A DNA stretch of 53,527 nucleotides from the NCBI GenBank assembly GCA_029263475.1, contig JAJCXK010000010.1:1-53527 (forward strand). Reading direction: 5' to 3'. Under the pieces are notes generated by a model. It saw only the letters and a list, made by a program, of their open reading frames with translations, did not search any database and was not told where the DNA came from. Origin of the DNA: Candidatus Nitrosopumilus sp. GTDB lineage: Archaea > Thermoproteota > Nitrososphaeria > Nitrososphaerales > Nitrosopumilaceae. Below are positions 1 through 53,527 of this stretch, one piece after another. The translations under genes were made by a program, and so were the position numbers. The first letter of the stretch is position 1; every line of letters begins with the position of its first letter.

Positions 1-138
1 GTGCTTCCGGGAATCGATGGTGTCATTCCTGTAGATGTCTACGTTCCGGGATGTCCTCCAAGGCCTGAGACGCTGATACAGGGATGCATGCTGTTGCAGG
101 AAAAGATCAAGAGGATGAAGGCCAGGAAGTTCGTATGA
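1..138 (+). CDS. nuoB: NADH-quinone oxidoreductase subunit B, C-terminal fragment
   Basis: Open from the first base with the start outside the window. The translated tail contains [11 protein letters not shown], the conserved C-terminal motif of NuoB whose cysteine is a ligand of Fe-S cluster N2, the last cluster before the quinone site in the peripheral arm of complex I. The frame ends at a TGA overlapping the first ATG of nuoC (ATGA), so the two are translationally coupled at the head of the visible operon. About 45 codons are visible. Identification rests on the motif and on nuoC following directly. Confidence 0.9.
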
Positions 139-734
139 TGAGTTCTGATACTAAAACCACTACTGTGGAAACAAAACCTGAAGTCAAGTCACCTCCACCT
201 AAGCCTGCAGCAAAAAAACCTGAGCCTGAACCTGTTGAATTACCTGCGTTTGAAAAGAGTATTTCTGAAAAAATTGTTGAAAAATTTGGTGACAAAGTTG
301 AGGTTGGTTTTGTAAAGGAGGATCGTGTTAGAATTAATGTTGGAAGGGAAAATGTTCACGATGTTGCTGAGTTTGTTCGCGATGGATTAAGTTATGATCA
401 CGTAGAATCTGTTTCAGGTGTAGATTATCCTCAAGATAATGAGATCGAGGTTGTTTATCACATAGGATCTTATTCTGATTCTTCATTGGCAAGACAAGTT
501 CTAGTTTTGGCTACACGGGCCCAACGAGAAACAAATCCTATACCTGGAAATGATGCTACAAGACTTCCTACTCTTAGAGATGTTTTTTACAGTGTAGAGT
601 TTCATGAACGAGAAATCTTTGAAATGTTTGGCGTTTTCTTTGAAGGTCATCCTGATAACAGGCGACTACTCTTACCCGAAGATTGGGCTGATTTACCACC
701 ACTTAGAAAGGACTTTGCGATTAAAGGAAGATAG
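135..734 (+). CDS. nuoC: NADH-quinone oxidoreductase subunit C
   Basis: Peripheral-arm subunit of complex I (30 kDa subunit family). The C-terminal half carries the family signature [10 protein letters not shown] followed by GHPDNRR and LPEDW. The N-terminal 40 residues are rich in Pro, Lys and Glu and look like a disordered extension absent from bacterial NuoC. The open frame extends upstream to 84 inside nuoB, but two adjacent ATGs at 135 and 138 overlap the nuoB stop and are the natural start; which of the two is used cannot be decided. nuoD follows after 2 nt. Cytoplasmic face of the membrane. Confidence 0.93.
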
Positions 735-736
735 AC

Positions 737-1873
737 ATGACTAATGAATTACCTCCTGGATTAGCACTCCAAAAAGTCGATGAGAGAATAATGACTCTCA
801 ATGTCGGACCTCAGCATCCTGGTTCAGGCCACATGAGACTAGTTGTACAAATTGACGGTGACTATATTGTGGCATGTGATCCTGATCCTGGGTACGTTCA
901 TCGTGGAGAGGAAAAAATGGCAGAATATAGAAATTATATCACAAATATTCCACATTTGGAAAGACCAGTAATTCATGATTCGTGCAATGTACTGTATCCT
1001 TATGTTTTGGGTGCCGAGGAGCTTCTTGGAATTGAAGTTCCTGAACGTGCAAAGTACGTCAGAGTAATCGCATCTGAGCTAAATCGTTGTATTTACATCA
1101 TGTATTGGCTCGCAATCTATGGTATCTTCTTGGGTCATTCTACTATGTTCATGTGGCCTGCTGGAGATCGTGAACTTTTGATTGATCTTATGGAAAAAAT
1201 GACTGGTGCAAGAGTGACGCATGCTCATTTCGTTCCGGGTGGGGTTAGAAATGATTTGCCACCAAACTTTGAGGATGTTTGTTTGCGTCAGGTAAACTAT
1301 TTTGAAAAACGAATCAAAGAATATGCTGCAGTCTTTTATGATAATCCGATCTTGATTGCCAGGACTCAGGATACTGGTGTTCTGTCAAGACAAGATGCCA
1401 TAGCATATGGTACAACTGGTTCTGTACTTAGGGCAAGTGGCGTTGATTATGATCTTAGAAAGAAGGAACCTTATGACGTCTATGAAGAGTTGGATGTTCA
1501 TACCAATGTGATGAAGGAAGGTGATTCATATGCACGTTCTAGAATTCCATGGCTTGACATGATAGAAAGCTGTAATATCATTAGACAAGCACTACAAAAA
1601 ATGCCAAAATCTGGTTCTGTTCGAACCAAGCTAAAACCAAATCCAAAAGGTAAAGGACTTAATTCCGTATACAAACGTGTGGAGTCTGGTAGGGGTTCGT
1701 TAGGTTGCTATATTGTATCTGATGGAAAGCCTGAACCATATCGTGTAAAATTGAGCGTGCCTTCCTTTAGAAACTTGATTGCATTGCCAAACCTTCTCAG
1801 GGGAGAAAAATTGGGCAACATGCCCTCTGTTTACTGGAGTCTTAATTATTGGCCAGTGGAGGCGGACCGATAA
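737..1873 (+). CDS. nuoD: NADH-quinone oxidoreductase subunit D
   Basis: 378 residues, the 49 kDa subunit that with NuoB forms the quinone-binding cavity of complex I. Visible signatures are NVGPQHPGSGHMRL near residue 22, the HRGEEK segment, and a C-terminus ending in a short YWPVEADR. It keeps the fold inherited from hydrogenase large subunits but has no nickel-binding cysteine pairs. The start ATG lies 2 nt after nuoC, and the stop abuts nuoH (start at 1874). Because no nuoE, F or G is seen around it, the enzyme probably takes electrons from ferredoxin or another donor rather than NADH; this is known for archaeal 11-subunit complexes and inferred here. Confidence 0.95.
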   Translation: MTNELPPGLALQKVDERIMTLNVGPQHPGSGHMRLVVQIDGDYIVACDPDPGYVHRGEEKMAEYRNYITNIPHLERPVIHDSCNVLYPYVLGAEELLGIEVPERAKYVRVIASELNRCIYIMYWLAIYGIFLGHSTMFMWPAGDRELLIDLMEKMTGARVTHAHFVPGGVRNDLPPNFEDVCLRQVNYFEKRIKEYAAVFYDNPILIARTQDTGVLSRQDAIAYGTTGSVLRASGVDYDLRKKEPYDVYEELDVHTNVMKEGDSYARSRIPWLDMIESCNIIRQALQKMPKSGSVRTKLKPNPKGKGLNSVYKRVESGRGSLGCYIVSDGKPEPYRVKLSVPSFRNLIALPNLLRGEKLGNMPSVYWSLNYWPVEADR

Positions 1874-3172
1874 ATGTCTGCCATTGCACCAAATTTCAAA
1901 CTAAGTTCGTTTATCGCGTCGTTACTTGACAACATCTTTTGGATAATACTGATTGTTGTCTTAGTTGGTCTTCCTGCAATTATGATGATTTTGTTTGTCA
2001 TTGAAATGCCTGTAATTGATGGCGAATTACTCACACCATTTCTTGCATTAACTTGGTTGGCGGATCCTTCTCGAATTCTTCCGGTGATCAAGGCATTCAT
2101 GGCAACTGATATCTTTAAGGTCATGGCATTTCCGGGATTCGGATTTGCAGCATTACTTGCAGCTGGTACAATCTTTGTTGAAAGAAAGATGATGGCAAAA
2201 TTACAACTGAGAGTTGGTCCTTTCTATTGTGGAAAGGTTGAAGGTATTTTACAATTAATGGGTGATGGATTAAAGTTAATCTCGAAAGAAATTATTATTC
2301 CTGCAAAAGCTGATAAGCCTATTTTCTGGGCAGCTCCTGTACTGTTTGTTGCCACTGCTGCAGCATTTGTCGCATTCATTCCTGTTGCTCCTGGATGGGT
2401 AGTTGCAGATGTTGAATTGGGATTACTTGGAGTATTTGCAGTAATTGGCTTCTTCCCAATTATCACTATCTTATCTGCTTGGTCTGCAAACAGTAAATTC
2501 CCATTTATCGGAGGCATACGGGCTCTATTCCAAATGGTTTCGTTTGAAATTCCGCTAATTTTGTCCCTTCTTGGTGTTGTAATGCTGACTGGTTCCCTAA
2601 ACCTGTCTGAAATTGCTGCAAGTCAATCTAGTTTCCCATGGATTGTATTTTTACCAATAGGTGCAATTGTGTTCTTTATTACAATGCTTGCCGAATTAGA
2701 AAGAATTCCATTTGACTTGCCTGAGGCAGAAAGTGAAATTGTAGCAGGATGGCTAACTGAATTATCTGGAATGATGTATGGCCTTGTTCAATTAGGAACA
2801 TATCTGAAACTTTATGCCTTTGCTGGACTGTTTACAGTGCTTTTCCTTGGTGGTTGGAACGGTCCAATGGTTGTACCTCCATTCCCCGCAGAACTTCTTG
2901 AAGGGGTTGTAATGGGTCCAGTCACTGTAGGACCATTCCCTGGATTGCCTTTGTTCTCACAAGAAATGCTTAATGGTGCTCTGTGGTTTGTCCTGAAGAC
3001 TGTTGCTGTGATATTCTTCATTATATTGCCTAGAGGCGTTTTCCCAAGAATTCGAGTTGACATGTTATTAAATCTGGGATGGACTAAACTAATTGGACTA
3101 GCTTTCGTTAACATCTTTATTGCACTGGGCTTGCTTTACGCTGGTGTGTTAGGGCCGGGAGGATTACAATAA
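1874..3172 (+). CDS. nuoH: NADH-quinone oxidoreductase subunit H
   Basis: 432-residue polytopic membrane protein connecting the peripheral and membrane arms of complex I. Typical NuoH features are the FVERKMMAKLQLRVGP segment, EIPFDLPEAESEIVAG-type acidic loop (seen as IPFDLPEAESE) and GGIRALFQMVSFEIP. These loops line the quinone channel and start the charge relay in the family. It is longer than bacterial NuoH (about 325 residues), mainly because of an N-terminal hydrophobic extension and an insertion before the last helices. It starts immediately after the nuoD stop; its stop overlaps the nuoI start (TAATGG). Confidence 0.94.
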   Translation: MSAIAPNFKLSSFIASLLDNIFWIILIVVLVGLPAIMMILFVIEMPVIDGELLTPFLALTWLADPSRILPVIKAFMATDIFKVMAFPGFGFAALLAAGTIFVERKMMAKLQLRVGPFYCGKVEGILQLMGDGLKLISKEIIIPAKADKPIFWAAPVLFVATAAAFVAFIPVAPGWVVADVELGLLGVFAVIGFFPIITILSAWSANSKFPFIGGIRALFQMVSFEIPLILSLLGVVMLTGSLNLSEIAASQSSFPWIVFLPIGAIVFFITMLAELERIPFDLPEAESEIVAGWLTELSGMMYGLVQLGTYLKLYAFAGLFTVLFLGGWNGPMVVPPFPAELLEGVVMGPVTVGPFPGLPLFSQEMLNGALWFVLKTVAVIFFIILPRGVFPRIRVDMLLNLGWTKLIGLAFVNIFIALGLLYAGVLGPGGLQ

Positions 3173-3669
3173 TGGGAACTGCAACTGGGATTATTCGTGC
3201 ACTAAATTCTGGAATTAAACATCTTGCGATTAAGAGATTTACTCTTAGATATCCTGAAGAGAAACTAAAATTTGTCGGTGACGGTTATCAATTTGATCCA
3301 TCTACCGGTGTTGGAATTGCTGGATTAAAGGGACGTCATATGCTATTTCATGATCACTGTACTGGTTGTCAATTATGCTCTATTGCGTGTGAGGGAGTAG
3401 CTGAAGCAATTGCAATGGTGAAAGTTCCTGAAGAGCAAAAACAAAACAAAAAATCAATCATGCCTCAAATTGATTATGGAAAGTGTGTGTTTTGTGGTCT
3501 TTGTGTTGATGCATGTCCGTTTTATGCTCTTTACATGACTAATGATTATGAATTATCCTCATTTTCCAAAGAAGGTCTGATTTACACTCCTGCTCAATTG
3601 CAGGTTAAACCATATGTTGCACAAGACAGTGAAATCCAAATATCTGACAGAGGTGCCACACATGGCTGA
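3172..3669 (+). CDS. nuoI: NADH-quinone oxidoreductase subunit I (2x[4Fe-4S])
   Basis: 165 residues with two ferredoxin-type motifs: CTGCQLCSIACEG and CVFCGLCVDACPF, the ligands of clusters N6a and N6b that wire electrons to N2. In the first motif the usual proline after the fourth cysteine is a glutamate. The start overlaps the nuoH stop and the last 8 nt overlap nuoJ. The C-terminal tail of about 40 residues after the second motif is not conserved in bacterial NuoI. Confidence 0.94.
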   Translation: MGTATGIIRALNSGIKHLAIKRFTLRYPEEKLKFVGDGYQFDPSTGVGIAGLKGRHMLFHDHCTGCQLCSIACEGVAEAIAMVKVPEEQKQNKKSIMPQIDYGKCVFCGLCVDACPFYALYMTNDYELSSFSKEGLIYTPAQLQVKPYVAQDSEIQISDRGATHG

Positions 3670-4174
3670 TGCGGTATTTCTTGCGCTAACAGTAATTACT
3701 ATTGGTTCTGCAATAGCTGCACTCGAATTACGATCGTTGATTTACGGTTCTATTGCTTTGATGGGAACTCTTGGTGGTATTGCGGGGTTTTTCTTTTTGT
3801 TGGATGCTCCGTTTGTCGCGTTATTCCAACTTGCAGTTTATGTCGGTTCTATTGCTGTCTTGATTCTGTTTACTGTTATGCTGGTAAAAAGGGAACTGAT
3901 CTTCAAAAAAATTGAAGACAGGAGAAGAAAGTTTGCAGGGCTTGGGTTGATGCTTTTGATGATGATCTCATTGGGTGCTGTATTTTTGGATTCTGGAATT
4001 AAAACAATGACGACTGATGAGCCTGCTACTGATTTCAGAGATATTGGAACTGACTTTGTAACATATTATTGGCCCGCATTAATTCTGATGGGATTGATCC
4101 TGGCCGGCTCTGTAACTGGAGGACTAGTCTTAGCTAAACGAGAGGATGTGGAGAATGACCAGCGAGCTAGTTGA
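3662..4174 (+). CDS. nuoJ: NADH-quinone oxidoreductase subunit J
   Basis: Membrane-arm subunit of about 170 residues. Hydrophobic segments and the family motif FQLAVYVGSIAVLILFTVML are visible. The frame is open back to 3614 inside nuoI, but the ATG at 3662 gives a normal NuoJ N-terminus directly followed by the first membrane helix, so it is preferred. It overlaps the end of nuoI by 8 nt and nuoK by 20 nt, typical of the tight packing of this operon. Confidence 0.9.
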   Translation: MADAVFLALTVITIGSAIAALELRSLIYGSIALMGTLGGIAGFFFLLDAPFVALFQLAVYVGSIAVLILFTVMLVKRELIFKKIEDRRRKFAGLGLMLLMMISLGAVFLDSGIKTMTTDEPATDFRDIGTDFVTYYWPALILMGLILAGSVTGGLVLAKREDVENDQRAS

Positions 4175-4460
4175 TTTCACACTTGTTTCTATTGCCCTAT
4201 TGGGAATAGGAATCTACGGCCTTGCGGTAAAGCGTAACTTCATACGAATGTTGTTCGCAGTAGAAATAATCATCAATGCTGCAAATCTTAACCTGGTGGC
4301 ATTTGGAAGATTTTTGCCTCATAGTGGAGGTCAGACAATGGCATTGTTTTCGATTGCAATAGCTGCTGCAGAAGTTGCAGTTGGATTATCCTTAATCATT
4401 GTAGCATATCGAATGTATCAAAATGTCGACATTGCAGACTTTAGGAGCCTGAAGGGATAA
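4155..4460 (+). CDS. nuoK: NADH-quinone oxidoreductase subunit K
   Basis: About 100 residues with three membrane segments. It has the NuoK pattern LLGIGIYGLAVKRNFIRMLFAVEI with the conserved helix-2 glutamate, and AAAEVAVGLSLI with the helix-3 glutamate, both needed for proton translocation in the family. Two starts are possible, ATG 4146 and ATG 4155; the second has a GGAG at close distance and matches the usual length better. The stop overlaps the nuoM start (TAATGG). Confidence 0.92.
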   Translation: MTSELVDFTLVSIALLGIGIYGLAVKRNFIRMLFAVEIIINAANLNLVAFGRFLPHSGGQTMALFSIAIAAAEVAVGLSLIIVAYRMYQNVDIADFRSLKG

Positions 4461-6013
4461 TGGAATATGCATTATTACAGGCAGTCTTCTTGCCATTACT
4501 GTTATCTCCAGTAGCGTACATTATTGGGAGAAAGGTGGGGCCAACTCCTGCAATGTGGTTTACGTTTGCAATTTTGTTATACACTACAATTCTCGTAATC
4601 AATGCAGCACTATCTGGAACCGTAGAGGAACATTATCCATGGACTGAACAGTTTGGAGAGTTTGGTTTCTTGTTGGATGGATTGGCATCGCCATTTGCAA
4701 TAATGATTTATGTTCTATCTACAATCTTGGCGATTTATTCAAAACCATACATGATTCACAAATTTCACGAACAATTTGAAGAAGAAAAGAAAATGGTTTC
4801 ATCTACTGGCAGTCAGGTATCCGTAGTTGAATCCTCTTCTCTTACAAATTATGTAAATGCTAAATCTGGACTTTACTTTGCACTATATCTTGTATTTGCA
4901 ATGGGTATGCTTGGAACCATTCTTTCAACTAACCTTATTGAATTTTATATCTTCTTTGAGGTGATGTTGATTCCTGGTTTCTTTTTGGTTGCTCTCTGGG
5001 GAGACGGTCCAAGAAGAAAGATTGGTCTAATGTTCCTATTTTGGACTCATGCTGGTGCGGTAGTTTTACTATTGGGCTTTTTGATGATTGGTCTTTCCAT
5101 TGGCAGTTTTGATTTTGCAGATATAGATGAATCAGAAATTCCAAAAGACATTCTAATGTTATCTGCAGTTGCAATTTCGATAGGCCTTGGTGTAAAGCTG
5201 GCGGTCTTCATGTTCCATATCTGGCTTCCATATGTTCACGGTTCTGCACCAACACCAATCAGTGCACTATTGTCCCCTGCCATGATCGGAATTGGTGCTT
5301 ATGGTATTTTCAGATTAATTGTAGAATTCTTACCTTTGACGTTTGCAGATCTTGCAATATGGTTCCACATTTGGGGTCTTGTTACAATGATTTACGGTGG
5401 TGCGATGGCACTGATGCAAGATGATTTGAAACGTATGCTTGCATATTCTAGTATTAGTCAGATGGGTTACATCCTATTTGGCATTGGTTCCATATCTGTA
5501 CTTGGTCTTGCAGGTGCTGAGATGATGTATGTGACACACGCCATTGGTAAGGGCATTCTCTTCATGATGGCTGGAATTATTATTGTTAAAGTTGGAACTA
5601 GAAGTATCTCTAAACTTGGAGGATTGGCAGGAAAGATGCCAATCACTGCGGTATGTGCAGTTATTGGTGCATTAACAATAATGGGCGTTCCACCAACAAG
5701 TGGTTTCATGGGTGAATGGATTCTCTTTTTCGGTGCGTTAGAGACTGCAATTGAAGAAGGTTCAACACTTAGAGCAGTAACATTTGGTCTAGGTCTTGTT
5801 GCAACAGCTCTTACGATGTCTTACATGCTATGGATGCTAAAACGTGTCTTCTTTGGAAAAACTCCTGAACATCTTGAACATGTAAAGGAAGGAAGTTGGC
5901 ACATGACTGTACCAATGATGATATTGGCAGGATTCTCAATTGTGGTTGGTATTTATCCAGATATTTTCTTAAAGACAATAATTCCATACATGAGTGGAGT
6001 GTTGGGAGTTTAG
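4460..6013 (+). CDS. nuoM: NADH-quinone oxidoreductase subunit M
   Basis: 517-residue antiporter-like membrane subunit. Motifs seen include FEVMLIPGFFL, FHIWLPYVHGSAPTPISALL with the helix lysine/histidine signature, and MLAYSSISQMGYILFGIG. This last stretch is the region that in the next gene (nuoL) carries the stop codon; here the equivalent SQMGY is intact. Its order before nuoL, with nuoN last, differs from the bacterial L-M-N order and agrees with what is known of thaumarchaeal operons. Confidence 0.94.
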   Translation: MEYALLQAVFLPLLLSPVAYIIGRKVGPTPAMWFTFAILLYTTILVINAALSGTVEEHYPWTEQFGEFGFLLDGLASPFAIMIYVLSTILAIYSKPYMIHKFHEQFEEEKKMVSSTGSQVSVVESSSLTNYVNAKSGLYFALYLVFAMGMLGTILSTNLIEFYIFFEVMLIPGFFLVALWGDGPRRKIGLMFLFWTHAGAVVLLLGFLMIGLSIGSFDFADIDESEIPKDILMLSAVAISIGLGVKLAVFMFHIWLPYVHGSAPTPISALLSPAMIGIGAYGIFRLIVEFLPLTFADLAIWFHIWGLVTMIYGGAMALMQDDLKRMLAYSSISQMGYILFGIGSISVLGLAGAEMMYVTHAIGKGILFMMAGIIIVKVGTRSISKLGGLAGKMPITAVCAVIGALTIMGVPPTSGFMGEWILFFGALETAIEEGSTLRAVTFGLGLVATALTMSYMLWMLKRVFFGKTPEHLEHVKEGSWHMTVPMMILAGFSIVVGIYPDIFLKTIIPYMSGVLGV

Positions 6014-6016
6014 ATT

Positions 6017-7075
6017 ATGGCAACAGAAGCTTTGGGATTGCCATTTGAAGTTGGAACTGCAAGTGCCGCTTGGTTAATCTGGATTTTGCCATTTGCAGCA
6101 GCGATGATTATTCCGGGAGTTGGTAAACTATCAAAACATGCTACTGGATACGTTGCAGTAGCATTTGCTTTGATGAGTGCATTATCTGCAGCATCGCTTC
6201 TTCCAATGGCTTTGGAGGCTCATGAAATCCATGATCAGATAATGTGGATAGATGCAATCGGTCTTAAAGCTGGAGTTTTGGCAGATCCTGTTTCAATAAT
6301 AATGGCAAATGTAGTTGGTTGGATTTCATTCCTCATTATGATTTACAGTACTGGATACATGAAAGGCGATAAAGACATCACAAGATTTTGGTTCTGGATG
6401 TTATTCTTTATTGGTTCAATGCAGTTAATCGTACTATCTGATAACTTGTTACAGGTATTCTTTGGATGGGAGGGAGTAGGACTTGCATCGTATGCTTTGA
6501 TTAGCTTTTGGTATCGTGATAAAAAGAAGGATCATGTTGGTGTTGAAGGAAGAACTGTTCTTGGTATGTTAGATTACTATTCACCAACCCATGCTGGTAT
6601 GAAGGCGTTCATCATGACCAAAGTTGGTGATGTAATGATGATTGCTGGCATGTTATTGATATTTTTGTTTGCAGGCACTTTTGGATTTAAGGAATTGATG
6701 GGAGAAACTCAATGGGCGACTAATATGGCAGCTCAGGGGCTGTTAGTTCCTGCATTTGTTTTATTATTTGGTGGTGCAATGGGAAAATCTGCACAATTCC
6801 CACTAAACGAATGGTTGTTAGAAGCAATGACTGGTCCTACCGCCGTTTCTGCGTTAATTCACGCAGCAACTATGGTTAAGGCAGGTGTTTTCTTGGTGGC
6901 AAGAATTGGTCCACTTGTGTTTGCATTGGGTGCTGCGGGAATCATGGCTGATCAATTCTTTGAGATAATTGCTTGGGTTGGTGCAATCACTGCATTATTA
7001 CTCGCAACACAAGGCATGGTAAATAACGAAATCAAGAAAGTCCTTGCATATTCTACTGGTTCTCAAATTGGTTAA
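6017..7075 (+). CDS. nuoL: NADH-quinone oxidoreductase subunit L, N-terminal part (gene interrupted by TAA)
   Basis: First 352 residues of NuoL, the distal proton-pumping subunit of the membrane arm. Motifs: GWEGVGLASYALISFWY, KSAQFPLNEWLLEAMTGP and SALIHAATMVKAG. The frame ends at TAA 7073-7075 just after AYSTGSQIG. In NuoL/M/N proteins this glycine is normally followed by Tyr-Met and the chain continues; the following frame continues the homology in the same phase with no gap. Relative to a Tyr-Met pair the DNA reads TAA-AAG. This is a real interruption in this sequence: sequencing error, recent mutation, read-through, or a split subunit with re-initiation at ATG 7079. Confidence 0.9.
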   Translation: MATEALGLPFEVGTASAAWLIWILPFAAAMIIPGVGKLSKHATGYVAVAFALMSALSAASLLPMALEAHEIHDQIMWIDAIGLKAGVLADPVSIIMANVVGWISFLIMIYSTGYMKGDKDITRFWFWMLFFIGSMQLIVLSDNLLQVFFGWEGVGLASYALISFWYRDKKKDHVGVEGRTVLGMLDYYSPTHAGMKAFIMTKVGDVMMIAGMLLIFLFAGTFGFKELMGETQWATNMAAQGLLVPAFVLLFGGAMGKSAQFPLNEWLLEAMTGPTAVSALIHAATMVKAGVFLVARIGPLVFALGAAGIMADQFFEIIAWVGAITALLLATQGMVNNEIKKVLAYSTGSQIG

Positions 7076-7078
7076 AAG

Positions 7079-8098
7079 ATGATGGCATTAGGTAATGCAG
7101 GATTGTCACATCAATATGTTGATGGTTATACTGCAGGATTTTTCCATTTAATTTCTCACGCAATGTTCAAGGCTTCATTATTCATGGCAGCGGGTTCTCT
7201 GTTACATGTAGTTGGGTCTAGATTCATGAGTGATATGGGGGGTCTTAGAAAACAAATGAAGAAAACTTATGTGTTCATGTGGGCTGCAGGTCTTGGTTTA
7301 ATGGGTGCACCATTCATTACTACAGGTTTCTGGAGTAAGGATGCAATCTTCGCTTCAGTCTATACATCTGGAAATGAATGGGCGATGCCACTTTACATTA
7401 TTGCTGTTCTAACTGCTGTTATCACTGCATTTTATACAACACGAATGATTGGATTGGTCTTCTTTGGAAAGAATAGTAAGCACATTGAAAAAATAGAAGC
7501 AGAAGGACATCATATTCATGAAGCACCAATGTCCATGTGGATTCCATATGGAATTCTCGCAGTACTTACTATTGGAATTGGTCTAATTGGATTATCTGCA
7601 GAGGAAGGACTACATCACTTGTTTGGAGAATATCTTGAAGAATCATTTGGTATTCGCACTGCACATGTTGCAAATGAGGCATCAATTTTACCGGAATTCT
7701 TACAAGGTCTTAATCCTGTCGCTTTAGGTTCTTCACTGGTAGCATTTGCTACGGGAATTGGACTAGGTTACATATTCTATATTGGTAGATGGGTTGATCC
7801 TGTGAAATTTGTAAATTCGAATATTGTCTTTTATTCTATTCACAAACTTTTCTTAAACAGATGGTATCTTAACGCAATGGTATACTGGTGCTTTGTTGTA
7901 GCCCCTCTATGGCTTGCAAGAGGTGTATTCCGATACTTTGAAAAGACCGCTATCGATTATGGTATGAATGCTGGAGTCCAAAAAGCAGTTGGATGGAGTG
8001 CAAAAGTCGTTCAGGGAACTCAAACCGGTGTATCCCAGTCATATCTATTCGTATTTGGAGCAGGATTACTATTCGTAGTTCTGATATTGTTGATATAG
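7079..8098 (+). CDS. nuoL: NADH-quinone oxidoreductase subunit L, C-terminal part
   Basis: 339 residues continuing NuoL in the same reading phase as the preceding frame. It starts MMALGNAGLSHQY, which in an intact NuoL follows SQIGY. Motifs: HLISHAMFKASLFMAAGSLLH, the shared NuoL core helix with its lysine, and PFITTGFWSKDAI. The C-terminal part holds the long amphipathic helix region and last membrane helix expected of NuoL. Two consecutive ATGs (7079, 7082) stand 3 nt after the TAA, preceded by an A-rich stretch with no clear Shine-Dalgarno, so termination-coupled re-initiation is possible but unproven. Confidence 0.88.
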   Translation: MMALGNAGLSHQYVDGYTAGFFHLISHAMFKASLFMAAGSLLHVVGSRFMSDMGGLRKQMKKTYVFMWAAGLGLMGAPFITTGFWSKDAIFASVYTSGNEWAMPLYIIAVLTAVITAFYTTRMIGLVFFGKNSKHIEKIEAEGHHIHEAPMSMWIPYGILAVLTIGIGLIGLSAEEGLHHLFGEYLEESFGIRTAHVANEASILPEFLQGLNPVALGSSLVAFATGIGLGYIFYIGRWVDPVKFVNSNIVFYSIHKLFLNRWYLNAMVYWCFVVAPLWLARGVFRYFEKTAIDYGMNAGVQKAVGWSAKVVQGTQTGVSQSYLFVFGAGLLFVVLILLI

Positions 8099-8111
8099 GA
8101 GATATGATGAG

Positions 8112-9596
8112 ATGTTAGAAATTACTTCAACTCCATTAGTTTTAATCGCAATTCTAGGTACCGTGGGAATTCTTCTTCCAATAATCAGTATTATTAGAAA
8201 AGAACAAGGTTCGAATTCATTCTATGCTGTAATTGCATTTGCCGCATTAATCGTATCAATGGGTTATGTTGGATATCAGTTCATAAATGAAAATATTGCA
8301 TCCTCTGCTCTTTTCTCTGGAGACGTAATAGTAGATGATGCGTTTGGTGGATTCTTTGCAATTGCAATGCTGATTGTAGCTATCTTCACTACCGTTGGTT
8401 CCTTTAATTATATGCGAAAGCATAATTCTCCTGCTGTCTATTATTCACTAATTCTACTTGCGACAATCGGTATGGTACTTGTTGCATATTCCACTGATTT
8501 AGTAATGCTGTTCGTTGCGTGGGAACTTATGAGTATTCCAACATACATTTTGGTCGGATATATGAAAAAGAACCCAAGCTCAAACGAGGCTGCTCTGAAA
8601 TATTTCCTGTTTGGCGCTTTGTCATCTGCAATTATCGTTTATGGAATTTCAATCTCATATGGTTTAACAGGTTCTACCAATATTGGGGAAGTAATTCAGG
8701 GCTATTCTACACTTGATCCTTCACTTTTACCGCTCGCATTACTTTCTGTTGGAATGTTTATTGCGGGATTTGGATTCAAAATGGGACTTGTACCATTTCA
8801 TCAATGGCTACCTGATACCTATGAGGGTGCTCCACCAGCCATCACTGCTCTATTAGCTGCTGCAACCAAGAAAGCAGGATTTGCGGCAACGATTAGAATC
8901 GTAGTTTTGGGCATGGTTGTTCTAAATCTTGATTGGACGTTGGCGTTAGGAATTATTGCAGTAATGACGATGACTATTGGAAATGTTGCTGCAATCATGC
9001 AAAAGAATATTTCCAGAATGCTGGCGTATTCTAGCATAGCACATGCAGGATACATTTTGATTGGATTGGCAGTTGCCCCACACAGTTCTCTTGGTTTACA
9101 AGGTTCTTTGTATCAAATTATGAATCACGCTGTCATGAAGGGTGCAGCCTTTATTGCAATTACAGGCATTGTTACAACTCTGGCAGTTACTCATATTGAT
9201 AAACTTCAGGGACTTGGAAGACGAATGCCTATCACTGCACTAGGTTTAGTTCTTGCATTATTTGCATTAGCTGGAATTCCACCACTTTCAGGATTCTGGA
9301 GTAAATTGATGCTGTTTGGAAGTGCTTTAGATGCAGGTTCCGCACTATGGTGGGCACCTTGGCTTGCGATTGCTGGTGTCCTTAACAGTGCATTGTCTCT
9401 TGCTTACTATGGTTGGATCACGAGAAAAATGTACTTTGAAGGAGAAAATCAGAAGAAAGTTGCAGAACCAAAATCAATAATTGCTGTAATGATCTTCTCG
9501 TCTATATTCTTAGTAGGATTTGGTGTGTATCCAGAACCATTGATTAAGTTTGTAGAGTTTGCAACTCCGGTAATCAGCTTGGGTCTTATGCCTTAA
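8112..9596 (+). CDS. nuoN: NADH-quinone oxidoreductase subunit N
   Basis: 494-residue third antiporter-like subunit of the membrane arm. Motifs: MLFVAWELMSIPTYILVGY, FHQWLPDTYEGAPPAITALLAAATKKAGFAA-type region (seen in full at residues ~235-260), and MLAYSSIAHAGYILIG. It begins 13 nt after nuoL behind a GGAG, and closes the operon. Its 3' end overlaps a convergent polyprenyl synthase gene by 11 nt, so little room is left for a terminator between them. Confidence 0.94.
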   Translation: MLEITSTPLVLIAILGTVGILLPIISIIRKEQGSNSFYAVIAFAALIVSMGYVGYQFINENIASSALFSGDVIVDDAFGGFFAIAMLIVAIFTTVGSFNYMRKHNSPAVYYSLILLATIGMVLVAYSTDLVMLFVAWELMSIPTYILVGYMKKNPSSNEAALKYFLFGALSSAIIVYGISISYGLTGSTNIGEVIQGYSTLDPSLLPLALLSVGMFIAGFGFKMGLVPFHQWLPDTYEGAPPAITALLAAATKKAGFAATIRIVVLGMVVLNLDWTLALGIIAVMTMTIGNVAAIMQKNISRMLAYSSIAHAGYILIGLAVAPHSSLGLQGSLYQIMNHAVMKGAAFIAITGIVTTLAVTHIDKLQGLGRRMPITALGLVLALFALAGIPPLSGFWSKLMLFGSALDAGSALWWAPWLAIAGVLNSALSLAYYGWITRKMYFEGENQKKVAEPKSIIAVMIFSSIFLVGFGVYPEPLIKFVEFATPVISLGLMP

Positions 9597-10437
9597 ACGA
9601 GGTAAATTTTATCAAATTATCTAAATTCATTTTTGCATCACTGTCTGGAATTTTCCTCAAGCTTGTTCTGGCTTTTTCTGAATATTCCTTTAGTAATTCT
9701 TCCATTTTGTTGAACACGTCTCTCGGATCTGAACTTTTTTTAATCAATAAATTAAACAGCTTGTCTTCATTTTTCCAATCTAACAAATCATCTCGAATTT
9801 GATATGCAATTCCAAGATTTTTCCCATATGCCGTTAATGTCTCAATTTGTTCATCTGTACCGTTTGCAATTATTGCACCTGCCCTGGCAGCCACTTCAAA
9901 TGCCGTTGCTGTTTTATATTCAATTACTTTAAGATAGTCGTCAAATGTTACATCTTCACTAGTTTCCAGTCTACCTTCGATCATCTCACCTTCACTCATC
10001 AACATGGCAGTGGTGGCTAAATCTTTAGTAATTCTTGCATTGTCCAATCTGGATGATATTGCCAGAATTAATCCCAAAACAAAATCTCCTGTCAGTACAC
10101 TGGTATTGTATCCATATTTGATATGGAATGGTTCCTTTTGCCTCCTCAGGGTTTCATTATCTATAATATCGTCATGAATGATTGATTCCATATGCAAAAA
10201 TTCAACCGCACAAGATGCTGACAATACATTTTCATCAATTTTCCCAACACTCTCAGCAGCCAAATTCAAAATAATGGGTCTTATTCGCTTACCTCCTTCT
10301 AAGGAATATTTTAACGGTTCAATAAATTCAGATTCAGAGTATATTGAAAGTTCATCTTCTAGGGCCTGATCTATTCTTTTAATATATTTTCCATAGGTTT
10401 CAAGTAAAGGATTTATCTCGATATTTTTCCTGTCCAA
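9586..10437 (-). CDS. Polyprenyl diphosphate synthase (first copy)
   Basis: Trans-isoprenyl diphosphate synthase that condenses IPP with allylic diphosphates. Both Asp-rich motifs are present: DDIID (first) and DDLLD (second), plus GGKRIRP near residue 50. The fifth residue before the first motif is Glu, not the aromatic residue that limits products to C20 in archaeal GGPP synthases, so a longer product (for example a quinone side chain) is a reasonable inference, fitting its position next to complex I. No ATG exists near the N-terminus: the start is read as TTG at 10437, 42 nt beyond the 3' end of tRNA-Glu. The frame stays open through the tRNA, which cannot be coding. 283 residues. Confidence 0.85.
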   Translation of the reverse strand: MDRKNIEINPLLETYGKYIKRIDQALEDELSIYSESEFIEPLKYSLEGGKRIRPIILNLAAESVGKIDENVLSASCAVEFLHMESIIHDDIIDNETLRRQKEPFHIKYGYNTSVLTGDFVLGLILAISSRLDNARITKDLATTAMLMSEGEMIEGRLETSEDVTFDDYLKVIEYKTATAFEVAARAGAIIANGTDEQIETLTAYGKNLGIAYQIRDDLLDWKNEDKLFNLLIKKSSDPRDVFNKMEELLKEYSEKARTSLRKIPDSDAKMNLDNLIKFTSFKA

Positions 10438-10481
10438 GATGGCCTGATCAAAAAACTTTGCCGTACGTAAATAAATCTTGG

Positions 10482-10572
10482 TGCTCCAGCCGGGATTTTC
10501 ATCGAATGATTTTGAACCCGGGATCTTTGCCTTGAAAGGGCAAAATGCTTGACCGGTCTACACCACTGGAAC
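10482..10572 (-). tRNA. tRNA-Glu (TTC) with a 15-nt T-loop intron
   Basis: Minus-strand cloverleaf: acceptor GTTCCAG / CTGGAGC, anticodon stem TTGCC / GGCAA around loop CTTTCAA (anticodon TTC), T stem CCGGG / CCCGG, discriminator A and an encoded CCA (10481-10479). The T loop is 22 nt instead of 7. Removing 10496-10510 leaves the canonical loop TTCAAAT and a 76-nt tRNA. The insert forms a bulge-helix-bulge: TTCA pairs with TGAA (4 bp), with 3-nt bulges AAA and AAT on either side, and cutting after the second bulge base gives the right exons. This is the substrate of archaeal splicing endonuclease, at position 59/60. Confidence 0.9.
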
Positions 10573-10652
10573 CCATGAAAATTTAGTATTCTGACCATAA
10601 AATCTTTTGTAAACCACAAAGATTTTTTTATTGGCAATTTTGAGGATGAATT

Positions 10653-11285
10653 ATGAGCGTAATAAAAAGAATTGATGAAATGATTGAAGAACGAAGTTTG
10701 CTAAAACATCCATTCTATCAAATGTGGTCTGATGGAAAATTAACTCAGGAATCTTTGGTTGGTTATTCTAAAGAATATTTTCAACTTGTAAAGGCAGTTC
10801 CGTCTTTCATGACTCCTATAATTGAAAAGTCACCTGATTCTGTGGTTAGCGAATTGATTGAAAATCAACAAGAAGAGTCTGATCATATTAAACCGTGGAT
10901 TGCATTTGCCGGAGAACTTGGAATTTCTGAGGATGAACTAATTTGTTATTCTGGTACAACTAAAACTTGTAAGGCGGTATCTGACTTGAACGCATTGATG
11001 AATACGTTTGATGGCGGTGCATGTGCAATGTATGCATTTGAAAAAGAAATCCCTAAAATCAGTCAAACCAAACTTGATGGATTGGAAGAATTCTATAAAA
11101 TGACGAGTCATGAAGCTACTGAATACTTCAAACTTCATACTGAAGCTGACATTAGACATGCTGCATCATGGAGAAATATAGTGGAAACATCCTCAGTTGA
11201 TTCAAACAATTTGATTGAGATTGCAGGCAAATCTATTTCTGCGCAAAACTTGTTACTTGACAGTTGTTATGAAGAATACTGTTAA
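10653..11285 (+). CDS. TenA/THI-4-like (PqqC/TENA family) protein
   Basis: 210-residue all-alpha protein of the TenA/PqqC/haem-oxygenase-like fold. Seen: an N-terminal FYQMWSDGKLT segment, a YFQLVKAVPSF helix typical of the family, and EEFYKMTSHEATEYFKLH near the C-terminus. TenA proteins act in thiamine salvage (aminopyrimidine hydrolysis); other members are PqqC-like or of unknown role, and no active-site cysteine at the TenA position can be assigned with certainty. Stands alone, divergent from tRNA-Glu; an AT-rich TATA-like TTTTTTATT lies about 26 nt before the ATG, suggesting a nearly leaderless mRNA. Confidence 0.75.
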   Translation: MSVIKRIDEMIEERSLLKHPFYQMWSDGKLTQESLVGYSKEYFQLVKAVPSFMTPIIEKSPDSVVSELIENQQEESDHIKPWIAFAGELGISEDELICYSGTTKTCKAVSDLNALMNTFDGGACAMYAFEKEIPKISQTKLDGLEEFYKMTSHEATEYFKLHTEADIRHAASWRNIVETSSVDSNNLIEIAGKSISAQNLLLDSCYEEYC

Positions 11286-11326
11286 TCTCATAACATTTTA
11301 AACCTGAGAAAAGATTACTTTGCTTA

Positions 11327-11400
11327 GGGCCCGTAACTCAGCTTGGTAGAGTAACCGGCTCATAACCGGTGAGCCAAGGGATCGAAGCCCTTCGGGCCCA
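11327..11400 (+). tRNA. tRNA-Met (CAT), elongator type (or Ile-CAT)
   Basis: Acceptor GGGCCCG / CGGGCCC, D arm with GCTTGGTAGAGT, anticodon stem ACCGG / CCGGT around loop CTCATAA (anticodon CAT), T arm AGGGATCGAAGCCCT, discriminator A. No CCA is encoded and no intron is seen. The first pair is G-C, not the A-U typical of archaeal initiators, so it is an elongator Met tRNA or the Ile tRNA whose CAT is modified; these two cannot be told apart by eye. Confidence 0.9.
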
Positions 11401-11445
11401 TTACTTTCCATTAGTTTTAAAATGAGCCAATTCAAAATTACTTGG

Positions 11446-11506
11446 CTGCAATGAAGAATCAGAGTTATATCTGAATTGATGATTGGAAGGCATTTGTCTG
11501 AGCTGC
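11446..11506 (+). ncRNA. Candidate C/D box sRNA
   Basis: Box order and spacing match an archaeal C/D sRNA: C-like ATGAAGA (11451-11457), 13 nt, D' CTGA (11471-11474), 2 nt, C' TGATGA (11477-11482), 15 nt, D CTGA (11498-11501). Flanks GGCTGC and GCTGCC form an imperfect terminal stem. The C box has one deviation from RUGAUGA. It lies between tRNA-Met and pyrE. The two 13-15 nt spacers would be guides for 2'-O-methylation of rRNA or tRNA; no target was searched. Confidence 0.45.
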
Positions 11507-11512
11507 CGAAAA

Positions 11513-12118
11513 TTATTTGCAAATTTGATTTTTCACTTTTTCTAAAATATCTTTGCCTACAAGATTTTGTTCATACAAAGTCTCGGTAATTTGTAAAATA
11601 TTTAGAATTGAATGCATTTTGACACCCAATTCTAACATTGCTTTATCAGCTCCTTCTATTCTGTTAACAATCACGTATGCATCTTTAATGGAAATGTTTA
11701 CCTCTTTCAGTGATTTTATTGCGTTGACAACTGAGCCTCCAGTTGTGGCAACATCATCAATCATGACTACAGTCATACCATCATGGATTTCACCTTCAAC
11801 TGATTTTGAGGTACCATAATCTTTAGGTTTACTTCTGACATAGATCAACGGTTTGACTGTCTCAATTGCCAGTGATGAAGCAATAACCAAACCTCCTGTA
11901 GGTACTGAAACAATTGAATCAAATTTATCTAATCCTATATCATTGACGATTTCATTTTCAAGATATTTTACCATTTTTCTAAACTCTATGGGGTAGCTTG
12001 GAACTAATCTTAAATCAACATAATACGAGCTCTTTTTTCCACTTGCAAGTGTGAAGTCTCCAAATTTTATTATTCCTTTTTTGTGCAAAAAGGTTGTAAA
12101 CTCTTTCACAAATTCCAT
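11513..12118 (-). CDS. pyrE: Orotate phosphoribosyltransferase
   Basis: About 200 residues. Transfers phosphoribosyl from PRPP to orotate to give OMP in pyrimidine synthesis. The PRPP-binding motif VVMIDDVATTGGS is clear, and the FTLASGKKSSYYVDLR segment near the N-terminus is typical of PyrE. The frame is open to a GTG at 12133, but the ATG at 12118 gives the normal N-terminus (MEFVKEF). Divergent from the LarA-like gene over a 50-nt AT-rich spacer. Confidence 0.92.
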   Translation of the reverse strand: MEFVKEFTTFLHKKGIIKFGDFTLASGKKSSYYVDLRLVPSYPIEFRKMVKYLENEIVNDIGLDKFDSIVSVPTGGLVIASSLAIETVKPLIYVRSKPKDYGTSKSVEGEIHDGMTVVMIDDVATTGGSVVNAIKSLKEVNISIKDAYVIVNRIEGADKAMLELGVKMHSILNILQITETLYEQNLVGKDILEKVKNQICK

Positions 12119-12168
12119 ACTAAAATTAACCACACTGGATTTATTTTGTTTTGTATTGTGAGTTAATC
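12119..12168. promoter_or_regulatory. Divergent promoter spacer, pyrE / LarA-like gene
   Basis: The 50 bases between the two divergent start codons hold one AT-rich centre (about 12140-12152, TTTATTTTGTTTTG). It lies about 25 nt from each ATG on its own strand, the spacing expected for TATA boxes of near-leaderless archaeal transcripts. Both genes may share this element; no operator is visible. Confidence 0.35.
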
Positions 12169-13251
12169 ATGCCTGAAATCTGGTTAAATTATGGGATTAC
12201 TGATGTTGTTTTGGACATAAAGGCAGAAAATTTGGAGCAAAAGATTGATTCTGAAGGTAAAATTTTGGATGATTTGGCAATAAATGAGAAATTAAAGACA
12301 CTTGATTTGTCAAAACCTATGGAACTTGTTGTTTTACATAATTCAAAGTCAATTCAAAAAATCATCACTTCATTATTTACAATATGTGAGCAAAAATCAA
12401 AACCATTCCCAAAAATTCTAGCTGAGAAAAAAATACTGAATCAGATTAAATCTGGGTTGCCTGAAGGAAGCTCAATTAACGAATTTGATGATGTAGATAT
12501 TTCAAATTCCAATCTTGTATTTATGGGTGAGATGGAATTCAATGGATTGTTTGGTTATGAGACAATTTCTACACGACTTATCAAAAAATTTGGCCAAGAC
12601 TCTATGCTTTCAGCTTATGCTAAACGATATGGAAATCTTCCTGCTCCTGGACAGTACTCTGAAAGTCTAACTGAGGCGAAGAAATTCACCGATAATTTTG
12701 AAATTCGTGGAATTGAAATTGTTGCAAATTCTGAAGGCATATTGGATTTTTCCATAGGTCATCCTTCAGAAACCATTTCATCTACACAGATATTAGAATC
12801 AAATTCCATTAAGGATGTCGGTCAGCATAAAACAATGGTGATCAGCACTGGTAAAGATGCAAGCAATGACAATCTTGCAAGCTCTTTTTCGTCCCTTTGG
12901 AATTGCTCAAATGCAATCAAAAAAGATGGACTTGCAATTTTAGTGGCTGAATGCAAGGGTGGGTTGGGTTCTGATACTCTTCAACAACATGTTGAAGATA
13001 GACTGACTTTAGAACAACTACGAAATCCATCTAAATACATTAACGGCATGGAGGATTTACTGTTTCTTTCAGAAATACAAAAGAATTTTCAGATTGGTTT
13101 GATTTCGATTTTACCTGAATTTTATGCCAAAAAACTAAACATGATCTCTATGCCTGGAATAAAATATTCTATGGACTATGTTCTTAAAACACAAGGAATG
13201 AGACAAAAAGTTACGGTGGTTACAGATGGTGCAAGATTATTACTGAGATAA
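12169..13251 (+). CDS. LarA-like (DUF2088-type) protein
   Basis: 360 residues from ATG 12169 (MPEIWLNYG; the frame is open to 12151). Features resembling the nickel-dependent lactate racemase LarA family: an N-terminal WLNYGITDVVLDI strand pair, and a C-terminal block near residues 245-275 where a run ending AILVAECKGGLGS matches the family's ILVAEC-x-GLGS signature. I do not see the DHTR-type and lysine residues that hold the nickel-pincer cofactor in LarA, and no larB, larC or larE is nearby, so lactate racemase activity should not be assumed. Cytoplasmic; function unknown. Confidence 0.5.
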   Translation: MPEIWLNYGITDVVLDIKAENLEQKIDSEGKILDDLAINEKLKTLDLSKPMELVVLHNSKSIQKIITSLFTICEQKSKPFPKILAEKKILNQIKSGLPEGSSINEFDDVDISNSNLVFMGEMEFNGLFGYETISTRLIKKFGQDSMLSAYAKRYGNLPAPGQYSESLTEAKKFTDNFEIRGIEIVANSEGILDFSIGHPSETISSTQILESNSIKDVGQHKTMVISTGKDASNDNLASSFSSLWNCSNAIKKDGLAILVAECKGGLGSDTLQQHVEDRLTLEQLRNPSKYINGMEDLLFLSEIQKNFQIGLISILPEFYAKKLNMISMPGIKYSMDYVLKTQGMRQKVTVVTDGARLLLR

Positions 13252-13252
13252 T

Positions 13253-14374
13253 TTAAAAAATACACATTGTTCTAAGTATTGGAATGCAAATATTTTCTGG
13301 TATTGGTATGCACAAAATTGCCAGTAGGATAATTCCAATATAAGCAAATTTCCTATTCCTTGGTAATGGTGAAATATCATCTAAAGGGATGGCACTAAAG
13401 TTTCGTCTACTTAAAAAATAAAAAATTAATGCTGCCCATTCAAATCCAATGATCGCTAATATGATAAAACTACAATATGTTGTATACTTGTGCCACTTTG
13501 GACCGAATATTGTTCTTGCCATGTGTCCACCATCCAATTGCCATGCTGGCATTAAATTCAAAAATGTAATAAAAAATCCAATCCATGATGCCCACAAAAT
13601 GGGTGTAATTATCACTTGACTTGATATGTCACCTTTGCCAAACATTGCTAATGCTCCTTTCAAAAATAACGGTTCTCCAAATGGAAAATCTGACACTATT
13701 CCGTCATCATAAAGTTTTTCCATTACTTCTAATTCTAGAAGTGGTGCAGAATATGCTCCATATAACGCCACAATTAATGTGATGGCTAATCCTGCAATGG
13801 GTCCTGCAATTGCAATGTCGAATAAAATTTGTCGATTAATTGTTAATCCTTTTGATTGAATAAATGCTCCAAATGTTGGAAATATTGTAATTGTTGGTAT
13901 TCCTGGGATAAAAAATGGCCAAGTTGTTTTCAATCTATGTTTTTTAACCGCAATCATATGGCCCATTTCGTGTACTCCTAAAATTCCTATTAACGAAAGC
14001 GTGTAGATTATAGCCATTTCCAAGGGTTCGCCTAAATTCATAATGTTGTTTAGATCTACTGTTCTACTATACCCGTCAATCATGACAAAACCTATCACTA
14101 TTACAAACAAGATTCTAGGTGTCCAAGTTGAATTTAACCACCATCTTTTTTTCTGTGTAAACTTTTGAATCATCACAATAAGTTCTCCATCAATTTCTTC
14201 AATCTTACAGAGATAGTTTTCATCTTCTAATTTTCTTGCTAAATCTTCAAATTTTGATTTAAATTCTCTGTCAGATATTTTATATTCTAATGTGTACTCT
14301 GTTTTTGTAAATTCATTTACTTTGAATATCGAATTCACATACCTTGTAACATCCTCCTGAGAAAAACTCCCCAT
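13253..14374 (-). CDS. Site-2-protease-type membrane metallopeptidase (M50)
   Basis: 373 residues: an N-terminal soluble domain of about 95 residues, then six or so membrane segments. The zinc motif HEMGH sits at the membrane (GVHEMGHMIAVKKH), and the third ligand motif NLMPAWQLDGGH is further on; together these define the S2P/M50 fold. Such proteases cut transmembrane substrates and can release regulators; the substrate here is unknown. Convergent with the LarA-like gene (stops 1 nt apart) and divergent from the acetyltransferase at 14450. Confidence 0.88.
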   Translation of the reverse strand: MGSFSQEDVTRYVNSIFKVNEFTKTEYTLEYKISDREFKSKFEDLARKLEDENYLCKIEEIDGELIVMIQKFTQKKRWWLNSTWTPRILFVIVIGFVMIDGYSRTVDLNNIMNLGEPLEMAIIYTLSLIGILGVHEMGHMIAVKKHRLKTTWPFFIPGIPTITIFPTFGAFIQSKGLTINRQILFDIAIAGPIAGLAITLIVALYGAYSAPLLELEVMEKLYDDGIVSDFPFGEPLFLKGALAMFGKGDISSQVIITPILWASWIGFFITFLNLMPAWQLDGGHMARTIFGPKWHKYTTYCSFIILAIIGFEWAALIFYFLSRRNFSAIPLDDISPLPRNRKFAYIGIILLAILCIPIPENICIPILRTMCIF

Positions 14375-14449
14375 CTTATTAAATACTGGACTTTTCCATT
14401 AAATGGTCTTTTGGTTTAAAATTAAATATTGATGTCATCATGAAATATT

Positions 14450-14947
14450 ATGCAGGTAATAATTAGGCAATTGGGTGATTGTAGTCTTAGAAGGGCAGAA
14501 CCCAGCGATCTAATTTCAGTAATGGAGATTAATCTAAAAACACTTCCTGAACATTATTCTGATTATTTCTATGAAAGCCTATTGGCAGAACTCCCTGAGG
14601 CATTCATTGTTGCAGAAATTGAAGGAAAATATGTTGGATATATTATGTGTAAAACTGAATTTGGATTCTCCAATTTTAAAAAATTGGGTTTTGTAAAAAA
14701 AGGTCATGTTGTTTCCATAGCTGTTGTAGATGAACACAGAAAGAAAGGTATTGGAAATGCACTTGTTGAAGAATCAGTAAATGGTGTAAAATTAAGAAAA
14801 TGTGATGAGTTCTATTTGGAAGTGAGATGTAGTAATACTGATGCAGTAAGACTTTATGAAAAACAAGGATTTGTAATCCGACAACAATTAAACGCTTATT
14901 ATCGAGATGGCGAGGATGCATATCTTATGGCAATTGAACTAAATTAG
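14450..14947 (+). CDS. GNAT N-acetyltransferase, RimI-like
   Basis: 165 residues. Acetyl-CoA binding loop is seen as VDEHRKKGIGNALVEE, followed by YLEVRCSNTDAVRLYEKQGF, the RimI/Ard1 pattern in which the Asn and Tyr act in N-terminal acetylation of proteins. In archaea the single Ard1/RimI enzyme acetylates protein N-termini co-translationally. A TATA-like TTAAATATT lies about 25 nt before the ATG. Confidence 0.83.
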   Translation: MQVIIRQLGDCSLRRAEPSDLISVMEINLKTLPEHYSDYFYESLLAELPEAFIVAEIEGKYVGYIMCKTEFGFSNFKKLGFVKKGHVVSIAVVDEHRKKGIGNALVEESVNGVKLRKCDEFYLEVRCSNTDAVRLYEKQGFVIRQQLNAYYRDGEDAYLMAIELN

Positions 14948-14985
14948 TTCAAACCAATAAATAAGTCACAAAAAAATTCTTCGCC

Positions 14986-15204
14986 ATGGATAAGCGAAAG
15001 GGGATGGGTATTACTATTTTTGTTCTTTGTATTGGCGGTTTTTTCGTTTATGCATATTTGTTGATGTTGTCTGAATGGAGTCCAATCGTACTACAGCTAT
15101 CTGTGTTGATGATCACTGGAGGAATTTTGGGAGTGATTGCATGGATTGGATATGTCATGGCAACAACAAAACCTTCTCCTGCATCAATCACTTCTGAAGA
15201 TTAA
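14986..15204 (+). CDS. Small two-helix membrane protein of unknown function
   Basis: 72 residues with two hydrophobic segments (about 8-27 and 33-58) joined by a short EWSP turn and a polar C-terminal tail. The short basic N-terminus (DKRKG) suggests it stays cytoplasmic. It starts 38 nt after the acetyltransferase and ends 1 nt before the convergent trm5 stop. No family recognised. Confidence 0.6.
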   Translation: MDKRKGMGITIFVLCIGGFFVYAYLLMLSEWSPIVLQLSVLMITGGILGVIAWIGYVMATTKPSPASITSED

Positions 15205-15205
15205 T

Positions 15206-16042
15206 TTATTTAAAAATTTTCACATCTACCACTGTTTGATAGTATCTTGGACCTACGGCTCTGACTATTTTTGAAAATAGGATTTTTGAATGTACTGGTG
15301 AAACTTTTAGAAAATGTTTTTCTGAAAGTTTTCCTGCTTCTGATTTTTCGTCAGCATGAATGTGTGAATAATAATGAATAATGCCTTCATTTCTAGTTGC
15401 ACTGATTGCAGATTCTAAAAATTCATCTGATCTTTCAGGTAATAACATCAAGGTTCTATCTGATTTATCCATTAATTGATCATTGATGATTTTTGTTGCA
15501 TCACCATTTATTGAAATGACTTTTCCAGCAAGCTTGTTTAATCCAATATTGGTTTCACATAATTTTGAAGCTATAGGATTAATGTCTAAACTATACACTG
15601 TACATTTTTTCCTCTTGGCAGCCATTATGGAGAACATTCCAATTCCTGCAAACATATTGGTCATTATCTCTTCATTTTGAACCAACTTTGCAATTCTCTC
15701 CCTCTCCGTAGATAGCCTAGGCGAAAAAAATGCATTTTTAACATCTACTGTAAATCTGCATCCGAACTCCTTGTATTCTGTTTCTGTATTGTCTTTTCCT
15801 GCAATAACTTCAAGATTTCTCGTACGAAAATCACCTTCCACATCTGATGCCTGATAGAAAACACTTCTAGCAATTTTTACTTGATCTAACAATGCTTCCC
15901 CTATGATTTTTTTCTTGGATGATAATGATTCTGGAATTCTTACTATGATTATGTCTCCGATTTGGTCAAATGCTGAAATCAATTCATTGTTTTCTTTTGT
16001 TGTAAGGATCCCATCCAATGCCTTTTTTAGCATTCGAGTCAA
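15206..16042 (-). CDS. trm5: tRNA (guanine37-N1)-methyltransferase, Trm5 family
   Basis: 278 residues. Class I SAM methyltransferase for position 37 next to the anticodon. Family pattern visible in order: RNLEVIAGK, GCRFTVDVKNAFFSPRLSTERERIA (the D2-D3 hinge block), SAM site MFAGIGMFSI and VYSLDINPIA. The family's catalytic NLP motif (MNLP) reads MLLPERS here, losing the Asn, so a Tyw2-like or altered activity cannot be excluded. Its start overlaps the end of the Rli1 gene by 4 nt; the pair is one operon of translation functions. Confidence 0.82.
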   Translation of the reverse strand: MTRMLKKALDGILTTKENNELISAFDQIGDIIIVRIPESLSSKKKIIGEALLDQVKIARSVFYQASDVEGDFRTRNLEVIAGKDNTETEYKEFGCRFTVDVKNAFFSPRLSTERERIAKLVQNEEIMTNMFAGIGMFSIMAAKRKKCTVYSLDINPIASKLCETNIGLNKLAGKVISINGDATKIINDQLMDKSDRTLMLLPERSDEFLESAISATRNEGIIHYYSHIHADEKSEAGKLSEKHFLKVSPVHSKILFSKIVRAVGPRYYQTVVDVKIFK

Positions 16043-17826
16043 TGCTTGTAGTAAAAATTTCCAGATGTTTTTTGATCTTTATCCAATCTGCTCTCTAATT
16101 TGTTTACTCTGGGTCTGAGGCTTCGCTCATCTCTTCTAAATGACATGTCTAGAGATTTTAGAAATCTATTCATCGCGTCAGCTTTCGGCATTGGTGATGT
16201 GCCTATTCCAGCTTTGCCTGATTCACCTTCAAAGATTACCATTGAATCTGAAACAAGATCCATTAGTTGCAAGTCGTGGTCAATGATTATTGCTGATTTT
16301 CCAAAAGAGCGAACAAATTTTTGTAAAAATTTGGCAACTGCGATTCTATCTTCTACATCTAAAAATGCTGAAGGTTCATCCAAAGCATACAAATCTACTT
16401 TTTGTAGCAAACATGATGCGACTGCAACTTTTTGCAATTCTCCTCCAGAAAGATTTTTGATTGACTTGTTGTAGAGTTTTTTAATTTTTAATGGATCTAG
16501 TATCTGTTCTTCTTCCATACTTCCTTCAACTGAACTTCCATTTGCCTTGTCTAATATTGAAACTACTTCTGCATCTAGATCGTTTTGAAGATATTGGGGC
16601 TTGTATGCAATTTTGATTTTTTTATCTACACTGCCCGAATCTGGTTTTTCAACTCCCGAAATCATCTTCATCATGGTTGTTTTACCTAGTGCATTGGCAC
16701 CCATTATGCCTAGAACCTCTCCTTTTCTTACTCTGCCAGGCTCAATTGTCACTGAAAATGAAGAATACCTTTTTTCCAGTTTTGGATATGAAACTATTTC
16801 ACTTCCTTCTTGAAATATGTCCGTAGATGAAGATGATACATCAAAAGAGAACTTTTTGTCTCTAAATCTGACATTCTCATTTGGCAAGTACCCGTCAAGA
16901 AAAACGTTGATTCCAATTTTTGTTGAGAGGACGTTTGAGACAATTCCGTATGCGGAAGGTTCTCCGTATAACACCTCTATGTAATCACTCAGAAAATCTA
17001 ATAATGTTAAATCATGTTCAACAACCATTACACTTTTTCCGATTTTTGCTAACTTTTGTATTACACGAGCAACACCTATTCTCTGAAAAACATCGTTGTA
17101 TGATGAGGGTTCATCAAAAAAGTAAAATTCAGTATCTTTAGATGCAGCAGCAGCTACGGCAATTCTTTGCAATTCTCCACCGCTTAATTCCTTCAAACTT
17201 TGCTCCATGGAATTTTCTAATCCCAACTCTCTGATTAATTCTCTTGACGTTCCTCTTTCATCGTATTTGTCAAGTAATTCTTTTCCTGTTCCGTTAAATG
17301 CTTGAGCAATTTGATGTACCTGTTGTGGTTTTATTGATGCACGAATTTGTTTTTGCTCAATATTTTCAAAATGCTGTTTGAGCTCTGTTCCGCTATAATG
17401 TTTAAAAATCTCATTCCATTCGGGTGGGTTTTCATATCTTCCTAGATTTGGTTTTAGGTTTCCAGATAGAATATTCACTACTGTACTTTTGCCCATCCCA
17501 TTTCTTCCTAATAGACCAACTACTTCCCCTTTCCTAGGTGTGGGTAGCTTGTATAGTCGAAATGAGTTTATTCCATACTGGTGAATTTTATCTGAGGCTA
17601 TCTCGCTTGCTAAATTTACAATTGTTATTGCGTCAAATGGACATACTTTGACACATATCCCACATCCATTACAGATATCCTCGTCTATCTGGGCTTTTTT
17701 TGATTCTTCATTGATAGTGACACATTCTGCACCTGATTTGTTAACTGGACAATATTTTATACATTCCAATCCACATTTTTGTGGTTGACACAGATCTTGA
17801 TCTAATACTGCTACCCTGTGTGTCAT
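16039..17826 (-). CDS. Ribosome-recycling ATPase Rli1/ABCE1
   Basis: 595 residues. N-terminal Fe-S domain with two cysteine clusters (CGLECIKYCPV and CNGCGICVKVCPF), then two ABC domains: Walker A GRNGMGKST and signature LSGGELQRIAVA in the first, GANALGKTT and LSGGELQKVAVA in the second, with hinge regions. ABCE1 splits ribosomal subunits after termination and is universal in Archaea. It is not a transporter: no membrane helices. First gene of an operon with trm5. The start ATG is near a TATA-like TATTTTATACC upstream on the minus strand. Confidence 0.95.
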   Translation of the reverse strand: MTHRVAVLDQDLCQPQKCGLECIKYCPVNKSGAECVTINEESKKAQIDEDICNGCGICVKVCPFDAITIVNLASEIASDKIHQYGINSFRLYKLPTPRKGEVVGLLGRNGMGKSTVVNILSGNLKPNLGRYENPPEWNEIFKHYSGTELKQHFENIEQKQIRASIKPQQVHQIAQAFNGTGKELLDKYDERGTSRELIRELGLENSMEQSLKELSGGELQRIAVAAAASKDTEFYFFDEPSSYNDVFQRIGVARVIQKLAKIGKSVMVVEHDLTLLDFLSDYIEVLYGEPSAYGIVSNVLSTKIGINVFLDGYLPNENVRFRDKKFSFDVSSSSTDIFQEGSEIVSYPKLEKRYSSFSVTIEPGRVRKGEVLGIMGANALGKTTMMKMISGVEKPDSGSVDKKIKIAYKPQYLQNDLDAEVVSILDKANGSSVEGSMEEEQILDPLKIKKLYNKSIKNLSGGELQKVAVASCLLQKVDLYALDEPSAFLDVEDRIAVAKFLQKFVRSFGKSAIIIDHDLQLMDLVSDSMVIFEGESGKAGIGTSPMPKADAMNRFLKSLDMSFRRDERSLRPRVNKLESRLDKDQKTSGNFYYKH

Positions 17827-17923
17827 GCTCTGATCCTATACTTTCTTTATTTTATACCTATTTTGAGCATTTTTTCAAATCCGGCGTTACGTTAATAGAT
17901 GAGAATTTTACACCATAGTTTAA

Positions 17924-18037
17924 GCCGGCCATAGCGTTAGGGTGCGACCCAATCCCTTTCCGAACTTGGAAGTCAAACCTATCGTCGCTGTTGTGCTACT
18001 AAGATGCGAGAGCTCTTGGGAAGCAACAGTGCTGGCA
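17924..18037 (+). rRNA. rrf: 5S ribosomal RNA
   Basis: The ends GCCGGC and GCTGGC pair to form helix I, and the interior holds the typical 5S landmarks: AGGGTGCGACCCAATCCC, the loop B/helix III stretch CCGAACTTGGAAGTCAAACC, and a GGGAAGCAACAGTGC 3' strand. Length is about 114 nt; the exact ends may shift by a few bases. No 16S or 23S is nearby: in this lineage the 5S gene is known to be unlinked. An imperfect hairpin with arms CAATCAA (18042-18048) and TTGATTG (18064-18070) follows and could mark the transcript end. Confidence 0.92.
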
Positions 18038-18086
18038 TTTTCAATCAATCTTTTAATATTGAGTTGATTGCGATCATGTGAATTCA

Positions 18087-18215
18087 ATGCCAAATTGTAG
18101 TGTTTGTGGAGAAATGTGTGATAATGATATTAGATTGCTAAATCATATGATGGACAAACATGGTTGGAGAAATCCAAATGTTGGCACGCCTGATAGAAAT
18201 AGCAGGGGTTATTGA
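18087..18215 (+). CDS. Mini C2H2 zinc-finger protein (42 aa)
   Basis: A 42-codon frame from ATG 18087 to TGA 18215. The translation has C4-x2-C7, twelve residues, then H20-x4-H25 with LLNHMMDKHGW, a textbook single C2H2 finger followed by a short Asn/Arg-rich tail. Small C2H2 proteins are common in Thaumarchaeota; they may bind DNA, RNA or other proteins. It lies between 5S rRNA and the convergent pepA stop (2 nt apart), which suggests the gene boundary is real. Confidence 0.65.
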   Translation: MPNCSVCGEMCDNDIRLLNHMMDKHGWRNPNVGTPDRNSRGY

Positions 18216-18217
18216 TT

Positions 18218-19690
18218 TTACAGATTTTGTAAATAGTCTAGAATTAATCTTACACCAAAACCTGTGGCGCCTTTTGGATTATATGATTTTTCCTTTGTAG
18301 CCCCCTGTGTCCATGCAACTCCTGCAATATCAATGTGAGTCCAAGGTGTTTTCTCAATGGCATTTTTCAAAAATGCGGCAGCAGTAATGGTTCCAGCAGC
18401 CCTACCAATTCCGACATTTTTCATATCTGCAACATCAGATTTTATCATGTCCATATAGTCTTGATTTAATGGAAGTTCCCAAATCTCTTCGGTCGTTCTT
18501 TTAGATGCGTCATTGATTTTCTTTGTAAGTTTTTCGTCATTTGATGTGATTGCAGCTACGTTGGTACCTAGCGCTACAATGCATGCTCCTGTTAGGGTGG
18601 CAAAATCAATAATTGCTTTTGGAGAATACTGTTTCTCTCCGTATGCTAATGCATCTGCTAAAATCAACCTGCCTTCTGCATCTGTATTTAGGATCTCTGC
18701 TGTTTTGCCACTGTATAACTTGATGATGTCTCCTGGTCTATACGATTCACCACTTGGCATATTTTCAACCGAAGGAATTATTCCTATGATGTTGATTGGC
18801 AGTTTTAATTCCGAAACAGCTTTCATTATTCCAAGAACTGTACATCCGCCACATTTGTCAAACTTCATTTCATCCATTGATGCTCCGGGTTTTAATGAAA
18901 TGCCCCCTGTGTCAAATGTAACTGCTTTTCCGACCAAAACAATTGGTTTTTCATTTTTTCTTCCACTATTGTGTTCCATCACAATTAATTTTGGTTCATT
19001 TTTACTTCCTTTACCTACTGCTGAAATTCCTCCAAAACCTTGCTTTTTTAATTCTGGTTCTGAAATAATTTTGCATTTCATTTTACCTTTTTTAGAAATA
19101 GTCTTTGCAAAATTTGCTAGAGTTGTGGGTGTGCATTCGTTTGGAGGTAAGTTTGCAACACTTTTAGTAAATATTGCACCTTCTGCAATAATCTCGGCAG
19201 TCTTTGCGATTTCTAAAATTTTATTTGATTTTGAAGTGATGATTGTAAGATCTAATATGTTGTTAGATTTTTCTGACTTGAATTTATCAAAATTGTAAAG
19301 GGCCATCTTCACACCTTCAATAATTTGAGTAATTGCAGAATTTGACTCCGTGACAAAACTTGGGGGCATTATCACTGAAAATTCTTTTAACTTCAGTTCT
19401 CTTGCTTTTTGGGCCATTTTACCCGAGATCATTCTGATAGTATCTTTTGTTATGTCTTCTTTTTTTCCTATTCCAGCTAGTAAAATTCTCTCATTTGATT
19501 TTTCCCCTGGAGTGTGGATGATGCTTAACTTACCAAATTTACCATCCATGTCTTTTAATGATTGATTGATTGATGATGTTGTCTTGACATCAAATTTTGG
19601 TAATCCTGAAATCTTATTGGAATTTGTTAATACAAATCCACATAGAAGGCCTGTCTTCTTTTCTATGGAATTCTCAATTCTAATTTTCAT
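18218..19690 (-). CDS. pepA: Leucyl aminopeptidase (M17)
   Basis: About 490 residues. The metal and active-site motifs of M17 are present: VGKAVTFDTGGISLKPGASM, NMPSGESYRPGD and NTDAEGRLILADAL, with the Lys, Asp and Glu ligands of two metal ions. It removes N-terminal residues from peptides in the cytoplasm; the family forms hexamers. The frame begins at 19708, but the ATG at 19690 (MKIRIENS) gives the better N-terminus. Convergent with the mini zinc finger. Confidence 0.92.
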   Translation of the reverse strand: MKIRIENSIEKKTGLLCGFVLTNSNKISGLPKFDVKTTSSINQSLKDMDGKFGKLSIIHTPGEKSNERILLAGIGKKEDITKDTIRMISGKMAQKARELKLKEFSVIMPPSFVTESNSAITQIIEGVKMALYNFDKFKSEKSNNILDLTIITSKSNKILEIAKTAEIIAEGAIFTKSVANLPPNECTPTTLANFAKTISKKGKMKCKIISEPELKKQGFGGISAVGKGSKNEPKLIVMEHNSGRKNEKPIVLVGKAVTFDTGGISLKPGASMDEMKFDKCGGCTVLGIMKAVSELKLPINIIGIIPSVENMPSGESYRPGDIIKLYSGKTAEILNTDAEGRLILADALAYGEKQYSPKAIIDFATLTGACIVALGTNVAAITSNDEKLTKKINDASKRTTEEIWELPLNQDYMDMIKSDVADMKNVGIGRAAGTITAAAFLKNAIEKTPWTHIDIAGVAWTQGATKEKSYNPKGATGFGVRLILDYLQNL

Positions 19691-19721
19691 AGTAATTGCT
19701 TTTTTCAAGTATTATTTAGAT

Positions 19722-20102
19722 TTACTTTAAATCGATTTTTTTACTGTTTGTTAGTAAGCTTGATGATCTTAGGAATACGGCTTTAATCGTTTTACACTCC
19801 TGTTGACACTTTTCATCCATATTGGTCATTCTTAATTTTTTCACATTTTTTGACAACATTGATTTTACTAATGGATATATTGCTGCTCTTCCACCACTGG
19901 CTCTTTTTTTATCAATAAACCAAAACATCTCCAAGGCAAATTCATCTAAAATTTCATTTCTAATTTGTAATCCAAAATCTGAATAATGCCCTACCATCAT
20001 AATTTTATCTCTGGCAAACAAATTGACAAGTTTTGCAAATTTCATGCATACGTAACATTGATTGTCAAATAACATGATTGGCATATTTTCTTTAATTTGC
20101 AT
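19722..20102 (-). CDS. DCC-family thiol-disulfide oxidoreductase-like protein (DUF393)
   Basis: 126 residues with the DCC-family N-terminal pattern LFDNQCYVCMKF: Asp followed by a CxxC redox pair in a thioredoxin-like fold, then a WFIDKKRASGG segment typical of the family. A C-terminal cysteine pair (CQQEC) is also present. Function of the family is not established. Start ATG 20102; a second ATG at 20084 directly before PIMLFD is possible. Upstream of pepA by about 30 nt on the same strand, so the two may be co-transcribed. Confidence 0.7.
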   Translation of the reverse strand: MQIKENMPIMLFDNQCYVCMKFAKLVNLFARDKIMMVGHYSDFGLQIRNEILDEFALEMFWFIDKKRASGGRAAIYPLVKSMLSKNVKKLRMTNMDEKCQQECKTIKAVFLRSSSLLTNSKKIDLK

Positions 20103-20148
20103 GATACAATATGATATCGATCAAATTAAAATTTTTCAGAAGTAGATT

Positions 20149-20160
20149 TTTATTTAATTT
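20149..20160 (+). promoter_or_regulatory. TATA-like box of the pentose phosphate operon
   Basis: An AT-only run around TTTATTTAATTT centred about 25 nt before the ATG at 20179, on the + strand, with no Shine-Dalgarno near the ATG. This agrees with a leaderless archaeal transcript starting at or close to the start codon. Downstream genes in the operon are instead coupled by 4-nt overlaps. Confidence 0.4.
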
Positions 20161-20178
20161 ACAAGATTAACGATCCAG

Positions 20179-21846
20179 ATGGGCTTGAATTATTATCAAA
20201 TAAAGAAAAATATTCTTAGAGCTCGTAAATTAGTAATTAAGGGTACAAATATAGCTGGATCGGGTCATCCTGGTGGCTCATTTTCTATGGCTGAAATTTT
20301 GGGATGCCTGTTTAAAAATCATTTAAAATTTGATCCCACAAACCCTATGTGGGAAGATCGAGATCGTCTAGTTTTATCCAAAGGACATGCTGCTCCTGGC
20401 TTGTTTTCTAATATGGCCGTTGCAGGATATTTCCCAGATTCTGAAATTGAAACTCTGAGAAAATTTGGTAGTAAACTGCAAGGACATCCTGATCTAAAAT
20501 GTCCTGGTGTGGAATTTTGTGGAGGCTCTCTGGGTACTGGGTTGTCTTATTCGATTGGTATTGCACTAGCTGCAAAAATCAATTCTCAAAATCATCATGT
20601 ATTTACTATAATTGGTGATGGCGAATCTGACGAGGGTCAAGTTTGGGAAGCTGCTATGACTGCCGCAAAATATAAGGTTGATAATCTTACTGCGTTTCTT
20701 GATAGAAATTTTATCCAACAAGATTCCTATACTGAAAAAATTATGCCGCTTGATGAAAAGTTAGAGGGTGATGATATTACTGAAATGTGGAAGGATGCAT
20801 CTCGTTGGAAAACTGGTGATAAATGGAGATCATTTGGTTGGAATGTAATTGAAATTGCTGGACATCGAGTTGAGCAAATTGATGCTGCAATTAAAAAAGC
20901 AAAAGCTACGAAAGGCGTACCTACAATGATCATTTCTAGAACCGTTAAGGGTAAATCTGTTGAACATATGGAGGATAACCCACAGTGGCATGGAAAAGCC
21001 CCTGATTCGGATATCGTTCCTATTATCAATCATGAATTGGATTCACAATTTATGATTGCTCCTTCCATAATTGCCGGAGATATGACAAACTTGGAAAATG
21101 AAATCAAGAGATGTGTTTCTGGACGTTCTAATTTTATTCATCTTGACGTAATGGATGGTCAGTTTGTTCCAAACAAGACTTTTGATCATACTAAAATCAA
21201 AGAACTAAGGCCTCTAACAATTATTCCATTTGATACTCATTTGATGATAAACGATCCTGTAAAACATGTTGAGAATTACATTGATGCCGGTAGTGACATA
21301 ATGACAGTTCATGCCGAAGTAACTGACGAATCTAGTTTTGGAGAAATTCATGACATGCTCAAACAAAATCAAGTTAGTGTTGGTTTGGCAATAAATCCTG
21401 ACACTGAATTACCTGAATGGTCTTACAAATTTTTAGATTCACTTGATCAATTAATTGTAATGTCAGTAGTACCTGGAAAATCTGGCCAAAAATATATTGA
21501 AGAAACACACGCAAAAATGGCAAGATTAAATTCTATTCTAAAACAACATAATTTTTCAGGTTATGTCGAGGCTGATGGCGGAATAAATCTTGAAAATATA
21601 GGTTCGGTATTTGCAGATGGTGCCCGTGTTTTTGTTGGAGGTGGTGCAATTATTGGACAACATGATGTTAAAACCGCAATTAAGGATTTCAGAGATGAAG
21701 TCTTAAAATCTAGGAGACACTGTCTGCTCGATAAAGCCAATGATCTGGGTGGAGTTGATTTAGTTAACAAATGGATTGGGTTGCATGTGATAGGGGAAAA
21801 ACAAGAACAACTTAAAAAAATTGCACAGGAGATTGGATATCTATGA
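20179..21846 (+). CDS. Fusion: transketolase N-terminal subunit + ribulose-phosphate 3-epimerase
   Basis: 555 residues in two domains. Residues ~1-285 are the TPP-binding half of transketolase: GSGHPGGSFS (His30), LSKGHAAPGL, and the TPP motif GDGESDEGQVWEAAM ending at LDRN. Residues ~292-508 are a complete ribulose-5-phosphate 3-epimerase barrel: APSIIAGD, HLDVMDGQFVPN, THLMI and EADGGIN with the catalytic aspartates. A 45-residue tail of unknown origin follows. It joins two steps of the non-oxidative pentose phosphate pathway in one chain, with the C-terminal transketolase half encoded next door (overlap 4 nt). Both active sites look intact. Confidence 0.92.
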   Translation: MGLNYYQIKKNILRARKLVIKGTNIAGSGHPGGSFSMAEILGCLFKNHLKFDPTNPMWEDRDRLVLSKGHAAPGLFSNMAVAGYFPDSEIETLRKFGSKLQGHPDLKCPGVEFCGGSLGTGLSYSIGIALAAKINSQNHHVFTIIGDGESDEGQVWEAAMTAAKYKVDNLTAFLDRNFIQQDSYTEKIMPLDEKLEGDDITEMWKDASRWKTGDKWRSFGWNVIEIAGHRVEQIDAAIKKAKATKGVPTMIISRTVKGKSVEHMEDNPQWHGKAPDSDIVPIINHELDSQFMIAPSIIAGDMTNLENEIKRCVSGRSNFIHLDVMDGQFVPNKTFDHTKIKELRPLTIIPFDTHLMINDPVKHVENYIDAGSDIMTVHAEVTDESSFGEIHDMLKQNQVSVGLAINPDTELPEWSYKFLDSLDQLIVMSVVPGKSGQKYIEETHAKMARLNSILKQHNFSGYVEADGGINLENIGSVFADGARVFVGGGAIIGQHDVKTAIKDFRDEVLKSRRHCLLDKANDLGGVDLVNKWIGLHVIGEKQEQLKKIAQEIGYL

Positions 21847-22817
21847 ATGAGCCTTTGATGACTGATATGCGTTCGACATATTCAAAATCTTTGATTAAAC
21901 TCGGGAAAAAAAATCCTGATGTTGTTGTTTTAGGTGCAGATACTACTGATTCACTAAAAACTTCTGGATTTGGAAAAGAATTTTCTGACAGATTTTTTAA
22001 TGTGGGTATTGCCGAGGCTAATCTTGTCACTATTTCAGCTGGTTTAGCCGTTTCTGGAAAAATCCCATTTGCAAGTACTTATGCAATATTTTTGCCTGGA
22101 AGGGCAGTTGATCAGATTAGAAACAATGTTGCCTATCCTTCTCCTCCTGGAAAAAACGGTCTGAATGTGAAATTAGTTACATCTCATGGTGGCTTGTCTG
22201 TTGGACCTGATGGTGGTTCTCATCAAACCATCGAGGATATTGCAATAATGAGAGTAATTCCAAATTTTCGAGTTTTTATTCCTGCTGACACTGTTGCTGT
22301 TTCAAAATTGATTACATTGATGGCTGAAGAATATGGTCCATTCTATATGAGAATGGCAAGATCAAAAACCCCTCTAGTTCATTCTGATTCTCAGGATTTC
22401 AAAGTTGGAAAAGGTATCACGTTAAGGGATGGTACTGATTGCACCATTGCTGCATGTGGTATTACTGTAAGAATGGCTTTAGAGGCCGCTGAATCATTGC
22501 ACGACGAAGGAATCTCTTGTAGAGTGTTAGATATGTTTTCAATCAAACCTATTGATAATGAAATCTTAGAAAAAGCAGCCAGAGAGACTGGCTGTATTAT
22601 TACTACTGAAGAACATAATATTGTTGGAGGGATGGGTTCAGCTGTTGCAGAATCTGTATCTGAATCTTATCCTGTGCCGATAAAGAGAATTGGGGCTCAG
22701 GACATGTTTGGAGAATCTGCTAGAGATAATGAAGTTCCTTTACTCTTTGATAAACATGGAATAACATCGTTTAATATGGCAAAACAAGCGAAAGAACTTA
22801 GGAATAAAAAACTATGA
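21843..22817 (+). CDS. Transketolase, C-terminal subunit
   Basis: 324 residues: pyrimidine-binding and C-terminal domains of transketolase. Seen: [18 protein letters not shown] with the TPP-activating Glu, [28 protein letters not shown] block ([15 protein letters not shown]) and [17 protein letters not shown]. Together with the fused N-subunit it forms the whole enzyme moving two-carbon ketol units between sugar phosphates. Starts in ATGA overlap with the fusion gene and overlaps the transaldolase gene by 4 nt. Confidence 0.93.
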
Positions 22818-23482
22818 AGATTTTTCTTGATACTGCCAACCTCGATTCCATTAGAAAGTATAATGACATGGGATTGTTGGACGGGATTACGACAAATCCT
22901 TCACTCATGTCTAAAGAAGGTGGTAATCCAAAAAATGTAATGGAAGAGATTACAAAAATTATCGAGGGTGATGTAAGTTTAGAAGTTGTTAGTACTGAAT
23001 ATTCTGGAATGATGGATGAAGGCAAGCGTCTTCGTGAATATGGGGATAATGTAGTGGTTAAAGTACCAATGACTCCTGATGGTCTGAAAGCATGTAAATC
23101 ATTTTCTTCAGATGGAATTCCAGTTAATGTCACTTTGATCTTTTCGGCAAATCAGGCTTTACTTGCAGCGAAGTCAGGTGCCAGATACGTTAGTCCCTTT
23201 ATTGGAAGACTTGATGATGTTGGACAAGATGGTATGAATTTAATTAAAGACATCAAACAAATATTTGACAATTATCCTCAGTTTAAAACTCAGATACTTG
23301 TTGCAAGTATTCGTCATCCTGTGCATGTTGTTGATGCTGCAAAAATCGGGGCAGATGTTGTCACTTTACCTCCTGCAGTATTAGATAAGATGATGAAACA
23401 TCCGTTGACGAAAATTGGTTTGGAAAATTTTCTTGCAGATTGGGAAAAATTCAAAGCTACAAATCCTGATGTAAAAATTTAG
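22814..23482 (+). CDS. Transaldolase / fructose-6-phosphate aldolase family (small type)
   Basis: 222 residues, the short TalC/MipB subfamily. Motifs: [27 protein letters not shown] and VVKVPMTP with the Schiff-base Lys, then [11 protein letters not shown]. Small transaldolases transfer the dihydroxyacetone unit in the pentose phosphate pathway; some relatives cleave fructose 6-phosphate. The operon with transketolase and epimerase supports transaldolase. The three genes would make pentoses for nucleotides without oxidative steps. Confidence 0.9.
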
Positions 23483-23515
23483 AAAATATTTTTTAGTTTT
23501 AAAATTAAAGTTTCA

Positions 23516-23788
23516 CTATTGTGAACCTTTGTTTGTACTTTTTCTGGAACTAGTGCCCCTGCCTGTACTTCTTGTCATGCCTTCAGTTGAAGGTCTTGCC
23601 TTTGGATCCGGCATATCTCCTAGTCGTTTTGAACCTGTCCCTCTACCTGTGTGAACCATTTTGTTCGCAGTTGCTTTCTTTCGGGCTTCTTGTATTTTTT
23701 TGAATTCATCTCCAGACCATTTAGAAGCATCTTCATCAACTTCAATAGTTCCTGTACCTCTACCAGTACGTATTCTGATTTTCCCCAT
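23516..23788 (-). CDS. Small basic protein with three TGRGT repeats
   Basis: 90 residues, no hydrophobic segment. The motif TGRGT occurs three times (near residues 8, 47 and 75), the first two as TGRGTG, separated by charged linkers with predicted helix (DEFKKIQEARKKATA). The C-terminus is Ser/Lys/Arg-rich. High Arg-Gly content recalls RGG-type nucleic-acid-binding tails, but no family is recognised. Convergent with the transaldolase gene; it has its own upstream region toward corA. Confidence 0.6.
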   Translation of the reverse strand: MGKIRIRTGRGTGTIEVDEDASKWSGDEFKKIQEARKKATANKMVHTGRGTGSKRLGDMPDPKARPSTEGMTRSTGRGTSSRKSTNKGSQ

Positions 23789-23874
23789 GCTTTAGGTTAA
23801 AACATCTTGTATTTATCTAGTCTTGTCATCTTTGTTGGAAAATACATAGGTATTCAAAATATTTGACTATTTTT

Positions 23875-24897
23875 TTAGCTGCTTATCCAACCTAATTTTT
23901 TAAAATATGCAAACATCATAATTGCAGGTATTGCAGACGCAACTATGATAAATACGAATGTCGTGTATGGTCCTAAAACCATCAAATCGACTCCGATCCC
24001 TCCTGGTAAATTAACATTCATTCCATAAAATGTTCCAATTACTGTTGATGGAATTGCCAATGTGAAAATAATTGTTAGCATTCCTAGTACTTTGTTTGTT
24101 TTTTCAGTACTTAACACAAAATCGGTATCCTTGTAAATCTCCATGGTTTCTCTGGACTCTTCTAATGTTTCAATCACTTTGTCAATGTGGTCAATTACGT
24201 CATCATAGTATAATGACAGTTCGTCATCATCTCTTTCGGAAAATCTTTTAACATTTTTAGCAATTTCTAATACAAATTTCTTTAACGGGTTTGCTATCCG
24301 TCTTAATCTGTTGATTTCTCTTCTAAATATGGCGATATTTCTTGCTACTGGTTTTACTTCGTCAAATACTCTATCTTCTATTTCATCTAGATTGGCGATA
24401 ATTTTTCTTGACGTGTGTAAAAGATCATCTACTAACACATCAATAATTTCGTGAACCAATAGTCCTGAAGATTTTCCTAATAATCTATTTTTTCTTTGCT
24501 CATCTGAATTTGTTTTACATATGTCAACTAATTCAACTAGGGGTTTCAGATCCCCTTGATGAACTGTCACTAGAAAATTTTTTCCAATAAATATGGATAA
24601 TTGACTATTTTTTAATATTCCCGTCTTCTGCGCTAGTGGTGGAAAATGTAAAATTACAAAGAAATGATCGTCATAACTATCTAATTTTGGAAGCTCAAAT
24701 TTGGTCATACAGTCTTCAATGTTTAGTGCGTTGAAATTGTATTTTTTTGCCAACTTTTCAACATCGTCTCTATCGGGATTTTGCAAATCAATCCATACGA
24801 ATTTTTCTCCTTGTATGGTCTCTATCTTATTTTCAATAGGTATTTCTACTAATTTTCTATTTGAACGTAATCTACTAGTGATGAATCCTTTCCTCAA
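23875..24897 (-). CDS. corA: CorA-type magnesium/divalent cation channel
   Basis: 340 residues: a long cytoplasmic N-terminal domain with extended helices, then two C-terminal membrane helices. The signature YGMNVNLPGG sits after the first helix, as in CorA, where GMN forms the pore entrance. A basic KKLGW tail ends the protein. CorA is a homopentamer gating Mg2+ uptake. No ATG is found at the N-terminus; the start is read as TTG 24897 (TTGAGGAAAGG), making this start less certain than the rest. Confidence 0.9.
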   Translation of the reverse strand: MRKGFITSRLRSNRKLVEIPIENKIETIQGEKFVWIDLQNPDRDDVEKLAKKYNFNALNIEDCMTKFELPKLDSYDDHFFVILHFPPLAQKTGILKNSQLSIFIGKNFLVTVHQGDLKPLVELVDICKTNSDEQRKNRLLGKSSGLLVHEIIDVLVDDLLHTSRKIIANLDEIEDRVFDEVKPVARNIAIFRREINRLRRIANPLKKFVLEIAKNVKRFSERDDDELSLYYDDVIDHIDKVIETLEESRETMEIYKDTDFVLSTEKTNKVLGMLTIIFTLAIPSTVIGTFYGMNVNLPGGIGVDLMVLGPYTTFVFIIVASAIPAIMMFAYFKKLGWISS

Positions 24898-25021
24898 GTC
24901 GAAAAATACCCTGATACAACAAATTTAAAGCGATCGTTATGAACCGAATAAAAAACACAACTTGGTTATGAATATAATTTCTCTTTTTGTGTGAGAAAAT
25001 ATTTGAACGAAATGGATCTAT

Positions 25022-25105
25022 TCAACTTACCCATGGTAAAAGGTAGTTTACTCCTGCCCATACCACTGCTATTGATAAGCCCATTCCAACCCACCATAAA
25101 CGCAT
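25022..25105 (-). CDS. Candidate 27-residue single-helix membrane peptide
   Basis: A minus-strand frame ATG-TGA of 27 codons: short N-terminus MRLWWVG, a hydrophobic stretch of about 17 residues, and an end LPWVS. A TATA-like TTTATTATT lies about 25-33 nt upstream of the ATG on the minus strand (near 25130-25140), the right place for a leaderless mRNA. It lies in the otherwise empty 302-nt gap between corA and tRNA-His. Nothing else in the gap looks coding. Confidence 0.4.
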   Translation of the reverse strand: MRLWWVGMGLSIAVVWAGVNYLLPWVS

Positions 25106-25199
25106 ATGATTATTGCTACCTAGTCAATAATAAATCTACGGTATAATTTTCAGATGAATGTTAAAGATTATTACTGGCTGAGCAAGTTTCTTTCTTTGT

Positions 25200-25272
25200 G
25201 GCCCTCGTAGTACAGTGGTTAGTATAGAGGATTGTGGATCCTCGGACAGGAGTTCGATTCCCCTCGAGGGCC
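25200..25272 (+). tRNA. tRNA-His (GTG)
   Basis: Acceptor GCCCTCG / CGAGGGC with the extra G-1 (25200) facing C73 (25272), the identity element of tRNA-His. Anticodon stem GAGGA / TCCTC around loop TTGTGGA gives anticodon GTG. T arm CAGGAGTTCGATTCCCCT-type; no intron and no encoded CCA. The tail of this tRNA was compared by eye with the ends of the downstream island and no duplicated copy was noticed. Confidence 0.93.
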
Positions 25273-25282
25273 CTCCTTCACT

Positions 25283-25630
25283 TTAAAAAATACCAAATTT
25301 ACTAGATTCCATCTCTTCTTTGATTGCAAGCTTGAATCTGGGAGATTTATCTTCAAGATTTTTCGTTAACCATGTTAGGAATTTCTTTTCAACTCCTTTT
25401 CCCTTCAACTTATCAAAATCAGGTCCCATCGTATCTACTAATTTTTGTACTAATGACTTATTCACACTTAACACAAAAAAATGCCAACCGAAAGCAAATT
25501 CTGAATCTGTCATGACAAAATCTTCTTGACCGTGAACCATTTCTTCTAAAAGAAATAATTGCTGAGTCAGTGCCTTACTGGTTTTATCATAATTTACGGC
25601 AGAAACATTGATGTTGATTCTTGATTCCAT
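25283..25630 (-). CDS. Conserved-looking hypothetical protein, 115 aa
   Basis: Soluble, from ATG 25630 (MESRININVS); the frame continues upstream to 25651 but that extension is unlikely. Contains FAFGWHFFVLSVNKSLVQKLVDTMG, a Leu/Val-rich helix, and a Lys-rich C-terminal half predicted helical. No motif or family recognised. It ends 10 nt after tRNA-His on the opposite strand and lies just downstream of the methyltransferase gene, probably in one transcript. Confidence 0.55.
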   Translation of the reverse strand: MESRININVSAVNYDKTSKALTQQLFLLEEMVHGQEDFVMTDSEFAFGWHFFVLSVNKSLVQKLVDTMGPDFDKLKGKGVEKKFLTWLTKNLEDKSPRFKLAIKEEMESSKFGIF

Positions 25631-25670
25631 ATTGTCTTTACATAAAAACAAAATAAAAGGATTACACAGA

Positions 25671-26432
25671 TTATTTGTCTAATAGATATTCAAAATCTAT
25701 GTCAAAATGCATTTTCATGATGTTGATGTAAGTTTTAATTGATTCTGGAATTTCATCTCCACATGCCACTCCTAGCTTTTTTGCATTAATCCAAATTGTC
25801 AATGTCTGTATGATTGTCAAAAATCGATCATTTTTAACTTCAGATGTACCTAAAGATTTTGTATATCTTTCTGCAAATTCCCATGCCGTAACAAAATCTA
25901 CACATTTCACGCCAAAAACTGCTAGTAGTTGCTCTTGCATGTTGCTAGCTTTTTTCAATGGAGTTTTATTTATGATATATGGAAAATTTACCTTGTTTGG
26001 AATACAATCTGGAAGGGGTCCCCAAACTGTAACTATCTTAATTTCTGATTTTAACTTCTCAAATTTTTCCATCATTTGATTAATCACATTTTCATCTGTA
26101 AACCAGAATAAAATCACCGTAGCATCTGAAAAATTCACTCCTTCAATATTTTGACAAATCAATTCTGCTTGAATATTTTTATCTTCAAGATCTCTTTTTG
26201 CCTTTTCTATTTTTTCTGAATTATTATCAATGCCTACAGCTTTCTTAACTTTAAATTCCTTTACTGCTATCTCAATCCCTTTCTCATTGCCGCAACCTAG
26301 ATGATAAAAAATATCATTTTTGCTTAAATTTACAAACTCAAAAATTTCTTTAAATGATTTATCTGACAGCTGAACGTCTTCGCCATTGAGTATGTTGCTA
26401 GGAAGTTTTTCTAAATATTCCTCAATCTTCAT
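25671..26432 (-). CDS. Class I SAM-dependent methyltransferase-like protein
   Basis: 253 residues. The SAM-binding glycine loop is seen as FYHLGCGNEKGIEIA, followed by AVGIDNNSEKIEKAKRDL with the acidic residue for ribose binding, and VILFWFTDEN in the motif IV position. The layout resembles small archaeal protein-lysine methyltransferases, but the catalytic motif is not typical. The C-terminal 90 residues are an extra helical region. Substrate unknown. It is the last ordinary-looking gene before the accessory island. Confidence 0.65.
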   Translation of the reverse strand: MKIEEYLEKLPSNILNGEDVQLSDKSFKEIFEFVNLSKNDIFYHLGCGNEKGIEIAVKEFKVKKAVGIDNNSEKIEKAKRDLEDKNIQAELICQNIEGVNFSDATVILFWFTDENVINQMMEKFEKLKSEIKIVTVWGPLPDCIPNKVNFPYIINKTPLKKASNMQEQLLAVFGVKCVDFVTAWEFAERYTKSLGTSEVKNDRFLTIIQTLTIWINAKKLGVACGDEIPESIKTYINIMKMHFDIDFEYLLDK

Positions 26433-26528
26433 AAGTACTGTTTGATAAACAAGAATTTATTCTCTTTTACATGAACTTACTCGCCTGTATACTTGACCAT
26501 AAATAATACAAATTCCTAATATTTTGCT

Positions 26529-26870
26529 ATGAGTGCAAAAATCATTAATCTTTTCTCTCGTCAGGATTTCTTTGACAAGGTTTTCAGGAAAAGCGGTTCT
26601 TATAACAGTCTGAATGGTGCAAAGAGTGCTATAAGTAATCTGGATGCATTCTGTGTTACTGTTTATCATAAAAAAACTAATGATCTACTAACCGAAATCA
26701 GAGAAACAATGCAAGAAAACCCAAATGATGTTACCCCTATGATATTTTTGGCCAAGTTTTCATCCTATCTGCAAGACAAGAAAAGAAGTACTAGTAGTAT
26801 CAAGAGTTACATAAATTTCTCAAAAAAAATACATGAGACAGTGCGGCGGAATCAGAATTTCCTCAGATGA
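26529..26870 (+). CDS. Tyrosine recombinase, N-terminal (core-binding) part; frameshifted
   Basis: 113 codons in frame 3. The first ~100 residues are helical (FLAKFSSYLQDKKRSTSSIKSYINFSKK) like the SAM-like core-binding domain of phage-type integrases. After an A8 run (26822-26829) the frame drifts into a short tail and stops. If one A is dropped, the sequence continues from NFSKK into YMRQCGG of the next frame, giving one 380-residue integrase. The gene is therefore split by +1 at a homopolymer: error, mutation or slippage. Confidence 0.75.
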   Translation: MSAKIINLFSRQDFFDKVFRKSGSYNSLNGAKSAISNLDAFCVTVYHKKTNDLLTEIRETMQENPNDVTPMIFLAKFSSYLQDKKRSTSSIKSYINFSKKIHETVRRNQNFLR

Positions 26871-27681
26871 CATGCAAGATTATGTTACAATTCCCATAGA
26901 TCAGGAAGGCGATGAGGATCTAGAGCCGTTAATTCATGATGAACTGAGGCAAATACTGGACAATACTCCAAACCAAAGAAGAAAGGCATTCTATATGGTG
27001 CTAAAGGACACCGGATGCCGAATTGCTGAAGGATTACAACTAAAAAAGAAATATTTTGACTTGTCCAGGAGTCCACCTACCGTATTTCTGCCAAAGCGAA
27101 TTACAAAGGGAAAGAAAAGAAGAAGGATTCAGAGAATTACAAATGAAACCGTAAAAACGCTAAGGCCAATCTTGGAAAAATTAAAGGAAGATGATTATCT
27201 GTCTCAGTCAAACTATGGAAACGTAAAGCACGCATACAAGACTGAACGTGATGCATTTGTCCGAGTCATTGAAAAGATTGGCCTGACTGAAAAGTATGAG
27301 CATAACAGAAGATACAAGAAAAATATACACAGCATTCGTTCATTTTGCTATACTCAGTGCAAGTTGGCAACAGGTGATGCTGATTATGCGCATGGATACA
27401 TAGGTCATGATCGTTATCTGATAGTCTATGAAAGAATTGAAGACAAAGAACGTGATGAACTGTTTAATCGGTGTGCTCCAAGGTTATCCGTCTACGAGGA
27501 TATCGTTGTCGTGTCAAATGATGAGATGAAAGAGAAATATGAAAAGAACATTGCAGAACTAAAAATAGAATTTGATCAAAAATTTGAGGATTTCAAAAAA
27601 GAGATGTATGAAGGTGCATATCTGCACGAGAAACATCCTGAGAAAATCAAGTTCAGAGACTTACGAAATGTTGGGAACTAA
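26833..27681 (+). CDS. Tyrosine recombinase, catalytic part; frameshifted
   Basis: 282 residues (own ATG 26833, probably internal to the intact gene). Catalytic residues: first Arg in DTGCRIAEGLQL, HxxR in IHSIRSFCY, and GHDRYLIVYERI with the candidate nucleophilic Tyr. A Lys-rich coiled C-terminus with EKHPEKIKF follows, a tail also seen in the neighbouring coiled-coil protein (AEKNPERI). Likely the integrase of the accessory island beginning here; the 4-nt convergent overlap with the next gene is compact phage/plasmid-like packing. Confidence 0.8.
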   Translation: MRQCGGIRISSDDMQDYVTIPIDQEGDEDLEPLIHDELRQILDNTPNQRRKAFYMVLKDTGCRIAEGLQLKKKYFDLSRSPPTVFLPKRITKGKKRRRIQRITNETVKTLRPILEKLKEDDYLSQSNYGNVKHAYKTERDAFVRVIEKIGLTEKYEHNRRYKKNIHSIRSFCYTQCKLATGDADYAHGYIGHDRYLIVYERIEDKERDELFNRCAPRLSVYEDIVVVSNDEMKEKYEKNIAELKIEFDQKFEDFKKEMYEGAYLHEKHPEKIKFRDLRNVGN

Positions 27682-28130
27682 CTCTTTTTTGATTTTTTAG
27701 ATATTTTTTTCTTTTTCGTGCTTTGTGAATCTTTAAACCCGACTCTGATTCTTTCAGGATTCTTTTCGGCTAGTTCTATTTTCTCATAGACGGCCTTTTT
27801 GAAATCTTCAAACTCTTGCTTTAGCGAATCAATTTCTTTATTTTTTTTATCTTCGGATTTTTCAATTAATTTTTTTATCGCAATTTCTTCTTTTATTGCA
27901 CTATTCTCACTTCGTTTTTCTACGTACTGTTTACGTAATTTTTGATATGATTCTTCTAATTCTTCTATTCTTTGATTTTGATCAGGATTCTCCATAAAAT
28001 TTCTAAGTACGTATTCTGCTAATTGAGAAGCATTGGAATATCCTAGTTTTTTACCTTTTTCGGTTTTTAGGAATTCGGCAATATTGTCTATTGATTGCTG
28101 TCTTAGTCGTAAATTTCCCCAATCCCCCAT
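27678..28130 (-). CDS. RHH-like N-terminus with coiled coil
   Basis: 150 residues. N-terminal part: NLRLRQQSIDNIAEFLKTEKGKKLGYSNASQ..., a strand followed by two helices as in ribbon-helix-helix DNA-binding proteins. Residues ~55-125 are a heptad-like coiled coil, and the end is a run of Lys/Ser. The segment TEKGKKLG-x-SN-x-SQ is shared with the divergent protein at 28233, so the two are paralogous at the DNA-binding end. Its AEKNPERI tail resembles the tail of the recombinase. Likely a regulator or partition/segregation-type protein of the island. Confidence 0.6.
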   Translation of the reverse strand: MGDWGNLRLRQQSIDNIAEFLKTEKGKKLGYSNASQLAEYVLRNFMENPDQNQRIEELEESYQKLRKQYVEKRSENSAIKEEIAIKKLIEKSEDKKNKEIDSLKQEFEDFKKAVYEKIELAEKNPERIRVGFKDSQSTKKKKISKKSKKS

Positions 28131-28200
28131 GATTATGTTACATATTCGCTACAAAAAAACTTACTGGGTTTAATCAAATGTTTGCTACGTGATTGGAGCA

Positions 28201-28212
28201 AATATTATATAG
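28201..28212 (+). promoter_or_regulatory. TATA-like box before the operator
   Basis: AATATTATATAG lies 21-32 nt before ATG 28233 and directly upstream of the palindrome at 28216-28233. The order TATA, palindrome, start codon is that of a repressible leaderless archaeal promoter. Confidence 0.45.
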
Positions 28213-28215
28213 TTA

Positions 28216-28233
28216 TGCTACGTAAACGTAGCA
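28216..28233. promoter_or_regulatory. Palindromic operator TGCTACGT-AA-ACGTAGCA
   Basis: Perfect 8-bp inverted repeat with a 2-bp centre. It ends on the A of ATG 28233. Half-site copies occur nearby: TTGCTACGTG at 28182-28191, and CGCTAC near 28147-28152 next to the start of the divergent gene. The clustering between two divergent RHH-like genes indicates autoregulation by one or both products. Confidence 0.6.
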
Positions 28234-28415
28234 TGAAATCTAATTTCGCGGATGGCTGGACTAATGTTAGAATTAGAAAGGCAATCACCACAAGAATAAC
28301 AAACTATCTTGAAACAGAGAAGGGCAAAAAATTAGGAATTTCAAATCCATCACAGTTTCTTGATCTAACAGTTAGAGAAAAACTAACAAAATTGGAGGAC
28401 GGTGAAGCCCTTTGA
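28233..28415 (+). CDS. Small RHH-like DNA-binding protein (60 aa)
   Basis: From ATG 28233: WTNVRIRKAITTRITNYL then TEKGKKLGISNPSQFLDL, a ribbon strand and two helices, the size of a minimal ribbon-helix-helix repressor. Longer frames (TTG 28182, ATG 28215) are possible, but both would be translated through the operator palindrome, so 28233 is preferred. First gene of a chain of overlapping tiny genes leading to the primase-polymerase gene. It shares its core with the divergent coiled-coil protein. Confidence 0.65.
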   Translation: MKSNFADGWTNVRIRKAITTRITNYLETEKGKKLGISNPSQFLDLTVREKLTKLEDGEAL

Positions 28416-28501
28416 CCATCCAACAACACAAATCATCATTTTACTGCATACATGATGAAAATAAAATCTGTGATGAATGTAGAAAGGAGTTGTCACAATA
28501 A
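28412..28501 (+). CDS. Candidate 29-residue Cys-rich mini-protein
   Basis: TTG start overlapping the previous stop (TTGA), ending in TAATG with the next gene. The product has a Cys-x-His and a CDEC pair (FYCIHDENKICDECRKE), a possible small zinc-binding knuckle. GGAGG lies about 13 nt before the TTG. Support comes from the perfect overlaps on both sides; the non-ATG start and tiny size keep confidence modest. Confidence 0.4.
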   Translation: MTIQQHKSSFYCIHDENKICDECRKELSQ

Positions 28502-28683
28502 TGCCATTTGAACAAATTATCAAAGGAGACTCTGACTCTATGATAGAAGAGATCACAAGATTGGTTGAAGCAGGATTCACACCAAAGGCCGGTTCAGGTG
28601 TATTGGCATTCTTTGGAACTGTAAAGATTATACTTGATACCAAAATTGGTGACATGACATTTTTGGCGGAGCCAGAATTATGA
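28501..28683 (+). CDS. Hypothetical protein, 60 aa
   Basis: ATG at 28501 behind AAAGGAG. Translation: an acidic N-terminal helix (EQIIKGDSDSMIEEITRLVEAGFTPKAG in part), then a hydrophobic VLAFFGTVKIIL. No family recognised. Overlaps neighbours by 1 nt (TAATG) upstream and 4 nt (ATGA) downstream, so it belongs to the coupled series 28233-30705. Confidence 0.55.
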   Translation: MPFEQIIKGDSDSMIEEITRLVEAGFTPKAGSGVLAFFGTVKIILDTKIGDMTFLAEPEL

Positions 28684-28826
28684 ATTATGTAAAATTATTT
28701 TTTGGAATAATCATCATCTTGGAAAATAAAAAGAAAAGAAGTCCTTCACTTGGTAGAAGACTGACTTCCTTTCATCACTCTCAAACAAGGAGTTTGAAGT
28801 TGAAATTACTAGTTTCAATTATGTAA
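28680..28826 (+). CDS. Doubtful 48-residue ORF
   Basis: ATG 28680 overlaps the preceding TGA (ATGA). Residues 2-14 are hydrophobic (NYVKLFFGIIIIL), followed by a strongly basic part rich in Lys, Arg, Ser. The position supports it, the composition does not clearly do so. An alternative frame in the same DNA, without a usual start codon, leads into the zinc-finger gene at 28871. Confidence 0.25.
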   Translation: MNYVKLFFGIIIILENKKKRSPSLGRRLTSFHHSQTRSLKLKLLVSIM

Positions 28827-28870
28827 TAACAGTTGAACGAATAGAATCTGAAATACATTCGAAAAAACTG

Positions 28871-29044
28871 ATGTTTGGTTGTAGGTTCTGTGCAAGAAAA
28901 ATTCTGTTCAGGTCCAGAAGACAGATGATGCATCACATTACAAGCAATCATTCAGAAGAAATTTCAAAAGAGGATTACAACAAAATCCGAAACGTTGCAG
29001 GACACGTAGAGAAAGCACATCAAATAGGGGTGCTAAAGTTTTGA
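28871..29044 (+). CDS. Small C2H2-type zinc-finger protein (57 aa)
   Basis: ATG 28871 to TGA 29044. CRFC (Cys4, Cys7), then HH (21-22) and H27 in MMHHITSNH form a C2H2 finger with a basic Arg-rich helix. A second half with GHVEKAHQ resembles another partial finger. The same frame is open about 110 nt upstream without ATG, GTG or TTG, so the N-terminus could be longer with an unusual start. The stop overlaps the TTG start of the primase-polymerase gene by 4 nt. Confidence 0.5.
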   Translation: MFGCRFCARKILFRSRRQMMHHITSNHSEEISKEDYNKIRNVAGHVEKAHQIGVLKF

Positions 29045-30705
29045 GTGAACTATCTAACCTGCGAGAGCATTACATAGAACTGCTAAGAGAAAATGGTTTC
29101 AACTGTTTTCCAATTCCAGAAAATCAAAAGGTAGCTGACAGGCGATACAATGCCTCTCAAACGCAAGATAATCAACCAATTTCTCAAAATGAGAATTTTG
29201 GCTATATCCCGATCGTGGGTAGAGGTACGGCCATATTTGACTTGGATCACAAGGAAAAATATCGTTCCTTTGCGCAACACATGATAAAACAAGGCTACAT
29301 GGTAGTTGAAACTGGCAATGGCTGGCACATTCCAGTGATGGGGTTGAAAACAGTGTCTTCCAAAATTGAATTATTTGATTACAAGTTTCAGGATAAGAAA
29401 ATCATAGAGATACAGGGTCCAAAGCAATACTGCGTAGGTCCAGGCTCTGAAATCTTTCATGATAAACTGAAAAGACAAATAATCTATCAAAACAAAGGTA
29501 CTGAGAAAATTTGGGATGCCAAAGACAAAGATTTCAATAGTTTTGTCGATGAGTTATGCACTCAATGTAGGGTAGAATCCCGAAAGAAATCCAGAAGCAG
29601 CCATCAAAACATGAGACAAAGATTCAAGGAAATGATTCCCCCTACTCCTGGAACATCAAATGATTATTTCTTTCAGGCTGCAATTCAATGCAACACTGAC
29701 GGACTGGATGAGCAATCAGCATCAGATAAAATTCGAACAGTGTATGAGATTTGGGAACAATCCAATTCATTTTCCAATAGGCCTTGGTCAAACATTGAAA
29801 CCAAGATCAGAGATGTTTATGAAAATGATAAGAAACTGTCTGTTGGCAGAACAAAGGCAAAAGAATCTGGAATTGACAGAACAGTTGTTGCACAACAGAT
29901 GATTACAGGAAGAAAGATATTTTCCAATGTAGACACCAACGAAATTTTTGAAAATTGTAATGGATTTCTTGAAAAGATTAACAATACGTTACTTAGAGAA
30001 ATAATTGAAAAATATCCTGAATTAGAAGAAAGTGATTATAATTCGATTTTGTTTAAACTAAAAGGAATGGCAAAACCAATGCCACCCACTAACAAGAATC
30101 TCATAGTGTTCAAGAATGGAGTCTATGACAAGAGAATCAGAACACTCATCAAAACAGATGAAATTGCGGATATGGGATTCAAGGATTATGATTATCTGTT
30201 ACCATCAACGCAAAATATTCCTACCAAATTCATCTCAGTCACATTTGACAACATTCCAGAAAATGAGAAAAATGCAATGTATTCAAGAAGATTATCGTTA
30301 GTTCATAATGTGAGAAAAGATGCTTATCGGGAAAATCCCAATCTTGTTGAGGATATTGTAAATGAAGAAAGAGAGAAAATTATCTCCTGGATTCTAAATC
30401 TACAAGATGAGGAATGCCAGTATGAAGACAGTAAGACAGTACGTCGAGAATGGGAAAAGATCGCGAGTCCTGAGATTGAATATGTTGAAAAGAACTATGA
30501 TGTGACTGGAGAACTTGTTGAAGTTCCTGTAATCCGTTTGGTACGAGACTTTAATGAAAAATATGATATTGTAATTGACATAAAACGAATGGCAAGTGCC
30601 TTAGAGAAATTAGGTTATGTGATAAAATATAACATTATCAAGAACATCAAGACAAAGCCACAGGAGAACAAAACAATACAGTCATCAAAGTTGGAATCAT
30701 TTTGA
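29041..30705 (+). CDS. Primase-polymerase-like protein with D5-like remnant, no ATPase core
   Basis: 554 residues from TTG 29041. Residues ~1-150 fit the archaeo-eukaryotic primase fold of plasmid/virus prim-pols: IFDLD at 65-69 (metal-binding), GNGWH at 92-96 and VGPGS at 132-136. Residues ~200-262 resemble a PriCT domain. NLIVFKNGVYD (353-363) is the start of a Pox_D5/SF3 helicase module, and EREKIISWILNL (443-454) resembles its C-terminal end; between them the Walker A, Walker B and sensor motifs are missing, and no GKS/GKT occurs anywhere. Probably the replication initiator of the element, with helicase function lost or supplied elsewhere. Confidence 0.65.
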   Translation: MSELSNLREHYIELLRENGFNCFPIPENQKVADRRYNASQTQDNQPISQNENFGYIPIVGRGTAIFDLDHKEKYRSFAQHMIKQGYMVVETGNGWHIPVMGLKTVSSKIELFDYKFQDKKIIEIQGPKQYCVGPGSEIFHDKLKRQIIYQNKGTEKIWDAKDKDFNSFVDELCTQCRVESRKKSRSSHQNMRQRFKEMIPPTPGTSNDYFFQAAIQCNTDGLDEQSASDKIRTVYEIWEQSNSFSNRPWSNIETKIRDVYENDKKLSVGRTKAKESGIDRTVVAQQMITGRKIFSNVDTNEIFENCNGFLEKINNTLLREIIEKYPELEESDYNSILFKLKGMAKPMPPTNKNLIVFKNGVYDKRIRTLIKTDEIADMGFKDYDYLLPSTQNIPTKFISVTFDNIPENEKNAMYSRRLSLVHNVRKDAYRENPNLVEDIVNEEREKIISWILNLQDEECQYEDSKTVRREWEKIASPEIEYVEKNYDVTGELVEVPVIRLVRDFNEKYDIVIDIKRMASALEKLGYVIKYNIIKNIKTKPQENKTIQSSKLESF

Positions 30706-30776
30706 AAATGAAATTATTATTTTGTCAAAACAATGTACCTATGTACCAGTGTTCATGCATAAGTACATTTTTCATA

Positions 30777-30829
30777 ATAGACACGACATTCAAAACTGTC
30801 TATGTGAAACCATGACAAAAAATGTCTAT
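30777..30829. repeat. TGTCTAT repeats downstream of the prim-pol gene
   Basis: ATAGACA at 30777-30783 and TGTCTAT at 30797-30803 are a 7-bp inverted repeat with a 13-nt spacer; a third copy TGTCTAT lies at 30823-30829. The stretch just upstream has two GTACC copies (near 30735 and 30744) and AAGTACA. The spacer of about 155 nt between convergent genes may be an origin or a terminator region; direct evidence is only the repeats. Confidence 0.4.
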
Positions 30830-30860
30830 TTTAGTGAAAATGATTTTTTTTGAAATTATC

Positions 30861-31298
30861 TTACAAAGAAGATTTCGGTAAACCGTTAAATTGTGAGAAC
30901 ATTTTGGAATACGTTCCCATCATCGTATGAAAATTATCATCTGATGTCTTCATTGCAGAAATCCCCATCTTTATGTAGTCATCTAAGAATTTTGTTCCAA
31001 TTTCTATTCCGTCGATATAGTTTTCCTTTGCAATTCTGGAATACTCTTTCATCTGTTTTTGGATGCCCTGATCAATGTCCAACTTGTCAAGAACTTCCTT
31101 TTCTGCGGTGTAGCATGTACCAAAAAGAACGCCCATGCTGCGAAGATACCCTGTATACAAGTTTGAGTAATTTTGGGCGTGCAATGGTATCTTTGATTCA
31201 AATTTTCGCATTATCTCTGACGTATCATCTTTCATGAGTTTGCATATTGAAATTTTATCTTTGTTGTTGTTGGTTTTAGTTTCATTACTTTTTTCCAT
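30861..31298 (-). CDS. Helical hypothetical protein, 145 aa
   Basis: Soluble and mostly alpha-helical by composition. The N-terminal 20 residues are Lys/Asn/Thr-rich, then long amphipathic helices (SEIMRKFESKIPLHAQNY, YSRIAKENYIDGIEIG). Two Cys residues, no motif. The helical pattern and size recall phasin-like or structural coat-associated proteins, but this is only an impression. Convergent with the prim-pol gene. Confidence 0.5.
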   Translation of the reverse strand: MEKSNETKTNNNKDKISICKLMKDDTSEIMRKFESKIPLHAQNYSNLYTGYLRSMGVLFGTCYTAEKEVLDKLDIDQGIQKQMKEYSRIAKENYIDGIEIGTKFLDDYIKMGISAMKTSDDNFHTMMGTYSKMFSQFNGLPKSSL

Positions 31299-31671
31299 GA
31301 TTAAATTCGGGATCTTTTTAATTTAAATTGATGCCTGAATCAATTGACTGACATTTTGATGCTGCAAGATTTTCCACGTAACTGGAAGGATTCTAAAAAA
31401 TAAAAATTCAATTTTGTCTGCATAAGGTCCTTATGTTCCAGTGTTGGGTTGTTGAGAGTATTTCATAAGATCTGCAATGTTCAGAACTGTTCATGTCCAC
31501 AAAAGCATAGTTTTTTGAATTATATCATGTTGTCATATGTCATTTTTGATGTGTAATCTGATGGAGTTAATGTAAAATCTAACTGTTGAAGAATTTTGCT
31601 TTTGTTATAACAATTACGGTGAAATTCATTTTTCATCAATCCTTATCTTCTGATTATTTGGTTTAGAAATA
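31299..31671. other. Non-coding gap with one perfect palindrome
   Basis: About 370 bases without a plausible gene on either strand. The only regular structure seen is the 15-bp palindrome CATAAGG-T-CCTTATG at 31421-31435, which could be an operator. It is far (about 240 nt) from the next start codon at 31672. The rest is AT-rich with no tRNA-like or C/D-like pattern. Confidence 0.4.
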
Positions 31672-32469
31672 ATGAAAATGACAAAATCAAAAACATTTGC
31701 AATTGGTGCAATACTTGCAGCAGTGATGATGATTTCAGCAGGTTCCCTTAATCTGGAAGACAATGCGGCATCAGCCCAAAAGTCTCTTTCCAATGATGGA
31801 GATGGTGAAAGACTGATTTCAGTTACTGGAACTGCAATGACTTCGATAGATCCCGACTTGCTTGTGGTGACCTTTGGAGTTGAAACCCAAGAGAGAACCG
31901 CAAAGATGGCACTTGATACAAATTCAAAGACCATGGATGAGATCATCAGGGCAATCAAATCAGCAAAAATTCTAGAGAGTGAAATCAACACGTCCAGATT
32001 CAATATCCATCCAGTCTATGAGGGATATGAGGATCCACTGACAAAACGATGGAAGCAGGAACTCGTAGGATACAAGGTGACAAACACCATAACCGTTGAG
32101 ACTTCCAAATTGGATTTGGCAGCGGACATAATTGATCGTACTGTGACTTCCGGTGCAAACAGGGTGGACAACGTATCATTCACATTGTCTCCTGAAAAAC
32201 ACGAGCAGATCAAGGATGATCTGATTGAACAAGCAATACTGAATGCAAAGGCCAAGGCCGAGAATGCATTAAAACCGCTTGACTATTCAATCACTGGTGT
32301 AAAGGCAGTATCCTTGTCGGAATTTGGAATGACATCGCCACCAATGCCCATGTTCAACATGGCATATGACGAAGGATTTGCAATGAAATCATCTGGCACA
32401 CCAATATTTTCCTCCGAGCAAGATGTCAGTACGACTGCAAATGTGATATTCACTATTGGAAGCAACTAG
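31672..32469 (+). CDS. SIMPL-domain (DUF541) exported protein
   Basis: 265 residues. N-terminal signal or anchor: basic MKMTKSK, hydrophobic TFAIGAILAAVMMISAGSL, then an Ala/Ser-rich region. The rest is one SIMPL domain: ISVTGTAMTSIDPDLLVVTFGVET, YKVTNTITVET and the long Lys/Ala helix KAKAENALKPLDY. SIMPL proteins form barrel or channel-like oligomers outside the cytoplasm; their role is unsettled. GC content and codon choice are higher than in the flanking genes, which could mean cargo of different origin or strong expression. Confidence 0.8.
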   Translation: MKMTKSKTFAIGAILAAVMMISAGSLNLEDNAASAQKSLSNDGDGERLISVTGTAMTSIDPDLLVVTFGVETQERTAKMALDTNSKTMDEIIRAIKSAKILESEINTSRFNIHPVYEGYEDPLTKRWKQELVGYKVTNTITVETSKLDLAADIIDRTVTSGANRVDNVSFTLSPEKHEQIKDDLIEQAILNAKAKAENALKPLDYSITGVKAVSLSEFGMTSPPMPMFNMAYDEGFAMKSSGTPIFSSEQDVSTTANVIFTIGSN

Positions 32470-32590
32470 GCAGACATACTGTCTATTTTTCCTATTTTTT
32501 TATTTATGATAAAATGACTTTTTACTGTTATATTAAATTCCAATGATGTTATGGATGATCATGTTAAACATTTTTTGAAATAAAAAAGTG

Positions 32591-33601
32591 CTATTTGATC
32601 AGAGCTTCTACAGTATTCAGGTTTTGATCCGAATCCAACATTTTCAATAGTTCTTTTTCCGCATCGGTTCTGTTACTTTCAGGTTTTTTCTTCAAGTTTG
32701 CTTTTCTTTTCAACTGTTGGAATGTGTTGTATTGCTCAATTGTATTTTCTAAAAATGTCAATGCAGGTGTAAGGTTATTTTTATTTCCTTCTTGGATCTG
32801 TGTGAGTAGTGTTGCCATTTTATGGTCTAGTTCTTGTTTCTTGGTATTGGCATCCATTTTGGCTTGCTTGATTGTATATACGATATAGCTGCATTTTGTG
32901 AATTCAGAACCGTCTGAATTGATAATTTTTTGATTCTGATTCATTTTTAGTCCGTCCTCTGACTGCTCTTCTTTAAAAAAGACATAATGCCCAGTCTGCA
33001 AAATCATCTCCCCCTGATTCTGAGGCCCATTGTGCAATACGATGGTGTCATCGATAATTTGTGCGTGCTTTTGTATTTTATCCATGAATTCAATTACTCC
33101 TCCTGCGACACCAATCAAAATTGGTATATACGGTCCTAAAATTGGATAGAAACCCGTTGCAATATCTCCAACTGATTTGAGAATTCCTGCATTTTCATCA
33201 TTTTTGAATAATTTTGTTAATTTCTGTTTTACACTCTCATCAATTTCGTAAACTTTGGGATTCAGTGTTAGATGAGATTTATTAAAATCAGTAATCGAGA
33301 AAACTATATTGTCTTTGCGTATGTTTTGTACCTGTCCTAAATCAACATTTTCTTTGTATGCATGAACTTTTTTTATTTCAGGTTCACTACCTAGACTGTA
33401 TAGCGTTGAAATGAATGGATCGTTTTTGTCTTTATCCTTGTCATATTTTTCATAAATGTGCAGTGATTTTAGCGATAGTGTAATGGAATCAGCAGATTCT
33501 ATTTTTTTTGAACCTTTGATTTCTCTGGTTAAATTATTTTCTAAAAGTGTGCCTTCATCTGGTATTGTATGTGGAACTATCCGCCACTTGTAACCACTCA
33601 A
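32591..33601 (-). CDS. Hypothetical protein with a central hydrophobic hairpin, 336 aa
   Basis: No family recognised. An N-terminal polar domain (~1-140, beta-rich by composition), a hydrophobic stretch at ~155-190 (ATGFYPILGPYIPILIGVAGG) long enough for one or two membrane passes, then a second polar domain and a Lys/Gln-rich coiled C-terminus. A lone internal hydrophobic hairpin flanked by soluble domains is seen in pore-forming or membrane-associating effectors, but nothing here proves that. Lies alone between the SIMPL gene and the second recombinase. Confidence 0.5.
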   Translation of the reverse strand: MSGYKWRIVPHTIPDEGTLLENNLTREIKGSKKIESADSITLSLKSLHIYEKYDKDKDKNDPFISTLYSLGSEPEIKKVHAYKENVDLGQVQNIRKDNIVFSITDFNKSHLTLNPKVYEIDESVKQKLTKLFKNDENAGILKSVGDIATGFYPILGPYIPILIGVAGGVIEFMDKIQKHAQIIDDTIVLHNGPQNQGEMILQTGHYVFFKEEQSEDGLKMNQNQKIINSDGSEFTKCSYIVYTIKQAKMDANTKKQELDHKMATLLTQIQEGNKNNLTPALTFLENTIEQYNTFQQLKRKANLKKKPESNRTDAEKELLKMLDSDQNLNTVEALIK

Positions 33602-33758
33602 TGTTTGCTGTATGAATTACTGATAAATAAGTAGATCATCTTTTACTTGGATCCAAATTTCATAGAATAACATGCATGATTATGAGTGATAATGTCTGAA
33701 TTATTTTTCATTCCTGCAATTCTAATAACAAATCAATCAATAAGTGATTTTGTAAACA

Positions 33759-34697
33759 ATGTCTCTAGATAAAGCAATTCTAAATGAAATCAATGAAAAA
33801 CTATCTAGAATAGAAAAGAAACTGAACATAGTTCCAGATAGAGAGATTGCAATTAATGATTATGAGAATTCGTTAGAATCATTTCAAGACTTTGCAAAAA
33901 ATATTCTGAAACTAGAACCCGTTACAATCAAAAACTATTCTCAGATTATTCTAAAGTTCCTAAATCATTCAAATGGAATCATAAATCCAAATACCGTAAA
34001 GTCGTTCTTTGATTCCAATGGATCCATATCGTCAAAGTCAAATCATCTGAAAGCCTTACGGAAATACGCCAGGGACTTTCTAAAATTAGGCAACTGGATT
34101 GAGGACTTCAAGTTTGAAAATAATTCCAAACTAAAGATAAAGAGCATTCCAGATGACGTACAGTTATCCAAATTTTATGATTCATTGCCGACTGGGGAAA
34201 TTAGACTGATCTTCCTGATCCTACATAATTCAGGTCTTAGAATAGGCGAGGTTTTGAGCCTGAAAGTGTACAATGTCGATACGACTGACGGATTGGTAGA
34301 TGCCTCTGAGATTCACCAGGGTGAGACAAAGCACTCCTGGTTTAGTTGCATAACTCAGCAAACTTGCGCATTACTCGATGAATTCATTGAGAGAAATTTT
34401 GATTATACTAACGGTGAGGATATGGAATCTCTGTTATTTTCCACACCCACCAGAACAGTTCAGCAAGCCTTCAAGGATGCATCTAGTCAATTGGGAATTG
34501 AGATTCATCCGCATCTGTTGAGAACCGTTTTTGCTGACAGATGTACAAAGGCCGGGATCAAGGACAAGTACATTGATGCATTCTGTGGCAGAATATCAAA
34601 GGGAGTGCTGGCAAAACACTACACGGCATATTCTGAAGATGCAATGGTTGAAGTGTATGCGAATGTTGAACCCTTACTTGTTCTTTCATTGGATTGA
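33759..34697 (+). CDS. Tyrosine recombinase (second, intact)
   Basis: 312 residues. A short coiled N-terminus, a core-binding domain (~35-125) and a catalytic domain. Active-site residues: Arg in NSGLRIGEVLSL, HPHLLR (HxxR), and KHYTAYS with the Tyr nucleophile. The second His/Trp box (usually GH) reads CGRIS, so that residue is Arg here. XerA/integrase-like. Directly downstream lie inverted 9-bp sites of the geometry such enzymes recombine (35278-35303, 36021-36050), making it the obvious candidate partner. Confidence 0.88.
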   Translation: MSLDKAILNEINEKLSRIEKKLNIVPDREIAINDYENSLESFQDFAKNILKLEPVTIKNYSQIILKFLNHSNGIINPNTVKSFFDSNGSISSKSNHLKALRKYARDFLKLGNWIEDFKFENNSKLKIKSIPDDVQLSKFYDSLPTGEIRLIFLILHNSGLRIGEVLSLKVYNVDTTDGLVDASEIHQGETKHSWFSCITQQTCALLDEFIERNFDYTNGEDMESLLFSTPTRTVQQAFKDASSQLGIEIHPHLLRTVFADRCTKAGIKDKYIDAFCGRISKGVLAKHYTAYSEDAMVEVYANVEPLLVLSLD

Positions 34698-34705
34698 TTG
34701 CACTC

Positions 34706-34733
34706 TTGCGCATACCTAAAACATCATTTTAGG
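34706..34733. repeat. Half-site TTGCGCATACC and hairpin after the recombinase gene
   Basis: TTGCGCATACC (34706-34716) is the exact reverse complement of the GGTATGCGCAA motifs found at 35294-35304 and 35775-35785. It runs into a hairpin with arms CCTAAAA (34715-34721) and TTTTAGG (34727-34733) around a 5-nt loop, 10 nt after the stop codon, which may help end the recombinase transcript. Confidence 0.5.
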
Positions 34734-35015
34734 GTTGAATGATTATTTTTTTAATTGACCGTATTGCATAATCAATATTCCTACAGTTCGATCCCATGTT
34801 TTTCTTTTGCATGTAGGATGAAATGAAAATTCTTTTTGCATGTAAAATCACAATGACTGCACTTGAAGGTATGTTGCTGTCGAGTTACGCCTGATTTTCT
34901 AGCCATTTTCTTATTATTCTTTAGTTAATTATTTCAAATTTATACTGTGTTGATAAAATTATTTTGAATGTTTTCTACAAGTATAGTTTTTTCTCAACCC
35001 TAAATCAAAACTTTT
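34734..35015. other. Gap before cassette A
   Basis: No gene seen. TTTTGCATGTA occurs twice (about 34806-34816 and 34834-34844), and TTACGCCTG near 34885 is repeated inside cassette B near 36008. These may be the worn remains of a third cassette. The rest is AT-rich without clear structure. Confidence 0.35.
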
Positions 35016-35304
35016 GGTATGTGCAAGAATCACTGATGAAAACTAATCTATCCAACACAAGAATCTGATTGCTACTGATTTTTTGGCTACTAATTGGTAC
35101 TATTTTGTTTACGAGTGGCAATTAGACCCAAATTGGTGTCATGACACGCACAAAAAATGGCAAGAATCTAATTGGTACTGATTGGCATGCGTGTATTCTT
35201 TAAACACACAATTTTGCACAAGAATCTAATTGGTACTGATTGGGTCTAAACATGACAAAATGCAGTGCGTGTCTTCCTGCGCATACTTGGTAAGGTATGC
35301 GCAA
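35016..35304 (+). repeat. Cassette A: structured non-coding repeat element
   Basis: Bounded by GGTATGTGCAA (35016-35026) and an inverted site ending GGTATGCGCAA (35304). Core repeats begin CAAGAA: copies at 35058 (degenerate), 35161-35185 and 35219-35243 (identical over 25 nt), with a 12-nt partial copy at 35090-35101. CAATTAGA (35119-35126) is complementary to TCTAATTG in copies 2 and 3; TTAGACCCAA (35122-35131) is complementary to TTGGGTCTAA (35240-35249). It shares with cassette B GATGAAAA-Y-TAATCTAT (35035-35051), CACGCAC, and a 19-nt identical block at 35186-35204. A T-rich stretch after GATCAACC (35343-35356) could terminate a transcript. No protein coding seen. Confidence 0.7.
35278..35303. 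repeat. dif/att-like inverted site at the end of cassette A
   Basis: TGCGCATAC (35278-35286) and GTATGCGCA (35295-35303) form perfect 9-bp arms around an 8-nt centre TTGGTAAG. Arm length and spacing match core sites of tyrosine recombinases. In RNA it would be a stable hairpin. Confidence 0.55.
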
Positions 35305-35342
35305 AATCGTTCATGATTAATTACTTCAAAATACGGTTTTTT

Positions 35343-35356
35343 GATCAACCTTTTTT
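35343..35356 (+). terminator. T-rich terminator-like stretch after cassette A
   Basis: GATCAACC followed by T6, preceded by another T6. The matching place after cassette B has GATCAGCC followed by T7. Archaeal transcription often ends at such T runs. Confidence 0.4.
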
Positions 35357-35474
35357 CTGATTAGAGTTCAGTTGTTGAACTGATGAAACACTGCAATTCA
35401 ATTTCTGAATAAATTTACATCAAAAAGTCAGATCTATTTCAAGTACTACGACCCCCTTACACTATACGATTACA

Positions 35475-35699
35475 ATGAGTACATATAACATACAGCAAAA
35501 CGTCGTCTCCGAGCAGACTAAGACCAAACTCGGAGTAGTCGGACTGGTAGCCTTGCCAGTTGTAGCAGCAATGTATTCGGAAGGAAGCATTGCATTGGAA
35601 CAAGTACCCCAGATACTTTCAAGCGGGATATTCCCAATCGGAATGACCGTACTGTCATGGGCAGTCGCTGCAAAGTTGGCACTGAAGTTGAGAAAATAG
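35475..35699 (+). CDS. Small two-helix membrane protein between the cassettes (74 aa)
   Basis: MSTYNIQQN start, then hydrophobic helices at ~19-35 (GVVGLVALPVVAAMY) and ~50-70 (GIFPIGMTVLSWAVAAKLALKL) and a basic end. Codon use is clearly more GC-rich than in neighbouring island genes (GTC, CTC, GCC frequent), pointing to strong expression or different origin. The size and two-helix layout resemble major capsid proteins of spindle-shaped archaeal viruses, but no sequence signature is known to me. Starts after a C-rich stretch CGACCCCCTTACAC without a clear ribosome site. Confidence 0.6.
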   Translation: MSTYNIQQNVVSEQTKTKLGVVGLVALPVVAAMYSEGSIALEQVPQILSSGIFPIGMTVLSWAVAAKLALKLRK

Positions 35700-35774
35700 G
35701 ATACAATTCCTCTTTTTCAATATTTTTCTGATCTATTTTTTAATTATTTTGTTCAATGATAATGTTGCACTTTA

Positions 35775-36050
35775 GGTATGCGCAAACTATCGATGAAAAT
35801 TAATCTATAACATGCAAGAAGCTGTTTCCCCCAACACATGCTTGCACCTTTTTGTTTTATGGTGGATTTTTGGGGGAAATTGTTCCAATCCACGCACGAA
35901 AAACAGCAAGAAGCTGATTCCCCCAAATACCCATGCGTGTATTCTTTAAAGTATGATTTTCATCAAAGAAGCTGTTTACCCCAATATCCGCCAAAACCTG
36001 ATATTTCTTACGCCTGTATTCTTGCGCAGTCCTAGTATAGTATGCGCAAG
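35775..36050 (+). repeat. Cassette B: homologous structured element with a different core
   Basis: Same layout as cassette A. Front motif GGTATGCGCAA (35775-35785); GATGAAAATTAATCTAT (35792-35808) is 23 nt before core copy 1, the same distance as in A. Core copies CAAGAAGCTGTTTCCCCCAA (35815-35834), 35907-35926 and 35965-35984 (one or two changes each); copies 2 and 3 are 58 nt apart, exactly as in A. TTGGGGGAAA (35870-35879) is complementary to TTTCCCCCAA of copy 1 and, over 9 bp, to copy 2. CATGCGTGTATTCTTTAAA (35932-35950) is identical to A. The sequence after CAAGAA is unrelated to A's. No protein coding seen. Confidence 0.7.
36021..36050. repeat. dif/att-like inverted site at the end of cassette B
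   Basis: CTTGCGCA (36021-36028) and TGCGCAAG (36043-36050), perfect 8-bp arms; the inner part GTCCTAGTATAGTA is less symmetric than in the site at 35278. Together the two sites bracket the 74-residue protein gene and most of cassette B. Confidence 0.5.
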
Positions 36051-36084
36051 GAATTGGAGTTTGTGAATGTTGGTTATTTAGATT

Positions 36085-36102
36085 TTTGATCAGCCTTTTT
36101 TT
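36085..36102 (+). terminator. T-rich terminator-like stretch after cassette B
   Basis: TTTGATCAGCC followed by seven Ts (36096-36102), matching the stretch after cassette A in sequence and relative place. Suggests that each cassette is transcribed on the + strand and ends here. Confidence 0.4.
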
Positions 36103-36221
36103 ATAATTCATGTTAAAATAATTTCAATCCCTTCAGATTTAACATAATAAAATCACTAAAGAAAAACCTATGACTTCTAAACTTTGAGATAATATTAACA
36201 ATAATCAAGTCACAACTATTA

Positions 36222-36235
36222 GATATATTTTATAT
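36222..36235 (+). promoter_or_regulatory. TATA-like box before the pentapeptide-repeat gene
   Basis: ATATATTTTATATG, about 28-40 nt before TTG 36263 and 43-56 nt before ATG 36278. The spacing fits initiation near 36260. The remaining ~160 bases after cassette B show nothing else. Confidence 0.4.
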
Positions 36236-36277
36236 GTTATACATAATGACTTAAGAATACATTTGAGTTCGGACAAG

Positions 36278-37891
36278 ATGAAAAAATGTAAATTTGTTTT
36301 AGATTTTACTCCCGAGACAAAAAAAGTGAAACCTTTTGAATGTCCTAATACATCAATTCCTAAATCAGATTATTGTTGTTTTCACGATAAAGAATTTCAT
36401 AAGGATCCTTTAAACAAAGAAACTATCCTAGAAGAATTTAAAAATCAATTTTATGACTGTTCACGAAGACGAAAATCCTTTCACTGTACTGGTTATATTC
36501 TACCAAAAATACCCGAATATATTCACAAATTTTGTTTTCCTGTTTATTTCAGTAATACCACATTTGTAGATGATGTTTGCTTCGATCATAGTGTATTTGA
36601 GGGTGAGGTTTTTTTTGATAAAGTAATATTTCAAAAAGAAGTACGTTTTTTAAAATCTAAATTCAATGACAACGTAAAATTTTCAGACTGCTCTTTTAAT
36701 GATCTCACGAACTTTGAAAATGTACTGTTTTGTAAAACGGCAAACTTTAACAATGCATTATTCCAAAAACAAGTAAGTTTTGTGTCTGCATCCTTTTTTG
36801 GCACAACAATGTTTTCAAATGCTATTTTTAAAGATTCTACAGATTTTAATGTTCGACAGTTTTTAGAAAATACTTATTTTAGAAATGTTGTTTTTCAAAA
36901 ATCAGAAAATGTAAAATTTGATTTTGATGTTTCTAAAGTATCTTTTCAAGGCACAGATATTTCAAAAATTAATTTTGGAAATCAAATTCAATTTGGAATC
37001 CAAAAAGATGATGGAAAATTAAGGGATGAATTTTTTCAAGTATTTGATGATCGTGAATTAGAATCTTCTTTTATTAAAATTAAAAAAGAGACTGAAAAAA
37101 TTGAATACGAAATAGCAAATTTAAAAATTAGGTTAAATTTTGCAGATTGTGAAAAAACTAAGAATAAATTTAAAATAAAAATTCAAAATCAAGAAAAGGA
37201 ATTATCTAAATACAAAAGTGATATGAAATCTAATAATCCTGCAGTATTGGGTGACATATTGCAAATTTATAGAAATCTGAGAGAAAATTTTGATTATTAT
37301 ATGAAATATGATGTCAGTGGAAAATTCTTTGTTAGGGAAATGGAATTGAAACGAAAATATGAACAAAAGGAAAATCCTTTGGTACGGGATACTAAATTCG
37401 AAGAACAGCATGAATCTTGCCTAAAAAATAATCAAGATAAAAAAAATAATCAAGATAAAAAATACCATCGCTCTGATTATGAAATTTCTAAAAAACGACT
37501 ATTCTGGCAAATTATTAGTCCGTTTTTCCTTTACAAAATAATTTGTAATTATGGTGAGGATTTTAAAGTGATACTTCTAATTTTATTTATTTCATCATTA
37601 TTGTCTCCGTTGTTATTGGATTTTGAACGAAATAATTACGATCCAAATTTTTGTAATTTCTGGAATTGTTATGCGTTGGATGAACTTGGATATGGCACTC
37701 GAGTATTATTAGGATCATATTCTACTACTACGACAGTTATTGTTTTAAACACCACTGAATCTGTTTCAGAGTTACAAAAAGATGAACAATCAAATTTCAT
37801 TAGTCTAATTTTAGTAGGAACAACGCTTTCTATGTATATCATATTGGTTATTCCTCTTAGACGAAAATTAGAAAGAAGATTTAGGCATTAA
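36278..37891 (+). CDS. Pentapeptide-repeat-like membrane protein, ion-channel-like C-terminus
   Basis: About 537 residues from ATG 36278 (TTG 36263 also possible). A Cys-rich N-terminus with a CPN...C...CFH pattern may bind zinc. Residues ~85-215 are degenerate pentapeptide repeats with Phe every fifth position (FxxxxF-x-N/D), predicted as a right-handed beta helix. Then a Lys/Glu coiled coil, a YRNLRENFDYYM...FFVREMELKRK block and two C-terminal membrane helices with GYGTRVLLGSYSTTTT between them, the usual layout of pentapeptide-repeat proteins joined to a pore-like domain. Function unknown. AT-rich like the rest of this stretch. Confidence 0.7.
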   Translation: MKKCKFVLDFTPETKKVKPFECPNTSIPKSDYCCFHDKEFHKDPLNKETILEEFKNQFYDCSRRRKSFHCTGYILPKIPEYIHKFCFPVYFSNTTFVDDVCFDHSVFEGEVFFDKVIFQKEVRFLKSKFNDNVKFSDCSFNDLTNFENVLFCKTANFNNALFQKQVSFVSASFFGTTMFSNAIFKDSTDFNVRQFLENTYFRNVVFQKSENVKFDFDVSKVSFQGTDISKINFGNQIQFGIQKDDGKLRDEFFQVFDDRELESSFIKIKKETEKIEYEIANLKIRLNFADCEKTKNKFKIKIQNQEKELSKYKSDMKSNNPAVLGDILQIYRNLRENFDYYMKYDVSGKFFVREMELKRKYEQKENPLVRDTKFEEQHESCLKNNQDKKNNQDKKYHRSDYEISKKRLFWQIISPFFLYKIICNYGEDFKVILLILFISSLLSPLLLDFERNNYDPNFCNFWNCYALDELGYGTRVLLGSYSTTTTVIVLNTTESVSELQKDEQSNFISLILVGTTLSMYIILVIPLRRKLERRFRH

Positions 37892-37929
37892 ATAAAAAAT
37901 CTTATTACTTTGATTGTATTCTATACATT

Positions 37930-38193
37930 ATGAAAAAATCGATGAGTATTGCAGAAGCATCTAAAAAAGAAAAAAATGACAATCAATTACATCTAAACAC
38001 TATAAATGAATCACACAAAACTATTTCTGAAAGAGTTAATGCAATCTTACTAAAGATGGCGCAAAAGGAAGGTGTGTCTCTTGTAACATTTGCATATGTT
38101 ACTCAAGGATTTTCAGAATGGCATAACGGTTCTGGCTGGTCTGGTGACTGGGAGAATGGCTTCATTGAACCCGATTTCAAAGAAAGACCTTAA
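37930..38193 (+). CDS. Candidate RiPP precursor (cyclophane/triceptide type)
   Basis: 87 residues. The first ~58 look like a leader: polar and helical, with SERVNAILLKMAQKEGVSL. The last ~29 are quite different, Gly/Trp-rich: GFSEWHNGSGWSGDWENGF, holding two W-x-N motifs (64-66 and 74-76) and a third Trp at 70. In 3-residue cyclophane peptides the maturase joins an aromatic ring to the residue two places on, often Asn or Asp. The gene ends 6 nt before a radical SAM/SPASM gene whose N-terminus looks like GrrM/OscB. No precursor family was recognised by sequence. A second ATG at 37942 is possible. Confidence 0.6.
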   Translation: MKKSMSIAEASKKEKNDNQLHLNTINESHKTISERVNAILLKMAQKEGVSLVTFAYVTQGFSEWHNGSGWSGDWENGFIEPDFKERP

Positions 38194-38199
38194 TCAAAC

Positions 38200-39423
38200 A
38201 TGGAAAGTTCTGAACAGTCTTTGTCAATTACAGAATGCAAAGATGGGGATCTTACCACTTTGGGACCTTTGGAACTACTGATTCTTCAACCCACTTCGTT
38301 TTGTAACATTGCATGTGATTATTGTTATCTTCCAGATCGACAACTTGTCAATCAAATGAGTCTAGATACTTTTTCCAAAATTATGAAAAATATTTTTTCA
38401 AGTAACGTATTGGGCTCAAAATTGACTATTCTTTGGCATGCTGGAGAGCCATTAGCAATTCCGATTAATTTCTACAAACAGGTGAGCAAGGAAATTAAAA
38501 GATTTTCTCCACAAAACTGTCAAGTGACACAATCTATCCAGACTAATGCCACTATAATTAATGATGATTGGTGTAAATTTTTCAAAGATGAAAGTATCAT
38601 TCTAGGTCTGAGTATAGATGGTCCTGACTTCATTCATGATAGACATAGAAAGACACGAGCAGGTGGAAATACACATGCCAAAGTTATGGAAGGTGTAAAA
38701 TTGTTAAAAAAATATGAAATCAAGTTTAATGTAATTTGTGTCCTGACATCTTTCTCATTGGGTTATCCTGATGAAATCTATGACTTTTTTGAAAAAAATG
38801 ACATTAGGCAAGTGGGATTCAATATAGAGGAATCTGAAGGCATTAACACATCTGATACGTTGTCATCTTCTGAAATTAGAAGAAAATTTAGATACTTCAT
38901 GGAACGAATTTACAAACGTGAAAAAGAAGGTCATGTTCAAATTAGAGAATTTCACAAGTTGCGACAATATTTTACACATTCACTTCAAAAGGCATCCGAT
39001 CAACGTATTGGTAGATGTGATATAGATACAAGGAGTTACAGCGTAAGTAGGCCTCTGAATATTATTACCGTTAGCAGTGATGGAGATGCGTCCACTTTTT
39101 CACCCGAGTTACTTGGTATGTTTTCTCCAGAATATCCTACCTTAAAATTTGGAAATTTAACCACTGATAGTATTGAAACAATTGCAAATTCTGAATTATT
39201 TAAAAAAATATTCAGTGATGTAACTGAAGGAATAGCAATGTGCAAAAAAGAATGTGATTATTTTACAATGTGTGGAGGTGGTGCACCATCCAACAAATTA
39301 AGCGAAAATGGCACTTTTAGATCTACTTTTACCAAGTACTGTAAGACACAATTACAAGTTCCAATAGATATTCTCCTGGAAGACTTGGAACAAGAATTTG
39401 GATTGACGAATAAATCTAAATAA
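38200..39423 (+). CDS. Radical SAM/SPASM peptide maturase, GrrM/OscB-like
   Basis: 407 residues. GPLELLILQPTSFCNIACDYCYLPDR at the N-terminus holds the CxxxCxxC cluster site (Cys35, 39, 42) in the wording typical of cyclophane-forming GrrM/OscB maturases. HAGEPLA, QTNAT and LGLSIDGPDFIHD are the SAM and barrel motifs. The C-terminal SPASM region has CKKECDYFTMCGGGAPSNK and a late YCKTQ, ligands of auxiliary Fe-S clusters. It would crosslink side chains in a precursor peptide, most likely the product of the gene just upstream. Needs electrons, probably from ferredoxin. Confidence 0.82.
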   Translation: MESSEQSLSITECKDGDLTTLGPLELLILQPTSFCNIACDYCYLPDRQLVNQMSLDTFSKIMKNIFSSNVLGSKLTILWHAGEPLAIPINFYKQVSKEIKRFSPQNCQVTQSIQTNATIINDDWCKFFKDESIILGLSIDGPDFIHDRHRKTRAGGNTHAKVMEGVKLLKKYEIKFNVICVLTSFSLGYPDEIYDFFEKNDIRQVGFNIEESEGINTSDTLSSSEIRRKFRYFMERIYKREKEGHVQIREFHKLRQYFTHSLQKASDQRIGRCDIDTRSYSVSRPLNIITVSSDGDASTFSPELLGMFSPEYPTLKFGNLTTDSIETIANSELFKKIFSDVTEGIAMCKKECDYFTMCGGGAPSNKLSENGTFRSTFTKYCKTQLQVPIDILLEDLEQEFGLTNKSK

Positions 39424-39458
39424 ATAGATGGTAGTTTTCTTCAATATTGAGAATATTT

Positions 39459-40250
39459 TTAGTTGTTTGTCCCATCTTCTGTAGGGTCTATGATATAATA
39501 TCGAAGTTTCGGGAGATATAGTTTAACCATGGTCCAATTTCCTTGATCAACATAATGATCAACCTTGTCTAACAATCTAATTTTTCTGTCTCCTTTTTTT
39601 GCAAATGCTACAAAATAACTAATTAATAATGCCGATTGCATTTGTGATTTTAATTCGGTTATCATTCTAGAACATTTGTATGTCATGATACTACAAACCG
39701 TAAGTGAACTAGAGAAAAAAATAATCAAAAATGTCTGCATATTTTCATTATCATCTGCTATTATATTTTCAAATACACTTGTATTTGATGTAATTAGTGC
39801 AGATCCAAATGATGCTGTAGTTAATCCGGTACCTATTATGAAATACATTATACTGACAATTTTGTTAACCTCGTAACTTATAGCTCGTGTATCTATGGTT
39901 CCTTCTGCAATCTTCTTTTTCTTCCTTATCCTTTTCTTCTTCTTTTCTGATTCATCTTCATAATGTACGAAATCCTTTTCTTCTTCTTCTTCTTCTGCCA
40001 TTTGTAACGCTTCCTTCAGTTTTGAATGGTTATTCGCATCAAATTTTGTAACTGCTTTTGGAATTATTTGTTTTTTAATTAACTCTGCAAATGGATTGAT
40101 TATTGTTAAACAGGTTGCAATAAATCCTACAGCTAGGAACACTTGATAAGATGCTGATGTTGGGGAATAACCAAATATTGCAATTATACTAATTGTAATG
40201 GAATATACAAAAGGATAATTGCTTATTTTGATTAAAGAATCTCTATACAT
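39459..40250 (-). CDS. Hypothetical membrane protein with charged linker, 263 aa
   Basis: Four predicted membrane segments in two pairs (about 15-30 and 38-55; 132-152 and 165-190). Between the pairs lies a soluble linker with acidic EEEEEEKD and basic KKKKRIRKKKK runs. The C-terminal 70 residues are polar. No family recognised. Convergent with the maturase gene; whether it belongs to the peptide cluster (export, self-protection) is not shown by the sequence. Confidence 0.55.
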   Translation of the reverse strand: MYRDSLIKISNYPFVYSITISIIAIFGYSPTSASYQVFLAVGFIATCLTIINPFAELIKKQIIPKAVTKFDANNHSKLKEALQMAEEEEEEKDFVHYEDESEKKKKRIRKKKKIAEGTIDTRAISYEVNKIVSIMYFIIGTGLTTASFGSALITSNTSVFENIIADDNENMQTFLIIFFSSSLTVCSIMTYKCSRMITELKSQMQSALLISYFVAFAKKGDRKIRLLDKVDHYVDQGNWTMVKLYLPKLRYYIIDPTEDGTNN

Positions 40251-40458
40251 GATTCCCTCTATTATTGAACGTCATATTTCATATTTTGTTAAATATGTTG
40301 TTTGAATAAACTTTTAAAATCTAATTAAGTTATAGAAATTATTATTGATCAAGAAAATACATTTCCACATTTAATATCTCAATTACAATAAACTAAAGAT
40401 TGTTCAGATTCAATACATTATGGTATTCATATCTAATAATGCAGGCAAAAAAGTTCCT

Positions 40459-40728
40459 TTACTCTCTTATGCTTTCCAATTTTGAAACTGCTTGCCATAA
40501 CTGTGTTCTAACATATGATGGCATGTTGGGATCTTGTGTAACGTCATCTAAAAGACTAATTGCATTTGCTGCTCTAACTGATAACGAATATTCTTGACTG
40601 GATAGACTTAAAATCAAATCTGAAATAGATTTTTTTTTCGTTTTTGGAGTTGAATTACTTGTAACAATTTGATTAAGTGTATCTATTGCTTCTTTCATTG
40701 ATTCTTTATTTTGAATGTCGTCTACCAT
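40459..40728 (-). CDS. UPF0147 family protein
   Basis: 89 residues, all helical. The family's C-terminal block is clear: VRAANAISLLDDVTQDPNMP followed by VRTQLWQAVSKLESIRE. UPF0147 proteins are widespread in Archaea; function unknown. An Ala/Leu-rich helical-repeat look. Marks the return to core genes. The 208-nt spacer to the previous gene is AT-rich without visible features. Confidence 0.85.
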   Translation of the reverse strand: MVDDIQNKESMKEAIDTLNQIVTSNSTPKTKKKSISDLILSLSSQEYSLSVRAANAISLLDDVTQDPNMPSYVRTQLWQAVSKLESIRE

Positions 40729-40762
40729 CTTACGTATCTCCTTAAAAATTAGAAGTATATAG

Positions 40763-41071
40763 TTACATCTCTACAAATACGTTGTCTGATTCTACTGTAA
40801 CACTATATGATGTCAAATCTCTAATTTTTGCTGGAAATTTAACCAATTTTCCCGTCTTGCAATCAAATTTTGCAGCATGCCATCCGCAAGTTATTGTACA
40901 CCCTTCCAATTTTCCTTCAGATAGACTTGAACCTGAATGGGTGCACGAATCATCTGTTGCACAATATTCTCCGTTGACATTTGCAACTAAGATATCTCTT
41001 CCATCAATTGACACTTTAACCATTTTTCCAGGTGGAATGTCTGTAGTTTTACCTGCAATTATTTTCCCCAT
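40763..41071 (-). CDS. Rieske-type [2Fe-2S] ferredoxin
   Basis: 102 residues, soluble. The Rieske ligands are present: CTH in DDSCTHSGSSL and CGWH in CTITCGWHAAKF, 17 residues apart, giving two Cys and two His ligands. No membrane anchor, so it is a ferredoxin of the NirD/BphF-like type rather than a bc1 subunit. Electron partner unknown. Divergent from the acetyltransferase gene at 41112. Confidence 0.9.
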   Translation of the reverse strand: MGKIIAGKTTDIPPGKMVKVSIDGRDILVANVNGEYCATDDSCTHSGSSLSEGKLEGCTITCGWHAAKFDCKTGKLVKFPAKIRDLTSYSVTVESDNVFVEM

Positions 41072-41111
41072 GGAAATTTTTTATCTAATCATTCTTAATA
41101 TTTTTTCGTAT

Positions 41112-41900
41112 ATGAAATTTATGAACATTAGAGATGCAAACGCTTCAGATAAAATCCCAGTTTTAAAATTCTGTCAAAATACTTTTTCATGGGGTGACTA
41201 TGTAGATCATGTCTGGGATTTTTGGATAGATGAGGGTCATTTATTTTTAAGCGAGGAACAATTCCCTATTGGAATTTGTCATGCATTTTATTCCAAAAGT
41301 CATGTTTGGATTGAAGGAATAAGGATTAATCCAAATTTTCGTCATCAAAAGGTTGCATCTAAACTAGTAAGACATGCCGAAACTGTTGGAAAAGAACGAA
41401 ACATTCTGTCATCCTATATGTTGATAGATGTTGAAAATCTGCCCTCTCTCTTAATGGCAAATTCTTTAAATTATGATCTCTTTCAGACTTGGAATTTTTA
41501 TTCACTTGAACCTAAATCTAACCCAAATTATGATGTGTATTTTGAAAAATCCCTAAATCGGAAATTCTATTCGCACTATGTCAAATCCTGGAGATGGCTT
41601 CCAATAGATGACGATGCGCTTTTATCATTTCATAGGCAAAACAGAATTGTAAGATCTGGTGAATCTAATGAGAGCTCACTTGCAATTTTTACTGCTTCTG
41701 ATCATTTTGAACGAACTTTGATCGTTACTTTGTTTTCAAATTTTGATGATTCTACATTACAAATACTCTCATTTTTGCAAAACTATTCAATGGAAAACAA
41801 TTGTGAAAGAATTCAAATTCTAACTCAAGAAAAATTGCCGATTTTTGATTCGTTGGAATTCAAAGTTTCATTTAACTTGATGAAGAAGACTTTGGTCTAA
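41112..41900 (+). CDS. GNAT-family acetyltransferase
   Basis: 262 residues from ATG 41112 (MKFMNIRDA); the frame is open back to 40782 across the Rieske gene, which is not coding on this strand. The acetyl-CoA loop reads INPNFRHQKVASKLVRHAE. The C-terminal ~110 residues form a second, weaker GNAT-like half. Substrate unknown. A TATA-like ATTCTTAATATTTTT precedes the ATG. Convergent with the FAH-family gene (overlap 4 nt). Confidence 0.75.
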   Translation: MKFMNIRDANASDKIPVLKFCQNTFSWGDYVDHVWDFWIDEGHLFLSEEQFPIGICHAFYSKSHVWIEGIRINPNFRHQKVASKLVRHAETVGKERNILSSYMLIDVENLPSLLMANSLNYDLFQTWNFYSLEPKSNPNYDVYFEKSLNRKFYSHYVKSWRWLPIDDDALLSFHRQNRIVRSGESNESSLAIFTASDHFERTLIVTLFSNFDDSTLQILSFLQNYSMENNCERIQILTQEKLPIFDSLEFKVSFNLMKKTLV

Positions 41901-42766
41901 TTTGACTTGACAATCTTTATTGTGTTGTTTAATGTTCCCAAACCCTCAATCTCCATTTCAACTTTATCCCCGTCTTTCAAAAATACTGCGTTTGGTTTGT
42001 TTAACATTACTCCTGCAGGTGTACCTGTAGAAATGATGTCTCCTTTTTCCAAAGTCATGACTTTAGATAACTTTGAAACTATCTCTGGTATCTTAATGAA
42101 CATATTACTTGATGAAGAATTTTGTTTTACGTTACCGTTAATCTTGGTAATCATTTTTAGGTTTTGAGGATTTTTGATTTCATCTGATGTTGTTATCCAT
42201 GGTCCACACGGGGCGAATGAGTCAAAACTTTTCCCCCTTGTAAATTGTTTGTCTTTAAATTGAATATCTCTTGCAGATACATCGTTAAGTATCATATAGC
42301 CAAATATTGCATTTGCGGCACTCTCAACGCTAATATTTTTACAACTCTTCCCTATGATTAATGCCAATTCTATTTCATAGTCTAATTGAGTGACAAAATC
42401 TGGACATGTAATATCTGAGTTAGTACTGTTTAATGCCGTGCGAGGTTTTATGACTATGGCCGGATCTTCTGGCGCTTGCAGGCCTTGCTCTCTTGCGTGA
42501 TCTACATAATTAAATGCCAAACAAATTATCTTGTTAGGATTTGGAATTGGTGGCAATAATTTGTATTTTGAAACATTCTCTCTATATGGTAAATCTTTAA
42601 TTTTATTTTTAATTTCATCATACCACCCATCAAAAAGAAAATCTTTTACATTTTGAGGAATTGGCACTCCCGTTAAGTATGTGATTTCGTCCTTTGTAGA
42701 CACTTTATCCCCTTTTATGAAACCGTATGTTTCATTGCCATTGCGTGATAGTCTTGCTATTTTCAT
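41897..42766 (-). CDS. Fumarylacetoacetate hydrolase-family protein
   Basis: 289 residues. Family motifs: ICLAFNYVDHAREQG, the metal-site block LDYEIELALIIGK with its acidic ligands, FGYMILNDVSARDIQ, and STGTPAGV near the end. Enzymes of this family hydrolyse or decarboxylate beta-keto acid-like substrates (acylpyruvase, oxaloacetate decarboxylase and others); the exact substrate is not predictable. Lies directly downstream of gltX (6 nt), so probably read as the last gene of the long minus-strand block. Confidence 0.85.
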   Translation of the reverse strand: MKIARLSRNGNETYGFIKGDKVSTKDEITYLTGVPIPQNVKDFLFDGWYDEIKNKIKDLPYRENVSKYKLLPPIPNPNKIICLAFNYVDHAREQGLQAPEDPAIVIKPRTALNSTNSDITCPDFVTQLDYEIELALIIGKSCKNISVESAANAIFGYMILNDVSARDIQFKDKQFTRGKSFDSFAPCGPWITTSDEIKNPQNLKMITKINGNVKQNSSSSNMFIKIPEIVSKLSKVMTLEKGDIISTGTPAGVMLNKPNAVFLKDGDKVEMEIEGLGTLNNTIKIVKSN

Positions 42767-42772
42767 AATTGA

Positions 42773-44482
42773 TCACTTGTGTGTAAAAATTGTCTGATTC
42801 TGTGAATCCTTTCTGCAATATCCATATCTAACAAACTGTATCTCTTCACCTTCTTTTAATTGTAGATAATGAGGTTCTGTGTAGACATCTAATTCTTCTA
42901 AACTGTTCTCATTAAATTCATCCCCGTTGAATAATGCTCTTGGAATTATCATCTTGATTTTATGTGCTATTTTTTGAGGAACCCATTGAATTTTTGGAAT
43001 ATTTGTCATGTCTCCGTTTTTGATAAATTCTCCTTCTAATTCAATTCCCTCTTTTGTTATCAACACATTACCTAAACCTAAAAGACGAATTTGTGTTCCT
43101 TCTTTGGTGTCTTGCGCATCATTTCCTGAAATGTAAAAATTTTCGTCAATCTCAATTTTCCTTTTCCCCATGTCCTTAATTGGATGATTTGGAATTTCAA
43201 CTGATGAAATTGGTAAATTTTTCACTGTTAGTTTTTTTACATTGCTTACCATGAATAGTCTTATGCTGTCTGGATCTACAAATTTTCGATTAAATGCTTC
43301 CAGAGCATCAAACGGTGCTAATGTATTGGCTTTGGTTAATCCCAATGACATGATGAATTTTTTAATTGCCTCCGGTTTTATTCCTCTTCTTCGTAAAGCC
43401 TCAAGTGTTGGTAGTCTTGGATCGTCATACCATGATACTTTGCCCTCTTCAATCAATGGCTTAATGATTCTCTTTGAGATTGGCATTCCTTTGAATTCAA
43501 GTCTGGAGAAAAAGTCTTGTATTGGCTTTCTCATGTTTAATGCATCTAAGATTGCATCAATTAGCTCTTTTCTCAACTCAAATTCTTTTGAACGAAAGGC
43601 ATGGGTTACACCATCGATACTATCTTCTATCGCTACTGCCATGTCATAGCTAGGCCAAATTCTGTATTTCTCGCCTAACGTGTAGTGTTTGCCATCTATG
43701 ATCCTGAATAATACTGGATCTCGCATTACTGCGTTATCTGCTTTCATGTCTCCACGAAATCTTACAATGGCATCACCTGGTTTAAATTTCCCCTTCATCT
43801 TTTCCCAATTTTTATTATTCTTGGCAATGTTGTCTGTACTGCATTTGCATGCTCTTCTTTCTCTTCTGTTCTTGCTAATGTCTTCTCTTTTACATGTACA
43901 AATGTATGCTTTGCCTGAGTTAATTAATTCAATTCCTTTTTCATAAAATACGTCCATATCATCTGACGTGTTTTTCACTATGTCAAATTTTATTCCTAGC
44001 CATTCTAATCCTACTTTGATGGCTGCATGATACTCCATGCGTTCTGCCTCTGGATTTGTGTCGTCCATTCTTAAAATAAATTTGCCGCCATACATCTTGG
44101 CATATTCAGAATTAATGATTGCAGCTTTTGCATGACCGATGTGGGGATACCCATTGGGTTCTGGAGGAAATCTTGTTATGACTTTTCCTTTTTCAGCGTT
44201 TTTCAATTCTGGCAATCCCTCCCTTTCAACAATTTTTTCTTTTGGTGCCAAAAGTTCTGGAAATTTTTCTTTAATTTCTATTTCTTGTTCTTCTAATGAT
44301 GATTGATTGACTGAACTAACAATTTCGGAAATACTTCCTGTGATCTCTTTCACTTTGCTTCTAAATTCAGGTTTTGTCCCTAGAATTTTCCCTAAAACCA
44401 CTTTGTCCCTAGTTTCTCCTCCATGCTCAAATGCGTTTTGAAGAGCGATTTTCTTGATTTCTTCTTTTAGTTCTTCATCCAT
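42773..44482 (-). CDS. gltX: Glutamyl-tRNA synthetase (archaeal GlxRS)
   Basis: 569 residues. Class I signatures: PEPNGYPHIGHAKAAI (HIGH) and PISKR in place of KMSKS, with FSRLEFKGMPISKR typical of archaeal/eukaryotic GluRS. N-terminal ~95 residues are helical, the C-terminal anticodon-binding part is the beta-barrel form. Archaeal enzyme also charges tRNA-Gln with Glu for later amidation. A CxCxxC-like cysteine set (CTCKREDI...CKCSTD) marks the zinc region. Upstream neighbour is a GGPP synthase 12 nt away. Confidence 0.92.
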   Translation of the reverse strand: MDEELKEEIKKIALQNAFEHGGETRDKVVLGKILGTKPEFRSKVKEITGSISEIVSSVNQSSLEEQEIEIKEKFPELLAPKEKIVEREGLPELKNAEKGKVITRFPPEPNGYPHIGHAKAAIINSEYAKMYGGKFILRMDDTNPEAERMEYHAAIKVGLEWLGIKFDIVKNTSDDMDVFYEKGIELINSGKAYICTCKREDISKNRRERRACKCSTDNIAKNNKNWEKMKGKFKPGDAIVRFRGDMKADNAVMRDPVLFRIIDGKHYTLGEKYRIWPSYDMAVAIEDSIDGVTHAFRSKEFELRKELIDAILDALNMRKPIQDFFSRLEFKGMPISKRIIKPLIEEGKVSWYDDPRLPTLEALRRRGIKPEAIKKFIMSLGLTKANTLAPFDALEAFNRKFVDPDSIRLFMVSNVKKLTVKNLPISSVEIPNHPIKDMGKRKIEIDENFYISGNDAQDTKEGTQIRLLGLGNVLITKEGIELEGEFIKNGDMTNIPKIQWVPQKIAHKIKMIIPRALFNGDEFNENSLEELDVYTEPHYLQLKEGEEIQFVRYGYCRKDSQNQTIFTHK

Positions 44483-44494
44483 GTTTATTCTTAC

Positions 44495-45475
44495 CTATAC
44501 ACTTCGTTTAACCACGAAATCTAATAATGAGATCATCTCAATTTTTGCAGAACCGTGGTATTTTGACAATGACTTCTCAGCCTTGTCTGCATATTTTAGA
44601 GCCTGTTTTCGTACATTTTCTTCTATTCCCAATGATCTAATCGCTTCTACAGCCTTACTAAGATCCTTTTTTGATACTTTGGAATTTCCAAATGCTTTTA
44701 GAATTATCCTTTTTTCGTTATCTTTCGCCAATTTAATTGCCATTAAAATTGGAAGTGATTTTTTACCTTCTCTAAGATCATTTCCTACTGGTTTCTTTGT
44801 AATTTTTGGATCTCCCATGACGCCAATAAGATCATCCGTAATTTGAAATGCAATTCCTAGATTCTTTCCAAATGAAGAAAGATTTTCAATATCCTCTGTT
44901 TTGGTCGTTGCACAAATTGCTCCCATTGCACATGATACGTCAAACAAGGCTGCCGTTTTTTTTCCAATCATTGTGATATATTCTGCCTGGGATGGTATTT
45001 TTTGCTCCTCTGCCATTTTTACATCAAGTAATTGTCCTTCGCACACATCTACACAAGCCTTTGCAAGTCTCGCCACTAACTGTGTAGTGGCATTAGATGA
45101 TAATTTTGATTCTGTAATTACCTGAAATGCTTTTGAAAATAGGACATCTCCTGCAAGAATTGCAATTGGCATTCCAAATTTCTTGTGAACTGTTGGAACT
45201 CCATGACGTACTTCATCATTATCCATTATGTCGTCATGAACCAATGTAAAGTTATGAACCATCTCAACTGCACTTGCAGTTGGCATTGCATTGGAAACTT
45301 TACCTTTCAAAATTTGACAGCTTCTAATTACCATGTATGGTCGTAGTCTTTTCCCTCCATTCACAATCAGATGTCCTGCCGCATCATACAATTTTTTTGG
45401 ATTTCCTTTTAGCTTTGATTTTAGATGTTTGTTTACTATTTTTGCATTATGTTCAATTTGTCTAGTTTTTTTCAT
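44495..45475 (-). CDS. Geranylgeranyl diphosphate synthase
   Basis: 326 residues. First Asp-rich motif DDIMD in FTLVHDDIMDND, second DDLIG (third Asp replaced), plus GGKRLRPY. The fifth residue before the first motif is Phe, the usual limiter to C20 in archaeal GGPP synthases. Makes the GGPP chains for ether lipids. Its position after idi, ipk and mvk (overlap 14 nt with idi) fits the membrane-lipid pathway. Compare the second polyprenyl synthase at 9586, which has Glu in that place. Confidence 0.9.
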   Translation of the reverse strand: MKKTRQIEHNAKIVNKHLKSKLKGNPKKLYDAAGHLIVNGGKRLRPYMVIRSCQILKGKVSNAMPTASAVEMVHNFTLVHDDIMDNDEVRHGVPTVHKKFGMPIAILAGDVLFSKAFQVITESKLSSNATTQLVARLAKACVDVCEGQLLDVKMAEEQKIPSQAEYITMIGKKTAALFDVSCAMGAICATTKTEDIENLSSFGKNLGIAFQITDDLIGVMGDPKITKKPVGNDLREGKKSLPILMAIKLAKDNEKRIILKAFGNSKVSKKDLSKAVEAIRSLGIEENVRKQALKYADKAEKSLSKYHGSAKIEMISLLDFVVKRSV

Positions 45476-46112
45476 TAATTAGTCTCCATTTGTTATTTGG
45501 AATGTGATTTCCAATTGCTTCTTGCAGCTCATCATGAATTTCGTTATTCATCCATGTAGATAACACATTTGCATATTTTTTAAGTGTGGTTTTTTTGGAT
45601 TTATCTAATAGTTCCAGTGCGATGAGCATCCACGGACAGTAAATTTTTGGATTTATCTTTATTTCTGCTAGTAATTCTTCTGCTGATATCCATTTAATTT
45701 CATCAATTTCTCCTTCTATCTTTTTCAATTCGGTGGATTTGTCAATAATACCTATCAGAGTCCCACAAACTTCATTTTCAGATCCTATGTCTCTGTATGG
45801 GACATGATATTCAAATTTATGTAAATAGTCCAATACTCCAGTAATTCCTAATTCTTCAGGCATTCTTCTTTCTCCTGATGATACGTATGTTTCCCCTTCT
45901 CTGGGGTGACTTGCAAACGTTCCGTCCCAATCGTTTGGCCAGAGCATTTTTTCTTTTGCTCTTTTTGTAATGATCAATCTTCCTTCGACATCAAACAATA
46001 ATGCAGTAAATGCTCTGTGTAATCTTCCATTTGGCAAATGACATTTTACTTTTTCTTCATTACCAATTGGATTATCGTTTTCATCAACTAATATTACGAA
46101 TTCTTTGTCCAT
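45462..46112 (-). CDS. idi: Isopentenyl-diphosphate delta-isomerase (type 1)
   Basis: 216 residues from ATG 46112 (MDKEFVILVDENDNPIG), which stands 1 nt after the stop of the kinase gene; the frame is open to 46169 inside it. Nudix-like type 1 IDI: HRAFTALLFD, WDGTFASHPREGET with the Cys position replaced (usual TNTCCSHP reads TFASHP), and GEIDEIKWISAEEL. Interconverts IPP and DMAPP. Loss of the catalytic Cys in the usual place deserves note, since the family normally needs it. Confidence 0.85.
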   Translation of the reverse strand: MDKEFVILVDENDNPIGNEEKVKCHLPNGRLHRAFTALLFDVEGRLIITKRAKEKMLWPNDWDGTFASHPREGETYVSSGERRMPEELGITGVLDYLHKFEYHVPYRDIGSENEVCGTLIGIIDKSTELKKIEGEIDEIKWISAEELLAEIKINPKIYCPWMLIALELLDKSKKTTLKKYANVLSTWMNNEIHDELQEAIGNHIPNNKWRLINEKN

Positions 46113-46113
46113 C

Positions 46114-46857
46114 TCATTTACCTCTAAATAATGTCCCTTCAAATGTCTTATTTTTAATAGCTTTTTCAATTCTTTCGGGTTTGTTTCCGTTCACAAAAAA
46201 TACAGCCATTCCCCTCTTTGAAATTTTTAATGCTTCTTCAACTTTTCTAGTCATGCCTCCTGTAACATCCATTTTATTTTCTGAAATTGATGGTCTTTGT
46301 TTATCTAATTCGTAAATTAGCTTCTTTGTCTTTAGATCAGAATACAGCCCATCTTCGTTTAATGCAAAAATACACAGTTTGGGCTTAAGGATTTTTGCTA
46401 GATGAGTCATAATCACATCTCCTGATAGAATGTATGTTTTCTGTTGACCAAACCATAATGCATCTCCAAATGTAACTGGAACTAAGCCTGATTTGGCAAT
46501 TTTTTCAATCTCTTTTACTTTTTTTGCAATTGGCATATTTCCAGACATAAAATCTGTTGGTGGAAGACTGTATGGATTTATTTTATTTTTTATCATCGAG
46601 TCTAAAATTATTTTATTTAATTCAATCATTGAGTTTTTGACAATTGCGACTCCTTTTGGATTATATTTTTTTTCTTTGGTGTGCATATCATATTTTACTG
46701 ACCAATAATGTCCATAGGAGCCACCTCCGTGAACAATGACTGTTGGCTCTTTGATTTTCTTCAAACTTTTTGAAAGATTGTCGATTGTTTTTCCCCTAGC
46801 TGACAATGGTCTTTCTTTATTTGTAATAATTGAACCTCCTAGTTTAATCAAAAACAT
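46114..46857 (-). CDS. ipk: Isopentenyl phosphate kinase
   Basis: 247 residues, amino-acid kinase fold. IKLGGSIITNK at the N-terminus (with the Lys), VHGGGSYGHYW with the His that binds isopentenyl phosphate, and DVTGGMTRKVEEA near the C-terminus. Phosphorylates isopentenyl phosphate to IPP, the last step of the archaeal mevalonate pathway. Directly between mevalonate kinase and IDI. Confidence 0.92.
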   Translation of the reverse strand: MFLIKLGGSIITNKERPLSARGKTIDNLSKSLKKIKEPTVIVHGGGSYGHYWSVKYDMHTKEKKYNPKGVAIVKNSMIELNKIILDSMIKNKINPYSLPPTDFMSGNMPIAKKVKEIEKIAKSGLVPVTFGDALWFGQQKTYILSGDVIMTHLAKILKPKLCIFALNEDGLYSDLKTKKLIYELDKQRPSISENKMDVTGGMTRKVEEALKISKRGMAVFFVNGNKPERIEKAIKNKTFEGTLFRGK

Positions 46858-46880
46858 GTTGTTTAAAATTATCTGATCAA

Positions 46881-47822
46881 TTAAAAAGTATCCAGTCCTT
46901 TAAAATCAATTTTAACTGAAAAGCATTCATAGTTTTTTTCTTTGAATTGCATTATCGTCTGATCAAGATTTGACTCATCTGTAAGGGCAAAGATACAACC
47001 TCCGCCCCCTGCACCTGTAATTTTTGCACCAAATGATTTGTTTAGGCCTATTTGGATCATTTCTCTTAGTCTGTCATTGGATATTCCGATTGTTTCGAGA
47101 TACTCTTGGTTTTGTATTACTTTTTCTCCTAATTCTTTGACGTTGTTCTCTTTCAATAACCCCAAAACTTCTCTTACTAGTTCTGATTCGTAATTACACA
47201 ATGTAGCGAACTGTGTCTCATTTTTTTCTTTGAATTCTCTTACTCTTGCAACTACAGATTTTGTAGAGTGCTCTATGTTTGAATTTGCTATTACTAGGTG
47301 AAAATTGGGCTTTGATTTTATTTTATTGAATCCGCTCTCCTTGTCAAATTCCATGATTCCACCATACGTGCATACGGTGCAATCTGCTCCTGACGTATTT
47401 TCAAAAATTGTTTTTTCAGCTTCTATTGCAAGTTTGAGAATCTCCTCTTTGGATATTTTACCAAATAATCTTGAAATTGCTGCTGCCCCTGCTACGCAAC
47501 ATGCGGATGATGAACCCAGTCCTACTCCTAATGGAATCTCAGATTCGACAATAATCTTAATTCCATTGTTTTGGTTTTGTATCATTTTGTTTGCCAAATA
47601 ATAAAATGGTTTTAGTGGCGAATCGATCTCTGAAATTGATTTGTTTGGCTCTAATGCCAAATTCCCAATGCTTGATTTAATGGAAATTTTACGCTCCTGA
47701 CTTTTTTCTGCGGTAACGTTGATTCTTTTGTTTATTGCACAAAGAATTGCCTTTACTCCGTACACCACAAAATGTTCGCCAAAAAGAATTACTTTACCTG
47801 GAGCAGAAGCTTTGGATTTCAA
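46881..47822 (-). CDS. mvk: Mevalonate kinase
   Basis: 313 residues, GHMP family. SAPGKVILFGEHFVVYG at the N-terminus, the ATP loop PLGVGLGSSSACCVA, and GAKITGAGGGGCIFAL near the C-terminus. First phosphorylation of mevalonate in isoprenoid synthesis. Heads the lipid part of the block; 25 nt from rps2. Confidence 0.93.
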   Translation of the reverse strand: MKSKASAPGKVILFGEHFVVYGVKAILCAINKRINVTAEKSQERKISIKSSIGNLALEPNKSISEIDSPLKPFYYLANKMIQNQNNGIKIIVESEIPLGVGLGSSSACCVAGAAAISRLFGKISKEEILKLAIEAEKTIFENTSGADCTVCTYGGIMEFDKESGFNKIKSKPNFHLVIANSNIEHSTKSVVARVREFKEKNETQFATLCNYESELVREVLGLLKENNVKELGEKVIQNQEYLETIGISNDRLREMIQIGLNKSFGAKITGAGGGGCIFALTDESNLDQTIMQFKEKNYECFSVKIDFKGLDTF

Positions 47823-47847
47823 TTAAACACTTAGAATTTGCAATGGT

Positions 47848-48471
47848 TTATTCGATTTCCTCTTCGGTAATCTTTGTTTCAAAGTCATCTATGGCTTCTT
47901 TCATCTCCTCATCTTCTTTAAGTTCACCTCTTTCGATTAGAACTTGTCGTACCAATAACCAATAAACGGTTGCTAGGGCTTTTCTACCTCTGTTATTTGC
48001 AGGAATGATTATATCTAGATTTGATGTAATATTGTCTGTATTTGCAATTCCTATTATCGGGATGCCTGCATTAGTTGCTTCGATAATTGCTTGTTCGTCA
48101 ACTTGTGGATCTGAAATTAAAACCAATTTTGGTTCAATGTAATATGGTAGTGAAGGATTTGTCAAAGTACCTGGCATGAATCTTCTCAGTAACTTCTTTG
48201 AACCTAAAGTATCGCAAAATTTTTCAATTGGCATTTCTGCATATTGTCTTCCTGAGCAAACGATAAGATTGTCCGTTCCTACTCTGTTGATAAATTTCGC
48301 TGCCGTCTTGATTTTCTCTAATGTTATGTCTAAATCCAGCATGTAAAGTCCTTCTGGACTGGCCTTTGTGATGAATGGTATCATAAATTTTGTTTTAACC
48401 TGCGTGCCTACTCTAATCCCTGTTGCTAGGACTTTCTTTTTAATGTCCATTCCTTCAGTTTGTTGGCTCAT
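47848..48471 (-). CDS. rps2: 30S ribosomal protein S2
   Basis: 207 residues. GTQVKTKFMIPFI, RVGTDNLIVCSGRQYAEMPI, FMPGTLTNP, EPKLVLISDPQVDEQAI and IPANNRGRKALATVYWLL are archaeal/eukaryotic S2 blocks. The C-terminus is acidic. Ordered eno-rps2-mvk as in many Archaea; 7 nt from the enolase gene. Confidence 0.95.
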   Translation of the reverse strand: MSQQTEGMDIKKKVLATGIRVGTQVKTKFMIPFITKASPEGLYMLDLDITLEKIKTAAKFINRVGTDNLIVCSGRQYAEMPIEKFCDTLGSKKLLRRFMPGTLTNPSLPYYIEPKLVLISDPQVDEQAIIEATNAGIPIIGIANTDNITSNLDIIIPANNRGRKALATVYWLLVRQVLIERGELKEDEEMKEAIDDFETKITEEEIE

Positions 48472-48478
48472 GACGATT

Positions 48479-49717
48479 TTAGATCTCCGCCATACCGCGT
48501 ATTAAATCATGCCCTGACAAGCGTAATAATTCATTAAGCTTTGCTACTCTTTCTCCTCCTACTACCCCTACTTTGAGCATCTTTGACTGAGTTGCTAATC
48601 CTATGTGGGATATTTGTGAATCCGTAGACTCTCCAGATCTATGAGATGTGATTAATTTGATGTTATTTGTATTCGCCTCATCTGCAAATTCTAAGGCGTC
48701 AAAAAGACTGCCTGCCTGATTGACTTTTAGAATTGATGCATTACATGATTTCATATCAATCGCTTTTTTCAGAATGTCTGTATTTGTTACTGTCAAATCA
48801 TCTCCTGTGATCAGGGTGTTTGGGAACTTTGCTGTGAGTTCTGCCATGTCTTCAAATGCTTCTTCATGGACAGCATCCTCTGCATAGATTAATTTGAATT
48901 TTTCAATGATGTCTGCTGCAAAATCAATTTGTTCGCCGGTGGAATTTTCAAATCCTGCTCTGTTGTAAACATATTTTACTTTTTCTTCATTCCATTGTGT
49001 GGATGATGCAAAGTCAACTCCCAAGGCTACTTCTTTTCCTAATGTAAATCCTAAGTTTTCACATGCTTTTGCAGAAACTTCTAATGCTTTTTGATTTTCT
49101 AGTTTTGGAGCCCATCCTCCTTCATCTCCTCTCCCATTTGTAAAATTAGGATCATCTTTTTCTAAAACGTGACGTAATTCCTTATGTACTGCTAAATTGG
49201 TTTCAATAGCCTCTTCGATTGTTTTTGAACCTATGGAACAAATCAAAATTTCTTGAATGTCTGGGGTTCCAGGTCCTGCGTGAGCCCCTCCCCCCAAAAT
49301 ATTTCCGATTGGGAATGGAAACTTGAATGACGATTCTGATGAGAGTGTTTTAAACAATGGTTCATCAGCTGATTTTGATGCAGATTCCATTGATGCAATT
49401 GTTAGTGCAAAAGCAAGTGCTCCGCCAATTACCGAGTAGTTTCCAGAACTATCCAAACTTTCTAAAATTTCTTGAATTCCTTTTAGATCTGATGACTCTA
49501 AACCTACAAATTTTTGAACATTGTCTCTTAAAATTTTGAGGCTTTCTTCTGGACTGCTGTTGGGAAAACTGACTGCTTCATACTTTCCTACGCTTGCACC
49601 TGATGGGGCGCAAACTCTTCCTAAAAATCCCCCATCTGATTTAACATCAACTTCAATTGTTTTACTTCCTCTACTATTGTATAGAATACGTCCTTCAATT
49701 GATGAAATTTTGGCCAA
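48479..49717 (-). CDS. eno: Enolase
   Basis: 412 residues. SSIEGRILYNSRGSKTIEVDV start, EDAVHEEAFE and GDDLTVTN (metal ligands), KVNQAGSLFDALEF with the catalytic Lys, and SHRSGESTDSQ. Converts 2-phosphoglycerate and phosphoenolpyruvate. Somewhat short for the family (about 430), with LYAED-type site as IYAED. One nt after rpoN. Confidence 0.95.
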   Translation of the reverse strand: MAKISSIEGRILYNSRGSKTIEVDVKSDGGFLGRVCAPSGASVGKYEAVSFPNSSPEESLKILRDNVQKFVGLESSDLKGIQEILESLDSSGNYSVIGGALAFALTIASMESASKSADEPLFKTLSSESSFKFPFPIGNILGGGAHAGPGTPDIQEILICSIGSKTIEEAIETNLAVHKELRHVLEKDDPNFTNGRGDEGGWAPKLENQKALEVSAKACENLGFTLGKEVALGVDFASSTQWNEEKVKYVYNRAGFENSTGEQIDFAADIIEKFKLIYAEDAVHEEAFEDMAELTAKFPNTLITGDDLTVTNTDILKKAIDMKSCNASILKVNQAGSLFDALEFADEANTNNIKLITSHRSGESTDSQISHIGLATQSKMLKVGVVGGERVAKLNELLRLSGHDLIRGMAEI

Positions 49718-49718
49718 G

Positions 49719-49955
49719 TTACTCTAACTCTGCTTGAACTTCTTGTTTTCTTTTTTGGATCGCTTCATAAAATGGGATTACTTGTTGTATAGTTTCAACT
49801 GAAGTCAAAAGCATCCTCCTGCAACAATATCTGTCAAATCCTAAAGAATCTAGAATCTTGGTTGGATCTTCTCCTGATTTCATTTTGCTCTGATATTCGT
49901 CATACTTGTCAGCTATTAACTTTCCACATGTCAAACACCTGACAGGAATTAACAT
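49719..49955 (-). CDS. rpoN: DNA-directed RNA polymerase subunit N
   Basis: 78 residues from ATG 49955 (MLIPVRCLTCGKLIADKY). Zinc-binding CxxC near the N-terminus (CLTCG) and CCRRMLLT further on are the RpoN/RPB10 signature. The open frame begins at 49973, but RpoN always starts near MLIPVRC. Heads the block with eno and rps2, an archaeal cluster of transcription and translation genes. Confidence 0.95.
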   Translation of the reverse strand: MLIPVRCLTCGKLIADKYDEYQSKMKSGEDPTKILDSLGFDRYCCRRMLLTSVETIQQVIPFYEAIQKRKQEVQAELE

Positions 49956-50005
49956 GAACAAAAAAACAGTCAAGGATTATAAAAACCATGCAAGAATGAT
50001 CTATT

Positions 50006-50090
50006 GCGGACGTCGCCCAGCCTGGCCAAAGGCGCTAGCTTGAGGGGCTAGTCTCTTAGGAGTACGTGGGTTCAAATCCCATCGTCCGCA
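50006..50090 (+). tRNA. tRNA-Leu (GAG)
   Basis: Acceptor GCGGACG / CGTCCGC, D arm GCCCAGCCTGGCCAAAGGC, anticodon stem CTAGC / GCTAG around loop TTGAGGG (anticodon GAG), long class II variable arm, T arm TGGGTTCAAATCCCA, discriminator A and an encoded CCA (50091-50093). No intron. Divergent from rpoN and 12 nt from the convergent translin-like gene. Confidence 0.92.
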
Positions 50091-50105
50091 CCAAAAATTA
50101 TAAAA

Positions 50106-50720
50106 TCATTTTTCTAATTTTTGTAAAATCTTGATTAATTCTGTTCGTCTTTTTTCTTCTGTAATTACGGATCTAACGTCATCTACTAGAATTCTGTTGA
50201 CATCAATTTTTCTTCGAGCCTCTTTTACGACTTTATCATACATTGAAAAAGTATACAGCTGAAGATACAAGTTTTCCATTATTTCAAAAATCCTCATGGC
50301 TTCATCAATTTTACCCGTTCTGATTTTATCAAATACTTGTCTTTTTAATTCCCCGATGCAGTCCAGCAATCCCAAAACATATGATTCTGGCATCACTGCC
50401 AGTTTTGCATCTGATGGTATCTCTTTATGTTCTACAATTGCAATTAGACATGCAGCTTCTACAAATTCTTGTTCGGGAGTAATTAGGTATCTTCTTAATC
50501 CTCCTGTGGCTTTTTTCTTGTATTTTTTTAATAGAATTCCTGCTTGTTTTAGATTGTTTTTTCCTGTTGCTAAATCCCCTTTATGAACAGCGATGATTGA
50601 CTTGCTGCATAAGATAATTATTTCTCTTGTATTTTTTAGCAGAAATTCTCTAGAATCTTGAGTTGCTCCCAAATTTTTTGAAATCTTACTCAGTGACGGT
50701 TTTACATTCTTTAATGTCAT
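50106..50720 (-). CDS. Translin-family protein
   Basis: 204 residues from ATG 50720, behind GGTG; a GTG at 50726 is in frame too. All-helical, with SREFLLKNTREIIILCSKSI, EFVEAACLIAIVEH, YVLGLLDCIGELKRQVFDKI, and YDKVVKEARRKIDVNRILVDDVRSVI as in archaeal translin/TRAX. The family forms octamers that bind or cleave RNA; acidic residues of the EAA-type helix could be catalytic as in TRAX. Divergent from nnrE. Confidence 0.8.
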   Translation of the reverse strand: MTLKNVKPSLSKISKNLGATQDSREFLLKNTREIIILCSKSIIAVHKGDLATGKNNLKQAGILLKKYKKKATGGLRRYLITPEQEFVEAACLIAIVEHKEIPSDAKLAVMPESYVLGLLDCIGELKRQVFDKIRTGKIDEAMRIFEIMENLYLQLYTFSMYDKVVKEARRKIDVNRILVDDVRSVITEEKRRTELIKILQKLEK

Positions 50721-50784
50721 GTTCACACCTTTTCTAAAACTAGGATAAAGTCGTTTGCTAAACTCTTATTTTGGATATAATTTC

Positions 50785-51441
50785 ATGATTGATATGGAAA
50801 TTACTGTAGATCAAATGTACAATATTGAAAACAAAGGTCATGACATGGGATTTTTAAAAAAATTCATGATGGAAAATGCTGGAGCAGCAGCAGTTAGAAG
50901 ATTACTTGAAAAAATGGATGATGTACAATCAAAAAATATTTTGATATTTGTTGGATTGGGAAATAATGGGGGTGATGGATTGGTAATGGCACGGCATCTT
51001 GCAGGATATGGTGCAAAAGTTATGGTAATACTTCTTGGTAGTTCTGATAAAATTAAAACTGAGGAAAGTAGTTGGAATTGGAAAATTTTGCAAAAGATGT
51101 CATCTGTGAACTTGATATCTGGAGGTTCTTTGAAATTTGATTTCAAACCTGATGTCATAATTGATGGAATTTTGGGTACTGGAATTTCTGGAGAAATCCT
51201 AGAACCATATGCCTCGGCGATAAATTTCATTAATGATGCAAACTGTTACAAATTTGCAGTTGATGTCCCCTCTGGATTAGATCCTCAAACCGGAGAAACG
51301 GCAAATATTTTCACAAAATGTGATATGACTGTCACATTCCATAAAATGAAACAAGGAATTCCTAAACGAAGAGATTTGACTGGTGAATTGTTTGCTGAGA
51401 AAATTGGAATTCCTCCTGAAGCTGAAGATGGTATACTATGA
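50785..51441 (+). CDS. nnrE: NAD(P)H-hydrate epimerase
   Basis: 218 residues (ATG 50785; ATG 50794 also possible; the frame is open to TTG 50755). YjeF N-terminal domain: ITVDQMYNIE, VGLGNNGGDGLVMARHLAGYG (NAD(P)HX site), DGILGTGISG and AVDVPSGLDPQTGE. Repairs damaged NADH/NADPH hydrates by epimerisation. No dehydratase domain is attached, unlike many bacterial Nnr proteins. First gene of a three-gene + strand operon. Confidence 0.9.
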   Translation: MIDMEITVDQMYNIENKGHDMGFLKKFMMENAGAAAVRRLLEKMDDVQSKNILIFVGLGNNGGDGLVMARHLAGYGAKVMVILLGSSDKIKTEESSWNWKILQKMSSVNLISGGSLKFDFKPDVIIDGILGTGISGEILEPYASAINFINDANCYKFAVDVPSGLDPQTGETANIFTKCDMTVTFHKMKQGIPKRRDLTGELFAEKIGIPPEAEDGIL

Positions 51442-52046
51442 AAGTTCATCAAATTCAAGTAGGGACAATGCATAATTTCTCATACGTCGTACAGGACGAA
51501 GATACTGGTGAATCTATCATAATTGATCCTTCTTGGGATTTAATAGAATTGGAAATGATAATCAAAAAAAATAACTTGAAAATAAAATACATTGTAAACA
51601 CACACCATCATTTTGATCATACGTTAGGCAATGACGCTATGGTGGAATTTACCAAAGCTCCTATAATTCAACATGAATCTTCTGAATTGAAACATGATAT
51701 TACAGTAAAGGATGGTGATTTTATTGAATTTGGAAATTCAAAATTAAAAGTACTGCATACTCCTGGCCACTCTGCGGATAGCATCTGTTTGGTAGGTGAC
51801 GGAAAAATTATTTCGGGTGATACCTTGTTTGTTGGAAATTGCGGTCGCATTGATTTGCCTGGTGGGAGTGCAAAAGATCTCTATCATAGTCTATTTGATA
51901 TTTTGTATAATTTGGATGAAAATCTAGTAATGTACTCTGGGCATAATTATGGTGGTTCTGAAACATCTACGTTGGGACAAGAAAAACTTACTAATCATGT
52001 AATGCAAAAACGAACTGAACAACAGTTTATTGATATGATGGGTTAG
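51438..52046 (+). CDS. Metallo-beta-lactamase-fold hydrolase (glyoxalase II-like)
   Basis: 202 residues. Zinc motif THHHFDHT, then HTPGHSADSIC, SGDTLFVGNCGRIDLPGG and GHNYGGSET: the order and wording match glyoxalase II/ETHE1-type MBL enzymes. Substrate unknown (thioester or persulfide). Overlaps nnrE by 4 nt and the cobT-like gene by 1 nt. Confidence 0.85.
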   Translation: MKVHQIQVGTMHNFSYVVQDEDTGESIIIDPSWDLIELEMIIKKNNLKIKYIVNTHHHFDHTLGNDAMVEFTKAPIIQHESSELKHDITVKDGDFIEFGNSKLKVLHTPGHSADSICLVGDGKIISGDTLFVGNCGRIDLPGGSAKDLYHSLFDILYNLDENLVMYSGHNYGGSETSTLGQEKLTNHVMQKRTEQQFIDMMG

Positions 52047-53119
52047 TGACCTTTGTGAGGAAATTTGAATTATATGGGAATACTGATCAGGCTCAAAATT
52101 TTCTTGAAACTGCAAAATCTGGAAAATTTCTTTTCTCATTTGTAATCTCTTATACTGAAACTTGCGAAGTTCCTGGAATTACTTTTGCGGGTGCAGACAA
52201 GGATTCAATACCGTTTACACCTCCTGCTGATGCTGAATATCTTCACTATGGATACTGTAAAACAATTGATAATATCCCTATGACTCCTGATGGTAAACCC
52301 ACTCCGGGAGTACTGACTAAATCTGCATTGGAATCTGCAAGCATCCCTCATATGACAATTAATGCGGGTAGTAAAATATTGCCTCAACTGCCTTTTCTTG
52401 AAACTGGTTTATCGTTTGGAAAAAATATTTCAGCTCAAAATGCTATGACCGACTATCAAGTATCTCGTGCTGTTGATTATGGAAGGATTGTGGGAAGAAA
52501 TATGGCTTCTCTTACTGATTGTTTGGTGATAGGTGAAAGTATTCCTGGTGGAACAACCACTGCATTAGCTGTGTTACGGGCTCTAGGTTTTGATGCCAAA
52601 GTTAGTTCTAGCATGCCTGATAATCCTGTTGAATTGAAAAATCAGATTGTAAATTCAGCTCTTAAGAGAATAGACTCAGATCATCCTTACAGTATTGTAT
52701 CAAAAGTTGGTGATCCTATGATCCCTTTTGTATCTGGAATGTTGAGTTCTGCTTCTAATGTATCTAATGTGATGTTAGCTGGAGGTACACAAATGACTGC
52801 AGTATTGGCATTTGCATCAAAAATTGGGTTTAATCTGAATAATACCTCAATCGGAACAACTTCATACATTACTAATGACAAAAGTGCAAATTTCGTAAAT
52901 CTTGTAGAACAAATTGCAGACATCCCGATTATTTCAGTAGATCCTGGTTTAAAAAATTCTCAGTATTCTGGTCTAAAAGCATTTTCTGAAGGATTTGCTA
53001 AAGAAGGTGTAGGTGCGGGTGGGAGCATAATATCTTCTATGCTCAAAACTGGTAATGATTCCACAAAATTCTTAGATTTGGCAGAAAAAGAATATCATAG
53101 ATTATCCACTTCATTGTAG
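52046..53119 (+). CDS. cobT: Nicotinate-nucleotide-dimethylbenzimidazole phosphoribosyltransferase-like (UPF0284/CobT)
   Basis: 357 residues. GTG start at 52046 overlapping the previous TAG; GTG 52055 is an alternative. CobT-like pattern: NAGSKILPQLPF, GESIPGGTTTALAVLRALG and MLAGGTQMTAVLAFA. Activates the lower-ligand base of cobamides. Thaumarchaea make cobalamin, so this fits, but the archaeal UPF0284 branch is not always tested. 258 nt of T-rich spacer follow. Confidence 0.8.
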   Translation: MTFVRKFELYGNTDQAQNFLETAKSGKFLFSFVISYTETCEVPGITFAGADKDSIPFTPPADAEYLHYGYCKTIDNIPMTPDGKPTPGVLTKSALESASIPHMTINAGSKILPQLPFLETGLSFGKNISAQNAMTDYQVSRAVDYGRIVGRNMASLTDCLVIGESIPGGTTTALAVLRALGFDAKVSSSMPDNPVELKNQIVNSALKRIDSDHPYSIVSKVGDPMIPFVSGMLSSASNVSNVMLAGGTQMTAVLAFASKIGFNLNNTSIGTTSYITNDKSANFVNLVEQIADIPIISVDPGLKNSQYSGLKAFSEGFAKEGVGAGGSIISSMLKTGNDSTKFLDLAEKEYHRLSTSL

Positions 53120-53377
53120 TTTTCTATCTTTTCAAAATAATGATTTATGTATTTTCAAATTATAGTCAATTCTTAATATTTTACACTCATTCATTTTGAT
53201 GGTATTCAATCCAATCTTTGAATTCCTTTTTCAACTTATTTTCTATTTTTTTTATAATCTCTCATTCCAAATATTGAATTTTTTATTCTTGAAAATTACT
53301 TTATGCTAATTTGTAACTGACCATGTGCACAAAAAATGGTGATTATAATAATTAGTGAAGTATTTTTTTAATAATTT
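53120..53377. other. T-rich spacer between convergent genes
   Basis: No gene or RNA seen. Several long T runs (for example around 53245-53255 and 53372-53379) can serve as terminators for either side. Confidence 0.4.
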
Positions 53378-53527
53378 TTATTGTGACTTTGCTTCAGTAG
53401 CTGCTTCTGCAGTGCCTTCAGTAGCTGCTTCTGCAGTGCCTTCAGTAGCTGCTTCTGCAGTGCCTTCAGTAGCTGCTTCTGCAGTGCCTTCAGTAGCTGC
53501 TTCTGCAGTGCCTTCAGTAGCTGCTTC
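53378..53527 (-). CDS. C-terminal end of a protein with eight-residue tandem repeats
   Basis: Minus-strand frame entering from the right end and stopping at TAA (53378-53380). The tail reads EAKSQ, preceded by repeats of EGTAEAAT. The product's C-terminus is acidic and Ala-rich, probably disordered. The rest of the gene is outside the window, so the protein cannot be named; in related genomes such tails occur on ribosomal and other abundant proteins. Confidence 0.6.
   Translation of the reverse strand, partial: EAATEGTAEAATEGTAEAATEGTAEAATEGTAEAATEGTAEAATEAKSQ
53393..53527. repeat. 24-bp tandem repeat
   Basis: TTCAGTAGCTGCTTCTGCAG followed by TGCC, repeated about 5.6 times without a single change up to the end of the window. 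Multiple of three, so it keeps the minus-strand frame (EGTAEAAT per unit). Perfect identity, including third codon positions, indicates recent expansion or homogenisation. Confidence 0.9.

Follow-up and report, generated by a model that had tools for sequence, protein, structure and literature searches.

What purpose do two repeat-bearing, non-coding blocks serve in the genome of an ammonia-oxidizing archaeon? The blocks, A (35016-35304, + strand) and B (35775-36050, + strand), are homologous, contain three direct repeats each and lie in a stretch of 53,527 nucleotides from Candidatus Nitrosopumilus sp., which is called the window here. An earlier note on this DNA had described a repeat motif that changed together with a complementary middle segment and had proposed either a structured RNA or binding sites co-evolving with a partner. 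Ammonia-oxidizing archaea are among the most abundant marine microbes, and how they gain genes is poorly known. Judged by sequence comparison, A and B are probably attachment (recombination) sites of an integron-like gene-cassette system in the Nitrosopumilus group of these archaea; the evidence from arrays and breakpoints comes from a second core, the sister core.

Two homologous units beside a recombinase gene

The layout described in the earlier note was recovered from the DNA. The strings GATGAAAACTAATCTAT (35035), GATGAAAATTAATCTAT (35792) and CATGCGTGTATTCTTTAAA (35186 and 35932) were present, as were the complementary strings TTAGACCCAA (35122) and TTGGGTCTAA (35240) in A and TTGGGGGAAA (35870) and TTTCCCCCAA (35825) in B. 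The block-by-block alignment of A and B was reproduced by a repeat search with a 60-nt block at 77%; each unit had three repeat copies, the start-to-start step from copy 2 to copy 3 was 58 nt, and matching inverted ends (38 nt, 76%) and matching T-runs (95%) were observed. Furthermore, the repeat motif was swapped as a set between A and B, and the complementary segments were still complementary. This likeness was above chance: an nhmmer search of fetched DNA with A as query returned B at 4e-17. No ORF of at least 60 aa was found over A; two overlapping ORFs of 65 and 84 aa lie over B on opposite strands, and both were taken for chance.

Further homologues exist. Five relatives of A and B were found outside the window, namely G071:C29 (E 4e-25), three in G083 (E 6e-12, 6e-12 and 1e-5) and a degenerate one elsewhere in the window's own genome (G000:C14, E 8e-9). 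The three G083 units are degenerate too, yet G083 has no recombinase of the window's family at E 1e-10. Weak matches to positions 20-39 of B in many genomes resembled a widespread element, but were attributed to chance because the 10 checked loci resemble each other around the match and, by eye, are unlike B beyond it. Three other search matches (L002, L003 and L005) showed no unit of the A/B kind by eye.

At the 3' end of each unit we observed a near-perfect inverted repeat of 28 bp, consisting of 10-bp arms and an 8-bp spacer (Table 1). This is the form of a tyrosine-recombinase core; XerA/dif sites are likewise 28 bp long and consist of two inverted arms around a short spacer. A second conserved motif, TTTTTGATCARCCTTTTTT, was found 33 nt past each core; because of it, the right borders of the units should better be set at about 35356 (A) and 36101 (B). 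Half-sites were detected at the starts of A and B (35017 and 35776), and one in the opposite direction at 34706, directly after the recombinase gene; the 325-bp segment that contains it (34704-35028) may have arisen when an insertion split a core. Cores A and B have different spacers (TTGGTAAG versus CTAGTATA). Differing spacers lead to poor exchange by the classical route, and classical exchange between A and B would therefore be poor.

Table 1. Features of the window around units A and B
Feature	Position	Strand	Description
Tyrosine recombinase (integrase)	33759..34697	+	Intact open frame, 312 aa; upstream of A/B; Pfam Phage_integrase 3e-15
325-bp segment	34704..35028	.	35-bp inverted ends (77%) containing half-sites TTGCGCATAC ... 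GTATGTGCAA; between recombinase gene and unit A
Unit A arm region	35016..35276	+	Three direct copies of CAAGAATCTRATTGSTACTGATT and inverted partial copy CAATTAGACCCAA; read as iterons
Core site A	35277..35304	.	CTGCGCATAC-TTGGTAAG-GTATGCGCAA
Conserved motif 3' of core A	35338..35356	+	TTTTTGATCAACCTTTTTT; 95% to B
74-aa hydrophobic protein gene	35475..35699	+	Between A and B; dispersed multi-copy gene
Unit B arm region	35775..36021	+	Three direct, imperfect copies of CAAGAAGCTGTTTCCCCCAA and inverted copy TTGGGGGAAA
Half-site GTATGCGCAA at start of unit B	35776..35785	+	
Core site B	36022..36049	.	TTGCGCAGTC-CTAGTATA-GTATGCGCAA; identical in G071:C29
Conserved motif 3' of core B	36083..36101	+	TTTTTGATCAGCCTTTTTT

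Residues R161, H252, R255 and Y288 of the recombinase, which we take to be the catalytic residues of the family, were invariant in eight aligned relatives. Its best NCBIfam model was archaeal XerA (XerA_Arch), reached with 82.2 bits at a cut-off of 220, and the integron-integrase model TIGR02249 gave 30.1 bits at a cut-off of 265; the system thus fails both the XerA and the IntI model tests. A XerA orthologue above the cut-off was found in none of 26 genomes, as compared to 4 of 14 control genomes. Two solved structures in the PDB, 4a8e and XerA (5hxy), are related to the recombinase by sequence. Relatives at E ≤1e-10, among which fragments and broken genes were counted, occurred in 8 of the 95 genus genomes, and 12 loci were found in a named genome collection, in MAGs of Nitrosopumilus, Nitrosopumilales, Thaumarchaeota and Nitrososphaerota. 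In a tree of 10 of the 11 integrase rows, the row with an internal stop being excluded, the recombinases of the window and of G071:C29 formed a clade of their own (100/100).

Cores, repeat clusters and arrays at related loci

The DNA downstream of 14 recombinase genes was scanned over up to 1600 nt for 10-bp inverted arms (≤2 mismatches) around an 8-bp spacer with a C/T-rich motif behind. Seven of the 14 loci showed this pattern: the window, G071:C29, G000:C26, G071:C15, G071:C32, G071:C11 and JADFLH..37. Shuffled DNA yielded 0.026 per locus, a comparison that flatters the result since the C/T motif was defined after several of the 14 loci had been seen. The other seven loci did not show the pattern as defined, and two of them have ≤221 nt of downstream DNA; JAEHKV..81 has by eye a similar layout with a 7-bp spacer (TCGGGTAATC-TTAGTAT-GATTACCCGA) and was not scored by the scan. 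A recombinase gene beside an inverted-repeat core and clustered motifs, the layout of a tyrosine-recombinase attachment site with arm and core sites, is present here.

In several loci, repeat clusters lie between the stop codon of the recombinase and the core. Within 320 nt behind the stop codon, TAGCT was counted 15 times in G071:C15, 9 times in G071:C32 and in the near-identical G071:C11, 13 times in JADFLH..37 and 17 times in JAEHKV..81; the nine copies of G071:C32 do not exceed the shuffle maximum of 10. Such clusters follow five of the nine recombinases of the other clade. The remaining four have 0 to 3 copies, and G000:C26, which is low in TAGCT, carries GTAGC 8 times. In the window and G071:C29 those 320 nt do not correspond to the arm region; counted in the arm regions of A, B and G071:C29 themselves, the copies numbered 0, 0 and 1. 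Six repeat copies in G071:C15 follow each other at exact 10-nt steps, about one turn of DNA. The unit of G071:C29 contains nine copies of TTCCCC, eight in one direction and one in the other, a number reached by 0 of 200 shuffles; this 8:1 orientation suits protein-binding iterons better than one RNA helix. The best 6-mer was enriched (reached by ≤10 of 200 shuffles) in 9 of 13 regions, among them A (1/200); enrichment was not significant in B alone (23/200), nor in L077b, L102 and L103, and two control stretches gave 82 and 89. For the core-plus-motif, TAGCT and 74-aa-gene core tests, shuffling was done in two-base blocks, which is cruder than the 6-mer shuffles.

There are several core versions, among them the sister core CGTAATC-N8-GATTACG, which belongs to the larger clade, and TGCGCATAC. 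The window-type core (TTGCGCATAC; GCGCATAC), searched with up to 3 mismatches in the 95 genus genomes, occurred at three sites in total, in only two genomes, which are those with the window-type recombinase. The sister core was found at 58 exact sites in 11 of the 95 genomes, the reversed control at none. Ten of these 11 genomes have at least two exact sites, which departs in number from the dif rule of a single site per chromosome, placed near the replication terminus. Exact cores were present in 5 of 8 genomes with a recombinase as compared to 6 of 87 others (Fisher p = 4e-4). Apparently, the core version goes with the recombinase clade; this is an association seen in one contrast of clades. 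The sole viral-contig match to the core pattern (L161) lies in G+C-rich DNA and showed none of the layout in 900 nt; it looks like chance.

In 44 loci fetched for sister sites, recombinases or neighbouring stretches, 129 sister sites (≤2 mismatches) were found in 43 loci, separated by 86 gaps with a median of 517 bp. Of the 78 intervals of at least 150 bp, 41 contained exactly one ORF of at least 50 aa, 17 contained none and 20 contained two to seven. Hence, the sister core shows the tandem short genes separated by sites that mark an integron. In one locus (L119), ORFs of 451, 101 and 123 aa and a short ORF follow one another in this order, each preceded by a site, and the last is followed by a site with a unit. 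A Pfam match was obtained for 6 of 10 scanned cassette ORFs, e.g. multicopper oxidase, histidine kinase, methyltransferase and CbtA.

If recombination takes place at the cores, the likeness of two loci should end there; the ends of homologous segments were therefore compared with the positions of the cores. Of 144 ends, 36 lay ≤25 nt from a core, about eightfold the mean of 4.6 in 1000 random placements (maximum 12); segment ends had been merged, and the near-identical loci L100 and L101 were both counted. The 108 ends away from cores have other causes. As an example, L127:2764 and L124:1135 agree at 97% for 150 nt on one side of the core, and on that side only. These breakpoints are the strongest evidence for recombination that the sequences offer, and they concern the sister core, as against the three sites of the window core.

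Sister units, i.e. non-coding stretches that measure at most about 300 nt and have the GTAATC core at their end, were conserved in L077 (two), L099, L100/L101, L110, L111, L116 and L119. When one of them was searched against the genus, 13 of 95 genomes had matches, of which several were short. The units follow the recombinase-proximal core in L100/L101 and a half-core in L099, and stand at the array end in L119. Additionally, four contigs (L113, L114, L115 and L125; three from G071, one from G090) were seen to break off no more than about 150 nt from a core, an effect expected of repeated sites during assembly. Two cores at a 20-nt step, overlapping by two bases, were noted at L129:1338-1379 and L137:3326-3367 and are like a cassette-free junction.

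Covariation of the repeats and rival explanations

The pairing of the repeated core with the middle segment was examined in an alignment of five units (A, B, G083a, G083c and G071); the partial units G083b and G000:C14 were excluded. One helix joins the middle segment to the core of copy 2, and the strands of a second stem lie on either side of this copy. In the five units 81% of the cells were paired, as compared to 19-41% when the segments were slid, and 12 cells had changed on both sides; in G083c the long pairing is mostly broken. The covariation score was reached by 0 of 500 shuffles, the number of double-change pairs by 14 and the pair types by 74, values inflated by the choice of the pairing structure on the same five sequences. 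The covariation of core and complement is thus real within this small set of A/B-type units. Among eight sister units the expectation failed: the covariation of their stem was not beyond shuffles (251 of 500 reach it), and in the RNAalifold result 2 of 32 pairs had double changes and the covariation term was unfavourable.

That A and B are structured non-coding RNA genes, whose repeated cores pair with the middle segment, agrees with the covariation beyond shuffles in the five units, with the T-run after each unit and with single-strand folding that beats shuffles in A (z -3.1) and, weakly, in B (z -2.0). When the minus strand is folded as DNA, however, a comparable excess appears (z -2.2 and -3.1), and the core inverted repeats alone, as single DNA strands, fold far above shuffles (z -4.8 and -5.2), which is expected of any such inverted repeat. 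Moreover, the two covarying helices of A/B cross and cannot, therefore, share one simple fold; Rfam gave no match at A or B at gathering thresholds, the sister stem was without covariation, the motif of G071 is oriented 8:1, and the units are located at recombinase-type sites. Direct repeat copies that have no pairing partner also change with the motif. Most simply, the covariation of A/B is a motif swap in which direct and inverted copies changed with their reader: if one protein reads the motif both ways, a change of its specificity alters all copies and keeps them complementary, and covariation arises without RNA. Of the two possibilities in the earlier note, binding sites are thus the better supported one, and the structured RNA, weakened by the missing Rfam match, the crossing helices and the sister stem, is distinctly improbable.

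The main rival to attachment sites of a cassette system is accretion: the units would be ordinary attP, attL and attR sites of integrative plasmids or viruses piled up at shared sites, and the genes between them remnants instead of singly captured cassettes. In G000:C26 the recombinase gene is preceded by one for a D5_N/DUF5906 primase-helicase, so that this recombinase at least may be part of an integrative element; in G071:C15 and G032 the corresponding position is occupied by a long ORF that gave no Pfam match, and some sites are, by eye, conserved downstream only, like attL. The 517-bp median spacing and the single short ORF in 41 of 78 intervals are unlike whole elements, however, and no relative of the recombinase turned up when viral contigs were scanned with its alignment. 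We regard accretion as rather unlikely, though a good deal less so than the RNA. It is most improbable that the repeats are replication iterons of an integrated plasmid. Clustered direct repeats do adjoin mobile-element genes here, but the genes between 33759 and 36101 encode the recombinase and the 74-aa protein, neither of which Pfam identifies as a known replication protein, and in several loci the clusters sit between the stop codon of the recombinase and the core.

Proposed mechanism, known systems and neighbouring genes

If A and B are attachment sites, the recombinase would attach to both of the inverted 10-bp arms in the 28-bp core, cut at the spacer edges and exchange strands within the 8-bp spacer, and the window's own sites may be active in this manner. 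The upstream repeats would be iterons (arm-type sites) for the same recombinase or for a direction-setting partner, and may serve as loading sites for the recombinase or for a directionality factor. Genes between cores would travel as cassettes, and the 74-aa gene between A and B may be one that was captured. A wider picture, about as likely as not, is offered tentatively: a gene-capture platform of the Nitrosopumilus group with a Xer-like recombinase, a repeat-bearing leader site and symmetric dif-like cores that separate mobile single-gene cassettes, with recombinase-less clusters mobilised in trans, and with several mutually incompatible versions that arose by joint change of core, iterons and recombinase. 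The window would represent a rare one of these, with a core of its own and two leader sites that differ in iteron type.

The sites of integrons of the attC type carry RYYYAAC/GTTRRRY boxes and a single-strand fold. By inspection, the sister consensus CGTAATC/GATTACG has no AAC/GTT box. Integrons, including those with archaeal IntI/attC as presented in the available text of Ghaly et al. (2022; PMC9668308), are alike in the recombinase gene, the adjoining site, the tandem short genes split by recombination sites and the clusters with no recombinase nearby. They differ in that the recombinase described here is not IntI, the cores are symmetric inverted repeats and the recombinase-side site bears repeat clusters. 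According to the same text, that survey of archaeal integrons relied on attC and IntI searches.

The 28-bp core with two arms and a short spacer, and genes flanked by core sites, are shared with Xer/dif systems, as far as the accessible parts of the reports on the dif (pdif) modules of Acinetobacter plasmids (PMC6449649) and on archaeal XerA/dif (PMC2958812) describe them. The present recombinase is nearest to XerA and XerC-like structures; in contrast to Xer/dif, it is encoded beside its site and scores below the XerA cut-off, and there are many spacers, several core versions and repeat clusters at the recombinase-side site. The cryptic integrated elements of Thaumarchaeota (Krupovic et al. 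2019; PMC6563490) are alike in an integrase beside an attachment site, variable cargo and, sometimes, S3H helicases. In the available part of that paper they range from 2.6 to 98 kb with own att sites each, and tandem single-gene modules and repeat-bearing sites do not figure in its description of them.

The earlier note knew of no described family with this layout. Within the accessible parts of the open-licence literature searched, including PMC6563490, PMC9668308, PMC8371274 and PMC2958812, no description of the layout and hence no counterexample was found; the general plan, however, is a known one, that of tyrosine-recombinase attachment sites. If the proposal is true, these archaea would have a lineage-specific analogue of integrons that relies on another recombinase and on dif-like cores as its sites. 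It could account for part of the variable islands in ammonia-oxidizing archaea, and its sets of recombinase, core and repeats would form a natural series in which to study changes in site specificity.

The 74-aa gene gave 28 matches, a number that includes fragments and the window's own copy, spread over 10 of the 95 genus genomes, and its protein matched 380 protein clusters at E ≤0.001. Pfam, NCBIfam and PHROG provided no name for it, and a phage collection held no match. A core-like match (≤3 of 12 positions mismatched) was found behind 6 of 23 copies, where about 1.4 are expected; a core flanking each copy is thereby ruled out, and the carriage of this gene between A and B may be incidental. 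By eye, the flanks are conserved, with GTTCAG...CTGAAC upstream of most of 15 copies. At L082:1322-2554 a Cas1 gene (PF01867, 1e-60) was observed directly upstream of one copy, and similar gene ends precede, by eye, four other copies in L079, L080, L083 and L084. Elsewhere in the window, positions 37930-39423 encode a radical SAM enzyme that resembles the GrrM/OscB maturases, which form cyclophanes (444 bits at a cut-off of 310); ahead of it lies an 87-aa ORF with the C-terminal part EWHNGSGWSGDWENGF, a candidate peptide precursor.
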